Shown in pieces: positions 1-64,000 of a stretch of 64,000 nucleotides of DNA. This stretch comes from an uncultured Eubacteriales bacterium. GTDB lineage: Bacteria; Bacillota; Clostridia; Peptostreptococcales; Anaerovoracaceae. Both the position numbers and the translations under genes were made by a program. Where the stretch lies: the NCBI GenBank assembly GCA_902786355.1, contig CADABZ010000003.1, positions 48,078 to 112,077 on the forward strand. Direction: 5' to 3'. The stretch's first letter is position 1. Every line of letters begins with the position of its first letter. The notes under the pieces were generated by a model. It was not told where the DNA came from. It was given only the letters and a program-made list of their open reading frames with translations, and did not search any database.

Positions 1-192
1 AAAAAGCTGAGCTTCCCGCATAAACTGATGCTCTTTACAGAGAGGATCAAGAATAACAGCATCCGTGATGAGCGTGAACTGTTCAGCCAGTTCACCGATA
101 TCATGGAGACGGGAGATATCAATAAGGGCAAGATGTTTCTGGAAAAACATCTGCTCAGAATAGAAAACAGAACATTTAATAAGGCCGGTTAA
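1..192 (+). CDS. C-terminal end of a probable GntR-family (FCD) transcriptional regulator, partial
   Basis: The frame is open from the first base and ends with TAA at 190-192, giving 63 residues; the start lies outside the window. The visible part is helical. The segment with GDINKGKMFLEKHL and a following RIE looks like the last helix of the FCD effector domain of GntR-type repressors (pattern: acidic/hydrophobic helix, G-D, A/G-rich turn, M..HL). The DNA-binding domain is not visible, so the family call rests on this one helix. The next gene starts 21 bases downstream on the same strand, so the two may be co-transcribed. Another helical regulator or an unrelated protein cannot be excluded. 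Confidence 0.45.
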   Translation, partial: KKLSFPHKLMLFTERIKNNSIRDERELFSQFTDIMETGDINKGKMFLEKHLLRIENRTFNKAG

Positions 193-213
193 CCGGATAA
201 GAGGAAAGATAAA

Positions 214-3200
214 ATGAGAAAGACGATCAGAATAATAACAGCTGTGATGCTGATAATAATGATGACTGCTACGTCTTTTGCTCTGGCAGAAATTCCTGAG
301 GAGCAGCCACAGAATTCATCATCAGTGACAGAAGTATCAGATGAAGCTGCTGATAAAACTGATGAGAAAGAAAACCCTTCAGAGCTGAGTGAAACAGAAG
401 ATGCGGCTCAGGATGAAGAGGTGATCACGGAGACAGCAGAAGGCAATACCGAAGATGGAGAAGTCTCTGCACAGCCTGAAGAGGCTGAAGCGCCGGCAGA
501 GGAGACAACAGTAACCGAAGAAGCTCCGGCTGAGGAAGCCGGTAAGGTTTCAGTAAAGACTTCATCACCGGTCAGAAAAAGTGCAGCTGCAGTAAAGAGC
601 GCAGGCTCAGGCGAGCCCTTTGCTTTGAAATCTATCTCCTGGAAGATGACATCATACCATGAGTTCTTTGGTGTCGGATATCACCAGAGGAAGATCACCC
701 ATATCAATGATACAGATGTAAATTCCACTAATGACATGAAATCTTCATATGCATTCTGTGTTGAACCTAATGAGGTCGGACCGGAAGGCTGGGATGCGGG
801 TGTAGGAGCCTCATTCAAAGCAGAAGACGGCAAAAACGGGATCAGGATACACACTTTCAATGCAGATAATGCCGGCGATTTCGCGATGATGAGGAAGATG
901 TGCTACTATCTGCCGGGAAGTTATGGCTGGAATTCAAAGACTTCAAAATGGTACAAAACCTACATGAATTCAGTATCAGAAAATGATTTCACTGAATATA
1001 CACTGAGTGCTACGATACTGGCAAAGCAGTGGGCCAAAGACGCAGATGATCCTGAAGGCAATGCAAACTACGGATACAGGAGTCTCAGTGATAAAGGCAA
1101 GGAACTTGTTGATAAGTTCCTCAGGGAGGTGCCGGCTCTGGCCGATCCTCCGGCAGACTTTCTGGCGTTTTATGTAGAGAAGGAAAACACTCAGGACATC
1201 TGGGGAAGTCTGTATGCCGAACCTGAGAGCGGGGAAATCACACTGACCAAGAAGTCGGCATATCCTTCGCTGACAGATGCTCTTCCGGGCAATTACTCTC
1301 TTCAGGGTGCAAAATACTATGTGTACACAGATTCGTCCTGCAAGACAAGAGCAAAGGACCTTTACGATAATGATATAGTTCTCGAAACTGACAAGAAAGG
1401 CAGCGTCAAGGCTGTCGGGGCAGCTGTTGGCGATTACTGGATAAAGGAAGTTTCGGCTTCAAAAGGCTTCAGTCTCGACAAGAACGTATACCATGTCAAG
1501 GTGACTTCAGATAAGACATCTGAAGCAGCTTCTACTGAGCAGCCTGTATATGCATCATTTACCGCGCTGCTGGAAAAACAGAGCGAAGAATACGGATACA
1601 GACGGCTGACAGGCGCTGAGTACACACTCACATACTATGATGTGGATCCTTCAACGAAAGACGTCTCAGGCCTCAAGCCTGCTAAAACCTGGGTGTTTCG
1701 CACAAGGGAGGGGAAAGATCCTGACAGCAATGCTTCTGTAGCCTGCATAGACTTCAGCAAGGACAAGCCTGTGAGCGGCGGAAGCATGTATAAAGCCGGA
1801 GATAATGCTGTAATGCCTCTTGGTGTCTTTACCCTGAAAGAGACAAAAGCACCTAAAGGGCTCGCTGCTGATCCGAATACTTATCTTGGATGCTGCAAAG
1901 CATCAGGCGATTCATCTGCAAATGTGACGATAAATGGCTCCGATACTCTGTATGTGGATTACAGCGGCAGATTCAGGCTGCTTAATACAGAACTGGAGAA
2001 GACCGTAAAGCTTATAATACAGAAAAAAGATGCAGAGACCGGAAAAACTGAGCCGCAGGGACAGGAAAGCGAGTCAAGAAAAGCTGCATATGCATCACTT
2101 GAAGGAGCGGTGTATAAAGTCTATATGAATGATCCTGCGGAGGACGAAGACCCTGAAGTTGGTGAGATGATCACTGACCAAAGCGGAAGAGCGGAGCTGT
2201 CCACTGATAAAAGGACAGGAAAAGGACTTATGCCTGGGATCTACTATATTAAGGAGATAAAGGCATCGCCCGGATATGTTGCGGATTCATTAACTGAGAA
2301 AGAGCAGAAGAACAAGTATCAGGATGGAATGCATATAGTGAAAGCCAGAGCGGATGATGATCCGGATACTTCTGTATGCGAATATACAATTGATTCGATG
2401 GAAGCACCGCATCATACACTGATACACAAGACAGACGTGACGACCGGAAAAGAACTGCCGGGGGCCAAGCTTCAGGTCCTTGACTCAGAGGGGAACATCG
2501 TTGAGGAATGGGTCTCAACTGATAAACCCCACGATATCATCGCTCTTCCTGACGGAAAATACACACTGCGCGAACTTACTGCACCATATGGCTATGAGAT
2601 CAGAGAAGATGCAGTATTTGAAGTAACGGCGGATAAAGTAATCAGTGAAGCAGTGATGAAAAACCAGCCTGTCAATGTGACTACGACTGCAAAGCATGCT
2701 GCAACAGATGCTCACAGCGGAGCAGCGTCAGGAGAGGCAAAGATCACAGATACTGTGAAGATGGAAGGCCTGTGCAAAAACGGGACCTACAGGATAGAAG
2801 GAACCCTTATGGACCGGAGGACAGGTAAGCCTGTAACTGATGAAAAGGGTGAGCCTTTGACGGAAGAAGCAGAATTCGCAGCAGATGCGGAAAATGTATC
2901 AGTTGATCTTCTGTTCGGGTTCGATCAGAAAAAGTTTTCGAAGGGTGCGACTGTGGTCGTATTTGAAAAACTGTACAGGGTCGAGGCTCCTGACGAAGGC
3001 GGGGAGAGGAAAGTCACTGAGATACAGAAGCATGAAGACATCAATAACGAAGATCAGAGCATCCATTACGGAGGTATAGCTTCGACTGAAGCAACAGACA
3101 GAAGGAGCAGTACACACAATATCTCACCGGACAGAGAAACAGTTATTGTAGACCATGTAAAATATAGCAATCTCTCTGTGAAAGACAGCTATATCCTGAC

Positions 3201-3555
3201 CGGAGAGCTATACGATAAAACGACAGGGAAGCTTACGGGCATAAAAGCAACCGGCGAGTTTTCACCGGAAGCTTCAGAAGGACAGACGCAGTTGGAATTC
3301 TGCCTGGATACTTCTGAGCTTCAGGATCATACCCTTGTGGTGTTTGAGAAACTGTACGTCAGGACATCTTCTGAGGACAAAACTGTACTGATAGACACCC
3401 ATGAGAATCCTGACGATAAAGCACAGACTGTGCATGTAGATAAAAGACCGGCAGGACCGAAGACAGGAGATAATACCGTCCTGCGTGCGTATCTGATGCT
3501 CGGTGCTGCGGCACTGTCATCACTGATACTGATGATCAGAAAGAGTCTTGAATGA
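214..3555 (+). CDS. Large cell-wall-anchored adhesin with thioester, SpaA/Cna-B and VaFE domains
   Basis: A protein of 1113 residues. Residues 1-25 form a signal peptide ending ALA, followed by an acidic, Pro/Glu-rich stalk to about residue 130. Residues 140-330 resemble a thioester adhesin domain: Cys182 in AFCVEP and Gln272 in AKQW are the candidate bond partners, which in known members let the protein bind host amines covalently. At least four SpaA/Cna-B-like beta domains follow (starting near residues 340, 451, 599 and 734, each ending in a YxIKE or YTLRE type strand). Two VaFE-type repeats start near 821 and 975. The C-terminus has GPKTGD at about 1081, a hydrophobic segment and a short basic tail, as in sortase substrates, although Gly replaces the first Leu of LPXTG. 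It has a GAGG-type ribosome site. Expected role: a surface adhesin anchored to peptidoglycan. Its stop codon abuts the stop of maf on the other strand. Confidence 0.85.
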   Translation: MRKTIRIITAVMLIIMMTATSFALAEIPEEQPQNSSSVTEVSDEAADKTDEKENPSELSETEDAAQDEEVITETAEGNTEDGEVSAQPEEAEAPAEETTVTEEAPAEEAGKVSVKTSSPVRKSAAAVKSAGSGEPFALKSISWKMTSYHEFFGVGYHQRKITHINDTDVNSTNDMKSSYAFCVEPNEVGPEGWDAGVGASFKAEDGKNGIRIHTFNADNAGDFAMMRKMCYYLPGSYGWNSKTSKWYKTYMNSVSENDFTEYTLSATILAKQWAKDADDPEGNANYGYRSLSDKGKELVDKFLREVPALADPPADFLAFYVEKENTQDIWGSLYAEPESGEITLTKKSAYPSLTDALPGNYSLQGAKYYVYTDSSCKTRAKDLYDNDIVLETDKKGSVKAVGAAVGDYWIKEVSASKGFSLDKNVYHVKVTSDKTSEAASTEQPVYASFTALLEKQSEEYGYRRLTGAEYTLTYYDVDPSTKDVSGLKPAKTWVFRTREGKDPDSNASVACIDFSKDKPVSGGSMYKAGDNAVMPLGVFTLKETKAPKGLAADPNTYLGCCKASGDSSANVTINGSDTLYVDYSGRFRLLNTELEKTVKLIIQKKDAETGKTEPQGQESESRKAAYASLEGAVYKVYMNDPAEDEDPEVGEMITDQSGRAELSTDKRTGKGLMPGIYYIKEIKASPGYVADSLTEKEQKNKYQDGMHIVKARADDDPDTSVCEYTIDSMEAPHHTLIHKTDVTTGKELPGAKLQVLDSEGNIVEEWVSTDKPHDIIALPDGKYTLRELTAPYGYEIREDAVFEVTADKVISEAVMKNQPVNVTTTAKHAATDAHSGAASGEAKITDTVKMEGLCKNGTYRIEGTLMDRRTGKPVTDEKGEPLTEEAEFAADAENVSVDLLFGFDQKKFSKGATVVVFEKLYRVEAPDEGGERKVTEIQKHEDINNEDQSIHYGGIASTEATDRRSSTHNISPDRETVIVDHVKYSNLSVKDSYILTGELYDKTTGKLTGIKATGEFSPEASEGQTQLEFCLDTSELQDHTLVVFEKLYVRTSSEDKTVLIDTHENPDDKAQTVHVDKRPAGPKTGDNTVLRAYLMLGAAALSSLILMIRKSLE

Positions 3556-4125
3556 TTACATATAATCACGGATGAGCGGCTCGATCCTGTAGTACGGAAG
3601 ACCTACTACGTTGTCGTAATCACCCTTGATGTGGTCGATATGTTTGCTGAAATATCCCTGTATCGCATATGAGCCGGCTTTATCGTACGGCTCTTCCATG
3701 GAGATATACTCATAGATATCATCATCAGAATAGTTTTTGCAGTGTACCTCGGTTATATCACTGAGGACACTGCACGAACCCGTGTCAGTATCTATGATAG
3801 CTACGCCAGTCACAACATAGTGGACTGTTCCTCGTATCTTATCGAGCATGCGAAAAGCATCTTCAGCATCTTTCGGCTTGCCCATTATCTGGTCTTTCCA
3901 GACTAATGTGTCGGCGCCGATGATTATATGACCGGGATATTTCTCATGGACAGCTTCATAGCAGGCCATGGCCTTGCGTTTTGCAAGCATTTCAACAGCA
4001 TCTGTCATGCTGATGCCTTCAGGAAGAGTTTCGTCAGTGTCGGCCGGTATGACGATAGCATTGATCCCGTTTTTGCGAAGGATCTCTATTCGTCTCGGTG
4101 ATTTTGATGCAAGAATTATTCTCAT
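3556..4125 (-). CDS. maf: Maf-type nucleoside triphosphate pyrophosphatase
   Basis: A protein of 189 residues, the usual Maf length. It opens with IILASKSPRR, the phosphate-binding SxSPRR signature (Ser7 to Arg12), and has the catalytic region IIGADTLV with Asp72 followed by GKP. Maf proteins hydrolyse non-canonical or modified NTPs (dTTP/UTP in one subfamily, m7GTP in another) and are linked to house-cleaning and septation arrest. The gene is alone on the minus strand, with its stop directly adjacent to the adhesin stop. The subfamily is not assigned here. Confidence 0.93.
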   Translation of the reverse strand: MRIILASKSPRRIEILRKNGINAIVIPADTDETLPEGISMTDAVEMLAKRKAMACYEAVHEKYPGHIIIGADTLVWKDQIMGKPKDAEDAFRMLDKIRGTVHYVVTGVAIIDTDTGSCSVLSDITEVHCKNYSDDDIYEYISMEEPYDKAGSYAIQGYFSKHIDHIKGDYDNVVGLPYYRIEPLIRDYM

Positions 4126-4265
4126 AATCAGTAATATAGGTGAATTTGCCGGTGATATGTGCTATAACAGATTGTGCAGATCATGAAAGATCTGTCTTTC
4201 GTGAAAGATTATAATTGTCAGACCGCTGCGAAGCAACGGCTATTGAAATTTTTACACTTAATGGC

Positions 4266-4294
4266 TTGACTTTATAGTGGACAGTGCATATAAT
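4266..4294 (+). promoter_or_regulatory. Sigma-70 promoter of the infC operon
   Basis: TTGACT (4266-4271), a 17-base spacer and TATAAT (4289-4294) make a near-consensus promoter. Transcription should start near 4301, leaving a leader of about 145 bases before infC. Confidence 0.85.
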
Positions 4295-4300
4295 ATCTGA

Positions 4301-4436
4301 GGTCAAAGCAGAAGTTATCCGCTTCTCGCCTTGCAGACTAGCGTTGGCAGGGCTCAATATAGAGATGATTCTATTGATGCGGATACTTATGTGTCCGCAT
4401 TTTTTATACGTACTGTTCCCCATGGATTATTGGAGG
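4301..4436 (+). promoter_or_regulatory. Structured infC-rpmI-rplT leader, probably an L20-type autoregulatory leader
   Basis: The leader folds into a stem of GCCTTGC (4328-4334) with GCAGGGC (4347-4353), then an intrinsic terminator hairpin (4378-4405), then the GGAGG site (4432-4436). In Bacillus, the same operon is controlled by L20 through premature termination in the leader. Position, gene order and the terminator fit that scheme. The identity with the L20 leader family is inferred, since no alignment was possible. Confidence 0.6.
4378..4405 (+). terminator. Attenuator terminator in the infC leader
   Basis: TGCGGATAC (4378-4386) pairs with GTGTCCGCA (4391-4399) over a TTAT loop, with one G-T pair, and is followed directly by six T (4400-4405). 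It lies between the promoter and infC, so it must act as a regulated stop. Confidence 0.85.
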
Positions 4437-4444
4437 TAAGAACA

Positions 4445-4975
4445 ATTAGTACTAAGGACAATAAACAGACTCAGATCAATGATGAAATCAGAGCATCTGA
4501 AGTTCGTCTTATCAACGAAAAAGGCGAAATGGTAGGCATCGTCAGCATTGACGAGGCTCTGAATCTTGCTGAAGCGGCTGATCTTGACCTTGTCAATATC
4601 TCGCCGAACGCAGTTCCTCCTGTATGCAAGATACTTGACTACGGGAAGTACCGCTATGAACAGCAGAAGAAAGAAAAGACTGCTAAGAAGAATCAGCATG
4701 TGACAGAGATCAAGGAGATCAGACTCAGCGCATCCATCGAGGATCATGATGTCCAGGTCAAGGCAAAGACCGCTACTAAGTTCCTGCAGGACGGAGACAA
4801 GGTAAAGGTCAGTCTGAGATTCAGGGGCAGAGAGCGTGATTACACACAGCTGGGATTTGATGCAATGGCTAAGTTCGCTGATCTGGTATCAGATTACGGC
4901 GTCATCGAGAAGCCTGCCAAGATGGAAGGCCGCAGGATGAACATGTTCCTGGCACCGAAAAAAGATAAAAAGTAA
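4445..4975 (+). CDS. infC: Translation initiation factor IF-3, AUU start codon
   Basis: IF-3 binds the 30S subunit, discriminates against non-cognate start codons and prevents subunit joining. The reading frame contains the classic N-domain QINDEIRASEVRLI, then a lysine-rich linker (EQQKKEKTAKKNQ), then the C-domain (EIRLSASIEDHD, VKVSLRFRGRE, KMEGRRM). The chosen start is ATT at 4445, eight bases after GGAGG (4432-4436), giving 176 residues, the normal length. An in-frame ATG lies upstream at 4331, but it falls inside the leader stem and has no ribosome site. An AUU start is known for infC in other bacteria and allows IF-3 to repress its own translation. First gene of infC-rpmI-rplT. Confidence 0.93.
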   Translation: MSTKDNKQTQINDEIRASEVRLINEKGEMVGIVSIDEALNLAEAADLDLVNISPNAVPPVCKILDYGKYRYEQQKKEKTAKKNQHVTEIKEIRLSASIEDHDVQVKAKTATKFLQDGDKVKVSLRFRGRERDYTQLGFDAMAKFADLVSDYGVIEKPAKMEGRRMNMFLAPKKDKK

Positions 4976-4999
4976 ACAGTTTACATAGGAGGACCCAAA

Positions 5000-5200
5000 A
5001 TGGCTAAGAACAAGATGAAGTCACACAGAGGCGCTATGAAGCGTCTGCACCTTACAGGCTCCGGCAAGGTCAAGAGAAATAAGGCATATAAGAGCCATAT
5101 CCTTACCAAGAAGACAGCCAAGAGGAAGAGAGGCCTTCGCAAGGCTACAACTCTCACAAGTGCAGATCTGAAGCGTATGCTGAGATCAATGGCTAAATAA
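5000..5200 (+). CDS. rpmI: 50S ribosomal protein L35
   Basis: 66 residues, very basic, starting [15 protein letters not shown] and containing the typical [16 protein letters not shown] and [11 protein letters not shown] segments, with ADLKRML near the end. It is a structural protein of the large subunit. An AGGAGG site sits before the ATG. It lies 24 bases after infC and 18 bases before rplT in the standard operon order. Confidence 0.97.
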
Positions 5201-5218
5201 TTCAGGAGGTAATGAACT

Positions 5219-5572
5219 ATGGCAAGAGTTAAGAAGGGCGTTAATGCTCATAAGAGACATAAGAAAATTCTTAAGCAGGCTAAGGGATTCTACGGAAGAA
5301 GAAAGAACACATTCAGAGCTGCTAACCCTGCAGTAATGAGAAGCCTGAGATCTGCATATGCAGGACGTAAGAACAAGAAGAGAGAATACAGAAGACTTTG
5401 GATCGCAAGAATCAATGCTGCTTCCAGAGCTAACGGCATCTCCTACAGCAAGCTCATGAACGGACTTAAGAAGGCCGGCATCGAGATCAACCGCAAGATG
5501 CTCTCCGAGATGGCTATCTATGATGCAGCAGGATTTGCTACACTCTGCGAGACAGCTAAGAAGTACTGCTAA
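5219..5572 (+). CDS. rplT: 50S ribosomal protein L20
   Basis: 117 residues with the L20 hallmarks: [43 protein letters not shown] and a hydrophobic C-terminal helix ([15 protein letters not shown]). L20 is needed early in 50S assembly and, in Firmicutes, represses its own operon through the leader upstream of infC. Preceded by AGGAGG. Last gene of the operon, followed by a strong terminator. Confidence 0.97.
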
Positions 5573-5586
5573 TACGACGATGTAAG

Positions 5587-5624
5587 ATGTGTCAGAAGGG
5601 AGAACCTTTTGACACATTTTTTTT
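5587..5624 (+). terminator. Intrinsic terminator after rplT
   Basis: ATGTGTCA (5587-5594) pairs with TGACACAT (5610-5617), extended inward by AAGG/CCTT, and is followed by eight T ending at 5624. Confidence 0.92.
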
Positions 5625-5646
5625 ACAAGGACCGGAGGTTATCATA

Positions 5647-5856
5647 ATGAGTTACTTCATAAGCCATATAGGGGTCATATTTCTGGCGGCATGCTTCATT
5701 GCCGTCTGCGCAGTGGCATGGTGGTATCTGACAGACAAGAATGCCAGACTCAAAAGACAGCGTGCCGAGGCGCGCAAGGCTGCAGCTGCAGCCGCAGCAG
5801 TCGCAGAGCGCAAAAAAGACGAAAAAGAAAACGGACAGGACCCTGAAGCAGAGTAG
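5647..5856 (+). CDS. Small single-pass membrane protein of unknown function
   Basis: 69 residues starting at the ATG at 5647, eight bases after GGAGG (5634-5638). Residues 7-27 are a strong transmembrane helix (GVIFLAACFIAVCAVAWWYL). The rest is a charged, alanine-rich helix with KRQRAEARKAAAA and an acidic end, so the likely topology is N-out with the tail in the cytoplasm. I do not recognise a family. It sits 14 bases before the beta-helix gene and shares its transcription unit, with a terminator before it and one after the pair. Possible role as a membrane partner of that protein is only inference from the pairing. Confidence 0.7.
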   Translation: MSYFISHIGVIFLAACFIAVCAVAWWYLTDKNARLKRQRAEARKAAAAAAAVAERKKDEKENGQDPEAE

Positions 5857-5870
5857 GAGCGGGCAGAAGT

Positions 5871-7892
5871 ATGAAGATCTATGTAGATGCCAGCGCAGCA
5901 CCGGGCGGCAGCGGTACGCAGGAGGCACCATTCAGAACTATCCAGGCAGCAGCAGATATCGCTGTGCCTGGAGATGATGTTATTGTAATGCCCGGGATCT
6001 ACAGGGAAAATGTCGATCCGAAAAATGCCGGAACCGAGGATGCACGCATAGTCTACCGTTCTGCTCAGCCGCATAAGGCTGTTATCACAGGAGCAGAGGC
6101 CCTGAGCGGATGGAAGAAGGACGGCGGTATCTGGACGGCCAGGGTGAACAACAGCATATTCACTGAGCGTAACCCTTATACAACAAGAGTCAGCGGAGAC
6201 TGGTTCATGGCAGAATTCATCGCCCACACAGGCGATGTGCTGCTCAATGGCAAGTCGATGTATGAAGCTCTGTCTGTATCAGATGTCAGGAAGGGGCAGC
6301 CTTCTGCTGCTTCGTGGGACAGGGATTTCTCTGTCTATCAGTGGTATGCAGAGCAGGACGGAGATGAGACAGTTTTCTATGCGAATTTCCAGGACATGGA
6401 TCCCAACACAGAACATGTCGAGATCACTGTACGCTCAGCGTGTTTTGCTCCTCAGAAGGAAGGCACAGGCTATATAACGCTCAGCGGCTTTACCGTATGC
6501 TGTGCTGCGACCCAGTGGGCTCCACCTACAGCTTTTCAGGAAGGAATGATCGCTCCGCACTGGTCCAGGGGCTGGATCATCGAGGATTGCGAAGTCTATG
6601 AATCCAAATGCAGCGGCATCTCTCTGGGCAAATATAGACAGAAAACCAACGATAATAAATGGCTCAACTGGAAATACAAAGACGGGACACAGACAGAGCG
6701 TGAGTGCATATGTCTGGCGCAGGCAGAAGGATGGTCAAAAGAAACTGTCGGATCGCATATCGTAAGGAGATGCGATATCCATGACTGCGGGCAGACCGGC
6801 ATCGTCGGACATCTCGGCGGAGTCTTTTCACTTATCGAGGACAACCATATCCATCATATCAACAATAAGCAGAATCTTGCCGGCGCTGAGATCGGCGGGA
6901 TAAAAATGCATGCTGCTATAGATACGGTGTTCAGGCACAATCACATCCACCACTGCACACGCGGCCTGTGGCTTGACTGGCAGGCACAGGGGACAAGGGT
7001 GACTCAGAACCTGATGCATGACAATACCATCCCTGTGATGGAGGAGGCACCGGAAAAACCGGACCTGGCGATAACACAGGCACTGGGCGAGGACATTTTT
7101 GTCGAAGTGTCACACGGGCCTACGCTCATAGATAACAATATCCTGCTTTCCGACCGCGCTGTTAAGATCGCATGCCAGGGTGTGGCAGCAGTCCACAACA
7201 TCATCGCCGGAGGGCTTGTTTCAGTTGGAATGGGCACCGATAACGGAGCTCTTACACTGGCATCTCCAAGGTATACTCCGTATCATCTCCCTCACAGGAC
7301 GGAAGTTGCCGGATTTATGACATTCCTGCACGGTGATGACAGATTCTACAACAACATATTCATCCAGAAGCCGGTAAGACCTGTGATGAAAATGCTGATG
7401 GATACGATGAGCGGGGACCGGAATGCCTGGGATGACTGCAATGTTATGGCAGGAACATTCAGATTCGACGGATATATGACCTTTGAGGAATGGGACAGGG
7501 AATTCGAAGGCTACTGCGGCATGGGTTCACCTGCGAGCGACCGCTACTATATTCCGCTGCCGGTATGGGCGGAAGGAAACATATACTGTAACGGTGCAAG
7601 GCCATGGGAAAAAGAAAAAGGCGCAGTGGTCGACACTGAGCATGAGATAACGATCCGCCTTGAGGAACACAGCGACGGATGGCATCTTTTTACCAACCTT
7701 GCAGATGCTGTCACACAGGATGCGCCTCATATGATCGATACAGATACTCTGGGCATGGCCTTTGAACCTGAGCAGAGATTCGAAGATCCGGACGGAAGCC
7801 CGATAACTTTCGATACCGATTACTTCGGGAACAGAAGAGAGACCGTCACCGCAGGACCGTTCGCGATTCTTGAAAAACACTATATGTTGTGA
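5871..7892 (+). CDS. Right-handed parallel beta-helix repeat protein, probable carbohydrate-active enzyme
   Basis: 673 residues without a signal peptide. The N-terminus (MKIYVDASAAPGGSGT, then PFRTIQAAADIAVPGDDV and MPGIYREN) is the typical entry into a right-handed beta-helix as in pectate-lyase-like and glycosidase folds. The middle has several turns with the pattern of short beta strands and His/Asn-rich loops (HIVRRCDIHDCGQTGI, LIEDNHIHHINN, VFRHNHIHHC, LIDNNILLSD). Aromatic and acidic residues in loops (WLDWQAQG, EDCEVYESKCSG) would suit sugar binding. The likely substrate is an oligosaccharide handled in the cytosol, but the enzyme class cannot be fixed. An AGGAG-like site precedes the ATG. 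Confidence 0.8.
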   Translation: MKIYVDASAAPGGSGTQEAPFRTIQAAADIAVPGDDVIVMPGIYRENVDPKNAGTEDARIVYRSAQPHKAVITGAEALSGWKKDGGIWTARVNNSIFTERNPYTTRVSGDWFMAEFIAHTGDVLLNGKSMYEALSVSDVRKGQPSAASWDRDFSVYQWYAEQDGDETVFYANFQDMDPNTEHVEITVRSACFAPQKEGTGYITLSGFTVCCAATQWAPPTAFQEGMIAPHWSRGWIIEDCEVYESKCSGISLGKYRQKTNDNKWLNWKYKDGTQTERECICLAQAEGWSKETVGSHIVRRCDIHDCGQTGIVGHLGGVFSLIEDNHIHHINNKQNLAGAEIGGIKMHAAIDTVFRHNHIHHCTRGLWLDWQAQGTRVTQNLMHDNTIPVMEEAPEKPDLAITQALGEDIFVEVSHGPTLIDNNILLSDRAVKIACQGVAAVHNIIAGGLVSVGMGTDNGALTLASPRYTPYHLPHRTEVAGFMTFLHGDDRFYNNIFIQKPVRPVMKMLMDTMSGDRNAWDDCNVMAGTFRFDGYMTFEEWDREFEGYCGMGSPASDRYYIPLPVWAEGNIYCNGARPWEKEKGAVVDTEHEITIRLEEHSDGWHLFTNLADAVTQDAPHMIDTDTLGMAFEPEQRFEDPDGSPITFDTDYFGNRRETVTAGPFAILEKHYML

Positions 7893-7920
7893 TATTCTGT
7901 AAAAGGAATATCACTTTTTT
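7889..7920 (+). terminator. Intrinsic terminator after the beta-helix gene
   Basis: GTGATATTC (7889-7897) pairs with GAATATCAC (7906-7914), followed by six T. The left arm overlaps the stop codon of the gene. Confidence 0.9.
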
Positions 7921-7947
7921 GATTATCGCACTATCCGGAAATACATC
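7919..7947 (+). promoter_or_regulatory. Possible promoter of nrdR
   Basis: TTGATT (7919-7924), 17 bases, TACATC (7942-7947). The -10 is weak, but the site falls just after the previous terminator and before nrdR, where a promoter is needed. Confidence 0.3.
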
Positions 7948-7983
7948 ATTAAGTGCTGAAATGCGAGATGGAGGTTGTCAGTT

Positions 7984-8430
7984 ATGAAATGCCCGTACTG
8001 CAATTATGAGGATACCAAAGTCGTAGATTCGAGACCGGTTGAAGATGGGCTTGCTACAAGAAGAAGGAGAGAATGTGCAAAGTGCCACAGGAGGTTTACC
8101 ACATTCGAGAAGATCGAGAATTCACTCCTTGTAGTAGTCAAGAAAGACGGGACGCGTGAGAGCTTTGATAAGAACAAGATCATCAACGGCATCATGAAGG
8201 CATGTCAGAAGACAAAGGTAACTTACGATGATGTCCAGAAGATCGCTGACAATATCGAAAGAGGACTCAGCAATACGATGGAGAAAGAGATCCAGTCAAC
8301 GATGATCGGAAGACTCATCATGGACGAGCTCAAGAGGATAGATCAGGTAGCTTACGTGCGTTTTGCATCTGTATATCAGGAATTCAAGAGCGTTGATACA
8401 TTCATAGACGAGATCAACAAGCTCAGATAG
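7984..8430 (+). CDS. nrdR: Transcriptional repressor NrdR of ribonucleotide reductase genes
   Basis: 148 residues from the ATG at 7984, nine bases after GGAGG; a TTG three codons upstream is in frame but too close to that site. The N-terminus is a zinc ribbon: Cys3, Cys6 (CPYC), Cys31 and Cys34 (CAKC), with VVDSRPVEDGLATRRRREC between them. Residues from about 46 form an ATP-cone (VVKKDGTRESFDKNKIINGI, then KACQKT). NrdR senses ATP/dATP and binds NrdR boxes at ribonucleotide reductase promoters. No NrdR box was recognised here. Confidence 0.96.
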   Translation: MKCPYCNYEDTKVVDSRPVEDGLATRRRRECAKCHRRFTTFEKIENSLLVVVKKDGTRESFDKNKIINGIMKACQKTKVTYDDVQKIADNIERGLSNTMEKEIQSTMIGRLIMDELKRIDQVAYVRFASVYQEFKSVDTFIDEINKLR

Positions 8431-8486
8431 GATGCGCTTTCGCACAGAGATATCAGTACACAGGAAGAACAGAGGAACATACTGAA

Positions 8487-9158
8487 ATGCTTAGAGTAGC
8501 AATTGACGGTCCGGGAGGCACAGGCAAAAGCTCCATAGCCAAAGCCATCGCATCCTTATTCGGGCTTGAATACATAGATACAGGAGCGATGTACAGATCG
8601 ATGGGTCTCAAAGCGCTCAGGAAAGGCGTGTCTCCGGATGATGAAGAGGCCGTTAAGAAGATGCTTGAAGACACCACGCTCGATTTCCGTGACAATCACA
8701 TGTATCTGGACGGAGAAGATGTCGGAGGCCTTATAAGGACTAACGAGATCTCCATGGCAGCATCGAATATATCAAAGCTGCCGTGCGTCAGAGCCAAGGC
8801 AGATGAGCTCAGCAAGCACCTTGCCGCTACCAGAGACGTGGTCATGGAGGGACGTGACATCACGACTGTCGTTATTCCGGATGCCGAGGTCAAGATATTC
8901 ATGACAGCTGCACCGGAGATAAGAGCTGAGAGAAGATACAGACAGCTGCTGGAAGCAGGCAAACCGGCAGACTATGATCAGATCCTAGAGGAGATTCAGA
9001 AGAGAGACTATCAGGATTCGCACAGAGAACTCAATCCGCTCAGGCAGGCTGAGGATGCCGAATTCCTCGATACATCTGAAATGGACATAGATCAGGTGAT
9101 CAAAGCTGTATCAGATATCATAACCGCAAAGACCGGAGTCAGACCGGCAGAAGTCTGA
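8487..9158 (+). CDS. cmk: Cytidylate kinase
   Basis: 223 residues. A P-loop GPGGTGKSS lies at residues 8-16, followed by DTGAMYR, the nucleotide-binding GRDITTVV, and RAERRYRQL in the lid. The enzyme phosphorylates CMP and dCMP using ATP. An AGAGGAA site lies before the ATG. It follows nrdR by 56 bases with no terminator between, so the two genes of nucleotide metabolism may be co-transcribed. Confidence 0.96.
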   Translation: MLRVAIDGPGGTGKSSIAKAIASLFGLEYIDTGAMYRSMGLKALRKGVSPDDEEAVKKMLEDTTLDFRDNHMYLDGEDVGGLIRTNEISMAASNISKLPCVRAKADELSKHLAATRDVVMEGRDITTVVIPDAEVKIFMTAAPEIRAERRYRQLLEAGKPADYDQILEEIQKRDYQDSHRELNPLRQAEDAEFLDTSEMDIDQVIKAVSDIITAKTGVRPAEV

Positions 9159-9213
9159 TTTCTGCAGATAATCATTCAACTTCAGACAGACTGCATCAAT
9201 AATTCACAGAGTA

Positions 9214-9245
9214 TTCAGGCCTCGCTTCAGTGAGCGGGGCCTGAA
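9214..9245 (+). repeat. Stable 13-bp hairpin before radC, no U-tract
   Basis: TTCAGGCCTCGCT (9214-9226) pairs with AGCGGGGCCTGAA (9233-9245) with one G-T pair. It lies between cmk and radC. The following bases are ATATGATATC, not a T run, so it is not a standard intrinsic terminator. Confidence 0.6.
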
Positions 9246-9288
9246 ATATGATATCATCAAAATGTGTGATTCCCGGAAAGGGAAAAAG

Positions 9289-9972
9289 ATGCAGATAAAA
9301 TCAATGCCCGAAAACGAGAGACCCCAGGAAAAACTGCTTTTCGCAGGCCCGGGAGCTCTCAGCAACGCAGAGCTTCTGGCTCTCATAATCAGAACAGGCA
9401 CGGATAAGCTGTCAGCTCTTCAGCTTGCAGAAGAAGTGATCTCTGCTGTTTCAGAAGATGCAGGAGGCCTTGCTTCTGCTGATGTGCGGGAGCTTATGAA
9501 TATCCGCGGGATAGGTGCGGCCAAGGCATGCTCGGTTGCAGCATCAGTTGAACTCTCAAAGCGCCTGCTTAGCGGATGCGTAGCAGAGAGAGCTGCCGGC
9601 CCGGCAACTGCACACGATGTGTATGAGCTTCTGTGTAAGGATATGATGAGTGAGAAGAGGGAGCTTTTCGTATCACTTCATCTCAACACGAAGATGCAGA
9701 TCGAGTCGAAGCATATCGTTTCGATAGGATGCCTGGACTCAGCACCGGTGCATCCGAGAGAGGTCTTCAGACCTGCAGTGAGAAGCGGTGCGGCGGCAGT
9801 CATAGTCGCTCATAATCATCCGAGCGGTGATCCTGAGCCGAGCAAAGAAGACAAAGCCGTCACAGAGAGGCTTCTCAAAGCATCATCCGTTATGGGGATA
9901 AAGCTTCTCGACCATATCATTATCGGCCATGGCAGATATGTAAGCCTGAGAGAAGCAGGCCTTATTCCATGA
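9289..9972 (+). CDS. radC: RadC-family JAMM/MPN domain protein
   Basis: 227 residues from the ATG at 9289; an earlier ATG at 9262 would add nine residues that do not fit the family start (MPENERPQEKLL). Helix-hairpin-helix-like segment LMNIRGIGAAKACSVAA near residue 75, and the metal-binding motif AHNHPSGDPEPSKED around residues 174-187. RadC was named for a DNA repair phenotype later attributed to another gene. Its biochemical role remains unsettled, with links to competence and recombination. Preceded by a stable hairpin and followed by murE 86 bases later. Confidence 0.93.
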   Translation: MQIKSMPENERPQEKLLFAGPGALSNAELLALIIRTGTDKLSALQLAEEVISAVSEDAGGLASADVRELMNIRGIGAAKACSVAASVELSKRLLSGCVAERAAGPATAHDVYELLCKDMMSEKRELFVSLHLNTKMQIESKHIVSIGCLDSAPVHPREVFRPAVRSGAAAVIVAHNHPSGDPEPSKEDKAVTERLLKASSVMGIKLLDHIIIGHGRYVSLREAGLIP

Positions 9973-10058
9973 GAGAGACAGAACCGGCCTGAGCGGGCAG
10001 GCCATCACATAAACAGTTCAACAGTACAGGCTAATAAACAAACTACAGAGGTAAAGCT

Positions 10059-11678
10059 ATGAGTATAAGAACAGAAAGCATCAAAGTGATCGATTTTATC
10101 GATGCCCTGGGACTTGCAGGCATCCTTACATCAGTGGACGGCGAATCAGCTTGCTCATCAGTTATATCCTACGTTACAGATCCTGATAAAGCTGCAAGAG
10201 CCGGCAGAGAAGTCACCGGCGTCACCTACAATTCACGCGAAGCAGCACCCGGATCGCTTTTCGTATGCAAGGGGGCGCATTTCAAGGAAAAATATCTTGA
10301 GGATGCAATAGAAGCAGGTGCGGTCTGCTACGTCAGGGAAGACCCGAAAGGAAGCGGCGGACTTACATGCAGCATAACAGAAGATACCAGCTTCGAAAAA
10401 AGGCCGGGCTGCATCGGCATAACTGTCAGCGATATCCGAAAGGCTATGCCGGTAATAGCGGAGACATTCTACGGAAGGCTCTCAGATGAGCTCTGCATGA
10501 TAGGCATAACAGGAACCAAGGGCAAATCCACCACTGCCTATTTCGTCCGCTATATCCTTGACGACTATATGGCTGCAACCGGAGGCAAGAGGACTGCTAT
10601 CTGTTCAGGTATAGACAACTATGACGGAGTCATCGAAGAAGAATCACATCTGACGACTCCTGAGATCATGGAGCTGTATCAGCACATGAACAACGCTCTT
10701 TCAAGCGGGATCGGATACATGACTATGGAAGTTTCCAGCCAGGCTCTCAAGTATGACAGAGTCGACGGTATCATGTTCGACGCAGGAGCATTTCTCAATA
10801 TAGGATCAGATCATATCAGTGCTATCGAGCACCCGGATTTCAATGATTATCTTGAATCCAAGCTGAGACTGTTCTCGCATTGCCGCAGGGCCTGCATCAA
10901 TCTTGACTGCGAGGAGCAGGAGAGGATACGCAAGGCATCTGCAGACTGCCCGGATGTCATAACATTCAGCCAGAAGGACAGCAGCGCGAACGTATACGCG
11001 TATGATGTGGTTTCGAAAGAAGGCAAGGTAAGCCTGCATATCAGACTCAGGGACGTCAAGGGCGCGGAAGATTTTGATGAAGAGTTCACACTCGGTACAT
11101 TCGGGACTATCAATGTCGAGAATGCTCTTGCAGCAGTAGCGCTCACAGCCCTTGCCGGTGTTCCTGCAGAATATATGAAGTCAGGACTTGCCAAGGCCAA
11201 GTCTCCGGGCAGAATGGAAGTGTTCTACAGTGAAGACGGCAAGCGCATAGCGATAGTCGATTACGCACACAACAAGCTCAGCTATGAGAGATTCTTTGAA
11301 ACTATCAAAGATGAGTTCCCGGGCAAAAAAATGATGATCGTCTTCGGCTGCCCGGGCGGCAAGGCTTTTGCAAGACGTGAGGAGCTCGGAACTATCGCGG
11401 GCCGCAGCTGCTCATATACGATAGTTACGGAAGAAGATTACGGCGAAGAAGATGTCAACAAGATCTGCCGCGAGATAGGAAAGTTCGTTGCCGCTGCCGG
11501 AGGAAAATACGAGATCATCACAGACAGAGTCGAGGCTATCAAAAAGGCCATTACTCTGATGGATGATGACACGATTCTCTTCCTGCCGGGCAAAGGGCGC
11601 GAGACAAGAGAAAAGCGCGGCATAGAGTATATCGATACTCCTTCGGATGCAGACGTCGTGATCGAGTACATGAAATAA
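10059..11678 (+). CDS. murE: MurE-type UDP-MurNAc-tripeptide synthetase, not of the meso-DAP type
   Basis: 539 residues in the Mur ligase order: an N-terminal UDP-binding domain (residues 1-140, VTYNSREAAPGSLFVCKGA), the ATP loop GITGTKGKST at about 149-158, the central domain with TTPEIMELYQ and MEVSSQAL, and the C-terminal domain (SPGRMEVF, VDYAHN, FLPGKGRETRE). MurE adds the third amino acid of the stem peptide. The C-terminal specificity loop, DNPR in enzymes that use meso-diaminopimelate, reads EEDYGEED near residue 458. That argues for lysine, ornithine or another residue. Good ribosome site AGAGGTAAAG. The next gene, 27 bases on, is a FemAB bridge enzyme, which also fits a side-chain amine acceptor. 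Confidence 0.88.
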   Translation: MSIRTESIKVIDFIDALGLAGILTSVDGESACSSVISYVTDPDKAARAGREVTGVTYNSREAAPGSLFVCKGAHFKEKYLEDAIEAGAVCYVREDPKGSGGLTCSITEDTSFEKRPGCIGITVSDIRKAMPVIAETFYGRLSDELCMIGITGTKGKSTTAYFVRYILDDYMAATGGKRTAICSGIDNYDGVIEEESHLTTPEIMELYQHMNNALSSGIGYMTMEVSSQALKYDRVDGIMFDAGAFLNIGSDHISAIEHPDFNDYLESKLRLFSHCRRACINLDCEEQERIRKASADCPDVITFSQKDSSANVYAYDVVSKEGKVSLHIRLRDVKGAEDFDEEFTLGTFGTINVENALAAVALTALAGVPAEYMKSGLAKAKSPGRMEVFYSEDGKRIAIVDYAHNKLSYERFFETIKDEFPGKKMMIVFGCPGGKAFARREELGTIAGRSCSYTIVTEEDYGEEDVNKICREIGKFVAAAGGKYEIITDRVEAIKKAITLMDDDTILFLPGKGRETREKRGIEYIDTPSDADVVIEYMK

Positions 11679-11705
11679 ACGTTTCCGGAAGGACATTTGG
11701 ATCAG

Positions 11706-13004
11706 ATGAACAATTATACTTTTGATGAAAATCTAAGCAGGGAAGAATTCGGCTCGCTCCGGGATAATAAAAGCGTCAAGACACATTTTCTCGGTTCATA
11801 CGCATGGGGCGAAGTATCAGGTGAGGGCAACTGGGTGCCTTACTATACCGGCGTCAGGAAAGACGGCGAGATAGTCGCAACGGCTCTTATCCTGCAGAAA
11901 AGGCTGGTCGCAGGCTATTCATACTGCTATATACCAAGAGGCTTCACTATGGACTGGAGCGACACAGAGCTCCTGAGATACATGACAGCTGCTGTTAAGG
12001 ATTTCTGCCGCAGACATAAGTCTATCTTCTTCAAGATAGACCCGGATATCAGATACCATGTGATAGATGACAATGGCAGACCGGTTGACGGAGAGAATAA
12101 TGAGAGACTGGTCAGAGAGCTTGAGGATCAGGGATATGAGCATCTGCCGCTGACATATTTCTTTGACAGCGAGCAGCCGAGATTCACATTCAGGATCAGG
12201 ACAGACAGGGATATCAAAGACATCCGCAGCGGATATGACAAGATCGTAAAGCGCAGACTCAGGCAGGCTGCAGCTGACGGAGTAGAGATCGTCGAGGGCG
12301 GCAGGGAAGATGTCGATGAGTTCGTCAGACTCATGACCATGACTGAACAGAGACAGGGCTTCTTCTCACATCATCCTGACTATTATCAGAAGTTCTACGA
12401 TATTCTCAGCAAAGAGGATATGGCAGGCCTGTATTTCGCAAAGATAGATATTCCTGCGCTCACAGCCAGACTCATTAAGGAAGAAGAGGATCTTGCCGCC
12501 GAAAAGACTTCACTGGAGTCTTCTGAAGGTCCTAAGAACAAAAAGACCGAGGGAAGGATCAAGAGCATCAATGAAAGACTCGGAGCAATATCACGCCAGC
12601 TTGATTCACTTAAGGACAGTCCGCAGAAGGTCGTCACTGCATCAGCTCAGCTGCTCGTCACATACGGAGATAAAGTATGGACCCTTTATGCAGGAAATGA
12701 CATGGAATACGGAAAGTTCTACAGCAATTATGCGATGTTTGACTATTGCGTTGAGACAGCTCAGAAGACAGGCGCGCAGTTCCTGGACGCTTTCGGGACA
12801 GTCGGAAAGCCGGGCGTCGATGCACAGCTTGACGGACTTCACGAGTTCAAAAAGCGCTGGGGCGGTGAATATACTGAATTCATAGGTGAGTTCAATTACA
12901 TAACCAACAGACCTGTGTACCTCGCATACAGCATACTCATCCCGATACGCAGAGCGATTGTAAGCAGAAGACTTCTGAAGGAAGTCGCATCCGGAAACAG
13001 ATAA
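11706..13004 (+). CDS. FemAB-family aminoacyltransferase for the peptidoglycan bridge
   Basis: 432 residues from the ATG at 11706; an in-frame TTG at 11697 lies only three bases behind the GGAAGGA site. Two GNAT-like halves are recognisable, with the first holding ALILQKRLVAGYSYCYIPRG and FFKIDPD and the second VWTLYAGNDMEYGKFYSNY and KFKKRWGG-like FKKRWGGEY. A charged helical hairpin of about 50 residues (EEEDLAAEKTSLE to ISRQLDSLKDS) corresponds to the coiled-coil arm of FemA/FemX/MurM. Family members transfer amino acids from aminoacyl-tRNA to the side-chain amine of the stem peptide. Located directly after murE, it probably builds an interpeptide bridge. The amino acid is unknown. Confidence 0.88.
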   Translation: MNNYTFDENLSREEFGSLRDNKSVKTHFLGSYAWGEVSGEGNWVPYYTGVRKDGEIVATALILQKRLVAGYSYCYIPRGFTMDWSDTELLRYMTAAVKDFCRRHKSIFFKIDPDIRYHVIDDNGRPVDGENNERLVRELEDQGYEHLPLTYFFDSEQPRFTFRIRTDRDIKDIRSGYDKIVKRRLRQAAADGVEIVEGGREDVDEFVRLMTMTEQRQGFFSHHPDYYQKFYDILSKEDMAGLYFAKIDIPALTARLIKEEEDLAAEKTSLESSEGPKNKKTEGRIKSINERLGAISRQLDSLKDSPQKVVTASAQLLVTYGDKVWTLYAGNDMEYGKFYSNYAMFDYCVETAQKTGAQFLDAFGTVGKPGVDAQLDGLHEFKKRWGGEYTEFIGEFNYITNRPVYLAYSILIPIRRAIVSRRLLKEVASGNR

Positions 13005-13024
13005 CAGAACACTCATTGAAACTG

Positions 13025-13072
13025 AAAAGACCTCCATTTTGCCGGCGTTGACCGGCGAAAGGGAGGTCTTTT
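13025..13072. terminator. Bidirectional terminator between the FemAB gene and the fusion ligase gene
   Basis: AAAAGACCTCC (13025-13035) pairs with GGAGGTCTTTT (13062-13072), with an inner GCCGG/CCGGC stem. A-rich on the left and T-rich on the right, so it can act on both strands between the two convergent genes. Confidence 0.85.
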
Positions 13073-13108
13073 GTATTCAGTATGATCAGAAGGACAGAGC
13101 GTCCGCTG

Positions 13109-15502
13109 TCACTGATCTTCTTTCTCTGTATAGTACCTGCGGTAATTGCGTATGCTTCTCGCATCCAGCTTCAGATCGTGAATGAGACGCTTCGGATGCT
13201 TTTCACCGGCGTTTCTGAATGTTCCGCCGTATCTGCCCTGACGCACGAGCTCAAGAGCCCTGGATCTCATTTCCTTATCTTTAATGTACTTTCTGACTAT
13301 GCTCAGCGGCACATCAGCCCAGAGGACTTCGTCATAGGATCTCTCGGTCCCTGATCCGGCATTCAGTATGACATCCTCAGCCACACATTTTGCCAGATTA
13401 TGGCCTGCAAGAGTCACATAATAGCTGCTGCGTCCCATTCGAGGGTTGAAGTCAAACACCTTGAAGGTGCCGTCGCGCCTGTCGTATTTGAGATCCACAT
13501 TGAAGTATCCGAAATAAGGAACTGCAGATACGAGCTTTTCTACTGTGTCATATACGCTGTCGTCGCCTGATGCGAGGATGACGGTATAGTTTCCGATCGC
13601 CATAGGATAGTAATCCTCGAGCAGAGGCTGTCCCATCGAGAGAAGAGCAGCCGTGCCGTCTGTGCGGATGTATCCGTTGACGACTCGCATATTATCGTCA
13701 CCTCCCGGGATGAACTCCTGTATGAGCATCGCACCGCTGTATCCGGCATCATATGTTGAGGCTGCCGCTGCACTGAGCTCTTCCGGCGAGTTGATGATGA
13801 ATGCTTTCTTCTGGCCTTCAAAAGGATGAGCGTTGTAATCATCAGCATCGTCCGGCTTGAGGACAAGCGGATATCCGAAAGGAAGCTCCGGAAGAGATGC
13901 ATCACGGATGACGACCGTCTTCGGATACGGGATCCCGGCTTTTTCGCATATGCTGTAGAATTTTACCTTGGAATTGACAGCATCTACCGCCTCATAATCA
14001 GGGCATACCGATACATAGACAGGGTCGAGTCTGTCACGGCATTTTGACAGAAGCCTGGTATAGCTGTCTCCGCATGAGAGGAGCAGAGCCCTGCGTCCGC
14101 CGAACATAGGAGCGGCATCGTTGAGAACGGAGACAAAAGTCTCAGGTTCAGTGAAATCAGGGGTGCAGTGCACTTCGATGAAGGCTGAATGTGCAGTGTC
14201 GCTGAGAGGATAGTGGCCGAATGCATAGCTGCTGATGCCGTATGCCTCATGAAATGCTCTTGCCATGTTGTAGGCGTTGGTCTCTGTTCCGAGGAGAACA
14301 GGAACAAACCTTGAGCCTGTGTCTGTCATATCAGCGATCCTTTCGATGTCTGCCATTTCATGTCTTGTAGGAAGCAGCACTATACCTTCAGATATCCTGG
14401 ATGCTTCAGGGCAGGAAGCTGCTGCCTCATCGCATCTGAACACTTCTCTGTCAGTAACACCCGGGAAAAGCAGGGGACGGCCCCATGTGCTGCTGTAAAA
14501 ACCGCTTCTGTTAAGCATTGAGGAGAGACTCTCAGCCTCGGCCTCGCTGCCGGCTATCAGAGGGAACCACAGAAGAGGTTGGTCTGTATCAAGAGCAGCC
14601 TTCGGGACTTCGATCCCGGCACCTGAGCTCCTGAAATAATCACCGTAATACTTCACTGCCCTGGATCTCAGCTCTTCATTCTGATCGAGATCAGACATAG
14701 CAGATATGACGCGGGCTGCAGTCACTGAGCCTGGTACTGTAGGGTCAAGGAGAGTATCTCCGCTGAGTTCTTCTGCTGAGATCCCCGGAATGAAAGCTCT
14801 TCTGTCTGTCCAGCGCTGCCTCAGAGGCCGCCTTATCTTCATAGGCAGGTGATTGAGTATGCGGAATCTCGTGAGGTACTGAGGGACGGCTTTCTCCACC
14901 CGTGTATCTGCCGCAGGCAGTGACAGGAAGCTCTGGACGAGAGCTTCTCTGAGGACCTGATCTGACATTTCAGGAGATATCCATACGGCTCCGCCGAAAA
15001 GTGAATCGAGCATTTTCTCAAGACCGAATGAATGCACGGAAATATCCGCAGCCGGAGCGCCGTCAGGTGTCCTTGCCATGCGGCAGACACACTGCGCACA
15101 GTCCTCGATGACTACGGCGCCTGCACTGCGTGCTTTTGCCGCTGAGCGGTTGAATGAATCGTTATCTATAATGCCGAATGTATGCTGGATGACTACAGCG
15201 CGGGTGCGGCTGTCAGCTGAAAGCTTCTCAGGATCAAGCGAGAGCGTGGCAGCTGAGATATCCTGGTATTTTATGTCGAGATGCCCTGCGAGAACAGCCT
15301 CAGGTACCGTAGAGCATGTAAAAGGCTGTATAATGACATCTCCTAATCCGGAATGCCTTCTGATCTGTTCAAATACAGTCTGCATCGCTTCTCTGGCACG
15401 GAAGGTGAGAAACCATTCATCAGGATCTGTGCCGGTGCGCCTGGCAAGAAGGATCCTGAGATCTCTGCATTCTGATGTTTCATTATTTCTTATATCCTGC
15501 AT
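13109..15502 (-). CDS. Aminotransferase-like (DegT/DnrJ fold) domain fused to an ATP-grasp amine ligase
   Basis: 797 residues from the ATG at 15502, seven bases after GGAGG (15514-15510); longer frames upstream cover this ribosome site. Residues 1-385 follow the DegT/DnrJ/EryC1 aminotransferase pattern: VIIQPFTCSTVPEAVL, VIEDCAQ (Glu-Asp 133-134, Gln137) and SFGLEK with Lys163 at the spacing of the PLP lysine, followed by GGAV. From about residue 400 an ATP-grasp ligase begins (VPVLLGTETNAYNMARAFHE), with the ATP lysine region YPLVLKPDD near 545, QEFIPGGDDNMR near 596 and the Mg-binding FDFNPRMG near 683-690. The second half resembles carboxylate-amine ligases such as D-aspartate ligase of enterococci. 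The fusion and the placement tail to tail with murE and FemAB suggest a role in peptidoglycan bridge or surface glycan synthesis. The substrate is unknown. Confidence 0.75.
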   Translation of the reverse strand: MQDIRNNETSECRDLRILLARRTGTDPDEWFLTFRAREAMQTVFEQIRRHSGLGDVIIQPFTCSTVPEAVLAGHLDIKYQDISAATLSLDPEKLSADSRTRAVVIQHTFGIIDNDSFNRSAAKARSAGAVVIEDCAQCVCRMARTPDGAPAADISVHSFGLEKMLDSLFGGAVWISPEMSDQVLREALVQSFLSLPAADTRVEKAVPQYLTRFRILNHLPMKIRRPLRQRWTDRRAFIPGISAEELSGDTLLDPTVPGSVTAARVISAMSDLDQNEELRSRAVKYYGDYFRSSGAGIEVPKAALDTDQPLLWFPLIAGSEAEAESLSSMLNRSGFYSSTWGRPLLFPGVTDREVFRCDEAAASCPEASRISEGIVLLPTRHEMADIERIADMTDTGSRFVPVLLGTETNAYNMARAFHEAYGISSYAFGHYPLSDTAHSAFIEVHCTPDFTEPETFVSVLNDAAPMFGGRRALLLSCGDSYTRLLSKCRDRLDPVYVSVCPDYEAVDAVNSKVKFYSICEKAGIPYPKTVVIRDASLPELPFGYPLVLKPDDADDYNAHPFEGQKKAFIINSPEELSAAAASTYDAGYSGAMLIQEFIPGGDDNMRVVNGYIRTDGTAALLSMGQPLLEDYYPMAIGNYTVILASGDDSVYDTVEKLVSAVPYFGYFNVDLKYDRRDGTFKVFDFNPRMGRSSYYVTLAGHNLAKCVAEDVILNAGSGTERSYDEVLWADVPLSIVRKYIKDKEMRSRALELVRQGRYGGTFRNAGEKHPKRLIHDLKLDARSIRNYRRYYTEKEDQ

Positions 15503-15534
15503 CATCGTTCCTCCGTCAGTAAATGTATGGGAAA

Positions 15535-15563
15535 ATTGTAACATAGGGCGCTCTGCAACACAA
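15535..15563 (-). promoter_or_regulatory. Promoter of the aminotransferase/ATP-grasp gene
   Basis: On the minus strand, TTGTGT (15563-15558), 17 bases, TACAAT (15540-15535) with an upstream TG, an extended -10. It lies back to back with the rny promoter, ten bases away. Confidence 0.5.
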
Positions 15564-15573
15564 TTGATGACCA

Positions 15574-15602
15574 TTGACTAGACAGTTTTGTATAGGTATA
15601 AT
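15574..15602 (+). promoter_or_regulatory. Promoter of rny
   Basis: TTGACT (15574-15579), 17-base spacer, TATAAT (15597-15602). The leader to rny is about 150 bases and has no recognised element. Confidence 0.85.
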
Positions 15603-15761
15603 ATTTGGGTAAATTTATGCAATTTGACAGCTGTAAGGTTCAGTTCCGGCTCGCAGATAATTCTATGATACATGCGAGAGCTGATAATGCTTGGAACGGG
15701 ACATTGCCTGCAGCGAAGCAACTGTATATATTACAAATCTTAACAACATAAGGAGGTGCTT

Positions 15762-17300
15762 ATGACACCATTAGCTATTATCGTCAGCATCGTCCTCCTT
15801 ATTGTCGGTATACTGATTGGTTATATCTATCGCAAGAATATTGGAGAGAAGGCAATCGGAAGCGCTGAGATGCAGGCGAAGAACATACTGCTCGATGCGC
15901 AGAATACTGCAGAGAATCTGAAGAAAGAGAAGATTCTTGAAGCAAAGGAGGAAATCCACAGACTGAGAGAGGACTATGAGAAAGAGTTCAAACAGAGAAG
16001 GAACGAAGTCCAGAAGTCCGAAAGAAGAATACTACAGAAAGAAGAAAACATCGACCGTAAGCTTGAGAATATAGAAAAGCGAGAAAATGGTCTCGCCAAA
16101 AGAGAGCAGTCGATGAATGAAAAGCACAAAGAGATCGATTCATACATCGCAAAACAGGTAGCTGAGCTCGAGAGGATCTCCGGCTATACAAGAGATGAAG
16201 CACGCGAGATACTTCTCCGCGAGGTTGAAGGCGATATCCGCAAGGATGCCAGCGATATGATCGTAAGGATCGAGAACGAAGCCAAGGAAGAAGGCGACAA
16301 GAGAGCAAGAGAGATCATAACTACCGCAATACAGAGATATGCGGCTGATCAGGTCACAGAGAGCACTGTAAGCGTAGTAAGCCTGCCTAACGACGATATG
16401 AAGGGCAGGATCATCGGAAGAGAAGGCCGCAACATCAGAGCGATCGAAACTCTTACCGGTGTGGATCTTATCATCGATGATACACCTGAAGCTGTCATCC
16501 TCTCAGGCTTCGATCCTGTCAGAAGAGAGATCGCAAGGATCGCTCTTGAGAAACTGATCGTTGACGGACGTATCCATCCGGCAAGGATCGAGGAGATGGT
16601 CCAGAAGGCTACCAAGGAAGTCAATACCATCATCAAGGAAGAGGGAGAGCGTGCATGCTTCGAGACAGGAGTACACAATCTGCATCCTGAGCTCGTAAAG
16701 CTCCTCGGAAGACTGAAATACAGGACTTCATACGGACAGAATGTGCTCCAGCACTCCATCGAGGTAGCTACACTCGCAGGTATGATGGCTGAAGAGCTCG
16801 GACTTGATCCGAAGCTTGCAAGGAGGGGCGGACTCCTCCACGATATCGGCAAATCCATCGACCATGAAGTCGAGGGAACACATGTCGAGATCGGAGTCAA
16901 TATCTGCAAGAAGTACAAAGAATCCTGGAAGGTCATCAATGCTGTCGAGGCACATCACGGTGATGTCGAAGCAACTACACTTGAGGCGATGCTCGTAGCT
17001 GCTGCCGATGCACTTTCTGCAGCAAGACCTGGCGCAAGACGCGAGACTCTCGAATCTTATATCAAGAGACTTGAGAACCTCGAGCAGATCGCCAACTCCA
17101 CCAAGGGTGTCGATAAGTCCTATGCTATCCAGGCAGGCCGCGAGATCAGAGTCGCTGTCAAGCCTAATATGGTCAAGGACGATGAAGTGCCTATGCTTGC
17201 CAGAGAGATCGCCAAGAAGATCGAAGCAGAGCTCGAATATCCTGGACAGATCAAGGTCAACGTTATCCGCGAGACCAAGGCAACTGAATTTGCAAAATAG
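15762..17300 (+). CDS. rny: Ribonuclease Y
   Basis: 512 residues from the ATG at 15762, five bases after AGGAGG; an upstream in-frame GTG overlaps that site. Residues 3-25 form a membrane anchor ([20 protein letters not shown]), residues 26-190 a long coiled coil rich in Glu/Lys/Arg, then a KH domain with [13 protein letters not shown], then an HD domain with [19 protein letters not shown] and HHGD. RNase Y is the membrane-bound endonuclease that starts mRNA decay in many Firmicutes. It has its own promoter and terminator. Confidence 0.97.
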
Positions 17301-17312
17301 ACTGTATGTAAC

Positions 17313-17345
17313 AAAAAAGGCTCCCCTTAAGACGGGGAGTCTTTT
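17313..17345 (+). terminator. Terminator after rny, only six bases before the next start codon
   Basis: AAAAAAGGCTCCCC (17313-17326) pairs with CGGGGAGTCTTTT (17333-17345), with a short TTAAGA loop. No promoter fits between this stop and the ATG at 17352. Confidence 0.85.
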
Positions 17346-17351
17346 ACGGAA

Positions 17352-18551
17352 ATGAGCGGTTACCAGATGATTTACTTAGACAACAGCGCCACAACAAGAC
17401 AATATGATGAAGTGACTGAGCTTATGTACAGAATGGCGAAGGAGAACTACGGCAATCCTTCCTCTCTGCACACCCTCGGTTTTGACGCGGGGAATATCCT
17501 GTTTGACGCAAGAAGAGACATTGAAGACCTCATGCATCCGGGTGGTGAAGTGATATTCACATCAGGAGGCACTGAGAGCGACAATATGGCTCTTGTATCG
17601 ACTGCGCGCAAGATGAAGAGAAGAGGAAACCGTATCCTCACTACAAGGATCGAGCATCCTGCGATACTTGAAACGTGCCGGCGACTCGCAGACGATGGTT
17701 TTGATGTTGAATACCTCAGTGTAGACAGGGACGGATGTATTGATCCTGAAACTGTCAGCGATGCACTCACAGATGACACCATCCTCGTTTCGATCATGGC
17801 TGTCAACAATGAGACAGGTACCATACAGCCGGTGATCGAGGCTGCGAAGGCAGTAAGAGAGCACAGCAGGAAGAAAGGCTTCAGGACTGTCTTCCATACT
17901 GACGCTGTGCAGGCATTCGGAAAGCTGCCGCTTGACGATGCAGATTTTGATCTGGTCTCAGTCAGCGGACACAAGTTTCACGGACCAAAAGGCACAGGCT
18001 TTCTGTATATGAACAAAGACCTCAAGCTTCCGGCTTTTATCACAGGAGGCGGACAGGAGAACGGATACAGGTCATCTACAGAGAATACAGCAGGAATAGC
18101 CGGCCTCGGACTGGCTGCGAAGATGTCATGCAGGAATATGATATCCAAGATGAGCCGGATGGGAGAACTCAATGACTACCTGCGCAAGGGACTCATGACA
18201 GAGCTTGACGATGTAGTTCTCAACGGACCTGAGGAGCTCGGATACACCCTCCATGACTGGGGGAAGAGATGCCCGGGCGTTCTCAATCTCACATTCAGAG
18301 GCACAAGAGGAGAGGTCCTGCTGCACACACTTGAGCAGGACAGGATATATGTATCCACAGGATCGGCATGCTCGTCTCACAAGACAGGAGACAGCCATGT
18401 TCTGCAGGCTATGGGACTTGATCATAAAGGTATAGAAGGGGCGATCAGATTCAGCCTCTCTGAGTTCAATACTAAGGAAGAAATGGATATCGTGATCGAC
18501 AGGACTAAGGCTGCTGTCACGAGATTCAGAAAGCTGGGAAGTTTCAGATAG
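17352..18551 (+). CDS. Cysteine desulfurase, NifS/IscS family
   Basis: 399 residues. It takes sulfur from cysteine for Fe-S clusters and tRNA thiolation using PLP. Visible signatures: YLDNSATTR at the start, GNPSSLH, GGTESDNMA, the PLP lysine in SGHKFHGPKG (Lys208), and the catalytic loop STGSACSSHK with Cys340. It directly precedes thiI (17 bases), matching the NifS-ThiI pair that serves 4-thiouridine and thiamine sulfur transfer in Firmicutes. The start at 17352 has only a weak ACGGA ribosome site and follows a terminator by six bases. An alternative ATG at 17367 begins MIYLDNSATT. Confidence 0.93.
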   Translation: MSGYQMIYLDNSATTRQYDEVTELMYRMAKENYGNPSSLHTLGFDAGNILFDARRDIEDLMHPGGEVIFTSGGTESDNMALVSTARKMKRRGNRILTTRIEHPAILETCRRLADDGFDVEYLSVDRDGCIDPETVSDALTDDTILVSIMAVNNETGTIQPVIEAAKAVREHSRKKGFRTVFHTDAVQAFGKLPLDDADFDLVSVSGHKFHGPKGTGFLYMNKDLKLPAFITGGGQENGYRSSTENTAGIAGLGLAAKMSCRNMISKMSRMGELNDYLRKGLMTELDDVVLNGPEELGYTLHDWGKRCPGVLNLTFRGTRGEVLLHTLEQDRIYVSTGSACSSHKTGDSHVLQAMGLDHKGIEGAIRFSLSEFNTKEEMDIVIDRTKAAVTRFRKLGSFR

Positions 18552-18568
18552 ACAACAAGGAGCATCAA

Positions 18569-19747
18569 TTGGAGAAGAAATTATATATCGTGAGATGCGG
18601 CGAGGTCGCTCTCAAGGGAATGAATAAGCCGTATTTCGAAAGGATCCTGCTCGAAAGAGTGATCAAAGCGATCTCATGCTTTGACGATGCCGAGGCAAAA
18701 TGGATCGACGGACTCATGTTCGTCAGAGTGCCGGCTTCGGTTCCTGAGGACGACGTGATCGCAAAGTGCGTCAGAGTCTTCGGCGTAGCCAGCGTCAGCC
18801 CGGCAGTAGAGGCACCGAAGGACATCGATGAGATAGGCAGACTCGCTGCTGAGATGATGCAGCAGATCATCGATGAGGAAGGCGTTCACACATTCAAGGT
18901 CAAAGGCAAGAGAGCCGACAAATCTTTTGCCATTGAGTCACCTGAGATCGGAAGGATAGTCGGAGCTATCATTCTCAAGAAATGCAAAGTCCTCAGCGTC
19001 AATGTCCACGACCCTGATGTAACTGTTACTGTAGATGTGAGGCGCGAAGGTGCATATATCTTCAGAGACAAGATCAAGGGCTTCGGCGGACTTCCGCTCG
19101 GGACCAACGGAAAAGGGCTTATCCTCATGTCCGGTGGCATCGACAGCCCGGTCGCAGCTTTTATGATGGCCAAGAGAGGCATGAGCATAGAAGCAGTGCA
19201 TTTCCATTCATATCCGTACACAAGCCCGAGAGCTCAGAAGAAGGTCGAGGAGCTGGTAAAAGTACTCGCCGGATATATGGGAACAGTCCGCATGCATGTC
19301 ATCAACCTGCTTCCTATACAGGAGCAGATCGTTCAGCACTGCCCTGAAGACGAGACTACACTTCTCGTCCGCAGATTCATGATGAGGATCGCAGAGCAGA
19401 TCGCACTTAAGAACAACGACATGATGCTGATAACAGGAGAAGACCTCGGTCAGGTCGCCAGCCAGACAGCGGAAGCACTTGTCGTAACTGACTCTGTAGT
19501 AACGATGCCGGTCATGAGGCCGCTTATCGCTATGGACAAGGTAGACATCATGGATAAGGCACGCGAGATCGGCACCTATGATATCTCGATACAGCCTTAC
19601 GAAGACTGCTGCACAGTATTCCTGCCTAAGCATCCTGTAACAAAGCCTAAGCTTGCGAGGATAGAGCAGTCCGAATCTGCACTCGACGTCAAGGCTCTTG
19701 TGGATGCTGCTGTTGCATCCGAAGAGATCATAGATATCAGACCATAG
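18569..19747 (+). CDS. thiI: tRNA 4-thiouridine synthase ThiI, TTG start
   Basis: 392 residues, starting with TTG at 18569, six bases after AAGGAG; no ATG occurs before residue 18, inside the conserved N-terminal ferredoxin-like domain (YIVRCGEVALKGMNK). The THUMP region follows, then the PP-loop LMSGGIDSPVA near residues 186-194, which activates uridine 8 of tRNA with ATP. The C-terminal rhodanese domain of the enterobacterial form is absent, as usual in Firmicutes, so sulfur would come directly from the adjacent cysteine desulfurase. Confidence 0.95.
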   Translation: MEKKLYIVRCGEVALKGMNKPYFERILLERVIKAISCFDDAEAKWIDGLMFVRVPASVPEDDVIAKCVRVFGVASVSPAVEAPKDIDEIGRLAAEMMQQIIDEEGVHTFKVKGKRADKSFAIESPEIGRIVGAIILKKCKVLSVNVHDPDVTVTVDVRREGAYIFRDKIKGFGGLPLGTNGKGLILMSGGIDSPVAAFMMAKRGMSIEAVHFHSYPYTSPRAQKKVEELVKVLAGYMGTVRMHVINLLPIQEQIVQHCPEDETTLLVRRFMMRIAEQIALKNNDMMLITGEDLGQVASQTAEALVVTDSVVTMPVMRPLIAMDKVDIMDKAREIGTYDISIQPYEDCCTVFLPKHPVTKPKLARIEQSESALDVKALVDAAVASEEIIDIRP

Positions 19748-19754
19748 GCTTTGC

Positions 19755-19783
19755 TTGACATTTGAAAACTATGGCGTTATGAT
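19755..19783 (+). promoter_or_regulatory. Promoter of the thrS T-box transcript
   Basis: TTGACA (19755-19760), 17 bases, TATGAT (19778-19783). It begins seven bases after the thiI stop codon. Confidence 0.85.
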
Positions 19784-19789
19784 TGGCGG

Positions 19790-20030
19790 GTAAAACGTTG
19801 ACGAGGACAGTAGGTACACAATAGGGCCTTCCGAGAGAGGGATGGCAGCTGGAATCATCCTAAGACTCTGTGCACTGAACACCACCTCTGAGTGGCACCA
19901 ATCCTGCCCGCTTTGGCCGCGTTACAAGCCTTAATGAGTGCCGGTATTCTTTACCGGAAAGATGGGTGGAACCACGGATACCTGAGAGTATGCGTCCCTT
20001 CTGACAATTCGTCGGAGGGGACTATTTTTT
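19790..20030 (+). promoter_or_regulatory. T-box riboswitch controlling thrS
   Basis: The leader holds the AG-rich stem I region (GAGAGAGGGATGG near 19833-19845), a specifier region with the Thr codon ACC (19881-19883, followed by A), the conserved T-box GGGTGGAACCACG (19964-19976) and a terminator (19994-20030). Uncharged tRNA-Thr pairs with the specifier and with the TGGA bulge, whose A fits a U discriminator base, and stabilises the antiterminator. It fills the 428 bases between thiI and thrS. Confidence 0.95.
19994..20030 (+). terminator. T-box terminator of thrS
   Basis: GTCCCTTCTGAC (19994-20005) pairs with GTCGGAGGGGAC (20011-20022) over twelve pairs including G-T, followed by TATTTTTT. 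Confidence 0.93.
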
Positions 20031-20175
20031 GTCACAGATATCGAGAGTATGACAAATTTAGTCCCGATGATGAACCACTATTCACGGCTTGTATTTTATG
20101 CCGTAAGATTCGCGGGCGCCTTAGTGCGGCGTTCCGTCAGAGAAAGAACAGAATAGAAGAAGGAGGAAATCACAA

Positions 20176-22212
20176 TTGATTATCACACTGAAAGACGGAA
20201 GCAAGAAAGAATATGCTGAACCGATGATGGCGTTTGATATCGCCAAAGATATCAGCGAAGGTCTTGCAAGAGCAGCATGCATAGCAGAGATAGACGGAAA
20301 GGCATGCGACCTCAGAACTGTAATTGACCATGACTGCGAGCTGAACATCCTTACATTTGATTCGGATGAGGGCAAGAGGGCATACAGACATACATGTTCA
20401 CATGTACTTGCTGAAGCTGTAAAGAATCTCTATCCTGATGCAAAGCTTGCTATCGGACCTTCGATAGACAACGGATTCTACTATGACTTCGACATGCCGC
20501 CTCTCACAAGAGAAGATCTCGACAAGATCGAGGCTGAGATGAAGAAGATCATCAAAAAGGGCGACAGACTCGAGTATTTTGAGCTGCCTAGAGAAGAAGC
20601 CATTCAGATGTACAAGGAAAAGGATGAGCCTTACAAAGTGCAGCTGATCGAGGATCTTCCTGAGGATGAGGCGATCTCATTCTACAAGCAGGGCGACTTC
20701 GTTGAACTCTGCGCAGGGCCTCACATCATGAGCACAAGACCTATCAAGGCTTTTGCCCTGACATCGAGCTCCGGAGCTTACTGGAGAGGCGATGAGCACA
20801 ACAAGATGCTCACAAGAATCTACGGTACAGCCTTCACTAAGAAGGATGACCTGAACGAGTATCTTGAGTACCTTGCAGACATGAAGAACAGAGATCACAA
20901 CAGACTCGGACGTGAGATGGATATCTTCACAACTGTAGATGTCATCGGCCAGGGACTGCCTCTCTTCATGCCTAAGGGAGCCAAGATCATCCAGAAGATG
21001 CAGAGATGGATCGAGGATCTGGAGGAATATGAATGGGGCTATGTCCGCACAAGGACACCTCTGATGGCTAAGTCCACACTCTACAAGATCTCAGATCACT
21101 GGTATCACTACAAGGATGGCATGTTCCTTCTCGGATATGACAATATCGACGATCTCATGGCAGCAGAGGACCGTTCTGCAGAGATTCACGGAGTAGAGGA
21201 CCTGAAGCTCATCGAGAACGATGCCGACAGTGATGTAATGGCACTTCGTCCGATGACATGCCCGTTCCAGTACTATGTATACAAGGCACGCCAGAAAAGC
21301 TACAGAGATCTTCCTTACAGAATGGGTGAGACATCGACACTGTTCAGAAACGAGCAGGCAGGCGAGATGCACGGACTTACAAGAGTACGTCAGTTCACTA
21401 TCTCTGAAGGTCATCTGGTAGTAGCACAGGATCAGCTCGAAGAAGAGTTCAAGGGATGCGTTGAGCTGGCAAAATACTGCCTGACAACACTCGGACTTGA
21501 AGGAGATGTAACATACCGCCTGTCAAAGTGGGACCCTGAGCATGCTGAAGACTACCTCGGAACAGCAGAGGAATGGGACCGCGTTGAAGGATTCATGAGA
21601 GATATCCTCAATGATATCGGCCTCGAGTTCAAGGAAGCTACAGGCGAGGCTGCATTCTACGGACCTAAGCTCGACATCCAGGCTAAGAACGTATACGGCA
21701 AGGAAGATACGATGATCACTATCCAGATCGATACATTCCTCGCTGAGAGATACGATATGTACTATATCGACAGAGACGGCCAGAGAAAGCGCCCGTACAT
21801 CATCCACCGTACATCGATCGGATGCTATGAGCGTACGCTTGCATGGCTGATCGAGCACTATGCAGGCAACCTGCCTACATGGCTCTGCCCTGAACAGGTC
21901 AGGATCCTGCCTATCTCAGACAAGATCGCTGATTACGCTGAAGAAGTCCGCAAGGAGCTTCGCAAAAACGGCGTAGACGTTACTATTGACAACAGCAGCG
22001 AGCGTATCGGATACAAGGTGCGTAAGGCTCAGATGGAGAAGGTGCCTTACATGCTCGTACTCGGCGCGAAGGAAGCCGAAGACGGAAACGTTTCAGTACG
22101 TTCCAGATATCTCGGTGATGAAGGCGTAAAGCCTCTCGGCGAGTTCGTAAGCGCTATCTGCGAAGAGATCCGCACCAAGGAGATCCGCAAGATAGAAAAG
22201 AAAGAACAGTAA
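20176..22212 (+). CDS. thrS: Threonyl-tRNA synthetase, TTG start
   Basis: 678 residues, starting with TTG at 20176, nine bases after AGGAGG. Domains in order: TGS (residues 1-62, ITLKDGSKKEYAEP), the editing domain with HTCSHVLAEAVK (zinc-type HxxxH), the class II catalytic core (motif 2 LFRNEQAGEMHGLTRVRQF, motif 3 region IGCYERTLAWLIEHYAG) and the anticodon-binding domain (CPEQVRILPISDK). It charges tRNA-Thr with threonine and removes mischarged serine. It is the sole gene behind the T-box. Confidence 0.97.
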   Translation: MIITLKDGSKKEYAEPMMAFDIAKDISEGLARAACIAEIDGKACDLRTVIDHDCELNILTFDSDEGKRAYRHTCSHVLAEAVKNLYPDAKLAIGPSIDNGFYYDFDMPPLTREDLDKIEAEMKKIIKKGDRLEYFELPREEAIQMYKEKDEPYKVQLIEDLPEDEAISFYKQGDFVELCAGPHIMSTRPIKAFALTSSSGAYWRGDEHNKMLTRIYGTAFTKKDDLNEYLEYLADMKNRDHNRLGREMDIFTTVDVIGQGLPLFMPKGAKIIQKMQRWIEDLEEYEWGYVRTRTPLMAKSTLYKISDHWYHYKDGMFLLGYDNIDDLMAAEDRSAEIHGVEDLKLIENDADSDVMALRPMTCPFQYYVYKARQKSYRDLPYRMGETSTLFRNEQAGEMHGLTRVRQFTISEGHLVVAQDQLEEEFKGCVELAKYCLTTLGLEGDVTYRLSKWDPEHAEDYLGTAEEWDRVEGFMRDILNDIGLEFKEATGEAAFYGPKLDIQAKNVYGKEDTMITIQIDTFLAERYDMYYIDRDGQRKRPYIIHRTSIGCYERTLAWLIEHYAGNLPTWLCPEQVRILPISDKIADYAEEVRKELRKNGVDVTIDNSSERIGYKVRKAQMEKVPYMLVLGAKEAEDGNVSVRSRYLGDEGVKPLGEFVSAICEEIRTKEIRKIEKKEQ

Positions 22213-22253
22213 ACCCGAATTATGCTGCTATTGTAGAGATATCAGCGTAAAAA

Positions 22254-22262
22254 TGTTATACT
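22254..22262 (+). promoter_or_regulatory. Extended -10 promoter of the pyrH-polC chain
   Basis: TG (22254-22255), one base, TATACT (22257-22262). No good -35 lies 16-18 bases upstream, which is common for extended -10 promoters. Confidence 0.55.
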
Positions 22263-22273
22263 GTTACGTGGCG

Positions 22274-22303
22274 GGCAGCATTGGCCTTTGTGCCGGTGCT
22301 GCC
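22274..22303 (+). repeat. Hairpin at the 5' end of the pyrH leader
   Basis: GGCAGCATTGG (22274-22284) pairs with CCGGTGCTGCC (22293-22303) over eleven pairs. It starts about five bases after the predicted transcription start and has no U-tract. Confidence 0.6.
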
Positions 22304-22333
22304 GCTTCATAACTTATTTGAGAGGTATGGCTG

Positions 22334-23038
22334 ATGAGCGTAAAATATAAAAGAGTACTGATCAAGATCAGCGGCGAAGCACTTGCAGGTGAGGACAGAT
22401 TCGGCGTCAATGCAGCTGAACTCGCCAAGGTTGCTGAGCAGATCAAAGAGATAAGAGATGCAGGCGTAGAGGTCGCTGTCGTATGCGGAGGCGGAAATTT
22501 CTTCCGCGGCAGGACAGGAGAGAATATCGACAGACCGACTGCGGACTATATGGGCATGCTTGCTACCGTCATGAACGGTCTTGCTGTGCAGGATGCACTG
22601 CTCTCCATAGGCTGCCCGGCCAAGCTGATGACATCCATCGAAATCAGAGATATGGCAGAAGGATATGCAAGACGCAAGGCGCTTGACTATCTTGATGAGG
22701 GCAAGGTCGTTGTATTCGGAGGCGGCACAGGAAGTCCGTTCTTCACAACTGACACCACAGCAGCACTCAGAGCCGCTGAGATCGGAGCAGATGTACTGCT
22801 TCTGGCCAAGAATATCGATGCAGTCTACTCTGCAGATCCGAGGAAGGATCCTGACGCAGAGAGATATACAGAACTTTCATATATGGATATCATTGACAGA
22901 GATCTCAAGGTCATGGACCTTACAGCAGCTACTCTCTGCAAGGATACCGGAACAAGGATATATGTTTTCGCACTTGCTGAAGAGGGCAACCTCATGAGAG
23001 TGATCAACGGCGAAAACGTCGGTACACTGATAAAATAA
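22334..23038 (+). CDS. pyrH: UMP kinase
   Basis: 234 residues of the amino-acid-kinase fold, distinct from eukaryotic UMP/CMP kinases: RVLIKISGEALAG at the start, VCGGGNFFRGR, DYMGMLATVMN and VFGGGTGSPFFTTDTTAALRA. It makes UDP from UMP and is usually controlled by GTP and UTP. GAGG site eight bases before the ATG. First gene of a chain with frr, uppS, cdsA, dxr, rseP, ispG and polC, the standard Firmicutes order without tsf and rpsB here. Confidence 0.97.
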   Translation: MSVKYKRVLIKISGEALAGEDRFGVNAAELAKVAEQIKEIRDAGVEVAVVCGGGNFFRGRTGENIDRPTADYMGMLATVMNGLAVQDALLSIGCPAKLMTSIEIRDMAEGYARRKALDYLDEGKVVVFGGGTGSPFFTTDTTAALRAAEIGADVLLLAKNIDAVYSADPRKDPDAERYTELSYMDIIDRDLKVMDLTAATLCKDTGTRIYVFALAEEGNLMRVINGENVGTLIK

Positions 23039-23050
23039 CAGGAGGAAATC

Positions 23051-23602
23051 ATGGCTGGCAAGAAAACACTCGAAGAGCGTATCGAGAGCACAAAATCTCA
23101 CCTCAAGGAAAATCTCAACACTGTAAGAGCAGGAAGAGCTAATCCGGCTCTCCTTGACAGGGTAATGGTCAACTATTACGGATCACCTACACCTCTCAAG
23201 GCACTGGCTAATATCTCAGTTCCTGATCCAAGGACACTGATGATCTCTCCGTTTGATCCGAAATCAGTCAGCGACATCGAAAGAGCTATCAATGAGGCTA
23301 ACATCGGCATCAATCCTGCCAATGACGGCAAAGTCATCAGACTTGCGATCCCTCAGCTGACAGAGGAGAGACGTAAAGAACTCACCAAAGTAGTCAAGAA
23401 CTACGGCGAAGAGGCTAAGGTAGCAGTCAGAAACCTCAGAAGAGATGTCAATGACGAGCTCAAGAAGCTCCAGAAGGAAGGCGAGCTTACAGAGGACGAT
23501 CTCAAGGATGAACTCGATGAGACACAGAAGAAGGTCGAGAAGGCTATCAAAGAGATCGATGCAATCATTGCTGAGAAGGACAAGGAGCTCATGGAAGTAT
23601 AG
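23051..23602 (+). CDS. frr: Ribosome recycling factor
   Basis: 183 residues. Conserved motifs: LNTVRAGRANPALLDRVMV, YYGSPTPLKALANISVPD, and LTEERRKELTKVVK, ending in a long three-helix segment. RRF with EF-G splits the post-termination ribosome. AGGAGG sits before the ATG; the gene lies 12 bases after pyrH. Confidence 0.97.
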   Translation: MAGKKTLEERIESTKSHLKENLNTVRAGRANPALLDRVMVNYYGSPTPLKALANISVPDPRTLMISPFDPKSVSDIERAINEANIGINPANDGKVIRLAIPQLTEERRKELTKVVKNYGEEAKVAVRNLRRDVNDELKKLQKEGELTEDDLKDELDETQKKVEKAIKEIDAIIAEKDKELMEV

Positions 23603-23660
23603 CTTTCCTGCCCCGGCAGACAGCTGTGCAGACCATGAAAAACCAGCTTTTATTAAATCA

Positions 23661-23692
23661 GACAACGTGGCTTATTCAGAGCCACGTTTGTC
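23661..23692 (+). repeat. Hairpin between frr and uppS, no U-tract
   Basis: GACAACGTGGCT (23661-23672) pairs with AGCCACGTTTGTC (23680-23692) with one bulged T. It is followed by GTGTTTAAAGG, so termination would be weak. Confidence 0.55.
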
Positions 23693-23722
23693 GTGTTTAA
23701 AGGCCGGAGAAAGGGTTTTCTG

Positions 23723-24457
23723 ATGGATACAAGCAAAGTGCCGACACATGTCGGAATAATCATGGACGGAAACGGCAGATGGGCCAAGGCTCATGGTGTG
23801 CCTCGCGTAATGGGGCATAATGCCGGAATGCAGTCTATGAAGAAAATCGTCATAGCGACATCGAATATGGGTATCAAATACCTCACCGTCTATGCTTTTT
23901 CAACTGAAAACTGGAAGAGGAGCACTGAAGAGGTAAGTGGCATTTTCAATCTTATCGTCAAGTATGTCAATTCTGAACTTGAAGAGCTCGATCAGAACAA
24001 TGTCCACATCAATATCTTCGGAGACTACAGCATGCTTCCTAAGGCATCCATAGATGCGATCGACAAGATGGTCTCAAGACTTGCCGGCAATGACGGGCTG
24101 GTATTCAATATCGCTCTCAATTACGGCGGAAGAGACGAGATCCTGAGAAGTGTGAAAGAGCTTGCCAGGCAGTGTGCCGAAGAAGGCCGTGATCCGGATT
24201 CTATCACTGAAAACGATATCTCGCGTTATCTGTGGTCGGGAGAAGCCCACTTCGGCGTTCCGGATCCGGATCTTATCATCCGGACAAGCGGAGAGGAGAG
24301 GATATCCAATTTCCTGACATGGCAGTCAGCTTACAGCGAGCTTATGTTCACAGATACTCTCTGGCCGGACTTTGCTCCGGAGGAATACGCTGAGATGATC
24401 AGATCCTTCTCTGACCGCGACAGACGCTTCGGCGGCAGAAAAGAAACCGACAGATAA
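23723..24457 (+). CDS. uppS: Undecaprenyl diphosphate synthase
   Basis: 244 residues from the ATG at 23723 (AAAGGG seven bases upstream). Cis-prenyltransferase signatures: HVGIIMDGNGRWAKAHG with the catalytic Asp, TVYAFSTENWKR, FNIALNYGGRDEI and PDLIIRTSGEERISNFL, and LWPDF near the end. It makes the C55 lipid carrier for peptidoglycan and surface glycans. Followed by cdsA after 35 bases. Confidence 0.96.
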   Translation: MDTSKVPTHVGIIMDGNGRWAKAHGVPRVMGHNAGMQSMKKIVIATSNMGIKYLTVYAFSTENWKRSTEEVSGIFNLIVKYVNSELEELDQNNVHINIFGDYSMLPKASIDAIDKMVSRLAGNDGLVFNIALNYGGRDEILRSVKELARQCAEEGRDPDSITENDISRYLWSGEAHFGVPDPDLIIRTSGEERISNFLTWQSAYSELMFTDTLWPDFAPEEYAEMIRSFSDRDRRFGGRKETDR

Positions 24458-24492
24458 CAAAGCCTTAAACATTAACCGAAAGGATAAAACTA

Positions 24493-25314
24493 ATGAAGAC
24501 AAGAATAATATCCGGTGTGATAATGGTGCCGCTCCTGCTGGTCCTGTACTTTGGAGGTGCAGTTCTGTGGGCTGCAGCCCTGATCATAGCCGTGATGGGC
24601 GTGAAGGAATTCTGCAACGGATGGAACAATCTCGAAGTACGTCCTTCATTCCCGGTATGCTGCGTGATGAGTATCCTGCTTTTCGCTACGTATTTTGCAG
24701 GAGGCCTTGCCGCATCTGAACCAAAGCATCATTTCGTGATGATGCTGGCGTGCATGTGGGTATTCGCTGCAGTAGCTGTATCGCTTATATACGGCTGGAA
24801 AATCAATGAGAGAGGCGCATACGATGCCGCTGCTACGGCAGTTTCTCTTGTGTACATACCTTTCTTCACCTATCACATGGTGCTGATAGATATGACCGAA
24901 CACAGCAGATTCATATGGATAGTTGTTATCGCAGCCTTCGGTTCAGACATCTTCGCTTATTTCACAGGATATTTTCTTGGAAAACACAAGATGGCACCTA
25001 ACCTCAGTCCTAAGAAGACTATAGAGGGTGCAGTCGGAGGACTCGCAGGCAGCACTTTATTCTGCGCGCTCTTCGGACTGATCTTCATGAAAGAGCATGT
25101 AGCGGTATGTGCAGTCATGGGTCTTGTAGGCGGTGCAGCCGGTATGGCAGGCGACCTTACAGCCTCGGCGTTCAAGCGCAAGATGGGCATCAAGGATTAT
25201 GGAACACTGATCCCGGGACACGGAGGCATCATGGACAGATTCGACAGCGTTATATTCGTAGCGCCTGTCGTATATTACATTATTTTTGCAGCAGAGCTGC
25301 TTCTTGGAATATAA
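24493..25314 (+). CDS. cdsA: Phosphatidate cytidylyltransferase
   Basis: 273 residues with seven to eight hydrophobic segments, as expected of the integral membrane enzyme that makes CDP-diacylglycerol from phosphatidate and CTP. The C-terminal signature is present: GDLTASAFKRKMGIKDYGT followed by LIPGHGGIMDRFDS. GAAAGGA site. Sits between uppS and dxr as in most Firmicutes. Confidence 0.95.
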   Translation: MKTRIISGVIMVPLLLVLYFGGAVLWAAALIIAVMGVKEFCNGWNNLEVRPSFPVCCVMSILLFATYFAGGLAASEPKHHFVMMLACMWVFAAVAVSLIYGWKINERGAYDAAATAVSLVYIPFFTYHMVLIDMTEHSRFIWIVVIAAFGSDIFAYFTGYFLGKHKMAPNLSPKKTIEGAVGGLAGSTLFCALFGLIFMKEHVAVCAVMGLVGGAAGMAGDLTASAFKRKMGIKDYGTLIPGHGGIMDRFDSVIFVAPVVYYIIFAAELLLGI

Positions 25315-25368
25315 GCCGCTCATCCGGACAGGATACGGCAATTACCGGAAACAGACAGTGATACTACT

Positions 25369-26607
25369 ATGAAGAAAATACTTATCATGGGGAGCACCGG
25401 CTCGATAGGGACGCAGGCTCTCGAGATAATCAGAAATAACAGGGAACGCTTCGCGGCCTGCGGTCTTACATGCAGAAGCAGGGTGGAAACGCTTATCGGA
25501 CAGATACGCGAATTCAGCCCGGAGGCTGTATCTGTGGGAACAGCAGAAGATGCCGCAAGGATACAGGCAGAATTCCCGGGCCTTAAGGTATATTACGGAG
25601 AGGCAGGACTTGTTGAGATCGCTAAGATGGACTGCGATATAGTCCTCAATTCTCTCATGGGGATAAGCGGACTGGCTCCTACGTACACGGCTATCAGCCA
25701 GGGACGCGATATAGCGCTTGCCAACAAGGAGACACTGGTAGCAGGAGGTGCCCTGGTCACAGAGCTGTGCAGGCAGAAAGGATCAAGACTTCTTCCTGTG
25801 GATTCAGAGCACAGTGCCATATTCCAGTGCCTTGAAGGAAACGGCGGGAGCGCGTGCGGAAGGGCTTATGCCGACAGCGCAGAAAGCCTGCAGCGGCCGC
25901 TCAGGAGGATACTTCTGACAGCTTCAGGCGGACCGTTCCGCGGAAGAAGCGTTGAAGAGATGAGGGACGTGACCATTGAGCAGGCTCTGAACCATCCTAA
26001 GTGGAGCATGGGATCCAAGATCACTATAGACTCGGCTACCATGATGAACAAGGGGCTTGAGGTCATCGAGGCGAAATGGCTCTTCGATGTGCCTGCTGAC
26101 AGGATCGACGTACATGTTCATCCTCAGAGCATCGTGCATTCGATGGTAGAATTCTGTGACGGTTCAGTCATCGCTCAGATGGGAATGCCTGATATGAAGA
26201 TACCGATCAGTCTGGCGCTGAATTATCCCGACAGGATGCAGCTTCTGCCGGACTTTGCCGACGGATACGGTCATGATGATCCTGAGAGCAGAGTGACAGA
26301 CGGCAGCCTGGATCTTTTTACAACAGGCAGAGAGCTGACATTCGAGAAGCCTGACCGCAAGGTCTTCAGATGCATCGATCTTGCATATGAAGCACTGAGA
26401 GAAGGCGGAGCAGCTCCGGTAGTGATGAACGGAGCCAACGAGGAGCTAGTAGCGATGTTCCTGGCAGGAAAGATAGGGTTCCTGGATATACCGGAGACTA
26501 TAGAGAAAGTAATGGAAAAAGCAGACTTCCCGGCACCGCATACCGTGGAAGAGATACTTGAAACAGACAGGATTTCAAGGGTTATGGCAAAGGAGATACT
26601 GGATTGA
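25369..26607 (+). CDS. dxr: 1-deoxy-D-xylulose 5-phosphate reductoisomerase
   Basis: 412 residues, somewhat longer than the usual 380-400. NADPH-binding GSTGSIGTQAL at the start, ALANKETLVAGG, the metal and substrate site PVDSEHSAIFQCLEG, LTASGGPFRG, NHPKWSMGSKITIDSATMMNKGLE and HPQSIVHSMVEF. The extra length includes about 20 residues between residues 160 and 182 (rich in Ser/Ala/Arg). It catalyses the first committed step of the MEP isoprenoid pathway, and ispG follows two genes later. Its stop overlaps the rseP start. Confidence 0.96.
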   Translation: MKKILIMGSTGSIGTQALEIIRNNRERFAACGLTCRSRVETLIGQIREFSPEAVSVGTAEDAARIQAEFPGLKVYYGEAGLVEIAKMDCDIVLNSLMGISGLAPTYTAISQGRDIALANKETLVAGGALVTELCRQKGSRLLPVDSEHSAIFQCLEGNGGSACGRAYADSAESLQRPLRRILLTASGGPFRGRSVEEMRDVTIEQALNHPKWSMGSKITIDSATMMNKGLEVIEAKWLFDVPADRIDVHVHPQSIVHSMVEFCDGSVIAQMGMPDMKIPISLALNYPDRMQLLPDFADGYGHDDPESRVTDGSLDLFTTGRELTFEKPDRKVFRCIDLAYEALREGGAAPVVMNGANEELVAMFLAGKIGFLDIPETIEKVMEKADFPAPHTVEEILETDRISRVMAKEILD

Positions 26608-27611
26608 AAACAGCTGTATTATTCGTAGTTATGCTGCTTGTGCTCATCATCCCGCATGAATGGGGCCATCTTATCGTGGCGAAACTCTGCGGCGTCAAGG
26701 TGAACGAATTCTCTATAGGGATGGGACCGCTGCTTTTCAAAAGGCAGAAAGGAGAGACTCAGTACTCGGTGCGTCTCCTGCCTCTGGGCGGCTACTGCGC
26801 ACTTGAAGGTGAAGAGGAGGCTGTCGATGATCCGAGATCATACAGCAGCAAGACACCTCTGCAGAAGATAGCCATACTGCTCGCCGGCGTGACTATGAAT
26901 ATCATAATAGCCGTGCTGGCAGTGACACTTGCTTATGCGATCTCGGGAGTTCCTTCCAATGTTCTTTCGGCTGTTACACCTGACTCGCCGGCTGCAGCAG
27001 CAGGTATACAGGCAGGTGACAGGATAGTCGAGATCGACGGCACCCGCATAAACAGCTGGGACGATGTCATAACAGCTGTGGACGGATATCACGAAGGCGA
27101 CAGGATGGAGGTCGTATACGTAAGAGACGGCAGCACTAAGGAAGCTTTCCTCGTGCCTGAGTACGATTCCAAGACCCAGAGATACATGATAGGCATAGTT
27201 GCAGGCACCACAAGGTCACCGGTTGCATGCATCAGAAACGGGATCCTGAGCACCTGGGAGATGAATAAGATGATGCTCGGGGCCTTCCAGAATATGATCA
27301 GAAAGGGCATCAACAAGGATGACGTAGCGGGACCTGTAGGACTGGTCAGAGTCGTCGACCAGGCTTCATCCTACGGCATCGGATCCTATCTGATGCTCCT
27401 GGCACTCGTAAGCCTCAACCTCGCCATATTCAACATAATCCCTATACCGGGACTGGACGGAGGCAAGATATTCTTCATCATACTCAAGATGATCAGCCTC
27501 GGACGGATCAATGACGACATGGAATACAAAGCAACAGTAGTAGGAATGGCACTGCTTCTCGCGCTGTTCGTATTCATAACATATAACGACATCATGAATA
27601 TAGTAAAATAA
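26604..27611 (+). CDS. rseP: Site-2 membrane metalloprotease RseP, TTG start
   Basis: 335 residues, starting with TTG at 26604, eight bases after AAGGAG and overlapping the dxr stop by four bases. The zinc motif is HEWGH near residue 15 in the first transmembrane helix, a single PDZ domain spans about 120-190 (SPAAAAGIQAGDRIVEIDG), and the third zinc ligand lies in NIIPIPGLDGGK near 275. It cleaves membrane-embedded regulators and signal peptide remnants. The PDZ domain usually blocks access by full-length substrates. Confidence 0.95.
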   Translation: MKTAVLFVVMLLVLIIPHEWGHLIVAKLCGVKVNEFSIGMGPLLFKRQKGETQYSVRLLPLGGYCALEGEEEAVDDPRSYSSKTPLQKIAILLAGVTMNIIIAVLAVTLAYAISGVPSNVLSAVTPDSPAAAAGIQAGDRIVEIDGTRINSWDDVITAVDGYHEGDRMEVVYVRDGSTKEAFLVPEYDSKTQRYMIGIVAGTTRSPVACIRNGILSTWEMNKMMLGAFQNMIRKGINKDDVAGPVGLVRVVDQASSYGIGSYLMLLALVSLNLAIFNIIPIPGLDGGKIFFIILKMISLGRINDDMEYKATVVGMALLLALFVFITYNDIMNIVK

Positions 27612-27641
27612 TACGCATATTCAGATGAACAGGAGTTACAT

Positions 27642-28706
27642 ATGACAAGACAGGTAAACTGCGGCGGCGTCCTCATAGGAGGAGGCGCGCCGGTATCTAT
27701 ACAGTCCATGACTAATGTCGATACAAGAGATACAGACAGGCTTGTAAGACAGATCGATGAACTTGCTGATGCAGGCTGCGAGATCGTAAGATGTGCAGTT
27801 CCTGACATGGAGGCAGCAGAATCGCTTGGCCGTGCGAAAAAACGCGTAAGAGTGCCTCTGGTAGCCGACATACATTTTGACTACAGGCTAGCGATAGCTG
27901 CCATTGAGAACGGAGCAGATAAGATCAGGATCAATCCGGGCAACATCGGCAGCACTGACAGAGTCAGAGCGGTAGTTGAGAAAGCGCGTGAAAGGAACAT
28001 TCCTATCAGAGTCGGAGTCAACTCAGGCTCACTTGAGAAAGATCTCATAGAGAAATACGGAGGGGTCACAGCAGAGGCTCTGGCCGTGAGCGGGGCCAAT
28101 ATGCTCAGAGTGATCGAGAATATGGACTATGACCAGCTCGTAGTTTCTATAAAATCATCCAATGTGAAGATGAACTATGATGCTCACATGAAGCTCAGAG
28201 AGCTGACAGACTGTCCGATCCACATCGGTATAACAGAGTCGGGAACCCCGAGAAACGGCGAACTCAAATCCTCCGTAGGCATCGGATCACTCCTGCTTGC
28301 AGGCATAGGCGATACTATGAGAGTCTCTCTGACAGCTGATCCTGTCAAAGAAGTGCTTCTTGCAAGGCGCATACTTGAGACTGTCGGAATGAGGGACAAG
28401 GCGATAGAGGTAGTATCCTGTCCTACATGCGGCAGGACTGAGATAGACCTTATCGGACTTGCTAATGAAGCAGAGGAAAGACTTGAGCCGATAGCTCTGA
28501 AGAGACGCGAGGCAGGTCTCAGGCCGCTCAAGATAGCTGTTATGGGATGCGCTGTGAACGGGCCGGGAGAAAGCCGCGAGGCTGACTACGGCATCGCGGG
28601 CGGCAGAGGCGAAGGCCTTGTATTCTCACACGGTGAGATAATCGAGAAGACAACAGAAGACAGGCTGATAGACAGACTTATAGAGCTCGTATCAGCTGAA
28701 CAATAG
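27642..28706 (+). CDS. ispG: 4-hydroxy-3-methylbut-2-enyl diphosphate synthase
   Basis: 354 residues, the short bacterial form. TIM-barrel part with SIQSMTNVDTRDT, LVADIHFDYRLA and KIRINPGNIG, then the 4Fe-4S domain with CPTCGRTEIDL and VMGCAVNGPGE (three cysteine ligands visible). It is the penultimate step of the MEP pathway. CAGGAG ribosome site. It completes, with dxr upstream, two MEP genes in one transcription unit. Confidence 0.96.
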   Translation: MTRQVNCGGVLIGGGAPVSIQSMTNVDTRDTDRLVRQIDELADAGCEIVRCAVPDMEAAESLGRAKKRVRVPLVADIHFDYRLAIAAIENGADKIRINPGNIGSTDRVRAVVEKARERNIPIRVGVNSGSLEKDLIEKYGGVTAEALAVSGANMLRVIENMDYDQLVVSIKSSNVKMNYDAHMKLRELTDCPIHIGITESGTPRNGELKSSVGIGSLLLAGIGDTMRVSLTADPVKEVLLARRILETVGMRDKAIEVVSCPTCGRTEIDLIGLANEAEERLEPIALKRREAGLRPLKIAVMGCAVNGPGESREADYGIAGGRGEGLVFSHGEIIEKTTEDRLIDRLIELVSAEQ

Positions 28707-28713
28707 CAATATC

Positions 28714-28746
28714 ATGTGTCGCCAGGCAGAAGGCCGGGCGGCACAT
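28714..28746 (+). repeat. Hairpin between ispG and polC, no U-tract
   Basis: ATGTGTCGCC (28714-28723) pairs with GGCGGCACAT (28737-28746) over ten pairs with one G-T. It is followed by CTTATG rather than a T run. Confidence 0.55.
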
Positions 28747-28768
28747 CTTATGAACAGAAAGGCAGAAA

Positions 28769-31700
28769 ATGATCAGGATACCTGCTGACGTACTTACACC
28801 TGAAGAACTCAGCGAAGCTGCAGGCAAGGATGCTTCAAATCTGGACATCGAGATAACCGGAATATCAATAGACAGACAGAGTCTGGTGCTCAATATAGAC
28901 ATCAAGCTCAATTTTGTCATGCCGAGAAATCTCGAGAGCCTGATGAAGGAGAGGATCAGGACCAAGATAGGTGCAGCATGCAGGATAATGGTCAATTATA
29001 TGTATACCGGTATCAGAATGCCTTCTCCGGACAGTGAAAGCAGAAGCGATAACGGCAATTCAGGATCCGGCAGTTATTCCGGCGGAGAAAACGGAGGCTA
29101 CAGAAGACGCAGCTCTAAAGAGGAGCCTGCCTTTGAGAACAGCCGCGGGGAACTCATACTCCTCGGCAAGGATTTCAGCGATGCTCCTACAGCGTTCAGA
29201 GAGCTTGAGAATTATGTCGGAAGCAAGGACAGAGTATGCATTGAAGGAGAGGTATTCAAAATCGAATCCCAGCCGATCAGATCCGGCAAGATCCTGATCA
29301 GCATCCTTATCGCAAACAGCGTCAGGACATTCTGTCTCAAGGCTTTTATCTCTTCTGACAAGAATACCGAGATCGGGGAGAACCTCAGCGAAGGCGATAT
29401 GATCAGAGCAAAGGGCCCGATCGAGTACGATACATATGAGCACGAGAACATAATGATGGTAAATGCCATCAAAAAAGTCGAGAAGACTTTCCGCCAGGAT
29501 ACTTATCCGAACGGAAGGAGAGTCGAGCTTCACTGCCACTCCAAGATGAGCGACAACGACGGCTTCAACGAAGTCGAAGACATAGTAAAAACCGCTGCAT
29601 ACTGGGGTCAGCCGGCCGTGGCTATCACGGACCACGGAGTAGTTCAGGGCTTTCCTGATGCCGCCAAGACAGCAGGGAAGCTGGCTAAGGCAGGAAAGAA
29701 CATCAAGATAATATACGGAGTCGAAGGCTATCTGTATCCTGATGAAGATGCCATTCTCGAGGATGGTACTATAGATATCAAAAAGAACAGGTCTTATCAC
29801 ATAATCCTGCTCGCTAAGAATCAGACCGGACTCAAAAATATATACAAGCTGGTCAGCCTTTCTCACATAGATTATTTCTACAAGAGACCGCGCCTTCCGC
29901 GCTCAGTGCTCGAGGCTCACAGAGAGGGCCTGATCATCGGAAGCGCATGCGAAGCCGGCGAATTATACCAGGCTGTTGAAAGAGGAGCTTCTGATGAAGA
30001 GCTCGACCGCATCGCATCATTCTATGATTACCTGGAGATACAGCCTCTTGGCAACAACCAGTTTATGGTCAATGAAGGCAGGGTCAACAGTGTGGATGAT
30101 CTGATTGCCTTCAACAGGAAGATAATCGAGATCGGCGACAGGCTCGGAAAGCTGACTGTTGCGACGACAGACTCGCACTATCCGACGCAGGAGGCTTCAA
30201 TATACAGAAACATCATCATGGCTGGTATCGGATTCAGGGATACACCATCAGATTCTCTTTATCTTCGCACCACCGACGAGATGATGAAAGAGTTCGAATA
30301 CCTCGGAGACAGGGCTGAAGAGATCGTCGTCACCAATACCAATAAGATAGCGGATATGATCGACGGCGACATACTGCCGGTCCCGAAGGGGAAATTCCCG
30401 CCTAAGATCGAAGGTGCTGAGGATCAGCTCCGAAACAGCTGCTACGAGAAGGCGAGATCCATATACGGCGATCCGCTGCCGCCTGAGATAGAAGAGAGAC
30501 TTGAAACAGAGCTCAGCTCCATCATAGGCAACGGCTATGCAGTCATGTATATCGCCGCCCAGATGCTCGTTACAAAATCTAATTCAGACGGATATCTCGT
30601 AGGATCCAGAGGTTCTGTCGGATCGTCATTTGCAGCAACGATGGCCGGCATCACAGAGGTCAATCCTCTTGCACCTCATTACATATGCCCGGAATGCAAA
30701 CACTTCGAGTGGTCGGATGAACCCGATAAGTACGATACCGGATATGACATGCCTGAGAAAATGTGCCCTGAATGCGGCACCAGGATGAAGAAGGAAGGCC
30801 TTAATATTCCGTTTGCCACATTCCTCGGTTTCAAGGGCGACAAAGAGCCGGATATCGACCTTAATTTTGCCGGTGAATACCAGCCGGTGGCTCACAGATA
30901 TGTAGGTGAGATCTTCGGGGAGAAAAACGTCTTCAAGGCCGGAACTGTAGCGACTATAGCTGAGAAGACGGCATACGGGTACGTAAAACACTACATTGAT
31001 GACAACAACATCAAGGCCAACAAGTACGATATAGATTATCTTGTAAAAGGATGTACCGGCGTCAAGCGTACGACCGGCCAGCATCCGGGCGGTATCATCG
31101 TAGTCCCTGACGATCACGAGATATATGAGTTCTGCCCGATACAGAAGCCTGCCAACAAGAGAGATACGGACGTCATCACCACACACTTCGATTATCACAA
31201 GATCGATGAGAACCTGCTCAAGCTGGATATCCTCGGCCACGATGTGCCGCAGCTTATCAGGCATCTGCAGGTGATGACAGGGGTCGATCCTATGACGATC
31301 CCGCTCGATGACAAGAAAACTCTGAGTATATTCACATCTCTCGATGCGCTGAATATACAGAATGAAGACTATAAATTCACGCACGGCACCTACGCGATAC
31401 CGGAATTCGGAACGAATTTTACGCGGAACATGCTCGACGATATCCATCCGACAACAGTTTCCGCTCTGATCAAGATGTCCGGATTCTCGCACGGTACAGA
31501 TGTATGGACCAACAATGCGCAGGATCTGCTGCGAAACGGGACAGCGACGATAGACGAGGTAATTTCATGCCGTGACGATATCATGAACTTCCTCATCGCC
31601 AAGGGGCTTCCTAACAGTGATGCTTTCAAGATAATGGAGATCGTCCGTAAGAACAGGGTGCTGAGCGAAGAGCAGCTTCAGATGATGAAGGATCATGGAG

Positions 31701-32275
31701 TCCCTGACTGGTATATCTGGTCATGCGAGACCCTGAAATACATGTTCCCGCGCGCACATGCTGCTGCATACGTTATGATGTCGATACGTATGGCATGGTT
31801 CAAGGTCAATTATCCTGAAGCTTTCTATGCAGCATGGTTCTCCTCCAAGGTCGATAATTTCGATGCAGAATCGATCTGGAAGGGGATCCCTGAGATAGAA
31901 CGCAGGATGGAAGAGATAGAAAAGCTCGGAAATACTGCTACAGCGAAACAGAAAGAGCACCTGACGGTATATGAAGTCATATATGAGATGTTCTCAAGAG
32001 GATATGAGTTCGCAGAGCCTGTTCTCGGAACTGCTCAGGCATGCAGATTCTCAGTAGTAGACGGCAAGGTAATGCTGCCGTTCAATGCTGTCAACGGCAT
32101 AGGAGATACTGCTGCGGAATCTCTTACCGCTGCGTATAAGGAGAGAGTCTTCTCCACGATCGATGATGTCAGATCGAGAACGAAGCTCTCTGCAACCAAC
32201 ATAGAGGATCTGAAGAGACACGGGCTGTTCGCAGGTCTGCCGGAATCAGCACAGATCAGCATTTTCGATCTGTAG
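28769..32275 (+). CDS. polC: DNA polymerase III alpha subunit PolC, lacking the exonuclease domain
   Basis: 1168 residues, against about 1430-1450 for typical PolC. In order: an N-terminal domain (1-85), a Gly/Ser-rich linker, an OB domain (about 125-245), the first PHP part with HCHSKMSDNDG near 254 and AITDHGVVQGF, the second PHP part from about 340 (LAKNQTGLKNIYKLVSLSH), the palm with GSRGSVGSSF, a zinc module with CPEC and CPECG, the catalytic PDIDLNF near 694, and the C-terminal domains. In other PolC proteins a DnaQ-like exonuclease of about 170-200 residues interrupts the PHP domain. Here only about 20 residues (LYPDEDAILEDGTIDIKK) join the two parts, with no DxE motif. Proofreading must come from another protein or be absent. 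Confidence 0.92.
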   Translation: MIRIPADVLTPEELSEAAGKDASNLDIEITGISIDRQSLVLNIDIKLNFVMPRNLESLMKERIRTKIGAACRIMVNYMYTGIRMPSPDSESRSDNGNSGSGSYSGGENGGYRRRSSKEEPAFENSRGELILLGKDFSDAPTAFRELENYVGSKDRVCIEGEVFKIESQPIRSGKILISILIANSVRTFCLKAFISSDKNTEIGENLSEGDMIRAKGPIEYDTYEHENIMMVNAIKKVEKTFRQDTYPNGRRVELHCHSKMSDNDGFNEVEDIVKTAAYWGQPAVAITDHGVVQGFPDAAKTAGKLAKAGKNIKIIYGVEGYLYPDEDAILEDGTIDIKKNRSYHIILLAKNQTGLKNIYKLVSLSHIDYFYKRPRLPRSVLEAHREGLIIGSACEAGELYQAVERGASDEELDRIASFYDYLEIQPLGNNQFMVNEGRVNSVDDLIAFNRKIIEIGDRLGKLTVATTDSHYPTQEASIYRNIIMAGIGFRDTPSDSLYLRTTDEMMKEFEYLGDRAEEIVVTNTNKIADMIDGDILPVPKGKFPPKIEGAEDQLRNSCYEKARSIYGDPLPPEIEERLETELSSIIGNGYAVMYIAAQMLVTKSNSDGYLVGSRGSVGSSFAATMAGITEVNPLAPHYICPECKHFEWSDEPDKYDTGYDMPEKMCPECGTRMKKEGLNIPFATFLGFKGDKEPDIDLNFAGEYQPVAHRYVGEIFGEKNVFKAGTVATIAEKTAYGYVKHYIDDNNIKANKYDIDYLVKGCTGVKRTTGQHPGGIIVVPDDHEIYEFCPIQKPANKRDTDVITTHFDYHKIDENLLKLDILGHDVPQLIRHLQVMTGVDPMTIPLDDKKTLSIFTSLDALNIQNEDYKFTHGTYAIPEFGTNFTRNMLDDIHPTTVSALIKMSGFSHGTDVWTNNAQDLLRNGTATIDEVISCRDDIMNFLIAKGLPNSDAFKIMEIVRKNRVLSEEQLQMMKDHGVPDWYIWSCETLKYMFPRAHAAAYVMMSIRMAWFKVNYPEAFYAAWFSSKVDNFDAESIWKGIPEIERRMEEIEKLGNTATAKQKEHLTVYEVIYEMFSRGYEFAEPVLGTAQACRFSVVDGKVMLPFNAVNGIGDTAAESLTAAYKERVFSTIDDVRSRTKLSATNIEDLKRHGLFAGLPESAQISIFDL

Positions 32276-32525
32276 GGATATCAAGCTCCCAGCGGCATTC
32301 ACGGTAGAAGTAGAGAAGTCTGTAGTCTATGTGCCTGCCTTCACGGACAGTGGTGCAGTCATACTGGATGCGGGTGACGCCGCCGGCGCCGAGCCATTCG
32401 ATGTTGCGGATATCAGTCACGCGAACAGTGGTCTTGACGCCATGCTCAAGAACCTTGAATCTTATCGGCCGGGGCGACATCGCACCTATATCAAAAACAG
32501 CAAGCACATCCACAGGCTGCCTCAT
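32256..32525 (-). CDS. Small conserved protein of unknown function, convergent with polC
   Basis: 89 residues on the minus strand; its last 20 bases overlap the polC end. Ribosome site AAAGGAG (32544-32538) lies 12 bases before the ATG. It is a beta-rich small protein: PVDVLAVFDIGAMSPRPIRF, then VRVTDIRNIEW, TRIQYDCTT and a C-terminal YRLLYFYRECRWELD. The alternating strands and the closing Cys-x-Trp pattern recall a family of short hypothetical proteins found in clostridial genomes. The family call is from memory. It has its own promoter, which argues against a shadow frame. No function known. Confidence 0.7.
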   Translation of the reverse strand: MRQPVDVLAVFDIGAMSPRPIRFKVLEHGVKTTVRVTDIRNIEWLGAGGVTRIQYDCTTVREGRHIDYRLLYFYRECRWELDIPTDRKC

Positions 32526-32560
32526 CAGTAATACATGCTCCTTTCGGTCCCGGCAGGATA

Positions 32561-32589
32561 ATTATACCGAACAAGTGTTCTGAAATCAA
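32561..32589 (-). promoter_or_regulatory. Promoter of the small minus-strand gene
   Basis: On the minus strand: TTGATT (32589-32584), 17 bases, TATAAT (32566-32561). The spacer holds GAACA CT TGTTC, a small inverted repeat. Confidence 0.6.
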
Positions 32590-32597
32590 TATGCGAT

Positions 32598-33119
32598 ATG
32601 ATGAATAAGAAGATAGAAGATAATTTTGAATTCAGAGATATAAGGCCTGAAGAATACGAGAGGGCCGCAGAGATAGAGGCGGAAGTCTTCCCGCCTGAGG
32701 AAGTCGTTGATGCAGATGATGTTATAGCACAGGCAAGGATCTCGCCGGACTGCTTTATGGTCGCAGTCGACAGAAACACCGGTAAAGTGGCAGGCTTTCT
32801 GTATGGCCTCGCGACAGACGAGATGAGATTCAGGGATGAATTCTTCACTGACAAGAGCCTTCACGACCATGACGGTGATAATATAATGCTTCTCGGGCTG
32901 GATATCATGACTGAATACCAGGGCAGAGGCCTTGGGCGCGCTGTAATGGAACACTATATCAGCCGGGAGAAGGCAAAAGGCCGCAGACGTCTCGTCCTCA
33001 CATGCCTTGAGAACCTTGTGGGAATGTATAAAAAATTCGGATATACAGACCTCGGGATCTCGGATTCCAGATGGGGCGGCGAAGAATGGCATGAAATGGA
33101 GATCGTTCTTAACCGCTGA
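32598..33119 (+). CDS. GNAT-family N-acetyltransferase
   Basis: 173 residues. N-terminal FRDIRPEEYERAAEIEAEVFP, then FLYGLATDEMRF, and the acetyl-CoA motif A LGLDIMTEYQGRGLGRAVM (Q/RxxGxG/A), with LTCLENLVGMYKKFGY as motif B. The general pattern is close to the arylalkylamine acetyltransferase-like group. Substrate unknown. It lies 65 bases before the aldo/keto reductase gene with a hairpin between them. Confidence 0.88.
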   Translation: MMNKKIEDNFEFRDIRPEEYERAAEIEAEVFPPEEVVDADDVIAQARISPDCFMVAVDRNTGKVAGFLYGLATDEMRFRDEFFTDKSLHDHDGDNIMLLGLDIMTEYQGRGLGRAVMEHYISREKAKGRRRLVLTCLENLVGMYKKFGYTDLGISDSRWGGEEWHEMEIVLNR

Positions 33120-33126
33120 TACAGAA

Positions 33127-33163
33127 GTTTTGAGACAAGACAGGATATATACAAGCTCAAAAC
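33127..33163 (+). repeat. Inverted repeat between the acetyltransferase and reductase genes
   Basis: GTTTTGAG (33127-33134) and CTCAAAAC (33156-33163) form an 8-bp stem with a 21-base AT-rich loop. No T run follows. Could be an operator or a weak stop. Confidence 0.35.
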
Positions 33164-33184
33164 AAAAATAAGAGGGGGAAAGTA

Positions 33185-34333
33185 ATGAACAGAGACTTTG
33201 CAGAGATCAGAAAGCACCTTGGCTTCGGAATGATGCGTCTTCCGATGAAAGACGGTGCTATCGACAATGATGCTGTCTGCGCTATGGTAGACCGCTTCCT
33301 GGAGAGAGGCTTCAATTATTTTGATACAGCGCACGGATATCACGACGGAAAGAGTGAGATCGCAGTCAGAGAGTGCCTTACGAGCAGACATGACAGAAGT
33401 GAATATATTCTGACCGACAAGCTGACAGATGAGTATTTCGCATCAGAGGAGGACATAAGGCCTCTGTTCGAAAGCCAGCTAGAGGCATGCGGTGTCGATT
33501 ATTTCGACTTCTACCTGATGCATGCTCAGAATGCGAAGAACTTCGAATATTTCAAAAAGTGCAGAGCATATGAGACTGCATTTGAGCTTAAGAAGGAAGG
33601 AAAGGTCCGTCACGTCGGTCTTTCATTCCACGATAAGGCAGAAGTCCTCGATATGATGCTGAATGAATATCCTGAGATCGAGATAGTACAGATACAGTTC
33701 AACTATCTTGATTATGAAGATCTCAATGTGGAAAGCCGCAAGGTCTATGAAGTGTGCCGTAAGCACGGCAAGCCGGTCCTGGTAATGGAGCCTGTCAAGG
33801 GAGGCAACCTTGTGAATCTTCCTGATGAGGCGCAGAAGGCGCTCGATGATCTGCGCGAAGAGACAGGGTCAGACTGCAGCAATGCAGGCTATGCTCTGAG
33901 ATTCGCAGCAGGCTTTGACGGCATGGAGATGATCCTCTCAGGCATGAGCGATATGGACCAGATGGAAGACAATCTGAACATCTTCACGGAGTGCGATGGG
34001 GATTTCAGGCCGCTTGAAGAGAGAGAACACGAGGCTCTCAGGAAGGTCGCTGATATATTCGGATCAATGGGCTCAATACCGTGCACAGGATGCAGCTACT
34101 GCGTTGAGGAGAATCACTGTCCGATGGAAATCAGTATCCCTTCAATGTTCCGGAGCTTCAACAGTGATCTGCTCTTCGGCAAGCTCGATCCGTGGATGAC
34201 ATACGAAGCCATTACATCAGAAGGCCACGGCAAGGCAAGTGACTGCATCAAATGCGGAATGTGTGAAAATGTATGCCCGCAGCATCTGGAAATAAGAGAC
34301 CTGCTTGAAAAGGTAGCTGATCGTTTCGAATAA
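33185..34333 (+). CDS. Aldo/keto reductase with C-terminal 4Fe-4S domain
   Basis: 382 residues. Residues 1-270 form an AKR barrel: LGFGMMRLP, NYFDTAHGYHDGKSE (catalytic Asp/Tyr), VDYFDFYLMHAQN (catalytic His region) and GLSFHDKAEV. The C-terminal part carries CTGCSYCVEENHCP near residue 300 and CIKCGMCENVCP near 354, the pattern of a two-cluster ferredoxin module. Such proteins are common in anaerobes and are presumed to link a carbonyl reduction to ferredoxin-type electron transfer. Ribosome site AGAGGGGGAAAG. The next gene starts one base after the stop. Confidence 0.93.
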   Translation: MNRDFAEIRKHLGFGMMRLPMKDGAIDNDAVCAMVDRFLERGFNYFDTAHGYHDGKSEIAVRECLTSRHDRSEYILTDKLTDEYFASEEDIRPLFESQLEACGVDYFDFYLMHAQNAKNFEYFKKCRAYETAFELKKEGKVRHVGLSFHDKAEVLDMMLNEYPEIEIVQIQFNYLDYEDLNVESRKVYEVCRKHGKPVLVMEPVKGGNLVNLPDEAQKALDDLREETGSDCSNAGYALRFAAGFDGMEMILSGMSDMDQMEDNLNIFTECDGDFRPLEEREHEALRKVADIFGSMGSIPCTGCSYCVEENHCPMEISIPSMFRSFNSDLLFGKLDPWMTYEAITSEGHGKASDCIKCGMCENVCPQHLEIRDLLEKVADRFE

Positions 34334-34334
34334 T

Positions 34335-34922
34335 ATGCTATACATAATCAGACACGGCGAGACAGCCAAGAATAAGAAGAAACTCCTGCAGGGAAGAAGC
34401 GACCAGCCTCTGAACGACAAAGGACTTAAGCAGTCCGCAGAGGCCGGAAAGTTTTTCCGTGCAGAAGGGATCATTTTTGACCATGTATACTCGAGCCCGC
34501 TTATAAGAGCAGTGCAGACTGCAGGGCAGATACTCGGTGAAGACAGTGACAGGATCACTATCGATGACCGGCTCATAGAGATGGATTACGGCCCGTATGA
34601 AGGCATGGATCTTGAGCATCCGGCTCCGGAGGTCATGGCGTTTTTCATGGATTTTGCAGGAACAAGGGCACCGGAGGGTATGGAGCAGCTTGAAGAAGTC
34701 ACAGCAAGGCTTGGAGATTTTCTTGAAGACATCATAGAAGAAGCCAGAAGCGGCAATGTGCTCATATCCACGCATGCCATAGCTATGAAAGGTGCCCTCG
34801 AATATCTCACTCCTGAGTCAAAGGGCAGCTACTGGTCAGAATATATCGGCAACTGCGATGTATATGCAGCAGAGGTCACAGATTCAGGATACGGCATTCC
34901 GTATCCTCTGAAGCAGAGATAA
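34335..34922 (+). CDS. Histidine phosphatase family protein (phosphoglycerate-mutase-like)
   Basis: 195 residues. Starts MLYIIRHGETAKNKK, with the catalytic RHG and His8-type phospho-acceptor, then LLQGRSDQPLNDKG, VYSSPLIRAVQTA and the second catalytic His in LISTHAIAMKGAL. Members are small phosphatases or mutases with broad substrates; the substrate here is not evident. It starts one base after the reductase stop, so translation is coupled. Confidence 0.93.
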   Translation: MLYIIRHGETAKNKKKLLQGRSDQPLNDKGLKQSAEAGKFFRAEGIIFDHVYSSPLIRAVQTAGQILGEDSDRITIDDRLIEMDYGPYEGMDLEHPAPEVMAFFMDFAGTRAPEGMEQLEEVTARLGDFLEDIIEEARSGNVLISTHAIAMKGALEYLTPESKGSYWSEYIGNCDVYAAEVTDSGYGIPYPLKQR

Positions 34923-34938
34923 GATCACATAAGCGGTC

Positions 34939-36165
34939 ATGAGCAGAGCAGAGAGAAACAGAACACTGAGAACAGAATACGATGATTATACGGTATGGCT
35001 TGCACTGTTTGACGCAGTGCCTGTCATACTTTTCATGCTCAGCGGGCTGGTGATCTACTCCATGTTCGGAAGCAGACTCTTTATGGCAGGTGTGCTCATG
35101 TCTTTTGCCGGAGGGATGTGCAAGGTCATATGGAAGCTGATCGCTGCAGTAAAGAAGCGAAATTATGCCTTGCTGACTTTTCTGTTCCACCTGCTTCTGC
35201 CTGCCGGCTTCATTCTCATGATGCTCTCGGTCGTCATTCCTGCCGCAAAGCAGGGTGCCAGCGGAGTAGAGCTCAGAGACAGTATAGCGGCACAGCTGTG
35301 GCGCAGCCTGACGATGCAGCCGGCTGTGTGGTGTTTTCTGGCAGGTTTTGCGGGACTGTGCCTTATGGGATATCTCAGCGTCAGGATGGATGACAGCGCC
35401 AGGGCCAGCTGGATAGAGCAGAGCATCAATACACTCGCTCAGCTGGCGATACTTGCAGGGGTCATATTAGTATATACCGGAACTTTCTATCCAGCATCAG
35501 ATGCCGCAGCAGTTGCTCTGTCAGATACAGATACTGTCAAGGTCGCTGTACTCAGGTCAGATGATAAAAGCGCAGCCGGCCCGGAGGCGGATGAAGGAGA
35601 CGATATGGTATTCTTTGACGGCCCCGGAAATGACTCAGCACTCGTGTTCTATCCGGGAGCTAAGGTCGAGCCGGCCTCATATGCTCCGCTTATGAAGAGG
35701 ATATCAGAGAACGGAGTGGACTGCTTCCTGTGCAGTATGCCGGCGAATATAGCTCTGCTAGATAAGGACATGGCTGAAGATATCAAAGCATCGTATGACT
35801 ATAAGAAATGGTATATAGGCGGCCACTCCCTGGGCGGAGCGACTGCTGCCATGCTTGTATCTGACAGCGAAAAAGCTTCAGGCTGGGACGGCCTGATCCT
35901 GCTGGCGGCATATCCGACAGACCGGATCTCAGTACCAACACTGTCGGTATACGGCTCAGAAGACGGGGTCCTTAACAAGTCAAACTATGATAAAGCAGCC
36001 GAGGAGGGCATGTGGCCGGATGATTTCACCGAAGTAGTCATAGAAGGCGGGAATCACGCGCAGTTCGGAGATTACGGAAAGCAGGAAGGTGATGGTCAGG
36101 CCTCTGTAAGCGCAGAAGAGCAGCAGAGACAGACCGCAGAAGCGATTGATAATTTCGTAAAATAA
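34939..36165 (+). CDS. Membrane-anchored alpha/beta hydrolase
   Basis: 408 residues. The N-terminal 190 residues contain about five hydrophobic segments (near 25-45, 50-65, 78-102, 130-150 and 170-188). The rest is an alpha/beta hydrolase of the Abhydrolase_5 type, with the nucleophile elbow GGHSLGGA near residue 295, the acid in SVYGSEDGV and the His in EGGNHAQFGDYG. The hydrolase part lies after the last helix, so it may face either side; the odd helix count suggests outside, but this is uncertain. It is 16 bases after the phosphatase gene. Confidence 0.85.
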   Translation: MSRAERNRTLRTEYDDYTVWLALFDAVPVILFMLSGLVIYSMFGSRLFMAGVLMSFAGGMCKVIWKLIAAVKKRNYALLTFLFHLLLPAGFILMMLSVVIPAAKQGASGVELRDSIAAQLWRSLTMQPAVWCFLAGFAGLCLMGYLSVRMDDSARASWIEQSINTLAQLAILAGVILVYTGTFYPASDAAAVALSDTDTVKVAVLRSDDKSAAGPEADEGDDMVFFDGPGNDSALVFYPGAKVEPASYAPLMKRISENGVDCFLCSMPANIALLDKDMAEDIKASYDYKKWYIGGHSLGGATAAMLVSDSEKASGWDGLILLAAYPTDRISVPTLSVYGSEDGVLNKSNYDKAAEEGMWPDDFTEVVIEGGNHAQFGDYGKQEGDGQASVSAEEQQRQTAEAIDNFVK

Positions 36166-36171
36166 ACGTTA

Positions 36172-36294
36172 ATGCATGTCCGGGCCATGGGCTGTGCTCA
36201 TGAAGATGTCGGAGGGTTTTACAAGGCTCATACCTTGCTTGTAAAACAGCTTGAATGGCTTGAGAAGGACGGATGTCTCATACCGGGCAGCTGA
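36172..36294 (+). CDS. Possible 40-residue ORF or gene remnant
   Basis: An ATG frame of 40 codons reads MHVRAMGCAHEDVGGFY and continues KAHTLLVKQLEWLEKDGC to a TGA at 36292-36294. The composition is that of a real helical protein, but there is no clear ribosome site (the upstream bases are AAATAAACGTTA) and no family is recognised. It may be a small gene or the tail of a lost one. It lies in the 297-base gap before the arsR-type gene. Confidence 0.25.
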   Translation: MHVRAMGCAHEDVGGFYKAHTLLVKQLEWLEKDGCLIPGS

Positions 36295-36320
36295 TGCTGC
36301 TTGTAAGATAGAGATAACAG

Positions 36321-36358
36321 CTGAACTGCATGACAGATGATGCAGTTCAGTTTTTTTT
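36321..36358 (+). terminator. Intrinsic terminator before the metal-resistance operon
   Basis: CTGAACTGCAT (36321-36331) pairs perfectly with ATGCAGTTCAG (36340-36350), followed by eight T. Confidence 0.93.
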
Positions 36359-36367
36359 ATTGCGTGC

Positions 36368-36404
36368 TTGACAAATAATGAGCATATGATAATATATTCA
36401 TATG
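36368..36404 (+). promoter_or_regulatory. Promoter and operator of the metal-export operon
   Basis: TTGACA (36368-36373), 16 bases, TAATAT (36390-36395). A 22-base imperfect palindrome at 36383-36404, with arms CATATGA and TTCATATG, covers the -10. Its AT-rich TGA-n-TCA type form matches operators of ArsR/SmtB repressors, so the regulator encoded next likely represses its own operon. Confidence 0.75.
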
Positions 36405-36462
36405 AAAAGTTGTTCATGTGTTTCGGAATCTGCAGTCAGATGCCGGATGAAAGGAGATATGT

Positions 36463-36777
36463 ATGCCTAAACAGAAAGAATATACACTCAAAGGCCTGTC
36501 TGAGCGGGAACTCCTGGAGCTGGCTGATCTGTTCAAGATGTTCGCAGATTCTACAAGGATCAAGATCCTCTACGACCTGTTCGACGGCGAGAAGAATGTG
36601 ACTGAGATCTGTGAGGATATAGAGATGAATCAGTCTGCTGTATCTCACCAGCTCAGGGCGCTGAAGACAGCGAAGCTCATCAAGAGCAGGAGGGACGGGA
36701 AGTCAGTCATGTACTCTCTTGATGATGATCATGTCAAGACGATCATTGAGATGGGCAAGGAACACATTGAAGAGTAA
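36463..36777 (+). CDS. ArsR/SmtB-family metal-sensing repressor
   Basis: 104 residues, winged helix: LADLFKMFADSTRIKILYDL, the recognition helix MNQSAVSHQLRALKTAKLIKSRRDGKS and YSLDDDHVKTIIEMGKEHIEE at the end. The C-terminal helix carries D-x-H then, eleven residues after that His, H-x-x-E, the alpha-5 zinc site order known from SmtB (Asp, His, His, Glu). The N-terminal cysteine cage of the CadC/ArsR type is absent, so Zn(II), and perhaps Co(II) or Cd(II), is the expected inducer. First gene of the operon with an HMA protein and an export ATPase. AAAGGAG site. Confidence 0.92.
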   Translation: MPKQKEYTLKGLSERELLELADLFKMFADSTRIKILYDLFDGEKNVTEICEDIEMNQSAVSHQLRALKTAKLIKSRRDGKSVMYSLDDDHVKTIIEMGKEHIEE

Positions 36778-36828
36778 CTTCCGGTACCGCCGGGACTTCA
36801 TCATCTGAAAAGAAAGAAGGATAGTAAA

Positions 36829-37047
36829 ATGAAAAAGAAATTCAAACTGATCGACCTGGACTGTGCTAACTGTGCTGCTAAGATGGAAGATGCCATCAAG
36901 AAAATCGACGGAGTCACTGATGCTTCTGTAAGCTTTATGACTCAGAAGATGATGATCGAAGCAGATGACGCAGTATTCGACCGTGTGCTTGACGAAGCAG
37001 AGAAATGTATAGCAAGAGTAGAGCCTGACTGCAAAGTAGTACGTTAA
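36829..37047 (+). CDS. Stand-alone heavy-metal-associated (HMA) domain protein
   Basis: 72 residues of the ferredoxin-like HMA fold: FKLIDLDCANCAAKMEDAIK with the metal pair Cys12 and Cys15, then GVTDASVSFMTQKMMIE. The aspartate directly before the CxxC is typical of zinc-type rather than copper-type HMA domains. It most likely hands metal to the ATPase that starts two bases later, and so takes the place of the N-terminal HMA domain that this ATPase lacks. Confidence 0.9.
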   Translation: MKKKFKLIDLDCANCAAKMEDAIKKIDGVTDASVSFMTQKMMIEADDAVFDRVLDEAEKCIARVEPDCKVVR

Positions 37048-37048
37048 A

Positions 37049-38962
37049 ATGAGCACTCTTACCAAAAAACAGAAAAAAGAGCTGATAAGGATCATAATAT
37101 CTCTGGCGATATTCGCATGTCTTATGATAGCGGAGCATGCCGGTCTGCTGCCTCGTACGAAAAGTGCCCGGCCGTTCATTGTGATCGCCTATCTGGTGCC
37201 ATACTTCCTCGCAGGGTATGACGTGCTTCGCAAGTGCTTAAAAGGGATAGCCAACAGGCAGCTCTTCGACGAGAGCTTCCTTATGACACTTGCCACCATA
37301 GGTGCTTTTGGCTGCGGAGAGCTCGAAGAGGCAGTGGCAGTAATGCTCTTCTACCAGGTGGGCGAGTTCTTCCAGAGCTATGCGGTAGGCAAGTCGAGAG
37401 GCGCCATAACCGAGCTTATGAGTATCGCGCCTGACTTTGCCAACAGAGAGACTGAGGATGGTTCAATCGAGACGATCGACCCGGATGATATCGAAGAAGG
37501 AGATATCCTTGTCATCCGTCCGGGTGAGAAGATCCCTGCTGACAGTACGGTCATAGAAGGAGAAGGCCTCATCAATACATCTGCACTGACAGGCGAATCC
37601 ATGCCGAGAAGTGTAAGTCCGGGAACTCAGGTCATATCAGGCTGTATCAACGGAGATAACCTGCTCAGAGTCAGGGCTGACAAGTCGTATGATGATTCGA
37701 CTGTAATGCAGATCCTCGAGCTTGTCGAGAATGCCGCATCCAAGAAATCCAAGACTGAGAGCTTCATCACGAGATTCGCGCGCTACTATACTCCGGCAGT
37801 CGTAATAGGAGCAGTCTTTCTGGCATTCATACCGCCGCTTCTTTCTGGCGATTTTGCAGGAACATTCGGGACATGGGTCCTGAGAGCCTGCACATTCCTT
37901 GTTATCTCGTGCCCTTGCGCTCTTGTAATATCGGTCCCGCTGGCCTTCTTCGGAGGCATTGGAGCTGCATCGAGACAGGGCGTACTGGTAAAAGGTTCCA
38001 ACTACCTTGAGATGATGGCGGCGATCGATACGCTTGTATCGGATAAGACAGGGACGCTGACCGAAGGAAAATTCAGAGTAAGCAGTGTCAGGACACACGG
38101 AGATTTCACTGAAGATGAGGTGCTGAGATTCGCAGCAGCTGCAGAATCAGGCTCATCACATCCGATCGCTTCTGCGATCACCGAAGCTTGTGAAGAGAAG
38201 ATCCCTCAGTCAGAGATCAGAGACGAGGAGAACTTTGCCGGAAAGGGCATAAGAGCAGATGTATGCGGACACAGCGTATTCGTCGGAAACAGAGGCCTTC
38301 TGAAGGATCACGGGATAGATGTTCCGGAAGAAGGAGCCGCAGGAACATGCTGTTATGTGGCTGTTGACGGAGCTTATGCCGGGCTTATAGAAGTAGCTGA
38401 TATGCCGAAGCCTGAGGCTAAGCAGGCAGTGAGTGAAATACTTGCATCCGGAGTCAGGAAGATAGTCATGCTCACAGGAGATTCCGAAGAGACTGCGAAG
38501 ATCACTGCAGGTGAACTCGGGATATCTGAATTCAGAGCAGAGCTCCTGCCTCAGGATAAGGTACGCATAGTTGAAGAGCTGCTTAAAGATGCAGGCAACG
38601 GAGATGATCCTAAGAGAAAGCTGGCATTCATTGGAGACGGGATCAATGATGCTCCTGTGCTGTCGAGAGCTGATATCGGCATAGCAATGGGCTCGCTTGG
38701 ATCTGATGCAGCTATCGAGGCTGCTGATGTCGTCATAATGGATGATAATCTCCTCAGGATACCGGCAGTCATCAGAACAGCCAGAAAGACTATCGGAATA
38801 TCAAGGATGAACATCGCTTTCGCCCTCTGCGTGAAGTTCGCATGCCTTGTCCTCGGTGCAATGGGAATCGCCAACATGTGGGCAGCGGTATTCGCTGATG
38901 TCGGCGTAGCAGTGATCTGTATCTTGAATTCAATGAGAATGCTGACCACCGGAAGGCAATAA
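37049..38962 (+). CDS. P1B-type Zn/Cd/Pb-exporting ATPase
   Basis: 637 residues. Actuator motif LTGESMP, CPC in the sixth helix (Cys288, Cys290), phosphorylation motif DKTGTLT (Asp332), SSHPIA for nucleotide binding and GDGINDAP. In the last helices Lys (in CVKFACL) and Asp (in FADVG) stand at the positions that define the zinc group P1B-2 (ZntA). There is no N-terminal HMA domain; that part is encoded separately upstream. It pumps Zn(II), Cd(II) or Pb(II) out of the cell under control of the SmtB-type sensor. It begins just after the HMA stop. Confidence 0.93.
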   Translation: MSTLTKKQKKELIRIIISLAIFACLMIAEHAGLLPRTKSARPFIVIAYLVPYFLAGYDVLRKCLKGIANRQLFDESFLMTLATIGAFGCGELEEAVAVMLFYQVGEFFQSYAVGKSRGAITELMSIAPDFANRETEDGSIETIDPDDIEEGDILVIRPGEKIPADSTVIEGEGLINTSALTGESMPRSVSPGTQVISGCINGDNLLRVRADKSYDDSTVMQILELVENAASKKSKTESFITRFARYYTPAVVIGAVFLAFIPPLLSGDFAGTFGTWVLRACTFLVISCPCALVISVPLAFFGGIGAASRQGVLVKGSNYLEMMAAIDTLVSDKTGTLTEGKFRVSSVRTHGDFTEDEVLRFAAAAESGSSHPIASAITEACEEKIPQSEIRDEENFAGKGIRADVCGHSVFVGNRGLLKDHGIDVPEEGAAGTCCYVAVDGAYAGLIEVADMPKPEAKQAVSEILASGVRKIVMLTGDSEETAKITAGELGISEFRAELLPQDKVRIVEELLKDAGNGDDPKRKLAFIGDGINDAPVLSRADIGIAMGSLGSDAAIEAADVVIMDDNLLRIPAVIRTARKTIGISRMNIAFALCVKFACLVLGAMGIANMWAAVFADVGVAVICILNSMRMLTTGRQ

Positions 38963-39001
38963 CCGGCGAAAATCATTGCTGAAGTGGTGCTTTGGGGCTC
39001 T

Positions 39002-39031
39002 GTAAAGCATACTTTACACCGTTCGGACGGT
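39002..39031 (+). repeat. Two adjacent small hairpins after the export ATPase
   Basis: GTAAAG/CTTTAC (39002-39007 with 39012-39017) and ACCGT/ACGGT (39017-39021 with 39026-39030, loop TCGG). TAATGTTTTATC follows. They may end the metal operon but lack a clean T run. Confidence 0.35.
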
Positions 39032-39112
39032 AATGTTTTATCTGTAAACGTGATAAAATCGGCTAAAATCAGCAAATGTAGACGTATTCTATTTTTACTA
39101 TTCAATATGTTG

Positions 39113-39150
39113 TGTTATAATAGCTCCGGAGATATGCGCTCCGGAGTTTT
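39113..39150 (+). promoter_or_regulatory. Extended -10 promoter of the PBP gene with a palindrome at the start site
   Basis: TG (39113-39114), one base, TATAAT (39116-39121). Two copies of the self-palindrome CTCCGGAG follow (39124-39131 and 39139-39146), then TTTT. The first copy covers the expected transcription start, so it is more likely an operator, or a stop for transcripts from upstream, than a leader hairpin. Confidence 0.6.
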
Positions 39151-39202
39151 GTCATATCCGGATTATTCTGAGGGCATATCATACTTTGCATGGAGACAAT
39201 AG

Positions 39203-42200
39203 ATGTCAGAAGATAAAAACAAGAAAACAACTGATAGGACTATAACGATTACATCTGACGAACAGAACGCCAGGTCTGCCACAGCGCTCCCTGACAAGAA
39301 GGCTCTTTCCGGAGAGCCTGATATAGACGGGGCTGCCGATGATATCCTTGAGATCATCAGAAGGAGAAAAGCAGCTGATGCTGATCTCCGAAGGAGCAGT
39401 AATGAGTCTGCAGCGGAGACCACAGATGTGCCTGTTTCGCCTGCAGATAATTCTACAGATAACACAGCTGATACAGCCAATACAGATAATACGGAAAGCA
39501 CTCAGGACGACCTGCTTGAAGAGCTGATGGAGGAAGGCCTTGATCATGAACTCAGCGAACCGCCTAAGAAAGCGAAGGCTACCATCGTAGTCGACCGCAA
39601 AGCGTTCAATGACAGCCTCGACAAAGCTTCAGAAGATCTGAACAGGACTGTAACTATGGATACAGATCCTCACGACGAGCACAGCAGTCAGGATGATGCC
39701 AGATGGGCAGTTCCTGAGCGTGACGTCGATATCAATGACTTCTTCTATCACGAAGAGAAGAAGGAAGAGACTCCTTCAGAGCCTGAGAAGAAAGCAGAGC
39801 CGGATAAATCCAAAGCTTCTGCTGATTCTTCAGATTCTGCAGCTTCAGAAGGAAAGGATGCAGAGACAGAGTCAGATGCACTTCTCAGGGAGCTGGTGGA
39901 AGAAGAGGTCAATACCGAAGAGTCAAAGCGATACGGATTCAAGCCGTATACAAGAGAAATCAAAAGCCTGGAACTCGCGGCTGCTGCAGAGAAGGCTGCA
40001 GCCGAAAAAGAAGCGAACAGTTTCAGCGGGAAAGTCAAAAGGATGGCAAATAAACGAAAGAGCAATTCATCCGGAACAAAATCCTCCGGATCAGGAGCTT
40101 CCGGTTCAAAATCATCTAAATCAGGATCAAAATCTTCTAAGTCCTCCGGAGGAAAGTCCAAGGCTGCAAAGAACAGCAGGACACTTTCCGGTGTGAAGAT
40201 GTCCAAAAACACTTCCGCATACAGGCTTAAGGACCTGCAGAATGCTCAGAAAGGGAAGAAGGGCGGAAAGACTAAGAAGAGAGCTCAGAAGAAGCAGAAG
40301 AAGACATGGGTGAAAGTCACCGGAGCCTTTGTCAAGACTATCATAGTATGCGGTCTGATAGCTTTCCTTGCGGGCTCAGGATATGTTGCATATGTCATAA
40401 GTCATGCTCCGGCCATACAGCCGAGAAACATATACGATACACTGGACGTCAGCTCTCACATCTATGACGACCAGGAGAACTTAATAGATGAAATCTATTT
40501 CTCTGAGAACCGCGAACTGGTCACTTTCGATCAGATGCCGCAGAATCTGACCAATGCCTTCATAGCTGTAGAGGACAAGACCTTCTGGGATCACAGCGGA
40601 TTCAATTTCAGGCGTATCATCGGGGCGATTCTTGAGAGGTTCCATGGAGGAAGAATAAGCGGTACCAGTACGATAACCCAGCAGCTTGCCAGGAATGTAT
40701 TCCTGCCTGAGGAGAAGAGTGTCAGATCGATAAAGCGTAAGATCATCGAGATGTATTACGCCTATCAGATCGAGCAGGAGCTCAGCAAGGAAGAGATCAT
40801 CACGGCATATCTTAACACTATATACCTGGGTTACGGATGCTACGGAGTGGATACTGCGGCCAGGAAGTATTTCTCCACTGATGTTGAGGGACTCACGCTC
40901 GAACAGTGCGCTGCACTGGCGGCTCTGCCGCAGGCACCGGGTACTTATGCTCTTCTTACATCAGAACCTACTGACACCACACAAGAGTATTCCAGCGGTA
41001 TATATATAAATGATGCCAGCGCAGACAGAAGAAATATGATTCTCAATCTGATGCTGCAGCAGGGAATGATCACCAAAGAAGAGAAAGAAGCAGCCACAAA
41101 GCCGCTTTCAGAGTTCATCAAGCCTGGCGGCACCTCATCAGTGTCGGCTACATCAGCGTTCAAAGACTACCTGATAGAAACTATCAAAAAAGATCTCATG
41201 AACGAGTACGGCATCGAGGAAGAACAGGCTGTCAAGATCATCTATACAAAAGGACTGAACATATATACAACGCTTAACAGTCAGGCTCAGGAGACCATCA
41301 CGGAGTCTTTCAGTGACTCTGATAACTTCCCGGAGGTCGAAGATGGCGATGGCGATGTTGAAGCAGCTATGGTAATAACTGAGGTAGGAACCGGTGAGAT
41401 CAAGGCGATGGTCGGTACAAGATCCGCCACAGGTGAGATGCTTTTCAACAGAGCTACCAACCCAAGACAGCCGGGATCATCCATCAAGCCGCTGTCAGTA
41501 TATGCGCCGGCTCTTCAGAGGAGCCTTGAGTATCACGATGAAGGTACTATTTTCCAGTACACAGATACTGGCTATGACAGACAGGGCACAAGCGGATGGG
41601 GCAATTACATCACAGTGTCTTCTACAGTCATAGATGAACCGATGACTATAGACGGCAGCAGATGGCCGAACAACGTCACCAACAGCTTTTCTGGCAGCAA
41701 TACCTTCAAGACTGCGATACAGAAGTCGATCAATACTTGTTCGGTCAAGATCCTTGCACAGATAGGACTTGAGTATTCAATGGACACACTGCTGCGCTTC
41801 GGAATCACATCTGCTGTAACCGACACAGAGAAGTCCGTCAATGACTATAATCTCGCTGCTCTCGGACTCGGAGCTATGTCATACGGTATTTCACCGCTCG
41901 AGATGTCTGCGGCTTATGCAGTATTCCCTAACGGAGGTGTCAGAAATACCACGATCTGCTACACCAAAGTCGAGGACAGCGGCGGAAGGACTCTTCTTGA
42001 GAGTCATTCAGAGACCGTCAGAGTCCTTGATGAAGGCGTCGCATGGATAATGAACAGAGTCCTGCAGAGCGTCATCACAAATGGTATCGCAGGAGATGCT
42101 GCAATAAGCGGAGTCGATGCCGGAGGCAAGACGGGAACTACAGACAACAGAAATGATATCTGGTTCTGCGGATATGTTCCTAACATCTCTGCTGCCCTGT

Positions 42201-42508
42201 GGATCGGAACAGACGACAATGTCAAGCTTGACTCTTACGGTGTCAAGGCAGCCGAACTCTGGGGAGATATCATGGAAGACATAGATATCACATACGGAGG
42301 AGAGTATCCTGACCGTCCGGACAATGTGTTCAGAGCATGGGATGGAGAGTACTACACAGAAGGTACTGCTCCTGAGAAACCGCCTGAACCGGAACCTGAA
42401 GAGGACGAGGCGGCCAAGAAGAAAGATGCCGCTGCCAAGAAAACTCCTGCCGCAAAAGAGAAAGCGGCAGCTCCGGCTGCAGCTCCGGCGGCAGCTGCGG
42501 CTGAGTAA
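39203..42508 (+). CDS. Class A penicillin-binding protein with an extended cytoplasmic tail
   Basis: 1101 residues; related PBP1A proteins have about 700-900. Residues 1-370 are cytoplasmic and disordered: first acidic, then Ser/Lys/Gly-rich with SKSGSKSSKSS-type runs, then very basic. One membrane helix lies at about 374-397. The glycosyltransferase domain has FIAVEDKTFWDHSG near 452 and GTSTITQQLARNVF. The transpeptidase domain has the SxxK motif SSIK (Ser759), SxN in SINTC and KTG in GGKTGTTD. The end is a Lys/Ala/Pro-rich tail. It polymerises and cross-links peptidoglycan. The size of the inner tail suggests docking to other division or elongation proteins, which is inference. Confidence 0.93.
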   Translation: MSEDKNKKTTDRTITITSDEQNARSATALPDKKALSGEPDIDGAADDILEIIRRRKAADADLRRSSNESAAETTDVPVSPADNSTDNTADTANTDNTESTQDDLLEELMEEGLDHELSEPPKKAKATIVVDRKAFNDSLDKASEDLNRTVTMDTDPHDEHSSQDDARWAVPERDVDINDFFYHEEKKEETPSEPEKKAEPDKSKASADSSDSAASEGKDAETESDALLRELVEEEVNTEESKRYGFKPYTREIKSLELAAAAEKAAAEKEANSFSGKVKRMANKRKSNSSGTKSSGSGASGSKSSKSGSKSSKSSGGKSKAAKNSRTLSGVKMSKNTSAYRLKDLQNAQKGKKGGKTKKRAQKKQKKTWVKVTGAFVKTIIVCGLIAFLAGSGYVAYVISHAPAIQPRNIYDTLDVSSHIYDDQENLIDEIYFSENRELVTFDQMPQNLTNAFIAVEDKTFWDHSGFNFRRIIGAILERFHGGRISGTSTITQQLARNVFLPEEKSVRSIKRKIIEMYYAYQIEQELSKEEIITAYLNTIYLGYGCYGVDTAARKYFSTDVEGLTLEQCAALAALPQAPGTYALLTSEPTDTTQEYSSGIYINDASADRRNMILNLMLQQGMITKEEKEAATKPLSEFIKPGGTSSVSATSAFKDYLIETIKKDLMNEYGIEEEQAVKIIYTKGLNIYTTLNSQAQETITESFSDSDNFPEVEDGDGDVEAAMVITEVGTGEIKAMVGTRSATGEMLFNRATNPRQPGSSIKPLSVYAPALQRSLEYHDEGTIFQYTDTGYDRQGTSGWGNYITVSSTVIDEPMTIDGSRWPNNVTNSFSGSNTFKTAIQKSINTCSVKILAQIGLEYSMDTLLRFGITSAVTDTEKSVNDYNLAALGLGAMSYGISPLEMSAAYAVFPNGGVRNTTICYTKVEDSGGRTLLESHSETVRVLDEGVAWIMNRVLQSVITNGIAGDAAISGVDAGGKTGTTDNRNDIWFCGYVPNISAALWIGTDDNVKLDSYGVKAAELWGDIMEDIDITYGGEYPDRPDNVFRAWDGEYYTEGTAPEKPPEPEPEEDEAAKKKDAAAKKTPAAKEKAAAPAAAPAAAAAE

Positions 42509-42532
42509 AACAGGCCCGGCGGCAAAAAAGCC

Positions 42533-42561
42533 TTGCAATCAGTGCGATTTAGTGTTATATA
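42533..42561 (+). promoter_or_regulatory. Promoter of the rimP-nusA-infB cluster
   Basis: TTGCAA (42533-42538), 17 bases, TATATA (42556-42561) with an upstream TGT. Confidence 0.65.
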
Positions 42562-42583
42562 TACCTAAGTAAGTTGTAACTGC

Positions 42584-42609
42584 GAAAGAGTGGGCATGCC
42601 CACTCTTTC
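42584..42609 (+). repeat. Perfect 26-base palindrome in the rimP leader
   Basis: GAAAGAGTGGGCA and its exact reverse complement TGCCCACTCTTTC stand head to head without a spacer. It starts about 16 bases after the predicted transcription start. ACTTATG follows rather than a T run. Confidence 0.7.
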
Positions 42610-42645
42610 ACTTATGTTAAGAGTTTTAAAGAGACCGGAGGAATT

Positions 42646-43122
42646 ATGGCCAGAGAAGATATCCAGACTAAGGTCACAGCTCTGCTCGAAGAATACATCG
42701 AAGGCAGAGAACTGGAGATCTACAAAGTCATATACAAAAAAGAAGGACCTGAGTGGGTCCTCAGAGTATTCCTCGACAAGCCGATGGGCGCTGAGAATGA
42801 ATACGTCAGCATCGATGAGTGCGAGGAAGTTACAAGATATCTGAGTGACAAGCTTGATGAGCTTGACCTGATAGACAGGAGCTATAACCTGGAGGTCAGT
42901 TCTCCGGGACTTGACCGCGAACTCATACGCGAGTCGGATTATATACGTTTTGCCGGCAGACCGGTAGAAGTCAGGACTTATCAGCAGATAGAAGGAAGCA
43001 AATACTTCGAAGGCGAACTTATTGCCAGAGAAGATGGCAATGTCATTATTGATGTTTCCGGCAGGAGACTGGAGATACCTGCAGATAAGATTTCCAAGAT
43101 CAATTTAGCAATAGTTTTCTAG
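42646..43122 (+). CDS. rimP: Ribosome maturation factor RimP
   Basis: 158 residues. The N-terminal domain carries YKVIYKKEGPEWVLRVFLDKP and ISIDECEEVTRYLSDKLDE-type segments (VSIDECEEVTRYLSD), then YNLEVSSPGLDRELIRESDY, the family signature, and an SH3-like C-terminal domain. RimP assists 30S maturation. CGGAGG site. First gene of the classical rimP-nusA-rnpM-infB-rbfA cluster. Confidence 0.95.
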   Translation: MAREDIQTKVTALLEEYIEGRELEIYKVIYKKEGPEWVLRVFLDKPMGAENEYVSIDECEEVTRYLSDKLDELDLIDRSYNLEVSSPGLDRELIRESDYIRFAGRPVEVRTYQQIEGSKYFEGELIAREDGNVIIDVSGRRLEIPADKISKINLAIVF

Positions 43123-43133
43123 GGGAGGATAAG

Positions 43134-44258
43134 ATGAACAAGGAATTTCTGGATGCGTTCGCTGATCTTAAGAAAGAGAAGAACCTTTCGGATGAGGAGA
43201 TCATCGGAGCAATTAGAGACTCGATCGAGAATGCATATAAGAAGAACTACGGTGCTTCCAATGTAAGAGTAGAGGTCGATATGGCGACAGGCGATGTAAC
43301 AGTACTCATGGGACTGGAAGTCGTTGAGGAAGTCGAAGATGACCTCACTCAGATCTCTCTTGAAGAAGCAAAAGAGATCTATGACGGGTATGAGATCGGC
43401 GATGTCGTTGAATACGAGATCGATCCGAAGGATTTCAACCGTATCGCAGCTCAGGGCGCTAAGCAGGTATTCGTACAGAAGAACCGCGAGGCAGAGAGGA
43501 TCAACTCATATAACGAGTTCATCGGCAAGAAAGGCCAGATCGTTACAGGAAGAGTTGAGAGAATCAATAACGGCACGATGCTCGTATCACTCGGAAGAAC
43601 AGAAGGCAGAGTTCCTAATTCAGAGCAGGTAAGAACAGAGAACTTCAGAGTCGGTGACAGGATCAAGGTCTATGTCATGGACGTCAAGAAGGACAACAAG
43701 GGACCTCAGGTCCTCCTCTCCAGATCACATCCGGGTCTCGTAAGAGGACTCTTCGAGCTCGAGATCCCTGAGATCGCAGACGGAACTGTAGAGATCAAGG
43801 GAATCGCCAGAGAAGCAGGCTCACGTACCAAGATCGCTGTTTATTCAAAAGATGAGAACGTTGATCCTGTAGGAGCATGTGTAGGAAACAGAGGCGCCAG
43901 AGTTCAGAACATTACAGATGAGCTCTTCGGCGAGAAGATAGACATCATCGTATGGGATGAGGATCCGGCTGTATTCATCAGCAATGTACTCAGACCTGCT
44001 ATCGTTGAAGGCGTATACATCAATGAAGATGAAAGATCCGCCACAGCAGTCGTTCCTGAACAGCAGCTTTCACTTGCTATCGGAAGAGAAGGCCAGAACG
44101 TAAGACTCGCAGCAAGAGTCAGCAACTGGAAGATCGATATCAAGAGCAATGAACAGCTTAAGGAAATGGGATTTGCATTCGATGAATACGAGGATGCAGA
44201 ATCTGAAGCAGAGGGCCAGGAAATTGAGGAGACATCAGACGAAGGAACCGATGCGTAG
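43134..44258 (+). CDS. nusA: Transcription termination/antitermination factor NusA
   Basis: 374 residues, the short Gram-positive form without the acidic C-terminal repeats. The N-terminal RNA polymerase-binding domain (1-130) is followed by an S1 domain (about 135-200, IVTGRVERINNGTMLVSLGR) and two KH domains with GNRGARVQNITDEL and AIGREGQNVRLAARVSNWKI. The tail is Glu-rich. It affects pausing, termination and antitermination. GGGAGGAT site. Its end overlaps the rnpM start by eight bases. Confidence 0.97.
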   Translation: MNKEFLDAFADLKKEKNLSDEEIIGAIRDSIENAYKKNYGASNVRVEVDMATGDVTVLMGLEVVEEVEDDLTQISLEEAKEIYDGYEIGDVVEYEIDPKDFNRIAAQGAKQVFVQKNREAERINSYNEFIGKKGQIVTGRVERINNGTMLVSLGRTEGRVPNSEQVRTENFRVGDRIKVYVMDVKKDNKGPQVLLSRSHPGLVRGLFELEIPEIADGTVEIKGIAREAGSRTKIAVYSKDENVDPVGACVGNRGARVQNITDELFGEKIDIIVWDEDPAVFISNVLRPAIVEGVYINEDERSATAVVPEQQLSLAIGREGQNVRLAARVSNWKIDIKSNEQLKEMGFAFDEYEDAESEAEGQEIEETSDEGTDA

Positions 44259-44496
44259 ATGCATAGGCTGCTATGAGTCAAAGCCTCAGAGCACACTCAT
44301 GAGGCTCACATATGACGGCAGCGCATTTATTGCAGATACGGACGGAAGAAATGAAGGGCGCGGGATATATCTGTGCAGAAACAGAGAATGCATAGAGAAA
44401 TCCTTCAAAAGAAAAGCCTGGAACCGTATCTGCAGATCCAGAGCAGATAACGAAGAGATCATGAGAGCAATAGATGCAGCTCTCAATGAAAACTAA
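44251..44496 (+). CDS. rnpM: YlxR/RnpM family RNA-binding protein
   Basis: 81 residues from the ATG at 44251 (AAGGA six bases upstream), overlapping the nusA end. Contains MRRCIGCYESKPQSTLMRL, RNEGRGIYLCRNRECIEKS and KRKAWNR, the YlxR signature with GRGAY-type loop and cysteines. In Bacillus the protein binds and modulates RNase P. Many Firmicutes have a second small gene (ylxQ, L7Ae-like) before infB. It is absent here, and infB starts 11 bases later. Confidence 0.93.
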   Translation: MRRCIGCYESKPQSTLMRLTYDGSAFIADTDGRNEGRGIYLCRNRECIEKSFKRKAWNRICRSRADNEEIMRAIDAALNEN

Positions 44497-44507
44497 GGAG
44501 GATATGA

Positions 44508-47462
44508 ATGTCAAAGAAAGTTAGCGAACTGACAAAAGAACTTGACATCACATTACAGGAACTCAAGGATTACGCATCCAAAATGGGTATCGACATCAAA
44601 ACTGCCAACAGCAGTGTTGAAGATGTTGATGCATCCAGACTTACGAGTACTATCAATCTGATGAGGGGCAATGCTTCTTCTGACAAGTCATCGAGCAGCA
44701 AGCCTAAGATCAAGGCTACGCCGGTCATCAACAGAGACGGAGCAAAAGCCCGTCCGGCTTCCAAGCCAGTAATTCCTAAGAAGGCGGTTGTACCTCCTAA
44801 GAAGGCAGATGAAGCAGAACAGGAAGCTGAGGCTGATCAGGCTGCAGAAACAGTTGCAGCTGAGCCTGCAGCAGAAACAGCCGCACCGGAACCTGTTAAA
44901 GCAGCTGAGCCTCAGACGATTGAGCAGCCGAAAGCAGAACCGGTCAGAGCAGAAGCTGAAAAGTCTGAGCCTGCTCCTGCAGCTGAAACAGAGAAGCCTG
45001 CAGAGAAGCCTGCACCGGAACCTGAGGCTGAGCCTGTGAAAGAGCCGGCTAAGGAAGAAGGGGCTCCTTCCCAGGAGGAAGAGGAAAAGAAAGCCGAGCC
45101 AGAGCAGAAGAAGAGCGCAGAGGATGTCAAGGCCGAAGAAAAGACTCCGGCACCTGCTCCTGCGCCTGAAAAGAAAGAAGCTTCTGAAGAGTACGTCAAT
45201 GCTCCGGGCAAGCCTATGAGATTCAAGAAGATCTCTGATGCGGCTACTGAGAAGAAGAAAGCAGAGGAGCAGAGAAAGCGTCAGCAGGAGAGACTTGCAA
45301 GCCAGAGCGAGAACCGCAGCAAAGACGGCGGACGCAAGGGCAAAGACGGCGGACGCAAAGGCAGAGACGGCGGTGCGGCAAGAGATGGCCAGAGCAGCCG
45401 TGATGCAAGAAAAGGCGGAAGCGAAGAGAGAAGACCTGCACAGAGGAGACAGAGCTCCGGAGCCGCTGCGGCAAGTGCACCGGCACCTGCAGGCAATGCC
45501 AAGTCTTCCAAGGGCAAGAGCAAGAAGTTCTTCGACAACAAGGATAAGGACAAGCAGTCCAGATTTGACAGACGTGAGGACGGCCCTGGCGGACGCAGAA
45601 ATACACATGACAATGTCTATGACGAGAGAACTCTTGAAAAACAGGAGCGTCATAAGAAGAAATACAAGACCAAGACAGTTGAAGAACCTGCAGCAGAGGA
45701 ACTCCTCCCTGAGGGCACGATCGCTATCACAGCTCCTATCACTGTCGCAGGACTGAGCGAACAGGCAGAGGTCAGCGTAAGCAAGATCATCATGTCAATG
45801 ATGCAGATGGGAGTTATGGTAACTGTCAACCAGTCACTCGACAAGGATTCCATTGAGATGCTTGCTGATGACCTCGGACTGGATATCGTGGTAACTGAAG
45901 AGGAAGAAGAAGTCGTAGAAACAGGCATTGACAATCACGAGGATGCTGAGAGCGAACTCAAGCCTCGTCCGCCTATCATCACAGTCATGGGACACGTTGA
46001 CCATGGTAAGACTTCACTCCTTGATGCTATCCGTAATACAAATGTTACCGCAGGAGAGTCCGGCGGTATCACACAGCATATCGGAGCTTCCGAGGTCGAG
46101 ATCAACGGCAAGAAGATCGTTTTCCTTGATACTCCGGGACACGAAGCGTTCACAACAATGCGTGCTAGAGGTGCTCAGGTCACAGATATCGCAGTACTCG
46201 TAGTTGCTGCTGATGACGGCGTAATGCCTCAGACCGTAGAGTCGATCAGCCACGCTAAGGCTGCTAACGTACCTATCATCGTAGCCATCAACAAGATGGA
46301 TAAGCCGGGCGCTAATCCGGACAGAGTTAAACAGGAACTGACAGAGCACGGCATCCTGGTAGAAGACTGGGGCGGAGACGTTATCTGCGTACCTGTTTCT
46401 GCCAAGAAGGGCGAAGGAATCACAGATCTTCTTGAGATGATCCTTCTGCAGGCAGAAGTGCTCGAACTCAGAGCCAACCCGGACAGACTGGCAATGGGTA
46501 CAGTTATCGAAGCAAGACTCGACAAGGCAAAAGGTCCTGTTGCTACACTTCTTGTCAGCAACGGAACACTCAAGACAGGCCAGAGTGTCGTAGCCGGAAC
46601 AACCTCCGGTAAGATAAGAGTAATGACAGACTTCAAGGGCAAGCCGATCCGCAAGGCTGGTCCTGCAACAGCTGTAGAGATCCTCGGTCTCTCAGATGTA
46701 CCGGCTGCAGGTGATGCTTTCAATGCTGTCAGAGATGATAAGACTGCAAGAGAGATCGCAAGTGCACGTAAGGAGAAGATGAGAGAAGAAGTTCTTGCAA
46801 GGAACGCAAGCATGACTCTGGACAAGCTGTTCAGCCAGATCCAGGAAGGCGAAGCGAAGGAACTCAACCTCATCGTCAAGGCAGATGTACAGGGCTCTGT
46901 CGGAGCTATCGTTACATCGCTTGAGAAGCTGGAGACACCAGAAGTCAAGATCAACGTTGTACACAGCGGCGTAGGTACTATCAATGAATCCGATGTAATG
47001 CTTGCCGAGACATCGAATGCGATCATCATAGGATTCAACGTAAGACCTACTACTGCTGTTACCAACCAGGCAGCAGCTGCCGATGTAGAAATCAGACTCT
47101 ACAGAGTCATCTACGATATCATCGATGATATCCAGGATGCTATGAAGGGTATGCTCGATCCTGAGTATAAGGAAGAAGTACTCGGGAAGGCTGTTGTCAG
47201 AGATACATTCAAGGTACCTAACCTCGGTATCGTTGCCGGATGCTATGTCAATGAAGGCATCGTCAAGAGAAATGCACAGATCAGACTGGTAAGAGACGGA
47301 ATCGTTATCCACGAAGGCGTTATCAGCTCGCTGAGAAGATTCAAGGATGACGTAAGAGAAGTTGCTGCCGGTTATGAATGCGGACTCGGTATCGAGAAGT
47401 ACAACGATATCAAGCCTGATGATGTCATCGAATGCTTCAACATGGTAGAAGTCAAGAGATAA
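44508..47462 (+). CDS. infB: Translation initiation factor IF-2
   Basis: 984 residues. Residues 1-55 are an IF2-N helical domain ([19 protein letters not shown]). Residues 60-400 are low complexity, first Glu/Ala/Pro-rich, then Arg/Gly/Lys-rich with repeats of [10 protein letters not shown] type. A second IF2-N follows near 400 and the GTPase starts near 485 with G1 [10 protein letters not shown]3 DTPGHEAF and G4 NKMD. Domains II, III and IV complete the C-terminal half. IF-2 places fMet-tRNA on the 30S subunit and promotes subunit joining. AAGGAGG site. Confidence 0.97.
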
Positions 47463-47486
47463 TCAGTTTTACAGGATTTTAGAACT

Positions 47487-47858
47487 ATGGCAAAACACAG
47501 ACAGGGAAGACTCAGCGAGGAGATCAAGAAGAGCATCAGCTCCTTCCTGATCAACGGCGCTAAGGATCCGAGACTTACATCAAGAATAATAAGCATCACA
47601 GGTGTTGATGTAACAAGAGACGGAAGCTATGCTACTGTATACGTTTCACCTGTCTGCCTTTCCGGAGAGGACAGAGAATCTGTATATTCTGAGGTGCTCG
47701 AGGGCTTTGAGAGAGCAAAAGGAGCTCTTAGAAGCCAGGTATCAAGAGATATCAAGCTCAGATACACACCTGAGCTGATCTTCAAACTCGATACATCCAT
47801 GGATTACGGCAGACACATCAATTCGATACTTGAGACACTCGACATACCGGAGGACTGA
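47487..47858 (+). CDS. rbfA: Ribosome-binding factor A
   Basis: 123 residues, KH-like fold: RQGRLSEEIKKSISSFLI, KDPRLTSRIISITGVDVTRD, ATVYVSPVC and LRSQVSRDIKLRYTPELIFKLD. It is needed for late 30S maturation and cold adaptation. 24 bases after infB, 14 bases before nrnA. Confidence 0.95.
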   Translation: MAKHRQGRLSEEIKKSISSFLINGAKDPRLTSRIISITGVDVTRDGSYATVYVSPVCLSGEDRESVYSEVLEGFERAKGALRSQVSRDIKLRYTPELIFKLDTSMDYGRHINSILETLDIPED

Positions 47859-47872
47859 TCCAGTAACTGTCT

Positions 47873-48844
47873 ATGAACGATACTATCAGAAGTATAGCTA
47901 CAATAATGAGCGATCTTGACGGGATCCTGATATTTCCTCACATCAGTATGGACGGGGATGCTCTCGGTTCGAGTGCTGCTCTTTGTCTTGCGCTCAGAGG
48001 GCTTGGCAAGAAAGCATATATCATGGTCAACGAGCCTGTTCCTAAGAACCTGGACTTCCTCGAGAACGGATGCACGACTACCGATGATTCTGTCCTGGAC
48101 GATGTCCAGCTCTCAATCATGCTCGACTGCAACGGACTTAACAGGATACCCGGCAGGGAGCAGGCATGGGAGAGAGGACGCCTCAAGGGCTGCATCGATC
48201 ATCATGCCACGACATCCAAGGACATACGCTTTGATTTTCAGCGCATAGAGCCTAAGTCAGCAGCAACAGCAGAGATCATCTACAGGCTGATCAAGGATCT
48301 CGGAGCCGAGATAACCCTTGATATAGCCAACAGTATTTTTGCTGCCATCACGACTGATACAGGCAATTTCCAGCACGTCAATACAACGAGCCGTTCTCAT
48401 GAGATCGTGGGCCATCTCTACAAGGTCGAGGGATTCAATTCCAAGATCATTTCAGCTATGATCTACGACCGCAGAAGCCAGGGAGCACTTAAGCTTGAGG
48501 GCTGTGTTCTTTCAAGACTTCACTTCTACGCTGACGGAAAGCTTGCAGTAGGCCAGGTTTCCCAGGCGATGCTCGATGAATTCGGATGCACTATCGATGA
48601 GACCGACGGGATCATCCAGAGGATCATGAGTATTGACGGTGTTGAAGGCGGATGCCTTCTCAAGGAGAAAGGTGATGCTACGAGAGTCAGCCTGAGAGGA
48701 AGATCATATATCAATATGGCAAAAGTCGCGTCGGAATTCGGCGGCGGCGGTCATTTCCTGGCCTCAGGCTGCACTATCAATGAAGACCTCGATACAGCAG
48801 AAGAGACTATTGTACCTGTACTGATCAGAGAACTCAGACGTTAG
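47873..48844 (+). CDS. nrnA: DHH-family nanoRNase/pAp phosphatase
   Basis: 323 residues. DHH domain motifs: FPHISMDGDALGSSAAL, IMLDCNGLNRI, CIDHHATT and AAITTDTGNF. The C-terminal DHHA1 domain has FGGGGHFLASGC. The family degrades short oligoribonucleotides and 3'-phosphoadenosine 5'-phosphate. The position between rbfA and truB is conserved in Firmicutes. Ribosome site is weak. Confidence 0.94.
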   Translation: MNDTIRSIATIMSDLDGILIFPHISMDGDALGSSAALCLALRGLGKKAYIMVNEPVPKNLDFLENGCTTTDDSVLDDVQLSIMLDCNGLNRIPGREQAWERGRLKGCIDHHATTSKDIRFDFQRIEPKSAATAEIIYRLIKDLGAEITLDIANSIFAAITTDTGNFQHVNTTSRSHEIVGHLYKVEGFNSKIISAMIYDRRSQGALKLEGCVLSRLHFYADGKLAVGQVSQAMLDEFGCTIDETDGIIQRIMSIDGVEGGCLLKEKGDATRVSLRGRSYINMAKVASEFGGGGHFLASGCTINEDLDTAEETIVPVLIRELRR

Positions 48845-48853
48845 ATTTATCAT

Positions 48854-49783
48854 ATGAAAGACGGGATCCTCAATATCAACAAGCCTTCCGGATGGACATC
48901 GCAGGATGTATGTGCGAAGCTCCGCGGCAGGCTGCATATCAAAAGAATAGGACACACAGGAACGCTCGACCCTATGGCTACGGGCGTTTTGCCTGTATGT
49001 ATCGGAAAAGCCACGAGGATCATCGAGTATTACGACAATGACTTCAAGACTTATCATGCAGGCATGAAGCTCGGCATCGAGACAGACACGCTTGACATCT
49101 GGGGCAGCATTCTTGCAGAGAGAGAAGTCACTATACTGAAGGCATCAGACGGCGCTGATACACCATTCACTGTGACTGAGGAAGAGATCAGACAGGCATT
49201 CTCTGAGTATACCGGGACAGTGTCGCAGATCCCTCCTAAGTATTCAGCCCTGAAGATCAACGGCAGGAGAGCCTACGACCTTGCAAGAGAAGGAAAGGAT
49301 TTTGAGATCAGACCGCGCATCATTACTGTCAGACGCAATGAGATCACTGATATAGATGCCGGATCAGCACATATCGAATTCGATGTGGAGTGTTCCAAGG
49401 GGACATATATAAGGACTATATGTGATGATATTGGCAGGAGCCTCGGATGCGGGGCAGCGATGACATCACTTGTAAGGACAGCAAGCGGGTATTTCGATAT
49501 AAGTGAGGCCATTGAGCTTGATAAACTGCTGGATATGAGTGACGAAGAGATCGAATCTCATGTGATCCCTATGGACAGGACACTTACGGGGCTCGGCATT
49601 GTCGAACTTGACGATAAACGTTTTAATGCCTTTATCAACGGCAATCCTTCCGGATCCGGATACAGGGTCATAAGCAGGGGAGAAGCTTCGGAATTCTACA
49701 GGGTATACTGCCGCGGCGAGTTCCTCGGTACAGCATATATAAAAGGCAGAGAACTCACAGCTGCCAAAGTAATATCAAGGTGA
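48854..49783 (+). CDS. truB: tRNA pseudouridine-55 synthase
   Basis: 309 residues. [18 protein letters not shown] at the start, catalytic Asp39 in [36 protein letters not shown], and [19 protein letters not shown]. The C-terminal extension resembles a PUA-like domain. It modifies U55 in the T-loop of tRNA. Start ten bases after nrnA. Confidence 0.95.
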
Positions 49784-49796
49784 GGAGTTTTCACGG

Positions 49797-50771
49797 ATGG
49801 ATATATATACATCGCTTGATCAACTGAATCTTAAGGACAGGACATCGGTCGCTCTTGGAAACTTTGACGGACTGCATGAGGGACACCGTAAGATAATGGA
49901 GGCGGCTATAAATGCTGCAAAGGAACAGGGACTTAAATCCCTCTGCTTCACATTCTCGAATCATCCGTTCAACTTCATCCTTCAGAGAGCTGATGATGAC
50001 CCTGATGCCGTCAAGCTGATATGCACTGAAGAAGAGAAGATAGAACTCGTGCGCGGGATGGGATTCGACATACTTGTCAATATACCTTTTGACGAGGATA
50101 TAATGACGATGCGCGCAGACAGATTCTTTGAAGATATCATCAAAGGAGCTCTGAATGCCGGATTCGTATCTGTCGGTTTCAATTATACTTACGGGGCCAG
50201 GGCAGAGGGAAAACCGGCTGATCTGGTGAAAGCATGCGGTGCTGCAGGCATAGGCGTCAGCATCCACGAGGCAGTCACCATAGGAGGACGTGTAGTCAGC
50301 TCCACTCTTATCAGGGAGATGATAAGCACAGGCAATATGGAGCGTACTGCGCTGTATCTCGGCAGACCGTATTCTTTTACCGGCACAGTCTCGCACGGAA
50401 GGCATATAGGCAGCAAGAACGGTTTCCCGACTGTCAATATCCCGGCACCTGACAGGCAGATGCTTCCTCCGAGCGGAGTGTATTTCAGCCGCATAGTCAT
50501 AGACGGAAATGAGTACAAGAGCATATCCAATATAGGAGTCAATCCTACTGTGAATCAGGATGCCGATCACCCGACACTGACATCGAAACCGCACAAGACG
50601 ATAGAGACATTTATCTTCGATTTCGACAAAGACATATACGGCGATGATATCACTGTATATTTCGACCATTTCTCAAGAGGAGAGAGGAAGTTCAGATCAA
50701 GAGATGAGCTGTTTGAACAGATCTCACTCGACTGCGAACAGGCCAGAGCATATCATTTTGTTCAGGATTAA
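49797..50771 (+). CDS. ribF: Bifunctional riboflavin kinase/FAD synthetase
   Basis: 324 residues. N-terminal FAD synthetase of the nucleotidyltransferase fold with GNFDGLHEGHRKIM and SSTLIREMI, and C-terminal riboflavin kinase with GRHIGSKNGFPTVNI, VNPTV and FDKDIYGDDITVYF. It makes FMN and FAD. GAGGAG-type site in the truB end region. Order truB-ribF-rpsO-pnp is typical. Confidence 0.95.
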   Translation: MDIYTSLDQLNLKDRTSVALGNFDGLHEGHRKIMEAAINAAKEQGLKSLCFTFSNHPFNFILQRADDDPDAVKLICTEEEKIELVRGMGFDILVNIPFDEDIMTMRADRFFEDIIKGALNAGFVSVGFNYTYGARAEGKPADLVKACGAAGIGVSIHEAVTIGGRVVSSTLIREMISTGNMERTALYLGRPYSFTGTVSHGRHIGSKNGFPTVNIPAPDRQMLPPSGVYFSRIVIDGNEYKSISNIGVNPTVNQDADHPTLTSKPHKTIETFIFDFDKDIYGDDITVYFDHFSRGERKFRSRDELFEQISLDCEQARAYHFVQD

Positions 50772-50783
50772 AAAAAGATAGAC

Positions 50784-50921
50784 ATTAACACATATTCGTG
50801 TTAATATACATGCGTTGCTCTGCAACGACAAAAAATTTTTCAATATCTTATACCCGTGCCGCAGGGACCAGCTGCTCCGGCTATTCCGCAGCCCGGGCGA
50901 ACGACAGCAAAGGAGAAAGAC
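50784..50921 (+). promoter_or_regulatory. Structured rpsO leader
   Basis: Three elements lie between ribF and rpsO: a stem ATTAACAC/GTGTTAAT (50784-50805), a stem CGTTGC/GCAACG (50813-50827) followed by A then T runs, and a GC-rich segment (50855-50905) with CTGC/GCAG pairing. rpsO leaders in several bacteria bind S15 for autoregulation, but the shapes differ widely, so the function here is inferred. The first stem may end ribF transcripts. Confidence 0.4.
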
Positions 50922-51188
50922 ATGCTTACAAAAGAAAAGAAACAGGAAATCATCAGAGAATACGCAACTAAGGAAGGCGATACAGGTTCCCCAGAAGTAC
51001 AGGTTGCTATTCTTACTTACAGGATCAATGATCTGAACGAGCACCTCAAAGAGCACCACAAGGACTTCCATTCAAGAAGAGGCCTCCTCAAGATGGTAGG
51101 TCAGAGAAGAAGCCTTCTCAAGTATCTCAGAGAGACTGATATCGAGAGATACAGAAGCCTCATCGCTCGTCTCGGACTGAGAAAGTAA
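50922..51188 (+). CDS. rpsO: 30S ribosomal protein S15
   Basis: 88 residues from the ATG at 50922, just behind AAAGGAGAAA; the longer frame upstream reads the leader. [54 protein letters not shown] and LLKYLRE are the standard S15 blocks. S15 binds 16S rRNA early in assembly. Confidence 0.97.
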
Positions 51189-51203
51189 TTGATTACTACA
51201 AGC

Positions 51204-51230
51204 AAGCGGGAGTGTTCAAGCCTCCCGCTT
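51204..51230 (+). terminator. Terminator between rpsO and pnp
   Basis: AAGCGGGAG (51204-51212) pairs with CTCCCGCTT (51222-51230), followed by TGATTG. The T run is short, so read-through into pnp is likely. Confidence 0.65.
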
Positions 51231-51298
51231 TGATTGTATATTGACGTTAACACCCATGTATGGCAGAAAGAATAATTAACAGGAGGTAGTTGTTAATA

Positions 51299-53416
51299 AT
51301 GGGTAGATTCACAGATTATAAGACATTCAGAACAGCTCTCGGCGGCAGACTGCTCGAGGTAGAGATCGGCAAGATCGCAGAGCAGGCTAACGGACAGGCT
51401 GTAGTAAGATACGGCGACACAGTCGTAAGCTGCACTGTATGCGCAAGCAAAGAGCCAAAGCAGGACGTTGACTTTTTCCCGCTGACATGCAACTTCGAAG
51501 AGAAGATGTATGCAGTAGGAAAGATCCCTGGCGGATATATCAAGAGAGAAGGCCGTCCTTCGGATAAGGCAACTCTCATCTCCAGACTGATCGACAGACC
51601 GCTCAGACCTCTTTTCCCTAAGGGGTACAGAAACGATGTAGTAGTTACAGCTACTGCTCTTTCAGTAGACAATGACTGTCAGCCGGAAGCAGCTTCACTC
51701 ATCGGTACTTCCGTAGCTATCGCTATCTCGGATATCCCATGGGATGGCCCGACTGCAGGCGTTATCGTAGGAAAGGTAGACGGAGATTTTGTCATCAACC
51801 CTACATTCGAGCAGAGACAGGTTTCAGACCTCAACCTCACAGTTTGCGGAACTGAAGAAGCTATCATGATGGTTGAAGCAGGTGCCAAGGAGCTTCCTGA
51901 AGAGGAGATGCTCGAGGCTATTCTCTTCGGACACGAGGAGATCAAGAACATCTGCAGATTCATCAAGGAGATCGTTGCAGAAGTCGGCAAGCCAAAGCAG
52001 GAATACACAGTATTCAAGGCTGGCGAGGATGTAGATGCTGCAGTAAGAGCATATGCTACTCAGAAGATGGTAGATGCTATATACACATTCGAGAAGCTTG
52101 AGAGAATGGCTAACATCGATGCAGTTGCAGCAGAGACCAAAGAGCATTTTGCTGAAGAGTTCGAAGGCAGAATGGCTGAGGTCGATGAAGTCCTCTACAA
52201 CATCAAGAAAGAAGAAGTCAGACGCCGTATCCTCGAGGAAGGCGTACGTCCTGACGACAGAAGACCTGACGAGATCAGACCTCTCTGGAGCGAGACAGGA
52301 TATCTTCCGAGAACTCACGGTACAGGACTCTTCAAGAGAGGACAGACACAGGTTCTCTCAATCGCTACTCTTGCACCGCTCAGCGAAGCACAGTGGCTTG
52401 ACGGAATCGATTCCGATGTTACACGCAAGAGATATATGCATCAGTACAACTTCCCTGGATACTGCACAGGCGAAGCTAAGCCAAGCAGATCCCCGGGAAG
52501 GAGAGAGATCGGACACGGCGCTCTTGCAGAGAGAGCTCTTCTCCCGGTACTTCCTAGCGAAGAAGAATTCCCTTATGCTATCAGAGTCGTCTCTGAGGTT
52601 ATGTCATCCAATGGTTCTTCATCGATGGCCAGCACATGCGGTTCATGCCTGGCTCTGATGGATGCTGGTGTTCCTATCAAGAAGCCTGTAAGCGGCATCG
52701 CTATGGGTCTTATCGAGGGATTCAATGAAGATGGTTCGAGCAAGTTCGCTATCCTGTCCGACATACAGGGCATGGAAGACTTCCTCGGCGACATGGACTT
52801 CAAGGTAACAGGAACTCCTGATGGTGTAACAGCTCTTCAGATGGACATCAAGGTCCACGGACTCAACAGAGAGATCCTCAAGCAGGCTCTTGAACAGGCT
52901 AAGGTCGGCAGAGCTAAGATCCTTGAGAGCATGCTCGAAGAGATCCCTGAGCCACGCAAGGAGCTCAGCCCTTATGCTCCTAGATTCATCAGCATGAGAG
53001 TTGATCCTGATAAGGTCAGACTCGTTATCGGACCTGGAGGCAAGACTGTCAACAGGATCGTTGAGGAGACAGGTGCTAAGATCGATATCTCTGACGAGGA
53101 TGTCGGATTCATCGCGATCTATGCAGTTGATCAGGAAAGCGCTGAGGCTGCAAAGAGAGAGATCGAGCTCATCACCGCTGATGTTGAGGTCGGCAAGGTA
53201 TACACAGGCGAGGTCAAGAGAATCATGAACTTCGGTGCATTTATCGAGATCCTCCCTGGCAAAGAAGGCCTGCTTCATATCTCCAAGATGGCTAACCACA
53301 GAGTTGCCAAGGTTGAAGATGTCATGAACATCGGTGATAAGGTAACTGTCAAGGTCACAGAGATCGACAGCCAGAACAGAGTTAATCTTTCAAGAAAAGA
53401 GCTCGTAGAAGACTGA
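51299..53416 (+). CDS. pnp: Polyribonucleotide nucleotidyltransferase (PNPase)
   Basis: 705 residues from the ATG at 51299 (AGGAGG 12 bases upstream; a TTG at 51290 would sit three bases from it). Two RNase PH-like domains ([27 protein letters not shown], then [14 protein letters not shown]), a helical linker, KH with [15 protein letters not shown] and S1 with [26 protein letters not shown]. It degrades RNA from the 3' end with phosphate. With rny upstream in the window, it forms part of the RNA degradation machinery. Confidence 0.97.
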
Positions 53417-53446
53417 TCGGCTGACGCTGCTATATGAAGTGAACAC

Positions 53447-53483
53447 ATCGCTCTGCATCTGATAAGGGTGCAGGGCGATTTTT
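53447..53483 (+). terminator. Intrinsic terminator after pnp
   Basis: ATCGCTCTGCA (53447-53457) pairs with TGCAGGGCGAT (53469-53479), followed by TTTT. Confidence 0.88.
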
Positions 53484-53536
53484 CTAAAAAATATGGCCAT
53501 AATTCAGAAATATACACATTATTAACTGATATTAAT

Positions 53537-53565
53537 TTGACATCAGAAGTGTTTCACTTTACAAT
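53537..53565 (+). promoter_or_regulatory. Promoter of the coiled-coil/signal peptidase operon
   Basis: TTGACA (53537-53542), 17 bases, TACAAT (53560-53565). Confidence 0.8.
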
Positions 53566-53612
53566 TTACTGTGAATTATTAGTAATGTGGCATTTTATGC
53601 ATTGAGGGGTCA

Positions 53613-54053
53613 ATGGATAATATAGAACAGTCATATCTTGATATGGAATCAGCATCAGCGGCAGAGACTGAGCATTCCGGAAGAGACCGGCGCAGGGTTG
53701 TACGTCGCAGACAGTCAGATGCTGTCAAAGCAGCAAGCGGCGATGCTTCGGATAACGGACTGGATGCTTCCAGACTTCTCAAACTCCGGAAGAAAGACCT
53801 TTTGGAGATAATGCTCAGGCAGGGTCAGGAAATCGACAGGCTCAGAGACAGAGTCGCTGAGCTCGAGGAGAAGCTCGAAAGCAAAGAGATCATCATCGAC
53901 AATGCCGGCTCACTTGCAGAAGCTTCACTAGCTCTGACAGCTATTTTTGAAGAAGCCCAGAAAGCTGCTGACATATATCTGTCTAACGTGAGCAGGAGTT
54001 CATCAGACAGACGAGAAGACCTCTATGCCGTGGGAGATGGAAGCGATGAGTGA
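53613..54053 (+). CDS. Coiled-coil protein of unknown function
   Basis: 146 residues. Residues 1-50 are charged and disordered, 55-95 form a coiled coil (LLEIMLRQGQEIDRLRDRVAEL), and 98-125 a second amphipathic helix with AxxAxxxAxxxY spacing (LALTAIFEEAQKAADIYLSNV), as in the C-terminal part of DivIVA-like proteins. Similar short proteins beside signal peptidases occur in other clostridial genomes, as far as I recall. No function known. Stop overlaps the signal peptidase start by eight bases, so the two are translationally coupled. Confidence 0.75.
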   Translation: MDNIEQSYLDMESASAAETEHSGRDRRRVVRRRQSDAVKAASGDASDNGLDASRLLKLRKKDLLEIMLRQGQEIDRLRDRVAELEEKLESKEIIIDNAGSLAEASLALTAIFEEAQKAADIYLSNVSRSSSDRREDLYAVGDGSDE

Positions 54054-54642
54054 TAATACCAGGACTCATATTCCTACGGGACTTCCGGAAACCGAAGAGA
54101 TCAGCAAGGCCTATGAGGAGGCAAGCTACAGACTCAGACTCAGGCAGTCGATCATCAGTACGACCAACATACTGATAGTAATGGCTGCTCTGGCAATTCT
54201 CGTAGCTATGCTGTTCCTGCCGGTACTGAGGATATACGGGGAGTCGATGAACGCGACTCTCAGAAGCGGAGACCTCGTGGTTTCGGTAAAAGGCGCAAAG
54301 TTCGAAACTGGAGACATCATCGCTTTCTACTATAATAACAACGTGCTGGTAAAGCGTGTCATAGCGAATTCAGGCGACTGGGTCGACATCGATCTCGAAG
54401 GCAATGTATATGTCAATAACAAACAGATCGATGAACCGTACATAGAGAAGAAGTCATACGGAGAGCCGGACATAGATTTTCCTTATCAGGTACCTGACGA
54501 AAGGATATTCGTCCTGGGTGACAACAGATCGGTATCTGTCGATTCAAGGAATTATGCAGTCGGATGTGTCACATCAGAGCAGATCGTAGGCAAGATCGTA
54601 TGGAGAGTCTGGCCGCCGTCCGCTATAGGACCGGTCCGCTGA
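54046..54642 (+). CDS. lepB: Signal peptidase I
   Basis: 198 residues from the ATG at 54046 (GGAG about nine bases upstream). One membrane helix at about 38-58, then the catalytic Ser67 in YGESMNATL, the general base Lys103 in VLVKRVIA, and GDNRSVSVDSR near the C-terminus. It cleaves secretory signal peptides outside the membrane. Located directly before the pilus operon, it may serve pilin processing. Unlike the streptococcal pilus-linked SipA, which lacks the Ser-Lys pair, both catalytic residues are present. Confidence 0.93.
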   Translation: MSDNTRTHIPTGLPETEEISKAYEEASYRLRLRQSIISTTNILIVMAALAILVAMLFLPVLRIYGESMNATLRSGDLVVSVKGAKFETGDIIAFYYNNNVLVKRVIANSGDWVDIDLEGNVYVNNKQIDEPYIEKKSYGEPDIDFPYQVPDERIFVLGDNRSVSVDSRNYAVGCVTSEQIVGKIVWRVWPPSAIGPVR

Positions 54643-54660
54643 GGTTATGCGGCAAGAGGA

Positions 54661-54834
54661 TTGCCCGGAAGACTATGATCCGGGAACTGACAATGTTAAT
54701 AACCCTGCTGCAGGGTACTATGCAGCACCTTTATTTATAGCCCTTCGGGGCAGAAACTATGGCCGAAAGACCATTGATAATCGGCCGTTCAGGTCATAGA
54801 TACAGCCTTAAAGGGCGGGAAAGGAAGGGAGAGT
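54661..54834 (+). promoter_or_regulatory. Structured leader RNA of the pilus operon, family not recognised
   Basis: Hairpins in order: CCCGG/CCGGG (54664-54668 with 54680-54684); two mutually exclusive stems, ACCCTG/CAGGGT (54702-54707 with 54711-54716) and GCTGCA/TGCAGC (54707-54712 with 54721-54726); GCCC-TTCG-GGGC (54740-54751) with a UUCG tetraloop; GGCCGA/TCGGCC (54761-54766 with 54781-54786), extended by CTAT/ATAG (54757-54760 with 54796-54799). The ribosome site GGGAG follows. No U-tract and no match to a leader family I know. A clear promoter was not found. Confidence 0.5.
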
Positions 54835-56286
54835 ATGAAAAGACTAAGTAAAGCAATAGTACTGCTGCTGTCAGCGATCATGGTGCTGGCAATGAGTACA
54901 AGCGTATTTGCTGCGGATCCTCCGACGAGCGGAAATATCACAGTAAATCCTAACTTCAATGGACAGGAGTATAAGCTGTATAAGCTGTTTGACGCTCACA
55001 TCACATTCAACGATGATGGCACACAGAGAGCGATCACATACTCTAAAGCGGGTGTAACAAAAGATTCAGATCTCGGAGCCGGTGCAGAATGGTTCACTGT
55101 CAACAGCAATGGTTTTATCGAAGCCAAAAGCACTACCTCAACTGACTGGGCCAAGGATCCGGATGCCATTGCATGGGCAAAAACATTCGGAACGCAGCAG
55201 GGATCCGCTATCACGGCAGCAAGCGATAACGACCCTAATGTAAAGTGGGAAAATATCCCGTTCGGTTACTATTTTGTAGAATCTTCTATGGGTTCATTCA
55301 TCGGCGTTGACAGCGATAATCCTAATGTAACGATTCAGGATAAGAACGCAGCACCGACTATCGACAAGGAAATCACCGGAGTCAATGACAGCACGGCAAC
55401 ACTCGGTATCGGAGATGAGAATAAGAGAACAGATCCTGGTAAGGGAGAGAGCGAAAAAGCGATCGCACAGATCGGTGATACTGTAGGCTTCAAACTCACT
55501 GTCGCTGCAAAGCCGGGTGCAAATAGCTACGTTGTAACGGATACTCTTCCTGCAGGTCTTACTGCTCCGGCAGCAGCTGATGTCAGTGTAGCATGCACTG
55601 CTCCTGCTATAACAGATTCAGACTACACTGTTGCTGTTGAGGGTCAGGTCATCACAGTGACATTCAAGCAGTCATTCCTTGACAAAATCACCGCAGAGGC
55701 TTCTATCGTTATCACATATGATGCTGTTCTGAACGATAGTGCTGTCATAGGTCAGGAAGGCAATACGAATAACGCTAAACTGACTTGGGGAAATAAACCT
55801 GAAGTCAATAAGTCAGAAGATGAATCCACAGTATATACCGCACAGGTAGCAGTCCAGAAGAACGATGACAAGAACAAGCCGCTCGCAGGTGCCGGATTTG
55901 TAGTCAGGAATAGCGCCGGTAAATTCTACAAACTTGATGATAATGGTGTAGTCACATGGGTTGACAGCATAGATGACGCTGAGGAGCATAACTCCGGTGC
56001 AGATGGTAAGGTAGCAGCATTCACTGGCCTTGGAAACGGAACATATTCTCTTGTTGAGAAGACTGTTCCTGCAGGATATAACAAACTTGAGGACACGCCG
56101 TTTACAGTAGCTCCAAAAGATTATACTGACACTAACCTTAAGCAGTCAAAGACTGTAGTCAACAATACTGGTACTGAACTTCCTTCGACCGGTGGTATCG
56201 GTACAGTTATCTTCTATGTACTCGGAAGCGCTCTTCTGATCGGATGCGGCATCGTACTGATCTCAAGAAAGAGAATGCAGAAATAA
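54835..56286 (+). CDS. Major pilin subunit, LPXTG-anchored, isopeptide type
   Basis: 483 residues. Signal peptide 1-26 (ending SVFA), an N-terminal domain to about 165, then VTIQDKN with Lys170 in the position of the pilin-motif lysine and PTIDKEI with Lys178 as likely isopeptide lysine of a D2-type domain (IGDTVGFKLTV, VVTDTLPAGLT, EASIVITYDA). A C-terminal Cna-B domain (PLAGAGFVVRN, LVEKTVPAGYNKL) precedes LPSTG at 449-453, a hydrophobic helix and RKRMQK. The overall build is SpaD/SpaH/EbpC-like: sortase C joins subunits through Lys170 and the LPSTG threonine. First gene of pilin-sortase-minor pilin-degenerate sortase. Confidence 0.92.
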   Translation: MKRLSKAIVLLLSAIMVLAMSTSVFAADPPTSGNITVNPNFNGQEYKLYKLFDAHITFNDDGTQRAITYSKAGVTKDSDLGAGAEWFTVNSNGFIEAKSTTSTDWAKDPDAIAWAKTFGTQQGSAITAASDNDPNVKWENIPFGYYFVESSMGSFIGVDSDNPNVTIQDKNAAPTIDKEITGVNDSTATLGIGDENKRTDPGKGESEKAIAQIGDTVGFKLTVAAKPGANSYVVTDTLPAGLTAPAAADVSVACTAPAITDSDYTVAVEGQVITVTFKQSFLDKITAEASIVITYDAVLNDSAVIGQEGNTNNAKLTWGNKPEVNKSEDESTVYTAQVAVQKNDDKNKPLAGAGFVVRNSAGKFYKLDDNGVVTWVDSIDDAEEHNSGADGKVAAFTGLGNGTYSLVEKTVPAGYNKLEDTPFTVAPKDYTDTNLKQSKTVVNNTGTELPSTGGIGTVIFYVLGSALLIGCGIVLISRKRMQK

Positions 56287-56331
56287 CAGCCTTAAAGGCT
56301 TAAGGCGGAAATGGTGATCTGACGGAAAAGC

Positions 56332-57213
56332 ATGAGAAACTGGATAAAACATAATTTGTTAACAGTCCTTATGGTATGCGGAATGCTTGCAGGAGTCTTT
56401 CTGCTGCTCTATCCGTCAGTCGCCAATTACTGGAACTCTTTTCACCAGACGAGAGCCATCTCAGAATACAGCGAAGTTGTTTCGACGATGGACAGAGATG
56501 ATCAGAAAAAGATCATCGAGAGTGCAAGAGAGTATAATGCAAGACTTGCAGAGACAGGGATGCTGTGGAACATGAGTGAATCTCAGAGGGCAGCATATAA
56601 CAGCGAGCTGTCAGTAGATGGCTCAAATGTCATGGCTGTTGTCAGCATCCCGAAATTTCATATCAGATGCCCGATCTATCACGGCACGGACGAAAGCGTG
56701 CTTCAGATCGCGGTAGGTCACCTTGAATGTTCCTCGCTTCCGGTCGGAGGCGAGGATACTCATACTATAGTATCCGGACACAGAGGACTGCCTTCGGCGA
56801 GGCTGTTCACCGATATCGACAAGATCAAGGAAGGTGACACCTGGACTATCAGTGTGCTCAATGAGACACTTACATATGAGTGCGATCAGATAAGGATCGT
56901 CCTTCCGGATGATCTCAGTGCCCTGAATATCGAAGAAGGCAAGGATCTCTGCACGCTGGTGACATGCACACCTTACGGTATCAATACACACCGGCTGCTC
57001 GTACGAGGACACAGAGTTCCTAACGCCAATGGATCTGCGGAAGTAACTGCAGATGCGATTCAGACAGAACCGGTATTCGTAGCTCTTTTCCTGGCAGTTC
57101 CGGTGATAATCCTTATTGTGATCCTGTTCCTGATATCTTCAAGAAGAGCCAGACGCTTAAACCCGGAAGAATCGAAGAAACAGTATCTCAGACAAAAAGG
57201 GCTGGATAAATGA
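56332..57213 (+). CDS. Class C sortase, pilus polymerase
   Basis: 293 residues. N-terminal membrane helix (12-30), the lid-containing region, then IPKFHIRCPIYHGTDE, catalytic His150 in VSGHRGLPSARLF, Cys212 in TLVTCTPYGINTHRLL and Arg221. A second membrane helix lies near 245-275, as in class C enzymes. Class C sortases cleave LPXTG between Thr and Gly and join pilins to each other. Adjacent to its probable substrate and overlapping the next gene by four bases. Confidence 0.95.
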   Translation: MRNWIKHNLLTVLMVCGMLAGVFLLLYPSVANYWNSFHQTRAISEYSEVVSTMDRDDQKKIIESAREYNARLAETGMLWNMSESQRAAYNSELSVDGSNVMAVVSIPKFHIRCPIYHGTDESVLQIAVGHLECSSLPVGGEDTHTIVSGHRGLPSARLFTDIDKIKEGDTWTISVLNETLTYECDQIRIVLPDDLSALNIEEGKDLCTLVTCTPYGINTHRLLVRGHRVPNANGSAEVTADAIQTEPVFVALFLAVPVIILIVILFLISSRRARRLNPEESKKQYLRQKGLDK

Positions 57214-58325
57214 CGGCAAAATATTCCGTGAAAGCTTCATCGATAATTTCTATCATCCTGTCGGTGATACTGGCAGGTCTCTTGCTCTGCAATCCATCAG
57301 ATGTATACGCAGCAGGAGACATCAGGATAGATCTTGCTGACATTGAAGCTCTTGGTGAAGATTTCCCGGGTTTTACATTCAGTCTGTACAAGGTCGGCGG
57401 ATATGATGGCGGTTCCTTCGTGCTGGACCCGGACTACTCTGATGTCGATGTACGAATTCCTGTCAAGGAAGAATACGATAAGACCAGAAAAGACGGAGAT
57501 CCGACATGGGAGGAGGCATGGCTTGCTTCCGCTTCGGCACTTGCCAACCACATAAAACATCCTGCAGAAGGAGAGAGCATAACGCCTGTCATGACGTTCG
57601 AGAACGTGATGCCGGGAGATTCTATGCATTATTCGTCGCATGAGAACGCTCTGTTCCTTCTGATCGGAAGCACAGTCACTTATGACAATAAAAACTATAC
57701 GCCGCTTCCTATCTATGTCAGGACACTCAACAGTGATGAGACATATACTATCGATGCAGAGACTAAGATACGCATCGAACCGGTCGTGTTTGAGCACAGT
57801 CTGATCAAAGCCTGGGAAGACAATGACAACGCAGGCGGCGTTCGTCCGTCAGCGATAGAAGTCGGGATCTACTATGGAGATCAGCTGATAGACCGTGTGA
57901 AGCTCGGAGGAGATACAGGCAGCTGGACTTACACATGGAGCTCTGAGGAGACAGGAGATACATACTGCTATATATCTGAAGATGCTGACGGAAATGAGAT
58001 AAGAAAAGATTTTGCACCTGAAAGCGGCGGCTCGTGGGGAGTCAGAGAATTCACAAGTGCTGATCAGATTTCTGACAGTGAGGCAAAATCTGAAGCAAAG
58101 AATCTGGTATACTACACACCGGATTACAAAAGCACTTCATCGGACACTCTTCAGGCTTTCACAATCACCAATAAGGTAGGAGAGATACCGCCTCCGCCTC
58201 CGGAGAAAGATCAGAAAGTCAAAACAGGTGATGAGAGTCATCTTGCGGTCTGGATAGCTGCGGCTGCAGCTGCTGCATTGCTGCTTCTGTTCATGCTGAT
58301 AAGAAGAAAGCGCAGCGACCGTTAG
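57210..58325 (+). CDS. Minor pilin or pilus anchor with Cna-B-like domain
   Basis: 371 residues. Signal peptide 1-31 (ending VYA), an N-terminal beta domain (FTFSLYKVGGYDGGSF), a Cna-B-like domain from about 190 (SLIKAWEDNDNAGGVRPSAI, VGIYYGDQLIDRVKL, WTYTW). A proline stretch (PPPPPE) precedes KVKTGD near 337, a hydrophobic Ala-rich helix and RRKRSDR. The sorting motif is degenerate: VKTGD in place of LPXTG. It overlaps the sortase by four bases, so it is likely a co-expressed minor subunit. Base or tip position is not determined. Confidence 0.85.
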   Translation: MTAKYSVKASSIISIILSVILAGLLLCNPSDVYAAGDIRIDLADIEALGEDFPGFTFSLYKVGGYDGGSFVLDPDYSDVDVRIPVKEEYDKTRKDGDPTWEEAWLASASALANHIKHPAEGESITPVMTFENVMPGDSMHYSSHENALFLLIGSTVTYDNKNYTPLPIYVRTLNSDETYTIDAETKIRIEPVVFEHSLIKAWEDNDNAGGVRPSAIEVGIYYGDQLIDRVKLGGDTGSWTYTWSSEETGDTYCYISEDADGNEIRKDFAPESGGSWGVREFTSADQISDSEAKSEAKNLVYYTPDYKSTSSDTLQAFTITNKVGEIPPPPPEKDQKVKTGDESHLAVWIAAAAAAALLLLFMLIRRKRSDR

Positions 58326-58356
58326 TGAAAAGGGAAACATTCCTTCAGATTCTGGG

Positions 58357-58944
58357 ATGGATAAAGGGATGGACAACAGAACAAAACACAGAAAAAATAC
58401 TGCTGTCAGACTGACAGCAGTATTATTAATAACAGGACTGGCGCTTTTTGCCGGTTACAGATATATGCAGCTAAGAAGCGCTTCGGAGCACGCTGACAAT
58501 GTCATGAAGACACTGAGCAGTGTCATACCAGGTTTTGGTGAGGATACAGGTGTATCTTCTTCGCAGGGAAGGGATCCGCTTCCGGCTGTTGTTATCGATG
58601 ATAAGGACATAGTCGGATGCATTGAGATACCTTCGATAGATCTTGCAGCACCTGTTACTGCTGCCGGATACGAAGAAGAAGGTTTTGCTTCAGTAGTGGA
58701 CGGCTCGCCTGTAAAAGGACGCTTCCGCTTAAGCGGCGGAAGGGATGATGTGTTCAGAAAGCTCGCCAAAGCCCAGCCTGGAGACACTGCTGTCTTCACA
58801 GATATCGACGGTGTCAGATATCACTACAGAGTTACCACACAATTCCATCTCAAGGACTGGAATGAAGCTGACAACGATCTGATGCTGTGCTACAGGACAG
58901 ATGATCAGACGAGCTTTGTGCTCGGATGCACAAGGTCGGAGTGA
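58357..58944 (+). CDS. Degenerate sortase homologue, catalytic His missing
   Basis: 195 residues with an N-terminal membrane helix (17-36). The sortase start block is clear (DIVGCIEIPSIDLAAPVT), and RDDVFRKLAKAQPGDTAVF with VRYHYRV matches the second half of class D/E-like sortases. Where those have GHRDTxF, this has SGGRDDVF, so Gly128 stands in the place of the catalytic His. Cys178 in LMLCYR fits the nucleophile, and the expected Arg nine residues later is Phe187. Ends eight residues on, so the last strand is short. Either a non-catalytic helper of pilus assembly or a decaying gene. The intact frame and ribosomal context favour the first, weakly. Confidence 0.75.
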   Translation: MDKGMDNRTKHRKNTAVRLTAVLLITGLALFAGYRYMQLRSASEHADNVMKTLSSVIPGFGEDTGVSSSQGRDPLPAVVIDDKDIVGCIEIPSIDLAAPVTAAGYEEEGFASVVDGSPVKGRFRLSGGRDDVFRKLAKAQPGDTAVFTDIDGVRYHYRVTTQFHLKDWNEADNDLMLCYRTDDQTSFVLGCTRSE

Positions 58945-58958
58945 TCTGCTGATGTCTT

Positions 58959-59663
58959 CTAGACAGATTTCAGGAGAGAGACCTCTTCTGAAGTCAGGCG
59001 GCGGTATTCACCCGGTGCGAGGTCAGGATCAAGTGTCAGAGGTCCCATTGAAAGGCGCTTAAGATATACGACCTCGTGGCCCAGTGCAAGAAACATACGC
59101 TTGATCTGATGGAACTTGCCTTCACGGATAGTGACTTCAGTATCGCAGTATTCAGACTGACCGAGTACTCTGAGAACCGCCGGGAGGCATTCAAGCCCGT
59201 CCGGCAGTACTATGCCGGACTCAAAAGCCTGTATATCATCCTGAGTGACTTCGCCGGTCACTCGCGCATAATATATCTTGTCTACATGATGACGGGGAGA
59301 GAGCAGACGATGCGACATCTCGCCGTCATTAGTTATTATCAGAAGACCTTCGGTATCCCGGTCAAGACGCCCGACGGGGAAGAGGTCTTTTCTTTTCTGT
59401 TCAGTTATGAGATCTACAACAGTTGTCTCACGCGGGTCTTCACTTGCACTTATGACTCCTGCAGGCTTGTGAAGCATGTAGTATACATAAGTCTCATATG
59501 CAACAGGCCTTCCTTGAAATAAAACGACAGAATCCGGACTGACATGTATTCCAGGGTCAGTGATCGTCTTGCTGTCGACAGTTACGAGACCTGCTTTAAT
59601 AGCCTTTTTAAGCTCACTTCTTGTTCCTGCACCCATATCTGAAAGGTATTTATCTAGTCTCAT
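58959..59663 (-). CDS. Small-subunit rRNA pseudouridine synthase, RsuA/RluB family
   Basis: 234 residues. S4-like RNA-binding domain at the start (MRLDKYLSDMGAGTRSELKK), YMLHKPAGVISASEDPRETTV, and the catalytic Asp101 in FPVGRLDRDTEGLL, then EGKFHQIKRMFLALGH. RsuA targets U516 of 16S rRNA; related enzymes modify 23S rRNA, so the site is not certain. Ribosome site GGAG seven bases before the ATG. Convergent with the pilus operon and divergent from the adhesin gene. Confidence 0.93.
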   Translation of the reverse strand: MRLDKYLSDMGAGTRSELKKAIKAGLVTVDSKTITDPGIHVSPDSVVLFQGRPVAYETYVYYMLHKPAGVISASEDPRETTVVDLITEQKRKDLFPVGRLDRDTEGLLIITNDGEMSHRLLSPRHHVDKIYYARVTGEVTQDDIQAFESGIVLPDGLECLPAVLRVLGQSEYCDTEVTIREGKFHQIKRMFLALGHEVVYLKRLSMGPLTLDPDLAPGEYRRLTSEEVSLLKSV

Positions 59664-60088
59664 ATGAATTCTCCGGATTATACATAAGCTGTTGTTATTC
59701 TGCCTTTTCAGAAGGGCAGAAACACATGCTGATCAGTGTCGAAAACAGTATACTACAAAGCTGATCTGCACAAAAGGACAGTTAGATCCTATGAACATCT
59801 GGTTAATAAATAAAAATTTAAACTAAAAATGTAAAGAATACTTGCAAGCCTTGAAAAATACAAAAAAGTGCCATAGACTGCGAAAGAATCGAATACGTTT
59901 TCGGTTGTTCGCTAAAAAGTACATAAATACTCCAAAAGGGCCTTTTTTTGCGCATTAATTGTTTGACCTTTTGTCATATATTGCTGTAAAATTGTTACAT
60001 ATATTATATTGATATTACTATGCGACTATCATACTTTCTTTGATGGCGAATATCGATTCATTCAACTATTAATTAGTGGGAGAGTGTT
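59664..60088. other. 425-base AT-rich intergenic region between divergent genes
   Basis: No gene is supported here. It holds a nested hairpin, GCGAA (59880-59884) with TTCGC (59908-59912) outside AATCGAA (59887-59893) with TTCGGTT (59900-59906), a short AAAAG/CTTTT stem followed by a T run (59934-59949), and the adhesin promoter. The rsuA promoter must also lie here on the minus strand. Confidence 0.5.
59963..59992 (+). promoter_or_regulatory. Promoter of the large adhesin
   Basis: TTGACC (59963-59968), 18 bases, TAAAAT (59987-59992). The leader to the start codon is about 90 bases. Confidence 0.65.
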
Positions 60089-63000
60089 ATGAACAAGAAC
60101 AGATTTATCAAAACCGCTCTGTGCATGGTGCTGGCCTTCGCTATGACTTTTGCACCTGTCATGAGCAGCTGCGCTATGATAGCGACAGCACTGACCGGAG
60201 AGCCCGCAGCTGAGGACAACTCCGCAGACATGATGGATACCAACATCGACAGCTCTGATCAGCCATACGTTGATCAGTCAGAGGACGGTAATTCCAGTGA
60301 TAAAACTATCACTGAGGAAGAACTGTTAGCTCAAGAGGCCGCATCCGGGGATTCCCAGAAGGCTGCATCAGAGGAATCTTCAGCTGAAGATGAGAACGCT
60401 CAGCCTGCTGAGGACAACGAAGCAGAGACCGAAGCAGCGGCGGAACCTGACAAGACGGAGTACGTATGGAAAGACTCAAAAGTCAGAGTGACCGCAGTTC
60501 TCGATGATCCTGCTGCTGTTCCTGATGATGCTAAACTGACGGCAACAGCGATCAGTAAAGGCTCAGAAGGCTATAATTATAATGCTTACATCGATGCTCT
60601 CAACAATTCATCTGAGAATTCATACGATGAGAGCAATACACTGCTTTACGATGTAGCATTTATCAAAGATGGCGCAGAGATACAGCCTGACGGAAAAGTC
60701 TCTGTAACTTTTGAGTTCCTTGATAATCAGCTCTCTTCATCACTTGGCGCTAAGAAAGCAGCCGACGTTTCTGTAACACATCTCCCTCTTGCAGATAATG
60801 TAAAAGAACAGTACGACACCACAGCCGACGCTACAGATATAAGCGCCGATGATATTAATGTTGAAAAACTTACCAAGGCAGACAACAGCCTCGCGGTAAG
60901 CGTCAAAAATGAGAAAGCCGTCTTCAAGACGGACAGCTTCTCTGTTTTCGCATATACAGTTGACTTCGAATACAACGGATACAAATTCAGCATTCCGGGT
61001 GAAGGAAGCATCAAACTCAGCGAAGTGTTTGAACAGCTGAACATCGACAAGGATGTCAAGGATGTTGAGAACGTTATATTCTCGGATACCTCACTGCTCG
61101 AGGTGAAGAAGACACTGTTTGGAAATGACTGGACACTGACCAGCAAGAAGGCATTTAAGTCAGAAGAAACACTGACAGTCGAGATGAAGGACGGCAGCTC
61201 CTTCGTTATAAATGTTACGGACGCTACTTCGCATTACTCGGTTACTGTTAATCCGCTCGATTTCAGCGGTAACCCTGTAACTTCAGATGATTCACTGGCT
61301 AATGGACTGTTCGTCAGAGTTCTTATCAAGGACCAGAACGGCAATAATATCGCGGGCGATGTCAAGCCGATAGATCTTTCATCGGGACCCGCAACTGTCG
61401 ACCTGAATCTGATCAAAGATCCTTATAATCCTTCCCCGGCCCCTTATGAGTATGATCCTGCAAGCGGCGATACTCTCAATCTTCGTCTGATCCACTGGTC
61501 GAGCCCGTACTATACTCCTGTTCCGGCGCACTGGGGACAAGCAACAGATGCGAGTGCTTTTTCTGAGGCTGCACCTGAAGGTTACAGCATCAGCGCTGCA
61601 GATGTAATGATCGGAGATACTTCTGCTGTTATCAATATGCATGCTTCAAAGCCAAGGGATTACAATATCAGGATAGCTCTGGATGAAAGCGGCCTGGATG
61701 TAGAAGAGGCTGATGGTTTATATGTCCTGACTACTATCCGCCATTCCAGCGGCGGCTCGGATACATACAGCCTGGTAAATGTAGGCTCAGGCACCGTAAG
61801 CGAGGACGGCAAGTTCATCGATATTCCTGTTACAGCATGGTATGCAGATCAGGAAGGTACTACCCCAAAGCAGGAAAAGTTCACAGGAAATGAAGGTAAT
61901 ATCAGTTCAAAACTTGTAGCTAAAGATAATAGCGGGAAGTACCACGAGGTCAAAACCGGACAGTCCGTCAATCAGTATGATGTGACATCATATCCATCCG
62001 TAAATGCCGGTGAACAGACCGATTGCAGAACAATAGTTGAACATGAGGATTCAACAAGTTATTACGACATAATAAATCTCTCAAAACATACAACAGATGA
62101 TTCTTTCCAGTACACTCTGGAGTATGTTCTGAGCGGATACAATATCGTTACTGTCAGTGACCCTGATGATCCGAATGAGAAGACTTATCATGACGGAGCT
62201 TATGGGTATGGCGATCTCCTGAACAATACCCACATGATGGGCGGAGCCCTGATAAGAGGAAGATTATCCGGAGGTGCACCTCAGATCGCTGACAGTGCCC
62301 TGCTCACCAAGCCGTCATATGTTGGCGAGGTTCCGGGTGACATGACGGTCAGCGGAAGAGCTGATAACCAGAATCCGCCGCCGTTCTATGTAGGCGCGGA
62401 TAATACGGTATTTGGTGATACTGTAAACGGCATATACCAGGATGATGGTATCAATAAGAAGGGTAAAAACGGCGGAAGTGATGCGAACACTTACGTATAT
62501 CCTGACTATATCAACTGGGATACGCTGAGAACAAACCTGATAACTACATCAGAAGCACTTGCAAGAAAAGGCGAAAGCACTGTACTGAAAGTATCTGACT
62601 ACTATGATCCTGTACAGAATGCATACATAGTGCCGGTACAGGGCGGATCCTGTGTTACCATCGATTACGATCTGACAGACGGCAGCAAGTATTCTGTTGA
62701 ATTAAAGAATCTCGGAAATCCGGCAGATGAAGACACTAAAGCGACAGTCATAACACTGCACCCTGATGAAAACGGCTATGTCAACATGCCTATGATAGGT
62801 TCTATCAACGGCAAACAGCCGGGTAAATATCTGGAAGATCTGCACGACACTGCGGGAGCGGGTTCTGCGAAGGAAGATGGTGTTGGTCTGGCTATTCTCT
62901 GGAATATCCCGGGAGCATCTCAGGTAGACGTTAAGGACATGAGCCCGGAAGTAGGACATATCCTGGCACCTACTGCAAACGTTGACCTTGTTTGCGGAGA

Positions 63001-64000
63001 TTATAACGGAGCTATCGTAGCGGACAGTGTTTATTCTGCGTCAGAAGGTCACCAGTGGGCATATAGAGGCGGAACCATAATCGAAACAGAGGTAGGCTTT
63101 ACTGCTCAGAAGAAAGTAGATAGTGGTACACCTACAGAATCCCAGACATTTGAGTTTGTTCTTGACGAGCTTGTAGATGGAAGATGGGTACAGATCGGCG
63201 AGAAAGAGTCTAATAGCGGAAGCAGCATTGAATTTGGCAAGATCCACTATAGCAGTGCTACACCAAAGACCGAGACTCATTACTATAGAATAAGCGAAGA
63301 TCAGGCATCTGTAGATGAAGCGTACAATGGGGATAAAACCTGGTACATCGTAAAAACAGTGGTTGAGTACACACTGGATGGAGAAGATGTAGTAGCGAAT
63401 GCATCCAATACTTTCTACAAATCTACAGACAATGAGAACCTCGTCAAGGAAGATAATACAATAGATGAGAGCAAGCTCCAGGCTGTTGACGATGACGCAT
63501 CATTTGTATTCGACAACAAGACAAAGACTACAGAGGAGCAAACTGAACACGACAGCGTCACGATCACAAAGAAGGATCAGGACGGAGCGGCTCTTTCAGG
63601 AGCAACATTCAAGCTGTACGCAGAAGAAGGACTTACAACTGAAGTTGATTCCTACACAGGCGGCAGTTTCACTATCAGCACAGAAGATGAAGCTCTTGCA
63701 AGATATCTGCCAGCAGAGAACGGAGGAACAGTCACACTGTATCTGAAGGAAACAGCTGCACCTGACGGCTACGACATGGATACAGCCGTTCATCCTGTTG
63801 TGATCACTACAACGATCGAAACAACATACGACGATACCGAGGCTAAGTACACAAAAACAACAACATATACTATGACGATCGGCGGCGATAGTGAGATCGA
63901 TATCACGAACACCAAGAAGACTGATACTGACCGCAAAGACGGCGAGATCACTATCAACAAGCAGGATGAGGCCGGTGCGTCACTCGCCGGAGCAACATTC
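60089..64000 (+). CDS. Giant surface adhesin with choice-of-anchor-A-like, pilin-linkage and Cna-B domains, partial
   Basis: The frame is open from the ATG at 60089 (GGGAG six bases upstream) to the right edge, 1304 codons, and continues outside. Signal peptide near 1-30 (KTALCMVLAFAMTFAPVMS), then an acidic linker to about 125. A beta domain with VTAVLDDPAAVPDDAKL follows. Residues of about 700-980 resemble the choice-of-anchor-A adhesion domain (LLNNTHMMGGALIRGRL and, later, AILWNIPGASQVDV and GHILAPTANVDL). About 1000-1145 looks like the FctA-type pilin isopeptide domain (FTAQKKVDSGTP, FEFVLDELVDG), then a Cna-B domain from 1150 (VTITKKDQDGAALSGATFKLY) and a second starting at the edge. 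The likely role is a wall-anchored or pilus-tip adhesin; the sorting signal is not visible. Confidence 0.85.
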   Translation, partial: MNKNRFIKTALCMVLAFAMTFAPVMSSCAMIATALTGEPAAEDNSADMMDTNIDSSDQPYVDQSEDGNSSDKTITEEELLAQEAASGDSQKAASEESSAEDENAQPAEDNEAETEAAAEPDKTEYVWKDSKVRVTAVLDDPAAVPDDAKLTATAISKGSEGYNYNAYIDALNNSSENSYDESNTLLYDVAFIKDGAEIQPDGKVSVTFEFLDNQLSSSLGAKKAADVSVTHLPLADNVKEQYDTTADATDISADDINVEKLTKADNSLAVSVKNEKAVFKTDSFSVFAYTVDFEYNGYKFSIPGEGSIKLSEVFEQLNIDKDVKDVENVIFSDTSLLEVKKTLFGNDWTLTSKKAFKSEETLTVEMKDGSSFVINVTDATSHYSVTVNPLDFSGNPVTSDDSLANGLFVRVLIKDQNGNNIAGDVKPIDLSSGPATVDLNLIKDPYNPSPAPYEYDPASGDTLNLRLIHWSSPYYTPVPAHWGQATDASAFSEAAPEGYSISAADVMIGDTSAVINMHASKPRDYNIRIALDESGLDVEEADGLYVLTTIRHSSGGSDTYSLVNVGSGTVSEDGKFIDIPVTAWYADQEGTTPKQEKFTGNEGNISSKLVAKDNSGKYHEVKTGQSVNQYDVTSYPSVNAGEQTDCRTIVEHEDSTSYYDIINLSKHTTDDSFQYTLEYVLSGYNIVTVSDPDDPNEKTYHDGAYGYGDLLNNTHMMGGALIRGRLSGGAPQIADSALLTKPSYVGEVPGDMTVSGRADNQNPPPFYVGADNTVFGDTVNGIYQDDGINKKGKNGGSDANTYVYPDYINWDTLRTNLITTSEALARKGESTVLKVSDYYDPVQNAYIVPVQGGSCVTIDYDLTDGSKYSVELKNLGNPADEDTKATVITLHPDENGYVNMPMIGSINGKQPGKYLEDLHDTAGAGSAKEDGVGLAILWNIPGASQVDVKDMSPEVGHILAPTANVDLVCGDYNGAIVADSVYSASEGHQWAYRGGTIIETEVGFTAQKKVDSGTPTESQTFEFVLDELVDGRWVQIGEKESNSGSSIEFGKIHYSSATPKTETHYYRISEDQASVDEAYNGDKTWYIVKTVVEYTLDGEDVVANASNTFYKSTDNENLVKEDNTIDESKLQAVDDDASFVFDNKTKTTEEQTEHDSVTITKKDQDGAALSGATFKLYAEEGLTTEVDSYTGGSFTISTEDEALARYLPAENGGTVTLYLKETAAPDGYDMDTAVHPVVITTTIETTYDDTEAKYTKTTTYTMTIGGDSEIDITNTKKTDTDRKDGEITINKQDEAGASLAGATF

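Follow-up and report, generated by a model that had tools for sequence, protein, structure and literature searches.

A stretch of 64,000 nucleotides from an uncultured Eubacteriales bacterium, referred to here as the window, carries an open reading frame in which an aminotransferase-like half precedes an ATP-grasp ligase half, next to murE and femAB. The question raised by this locus is whether the two halves work together on one constituent of the cell wall.

Organization and distribution of the fused gene

The fused gene (13109..15502, minus strand) is a single open reading frame predicted to encode 797 amino acids, combining a DegT-type aminotransferase with an Asl-type ATP-grasp ligase. 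The N-terminal domain (residues 1-396; 14315..15502, minus strand) belongs to the DegT/DnrJ/EryC1/StrS-fold PLP aminotransferases; alignment with DegT enzymes placed the codon of the expected PLP Schiff-base lysine, Lys163 (S158-F-G-x-E-K163), at 15014..15016 on the minus strand. The C-terminal domain (residues 397-797; 13112..14314, minus strand) resembles Asl, the D-aspartate ligase, in tree position, conserved positions and identity to lactobacillus ligases. A ribosome-binding-site-like GGAGGAA of the fused gene was read from the sequence at 15508..15514 (minus strand), and folding energies of -36.4 and -32.2 kcal/mol (z -7.0 and -8.1) revealed a bidirectional terminator-like hairpin at 13025..13072, common to the fused gene and femAB. 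Elsewhere in the window, a ribosomal protein L20 leader (RF00558) was found at 4300-4412, its 59.3 bits lying just above the gathering score of 58.7.

The preliminary description had seen two domains in one protein and had considered the architecture undescribed. Both domains proved to be true ones, and a literature search for an aminotransferase-ligase fusion of this architecture found no described enzyme; none is described in the passages of PMC2922099 consulted. Full-length fusions were found in 6 of 47 genomes of the genus (G000, which is the window genome, G008, G011, G015, G019 and G027), the proteins of the other five being 59-76% identical to that of the window, and in G158, from another genus of the same taxonomic family, as a single frame of 865 amino acids. 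Because of this recurrence, a sequencing or assembly join of two genes was ruled out.

Wider searches revealed matches to the fused profile in 107 of 296 family genomes at 1e-20, with the aminotransferase half covered in 5 of the 107 according to the match ranges listed. The ligase profile at 1e-20 matched 27 of 398 phylum genomes, and the aminotransferase profile at 1e-25 matched 1 of 391 class genomes, the window's own. A scan of genome_contigs returned at least 15 loci, which is no full census because the scan used two peptide patterns. A mobile or phage gene was rejected as an explanation: viral_contigs yielded no confirmed relative of this aminotransferase half, and the phage (6 of 6) and plasmid (15 of 61, those listed) rows matched the ligase half only. 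At 2724-3875 of LT985590.1, an unannotated entry of the phages collection labelled Bacteriophage sp., lies a ligase gene whose product shares 40.7% identity with the ligase half of the fusion over query residues 398-774; it may represent either phage-borne branch remodelling or host DNA.

The dN/dS values were low in both halves, with dS near saturation: the aminotransferase half gave 0.095-0.235 for the 5 of 6 pairs that could be computed, and the ligase half 0.039-0.11 for all 6 pairs.

The aminotransferase half

The N-terminal half matched the PF01041 (DegT/DnrJ/EryC1/StrS aminotransferase) profile with 47.5 bits, against a curated cut-off of 19.8, and the overall aminotransferase fold was found in its predicted structure. 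In DegT enzymes, a lysine forms the Schiff base with PLP, an aspartate is directed to the pyridine nitrogen and a serine stands five residues before the lysine. The lysine and the aspartate of this half aligned with those of solved DegT enzymes, and all three residues aligned with those of a generic DegT protein.

The preliminary description had proposed structure modelling, and in the AlphaFold model of the whole protein (mean pLDDT 91.9, pTM 0.70) both folds are intact, with the relative placement of the domains unsure because of the pTM value. An insert at residues 200-252 had block pLDDT values of 83-93 (residues 201-250) in the whole-protein model as compared to 38-52 in the model of the half alone, the alignments of the two models being different; the insert may dock on the ligase, or the difference may reflect only the differing alignments.

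These features bear on the possibility of an ordinary Asl-type peptidoglycan ligase whose aminotransferase half has no catalytic role and is a PLP-fold scaffold for dimerisation or docking. Such a scaffold would be consistent with the well-placed insert, with the faster evolution of the aminotransferase half than of the ligase half, and with the partner-subunit loop of the DegT family, whose Asn-containing stretch we take to be GyNyR: the GGNAKMNE of the generic DegT protein faces divergent sequence in the fused rows, where the alignment is weak. However, D134, S158 and K163 were invariant in 16 of 16 aligned rows, including those from a second phylum, and the aminotransferase persists unfused both in G026 and in Saccharibacteria. 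A purely structural role is considered unlikely.

The ligase half

In lactic acid bacteria, D-Asp is joined to Lys by the ATP-grasp enzyme AslA, whose gene shares an operon with racD in L. lactis; amidation of the D-Asp is the work of AsnH (PMC4155827). The ligase half studied here was 35.5-37.1% identical over approximately 400 amino acids to three lactobacillus ligases, which are not the biochemically proven AslA and Aslfm; the homologue has a racemase as neighbour in L. curvatus, asnB in L. crispatus and neither in L. fermentum. The 22 canonical and 3 lactobacillus rows have 73 conserved positions in common, of which the fused clade (7 rows) retains 62 as its majority residue, and Foldseek matched the predicted structure to the ATP-grasp ligases 3vot and 4wd3.

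The ligase tree (60 rows, midpoint root, several long branches; two duplicate fused rows dropped beforehand) placed the fused ligases in one clade of 7 rows (100/100). This clade lies within an 18-row branch (98/92) whose 11 unfused rows include 8 linked to femAB, and a murT-gatD-operon group of 5 rows stands apart. In the largest clade, 23 of 26 rows have murE and/or an Asp/Glu racemase in reach. Among 48 unfused family loci, which are best search matches and no random sample, with five distant tree rows left out, murE was in reach in 22, a racemase in 17, femAB in 9 and murT in 5; 39 have one or more of these genes, a lower bound because many loci have only 1.5 kb of flank. In G024, murE, femAB, the ligase gene and a racemase gene are consecutive.

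The tree, the gene neighbours, the lactobacillus homologues and the 62 conserved positions together make the Asl-type assignment of this half well supported at the sequence level. The resemblance to D-aspartate ligase noted in the preliminary description was thereby borne out, as was the peptidoglycan setting that it had proposed. From these comparisons we infer donor and acceptor alike, the donor likely being D-Asp or a similar amino acid.

In the window genome, an unfused Asl-type ligase paralogue comes directly after a tandem murT-gatD-murT-gatD array (L022, G000:C3:12000-30000, at 4038-9690; gatD partly assigned by eye). The same arrangement occurs in G008, G015, G019 and G027, and thus in 5 of 6 fused genus genomes, and was not seen in the incomplete G011; it hints at a further ligation step connected with the amidation of D-isoglutamate.

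No partner racemase was seen next to the seven fused genes, of which that of G027 is cut at a contig end. The aminotransferase half might accordingly stand in for aspartate racemase and supply the D-amino acid of the ligase, a substitution for which the racemases within reach of the 17 unfused loci could be taken to speak. Against it, 5 of the 6 fused genus genomes have a racemase of the family elsewhere at E < 1e-60, the exception being the 71%-complete G011, and G158 has a racemase paired with femAB. The first of these points says little, because at this threshold the Asp/Glu racemase was found in 32 of 47 genus genomes, 21 of 35 without the ligase family as well as 11 of 12 with it. In addition, we know of no DegT-type amino acid racemase. 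The racemase-substitute reading is weakened by these results, and we regard it as very improbable.

Genomic neighbourhood

In the window, murE (10059..11678, plus strand) and femAB (11697..13004, plus strand; PF02388, 253.9 bits) precede the fused gene. The product of femAB belongs to the aminoacyl-tRNA-dependent peptidoglycan branch transferase family, Fem ligases drawing on aminoacyl-tRNA (PMC2922099). The position beside murE-femAB, on which the preliminary description had relied, is not conserved: the genes are contiguous in 2 of 7 fused genes (G000 and G011), the neighbourhood of the G027 gene would fit across a contig gap, and the other four fused genes (G008, G015, G019 and G158) lie away from murE-femAB. 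At three loci away from murE-femAB (L039, 7841-10303; L040, 9136-11685; L041, 8698-11181) the fused gene adjoins a GH3-like glycosidase gene, assigned by eye.

More conserved than this adjacency is co-occurrence with femAB in the same genome. Within the genus, femAB is present in 14 of 47 genomes, including 12 of 12 with the ligase family and 7 of 7 with the aminotransferase (Fisher test, 1.7e-9 and 5e-5, respectively, with kinship ignored and many genomes being incomplete MAGs). In genus g39, to which the G158 fusion belongs, femAB was not seen in two sister genomes (79% and 82% complete) that have unfused ligases.

The dispersed loci could also fit a surface glycan, the DegT half aminating a nucleotide sugar and the ATP-grasp half acylating the amine with an amino acid. 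Solved DegT enzymes act mostly on sugars, and those listed as relatives of this half are mostly sugar or cyclitol enzymes. Nevertheless, no glycosyltransferase or sugar-nucleotide cluster was recognised beside the fused genes when open reading frame translations were inspected by eye, the GH3-like gene being present in three genomes; the ligase half grouped with murE-, racemase- and femAB-linked ligases; and femAB accompanies the aminotransferase in every genus carrier. A role in building a surface glycan appears decidedly unlikely.

The acceptor residue

The MurE of the window is the only one of 11 MurE matches in the genome above the family cut-off, and a second, dedicated MurE was thus ruled out. 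In this protein, E-D-Y-G replaces DNPR, which is the mDAP-binding motif of MurE and not the sole determinant of its specificity (PMC3829189). Among 22 MurE rows compared, EEDxG was found in 17, with EDDGG in L050, AEDPG in L110, MEDPG in L136, DNPR in L114 and DNPK in L144. The motif speaks for a lysine-like third stem residue; since dapF is present in the genome, the Lys-type assignment follows from the MurE motif and not from the pathway.

The aminotransferase outside the fusion

In G026 the aminotransferase is a separate gene, convergent with a murE-femAB-ligase operon, and the aminotransferase tree did not separate fusion from fission for this genome. Beyond the seven fusions and G026, the searches made found the aminotransferase only in some Saccharibacteria, as a separate gene whose product is approximately 30-34% identical to the fused half; as judged by sequence, this half is a narrow and rare subfamily. 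In one Saccharibacteria family, 6 of 151 sampled genomes had a full-length match. At each of the 12 close Saccharibacteria loci that were mapped, the aminotransferase gene is flanked by tsaD and valS (both assigned by eye). FemAB adjoins it at one of them, G1219, where a FemAB gene starts 20 bp downstream and the opposite strand carries two further FemAB genes upstream. A seventh genome, G1240, had a partial match representing a distant relative; its gene run (L191, 6321-11385) comprises a Mur ligase (PF02875 only), an alpha/beta hydrolase, DegT and two FemAB genes, and is a candidate peptidoglycan-branch cluster.

FemAB was found in 8 of 8 Saccharibacteria genomes with the aminotransferase and in 18 of 20 without it, and being near-universal it discriminates nothing in this group. 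None of five Saccharibacteria aminotransferase carriers had a strong ligase homologue, a single weak match being found at 6e-9; the two halves therefore need not act together.

Proposed function

We consider it somewhat probable that the fused protein is a bifunctional peptidoglycan side-chain enzyme. In this proposal, an amino acid, probably in the D-form, would have its carboxylate activated by the Asl-type C-terminal half, which would attach it to the stem peptide through an amine. That amine would most likely be the one in the side chain of the third residue, which the neighbouring non-DAP-type MurE adds. The DegT-type N-terminal half would aminate a small molecule from which the same branch is built; this would be either the amino acid used by the ligase or an acceptor extended by FemAB and the ligase, and the fusion would couple transamination and ligation. 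We infer catalytic activity, PLP use, substrate identities, the order of steps and their coupling. The proposal draws on the intact folds of the model, the invariance of the expected PLP lysine, the aspartate and the serine, the low dN/dS of both halves, the place of the ligase among murE-, racemase- and femAB-linked ligases, and the presence in a second phylum of a related aminotransferase next to FemAB. Against it count the four of seven fused genes away from murE-femAB, the lack of a racemase of the compared family adjoining the fused genes, and the 11 of 12 Saccharibacteria loci in which FemAB does not adjoin the aminotransferase, as do the missing strong ligase homologue of the Saccharibacteria carriers and the sugar or cyclitol activity of most solved aminotransferase relatives.

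A more tentative proposal, which we hold to be possible though doubtful, is a new peptidoglycan branch with a PLP transaminase step dedicated to the side chain, carried out by one protein in the genus of the window and by a separate gene product in Saccharibacteria (one FemAB-linked), with an undescribed amino constituent. Two routes to interpeptide branches are known, one through Fem transferases, which draw on aminoacyl-tRNA, and one through ATP-grasp ligases, which take D-amino acids (PMC2922099); a racemase supplies the D-amino acid of the second route (PMC4155827). If the proposal is true, a transaminase fused to a branch ligase would represent a third input, a purpose-made amino constituent, and this would agree with the finding that a second phylum has a member of the subfamily next to FemAB. 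The gene points to a putative, undescribed one-protein route to a cell-wall side chain. To our knowledge, few measurements exist of the peptidoglycan chemistry of Saccharibacteria and uncultured gut Clostridia, so that the fused gene gives a direct testable prediction.

Comparison with known systems

As compared to the DegT aminotransferases BtrR (2c7t), CalS13 (4zas), TlmJ (5uid) and WbpE (3nu7), the fused half is a distinct subfamily with the motifs TFRAREAM, QPFTCSTV and HSFGxEK, and the protein differs from them in the helical insert at residues 200-252, the fusion to a ligase and the FemAB setting. With AslA and Aslfm of lactic acid bacteria and Enterococcus faecium, which have the racemase RacD, it shares the ATP-grasp ligase and a family whose members are linked to murE and racemases; the measure of likeness is not the proven AslA and Aslfm themselves but the L. 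curvatus homologue beside an amino acid racemase, to which the fused ligases are 34-40% identical. Unlike AslA and Aslfm, the fused protein lacks an adjacent racemase and adds an N-terminal aminotransferase. The FemAB and FemX transferases have the cell-wall branch setting in common with it, femAB adjoining the fused gene in the window; they use aminoacyl-tRNA (PMC2922099), whereas a free amino acid and ATP would be the substrates of the fused enzyme.
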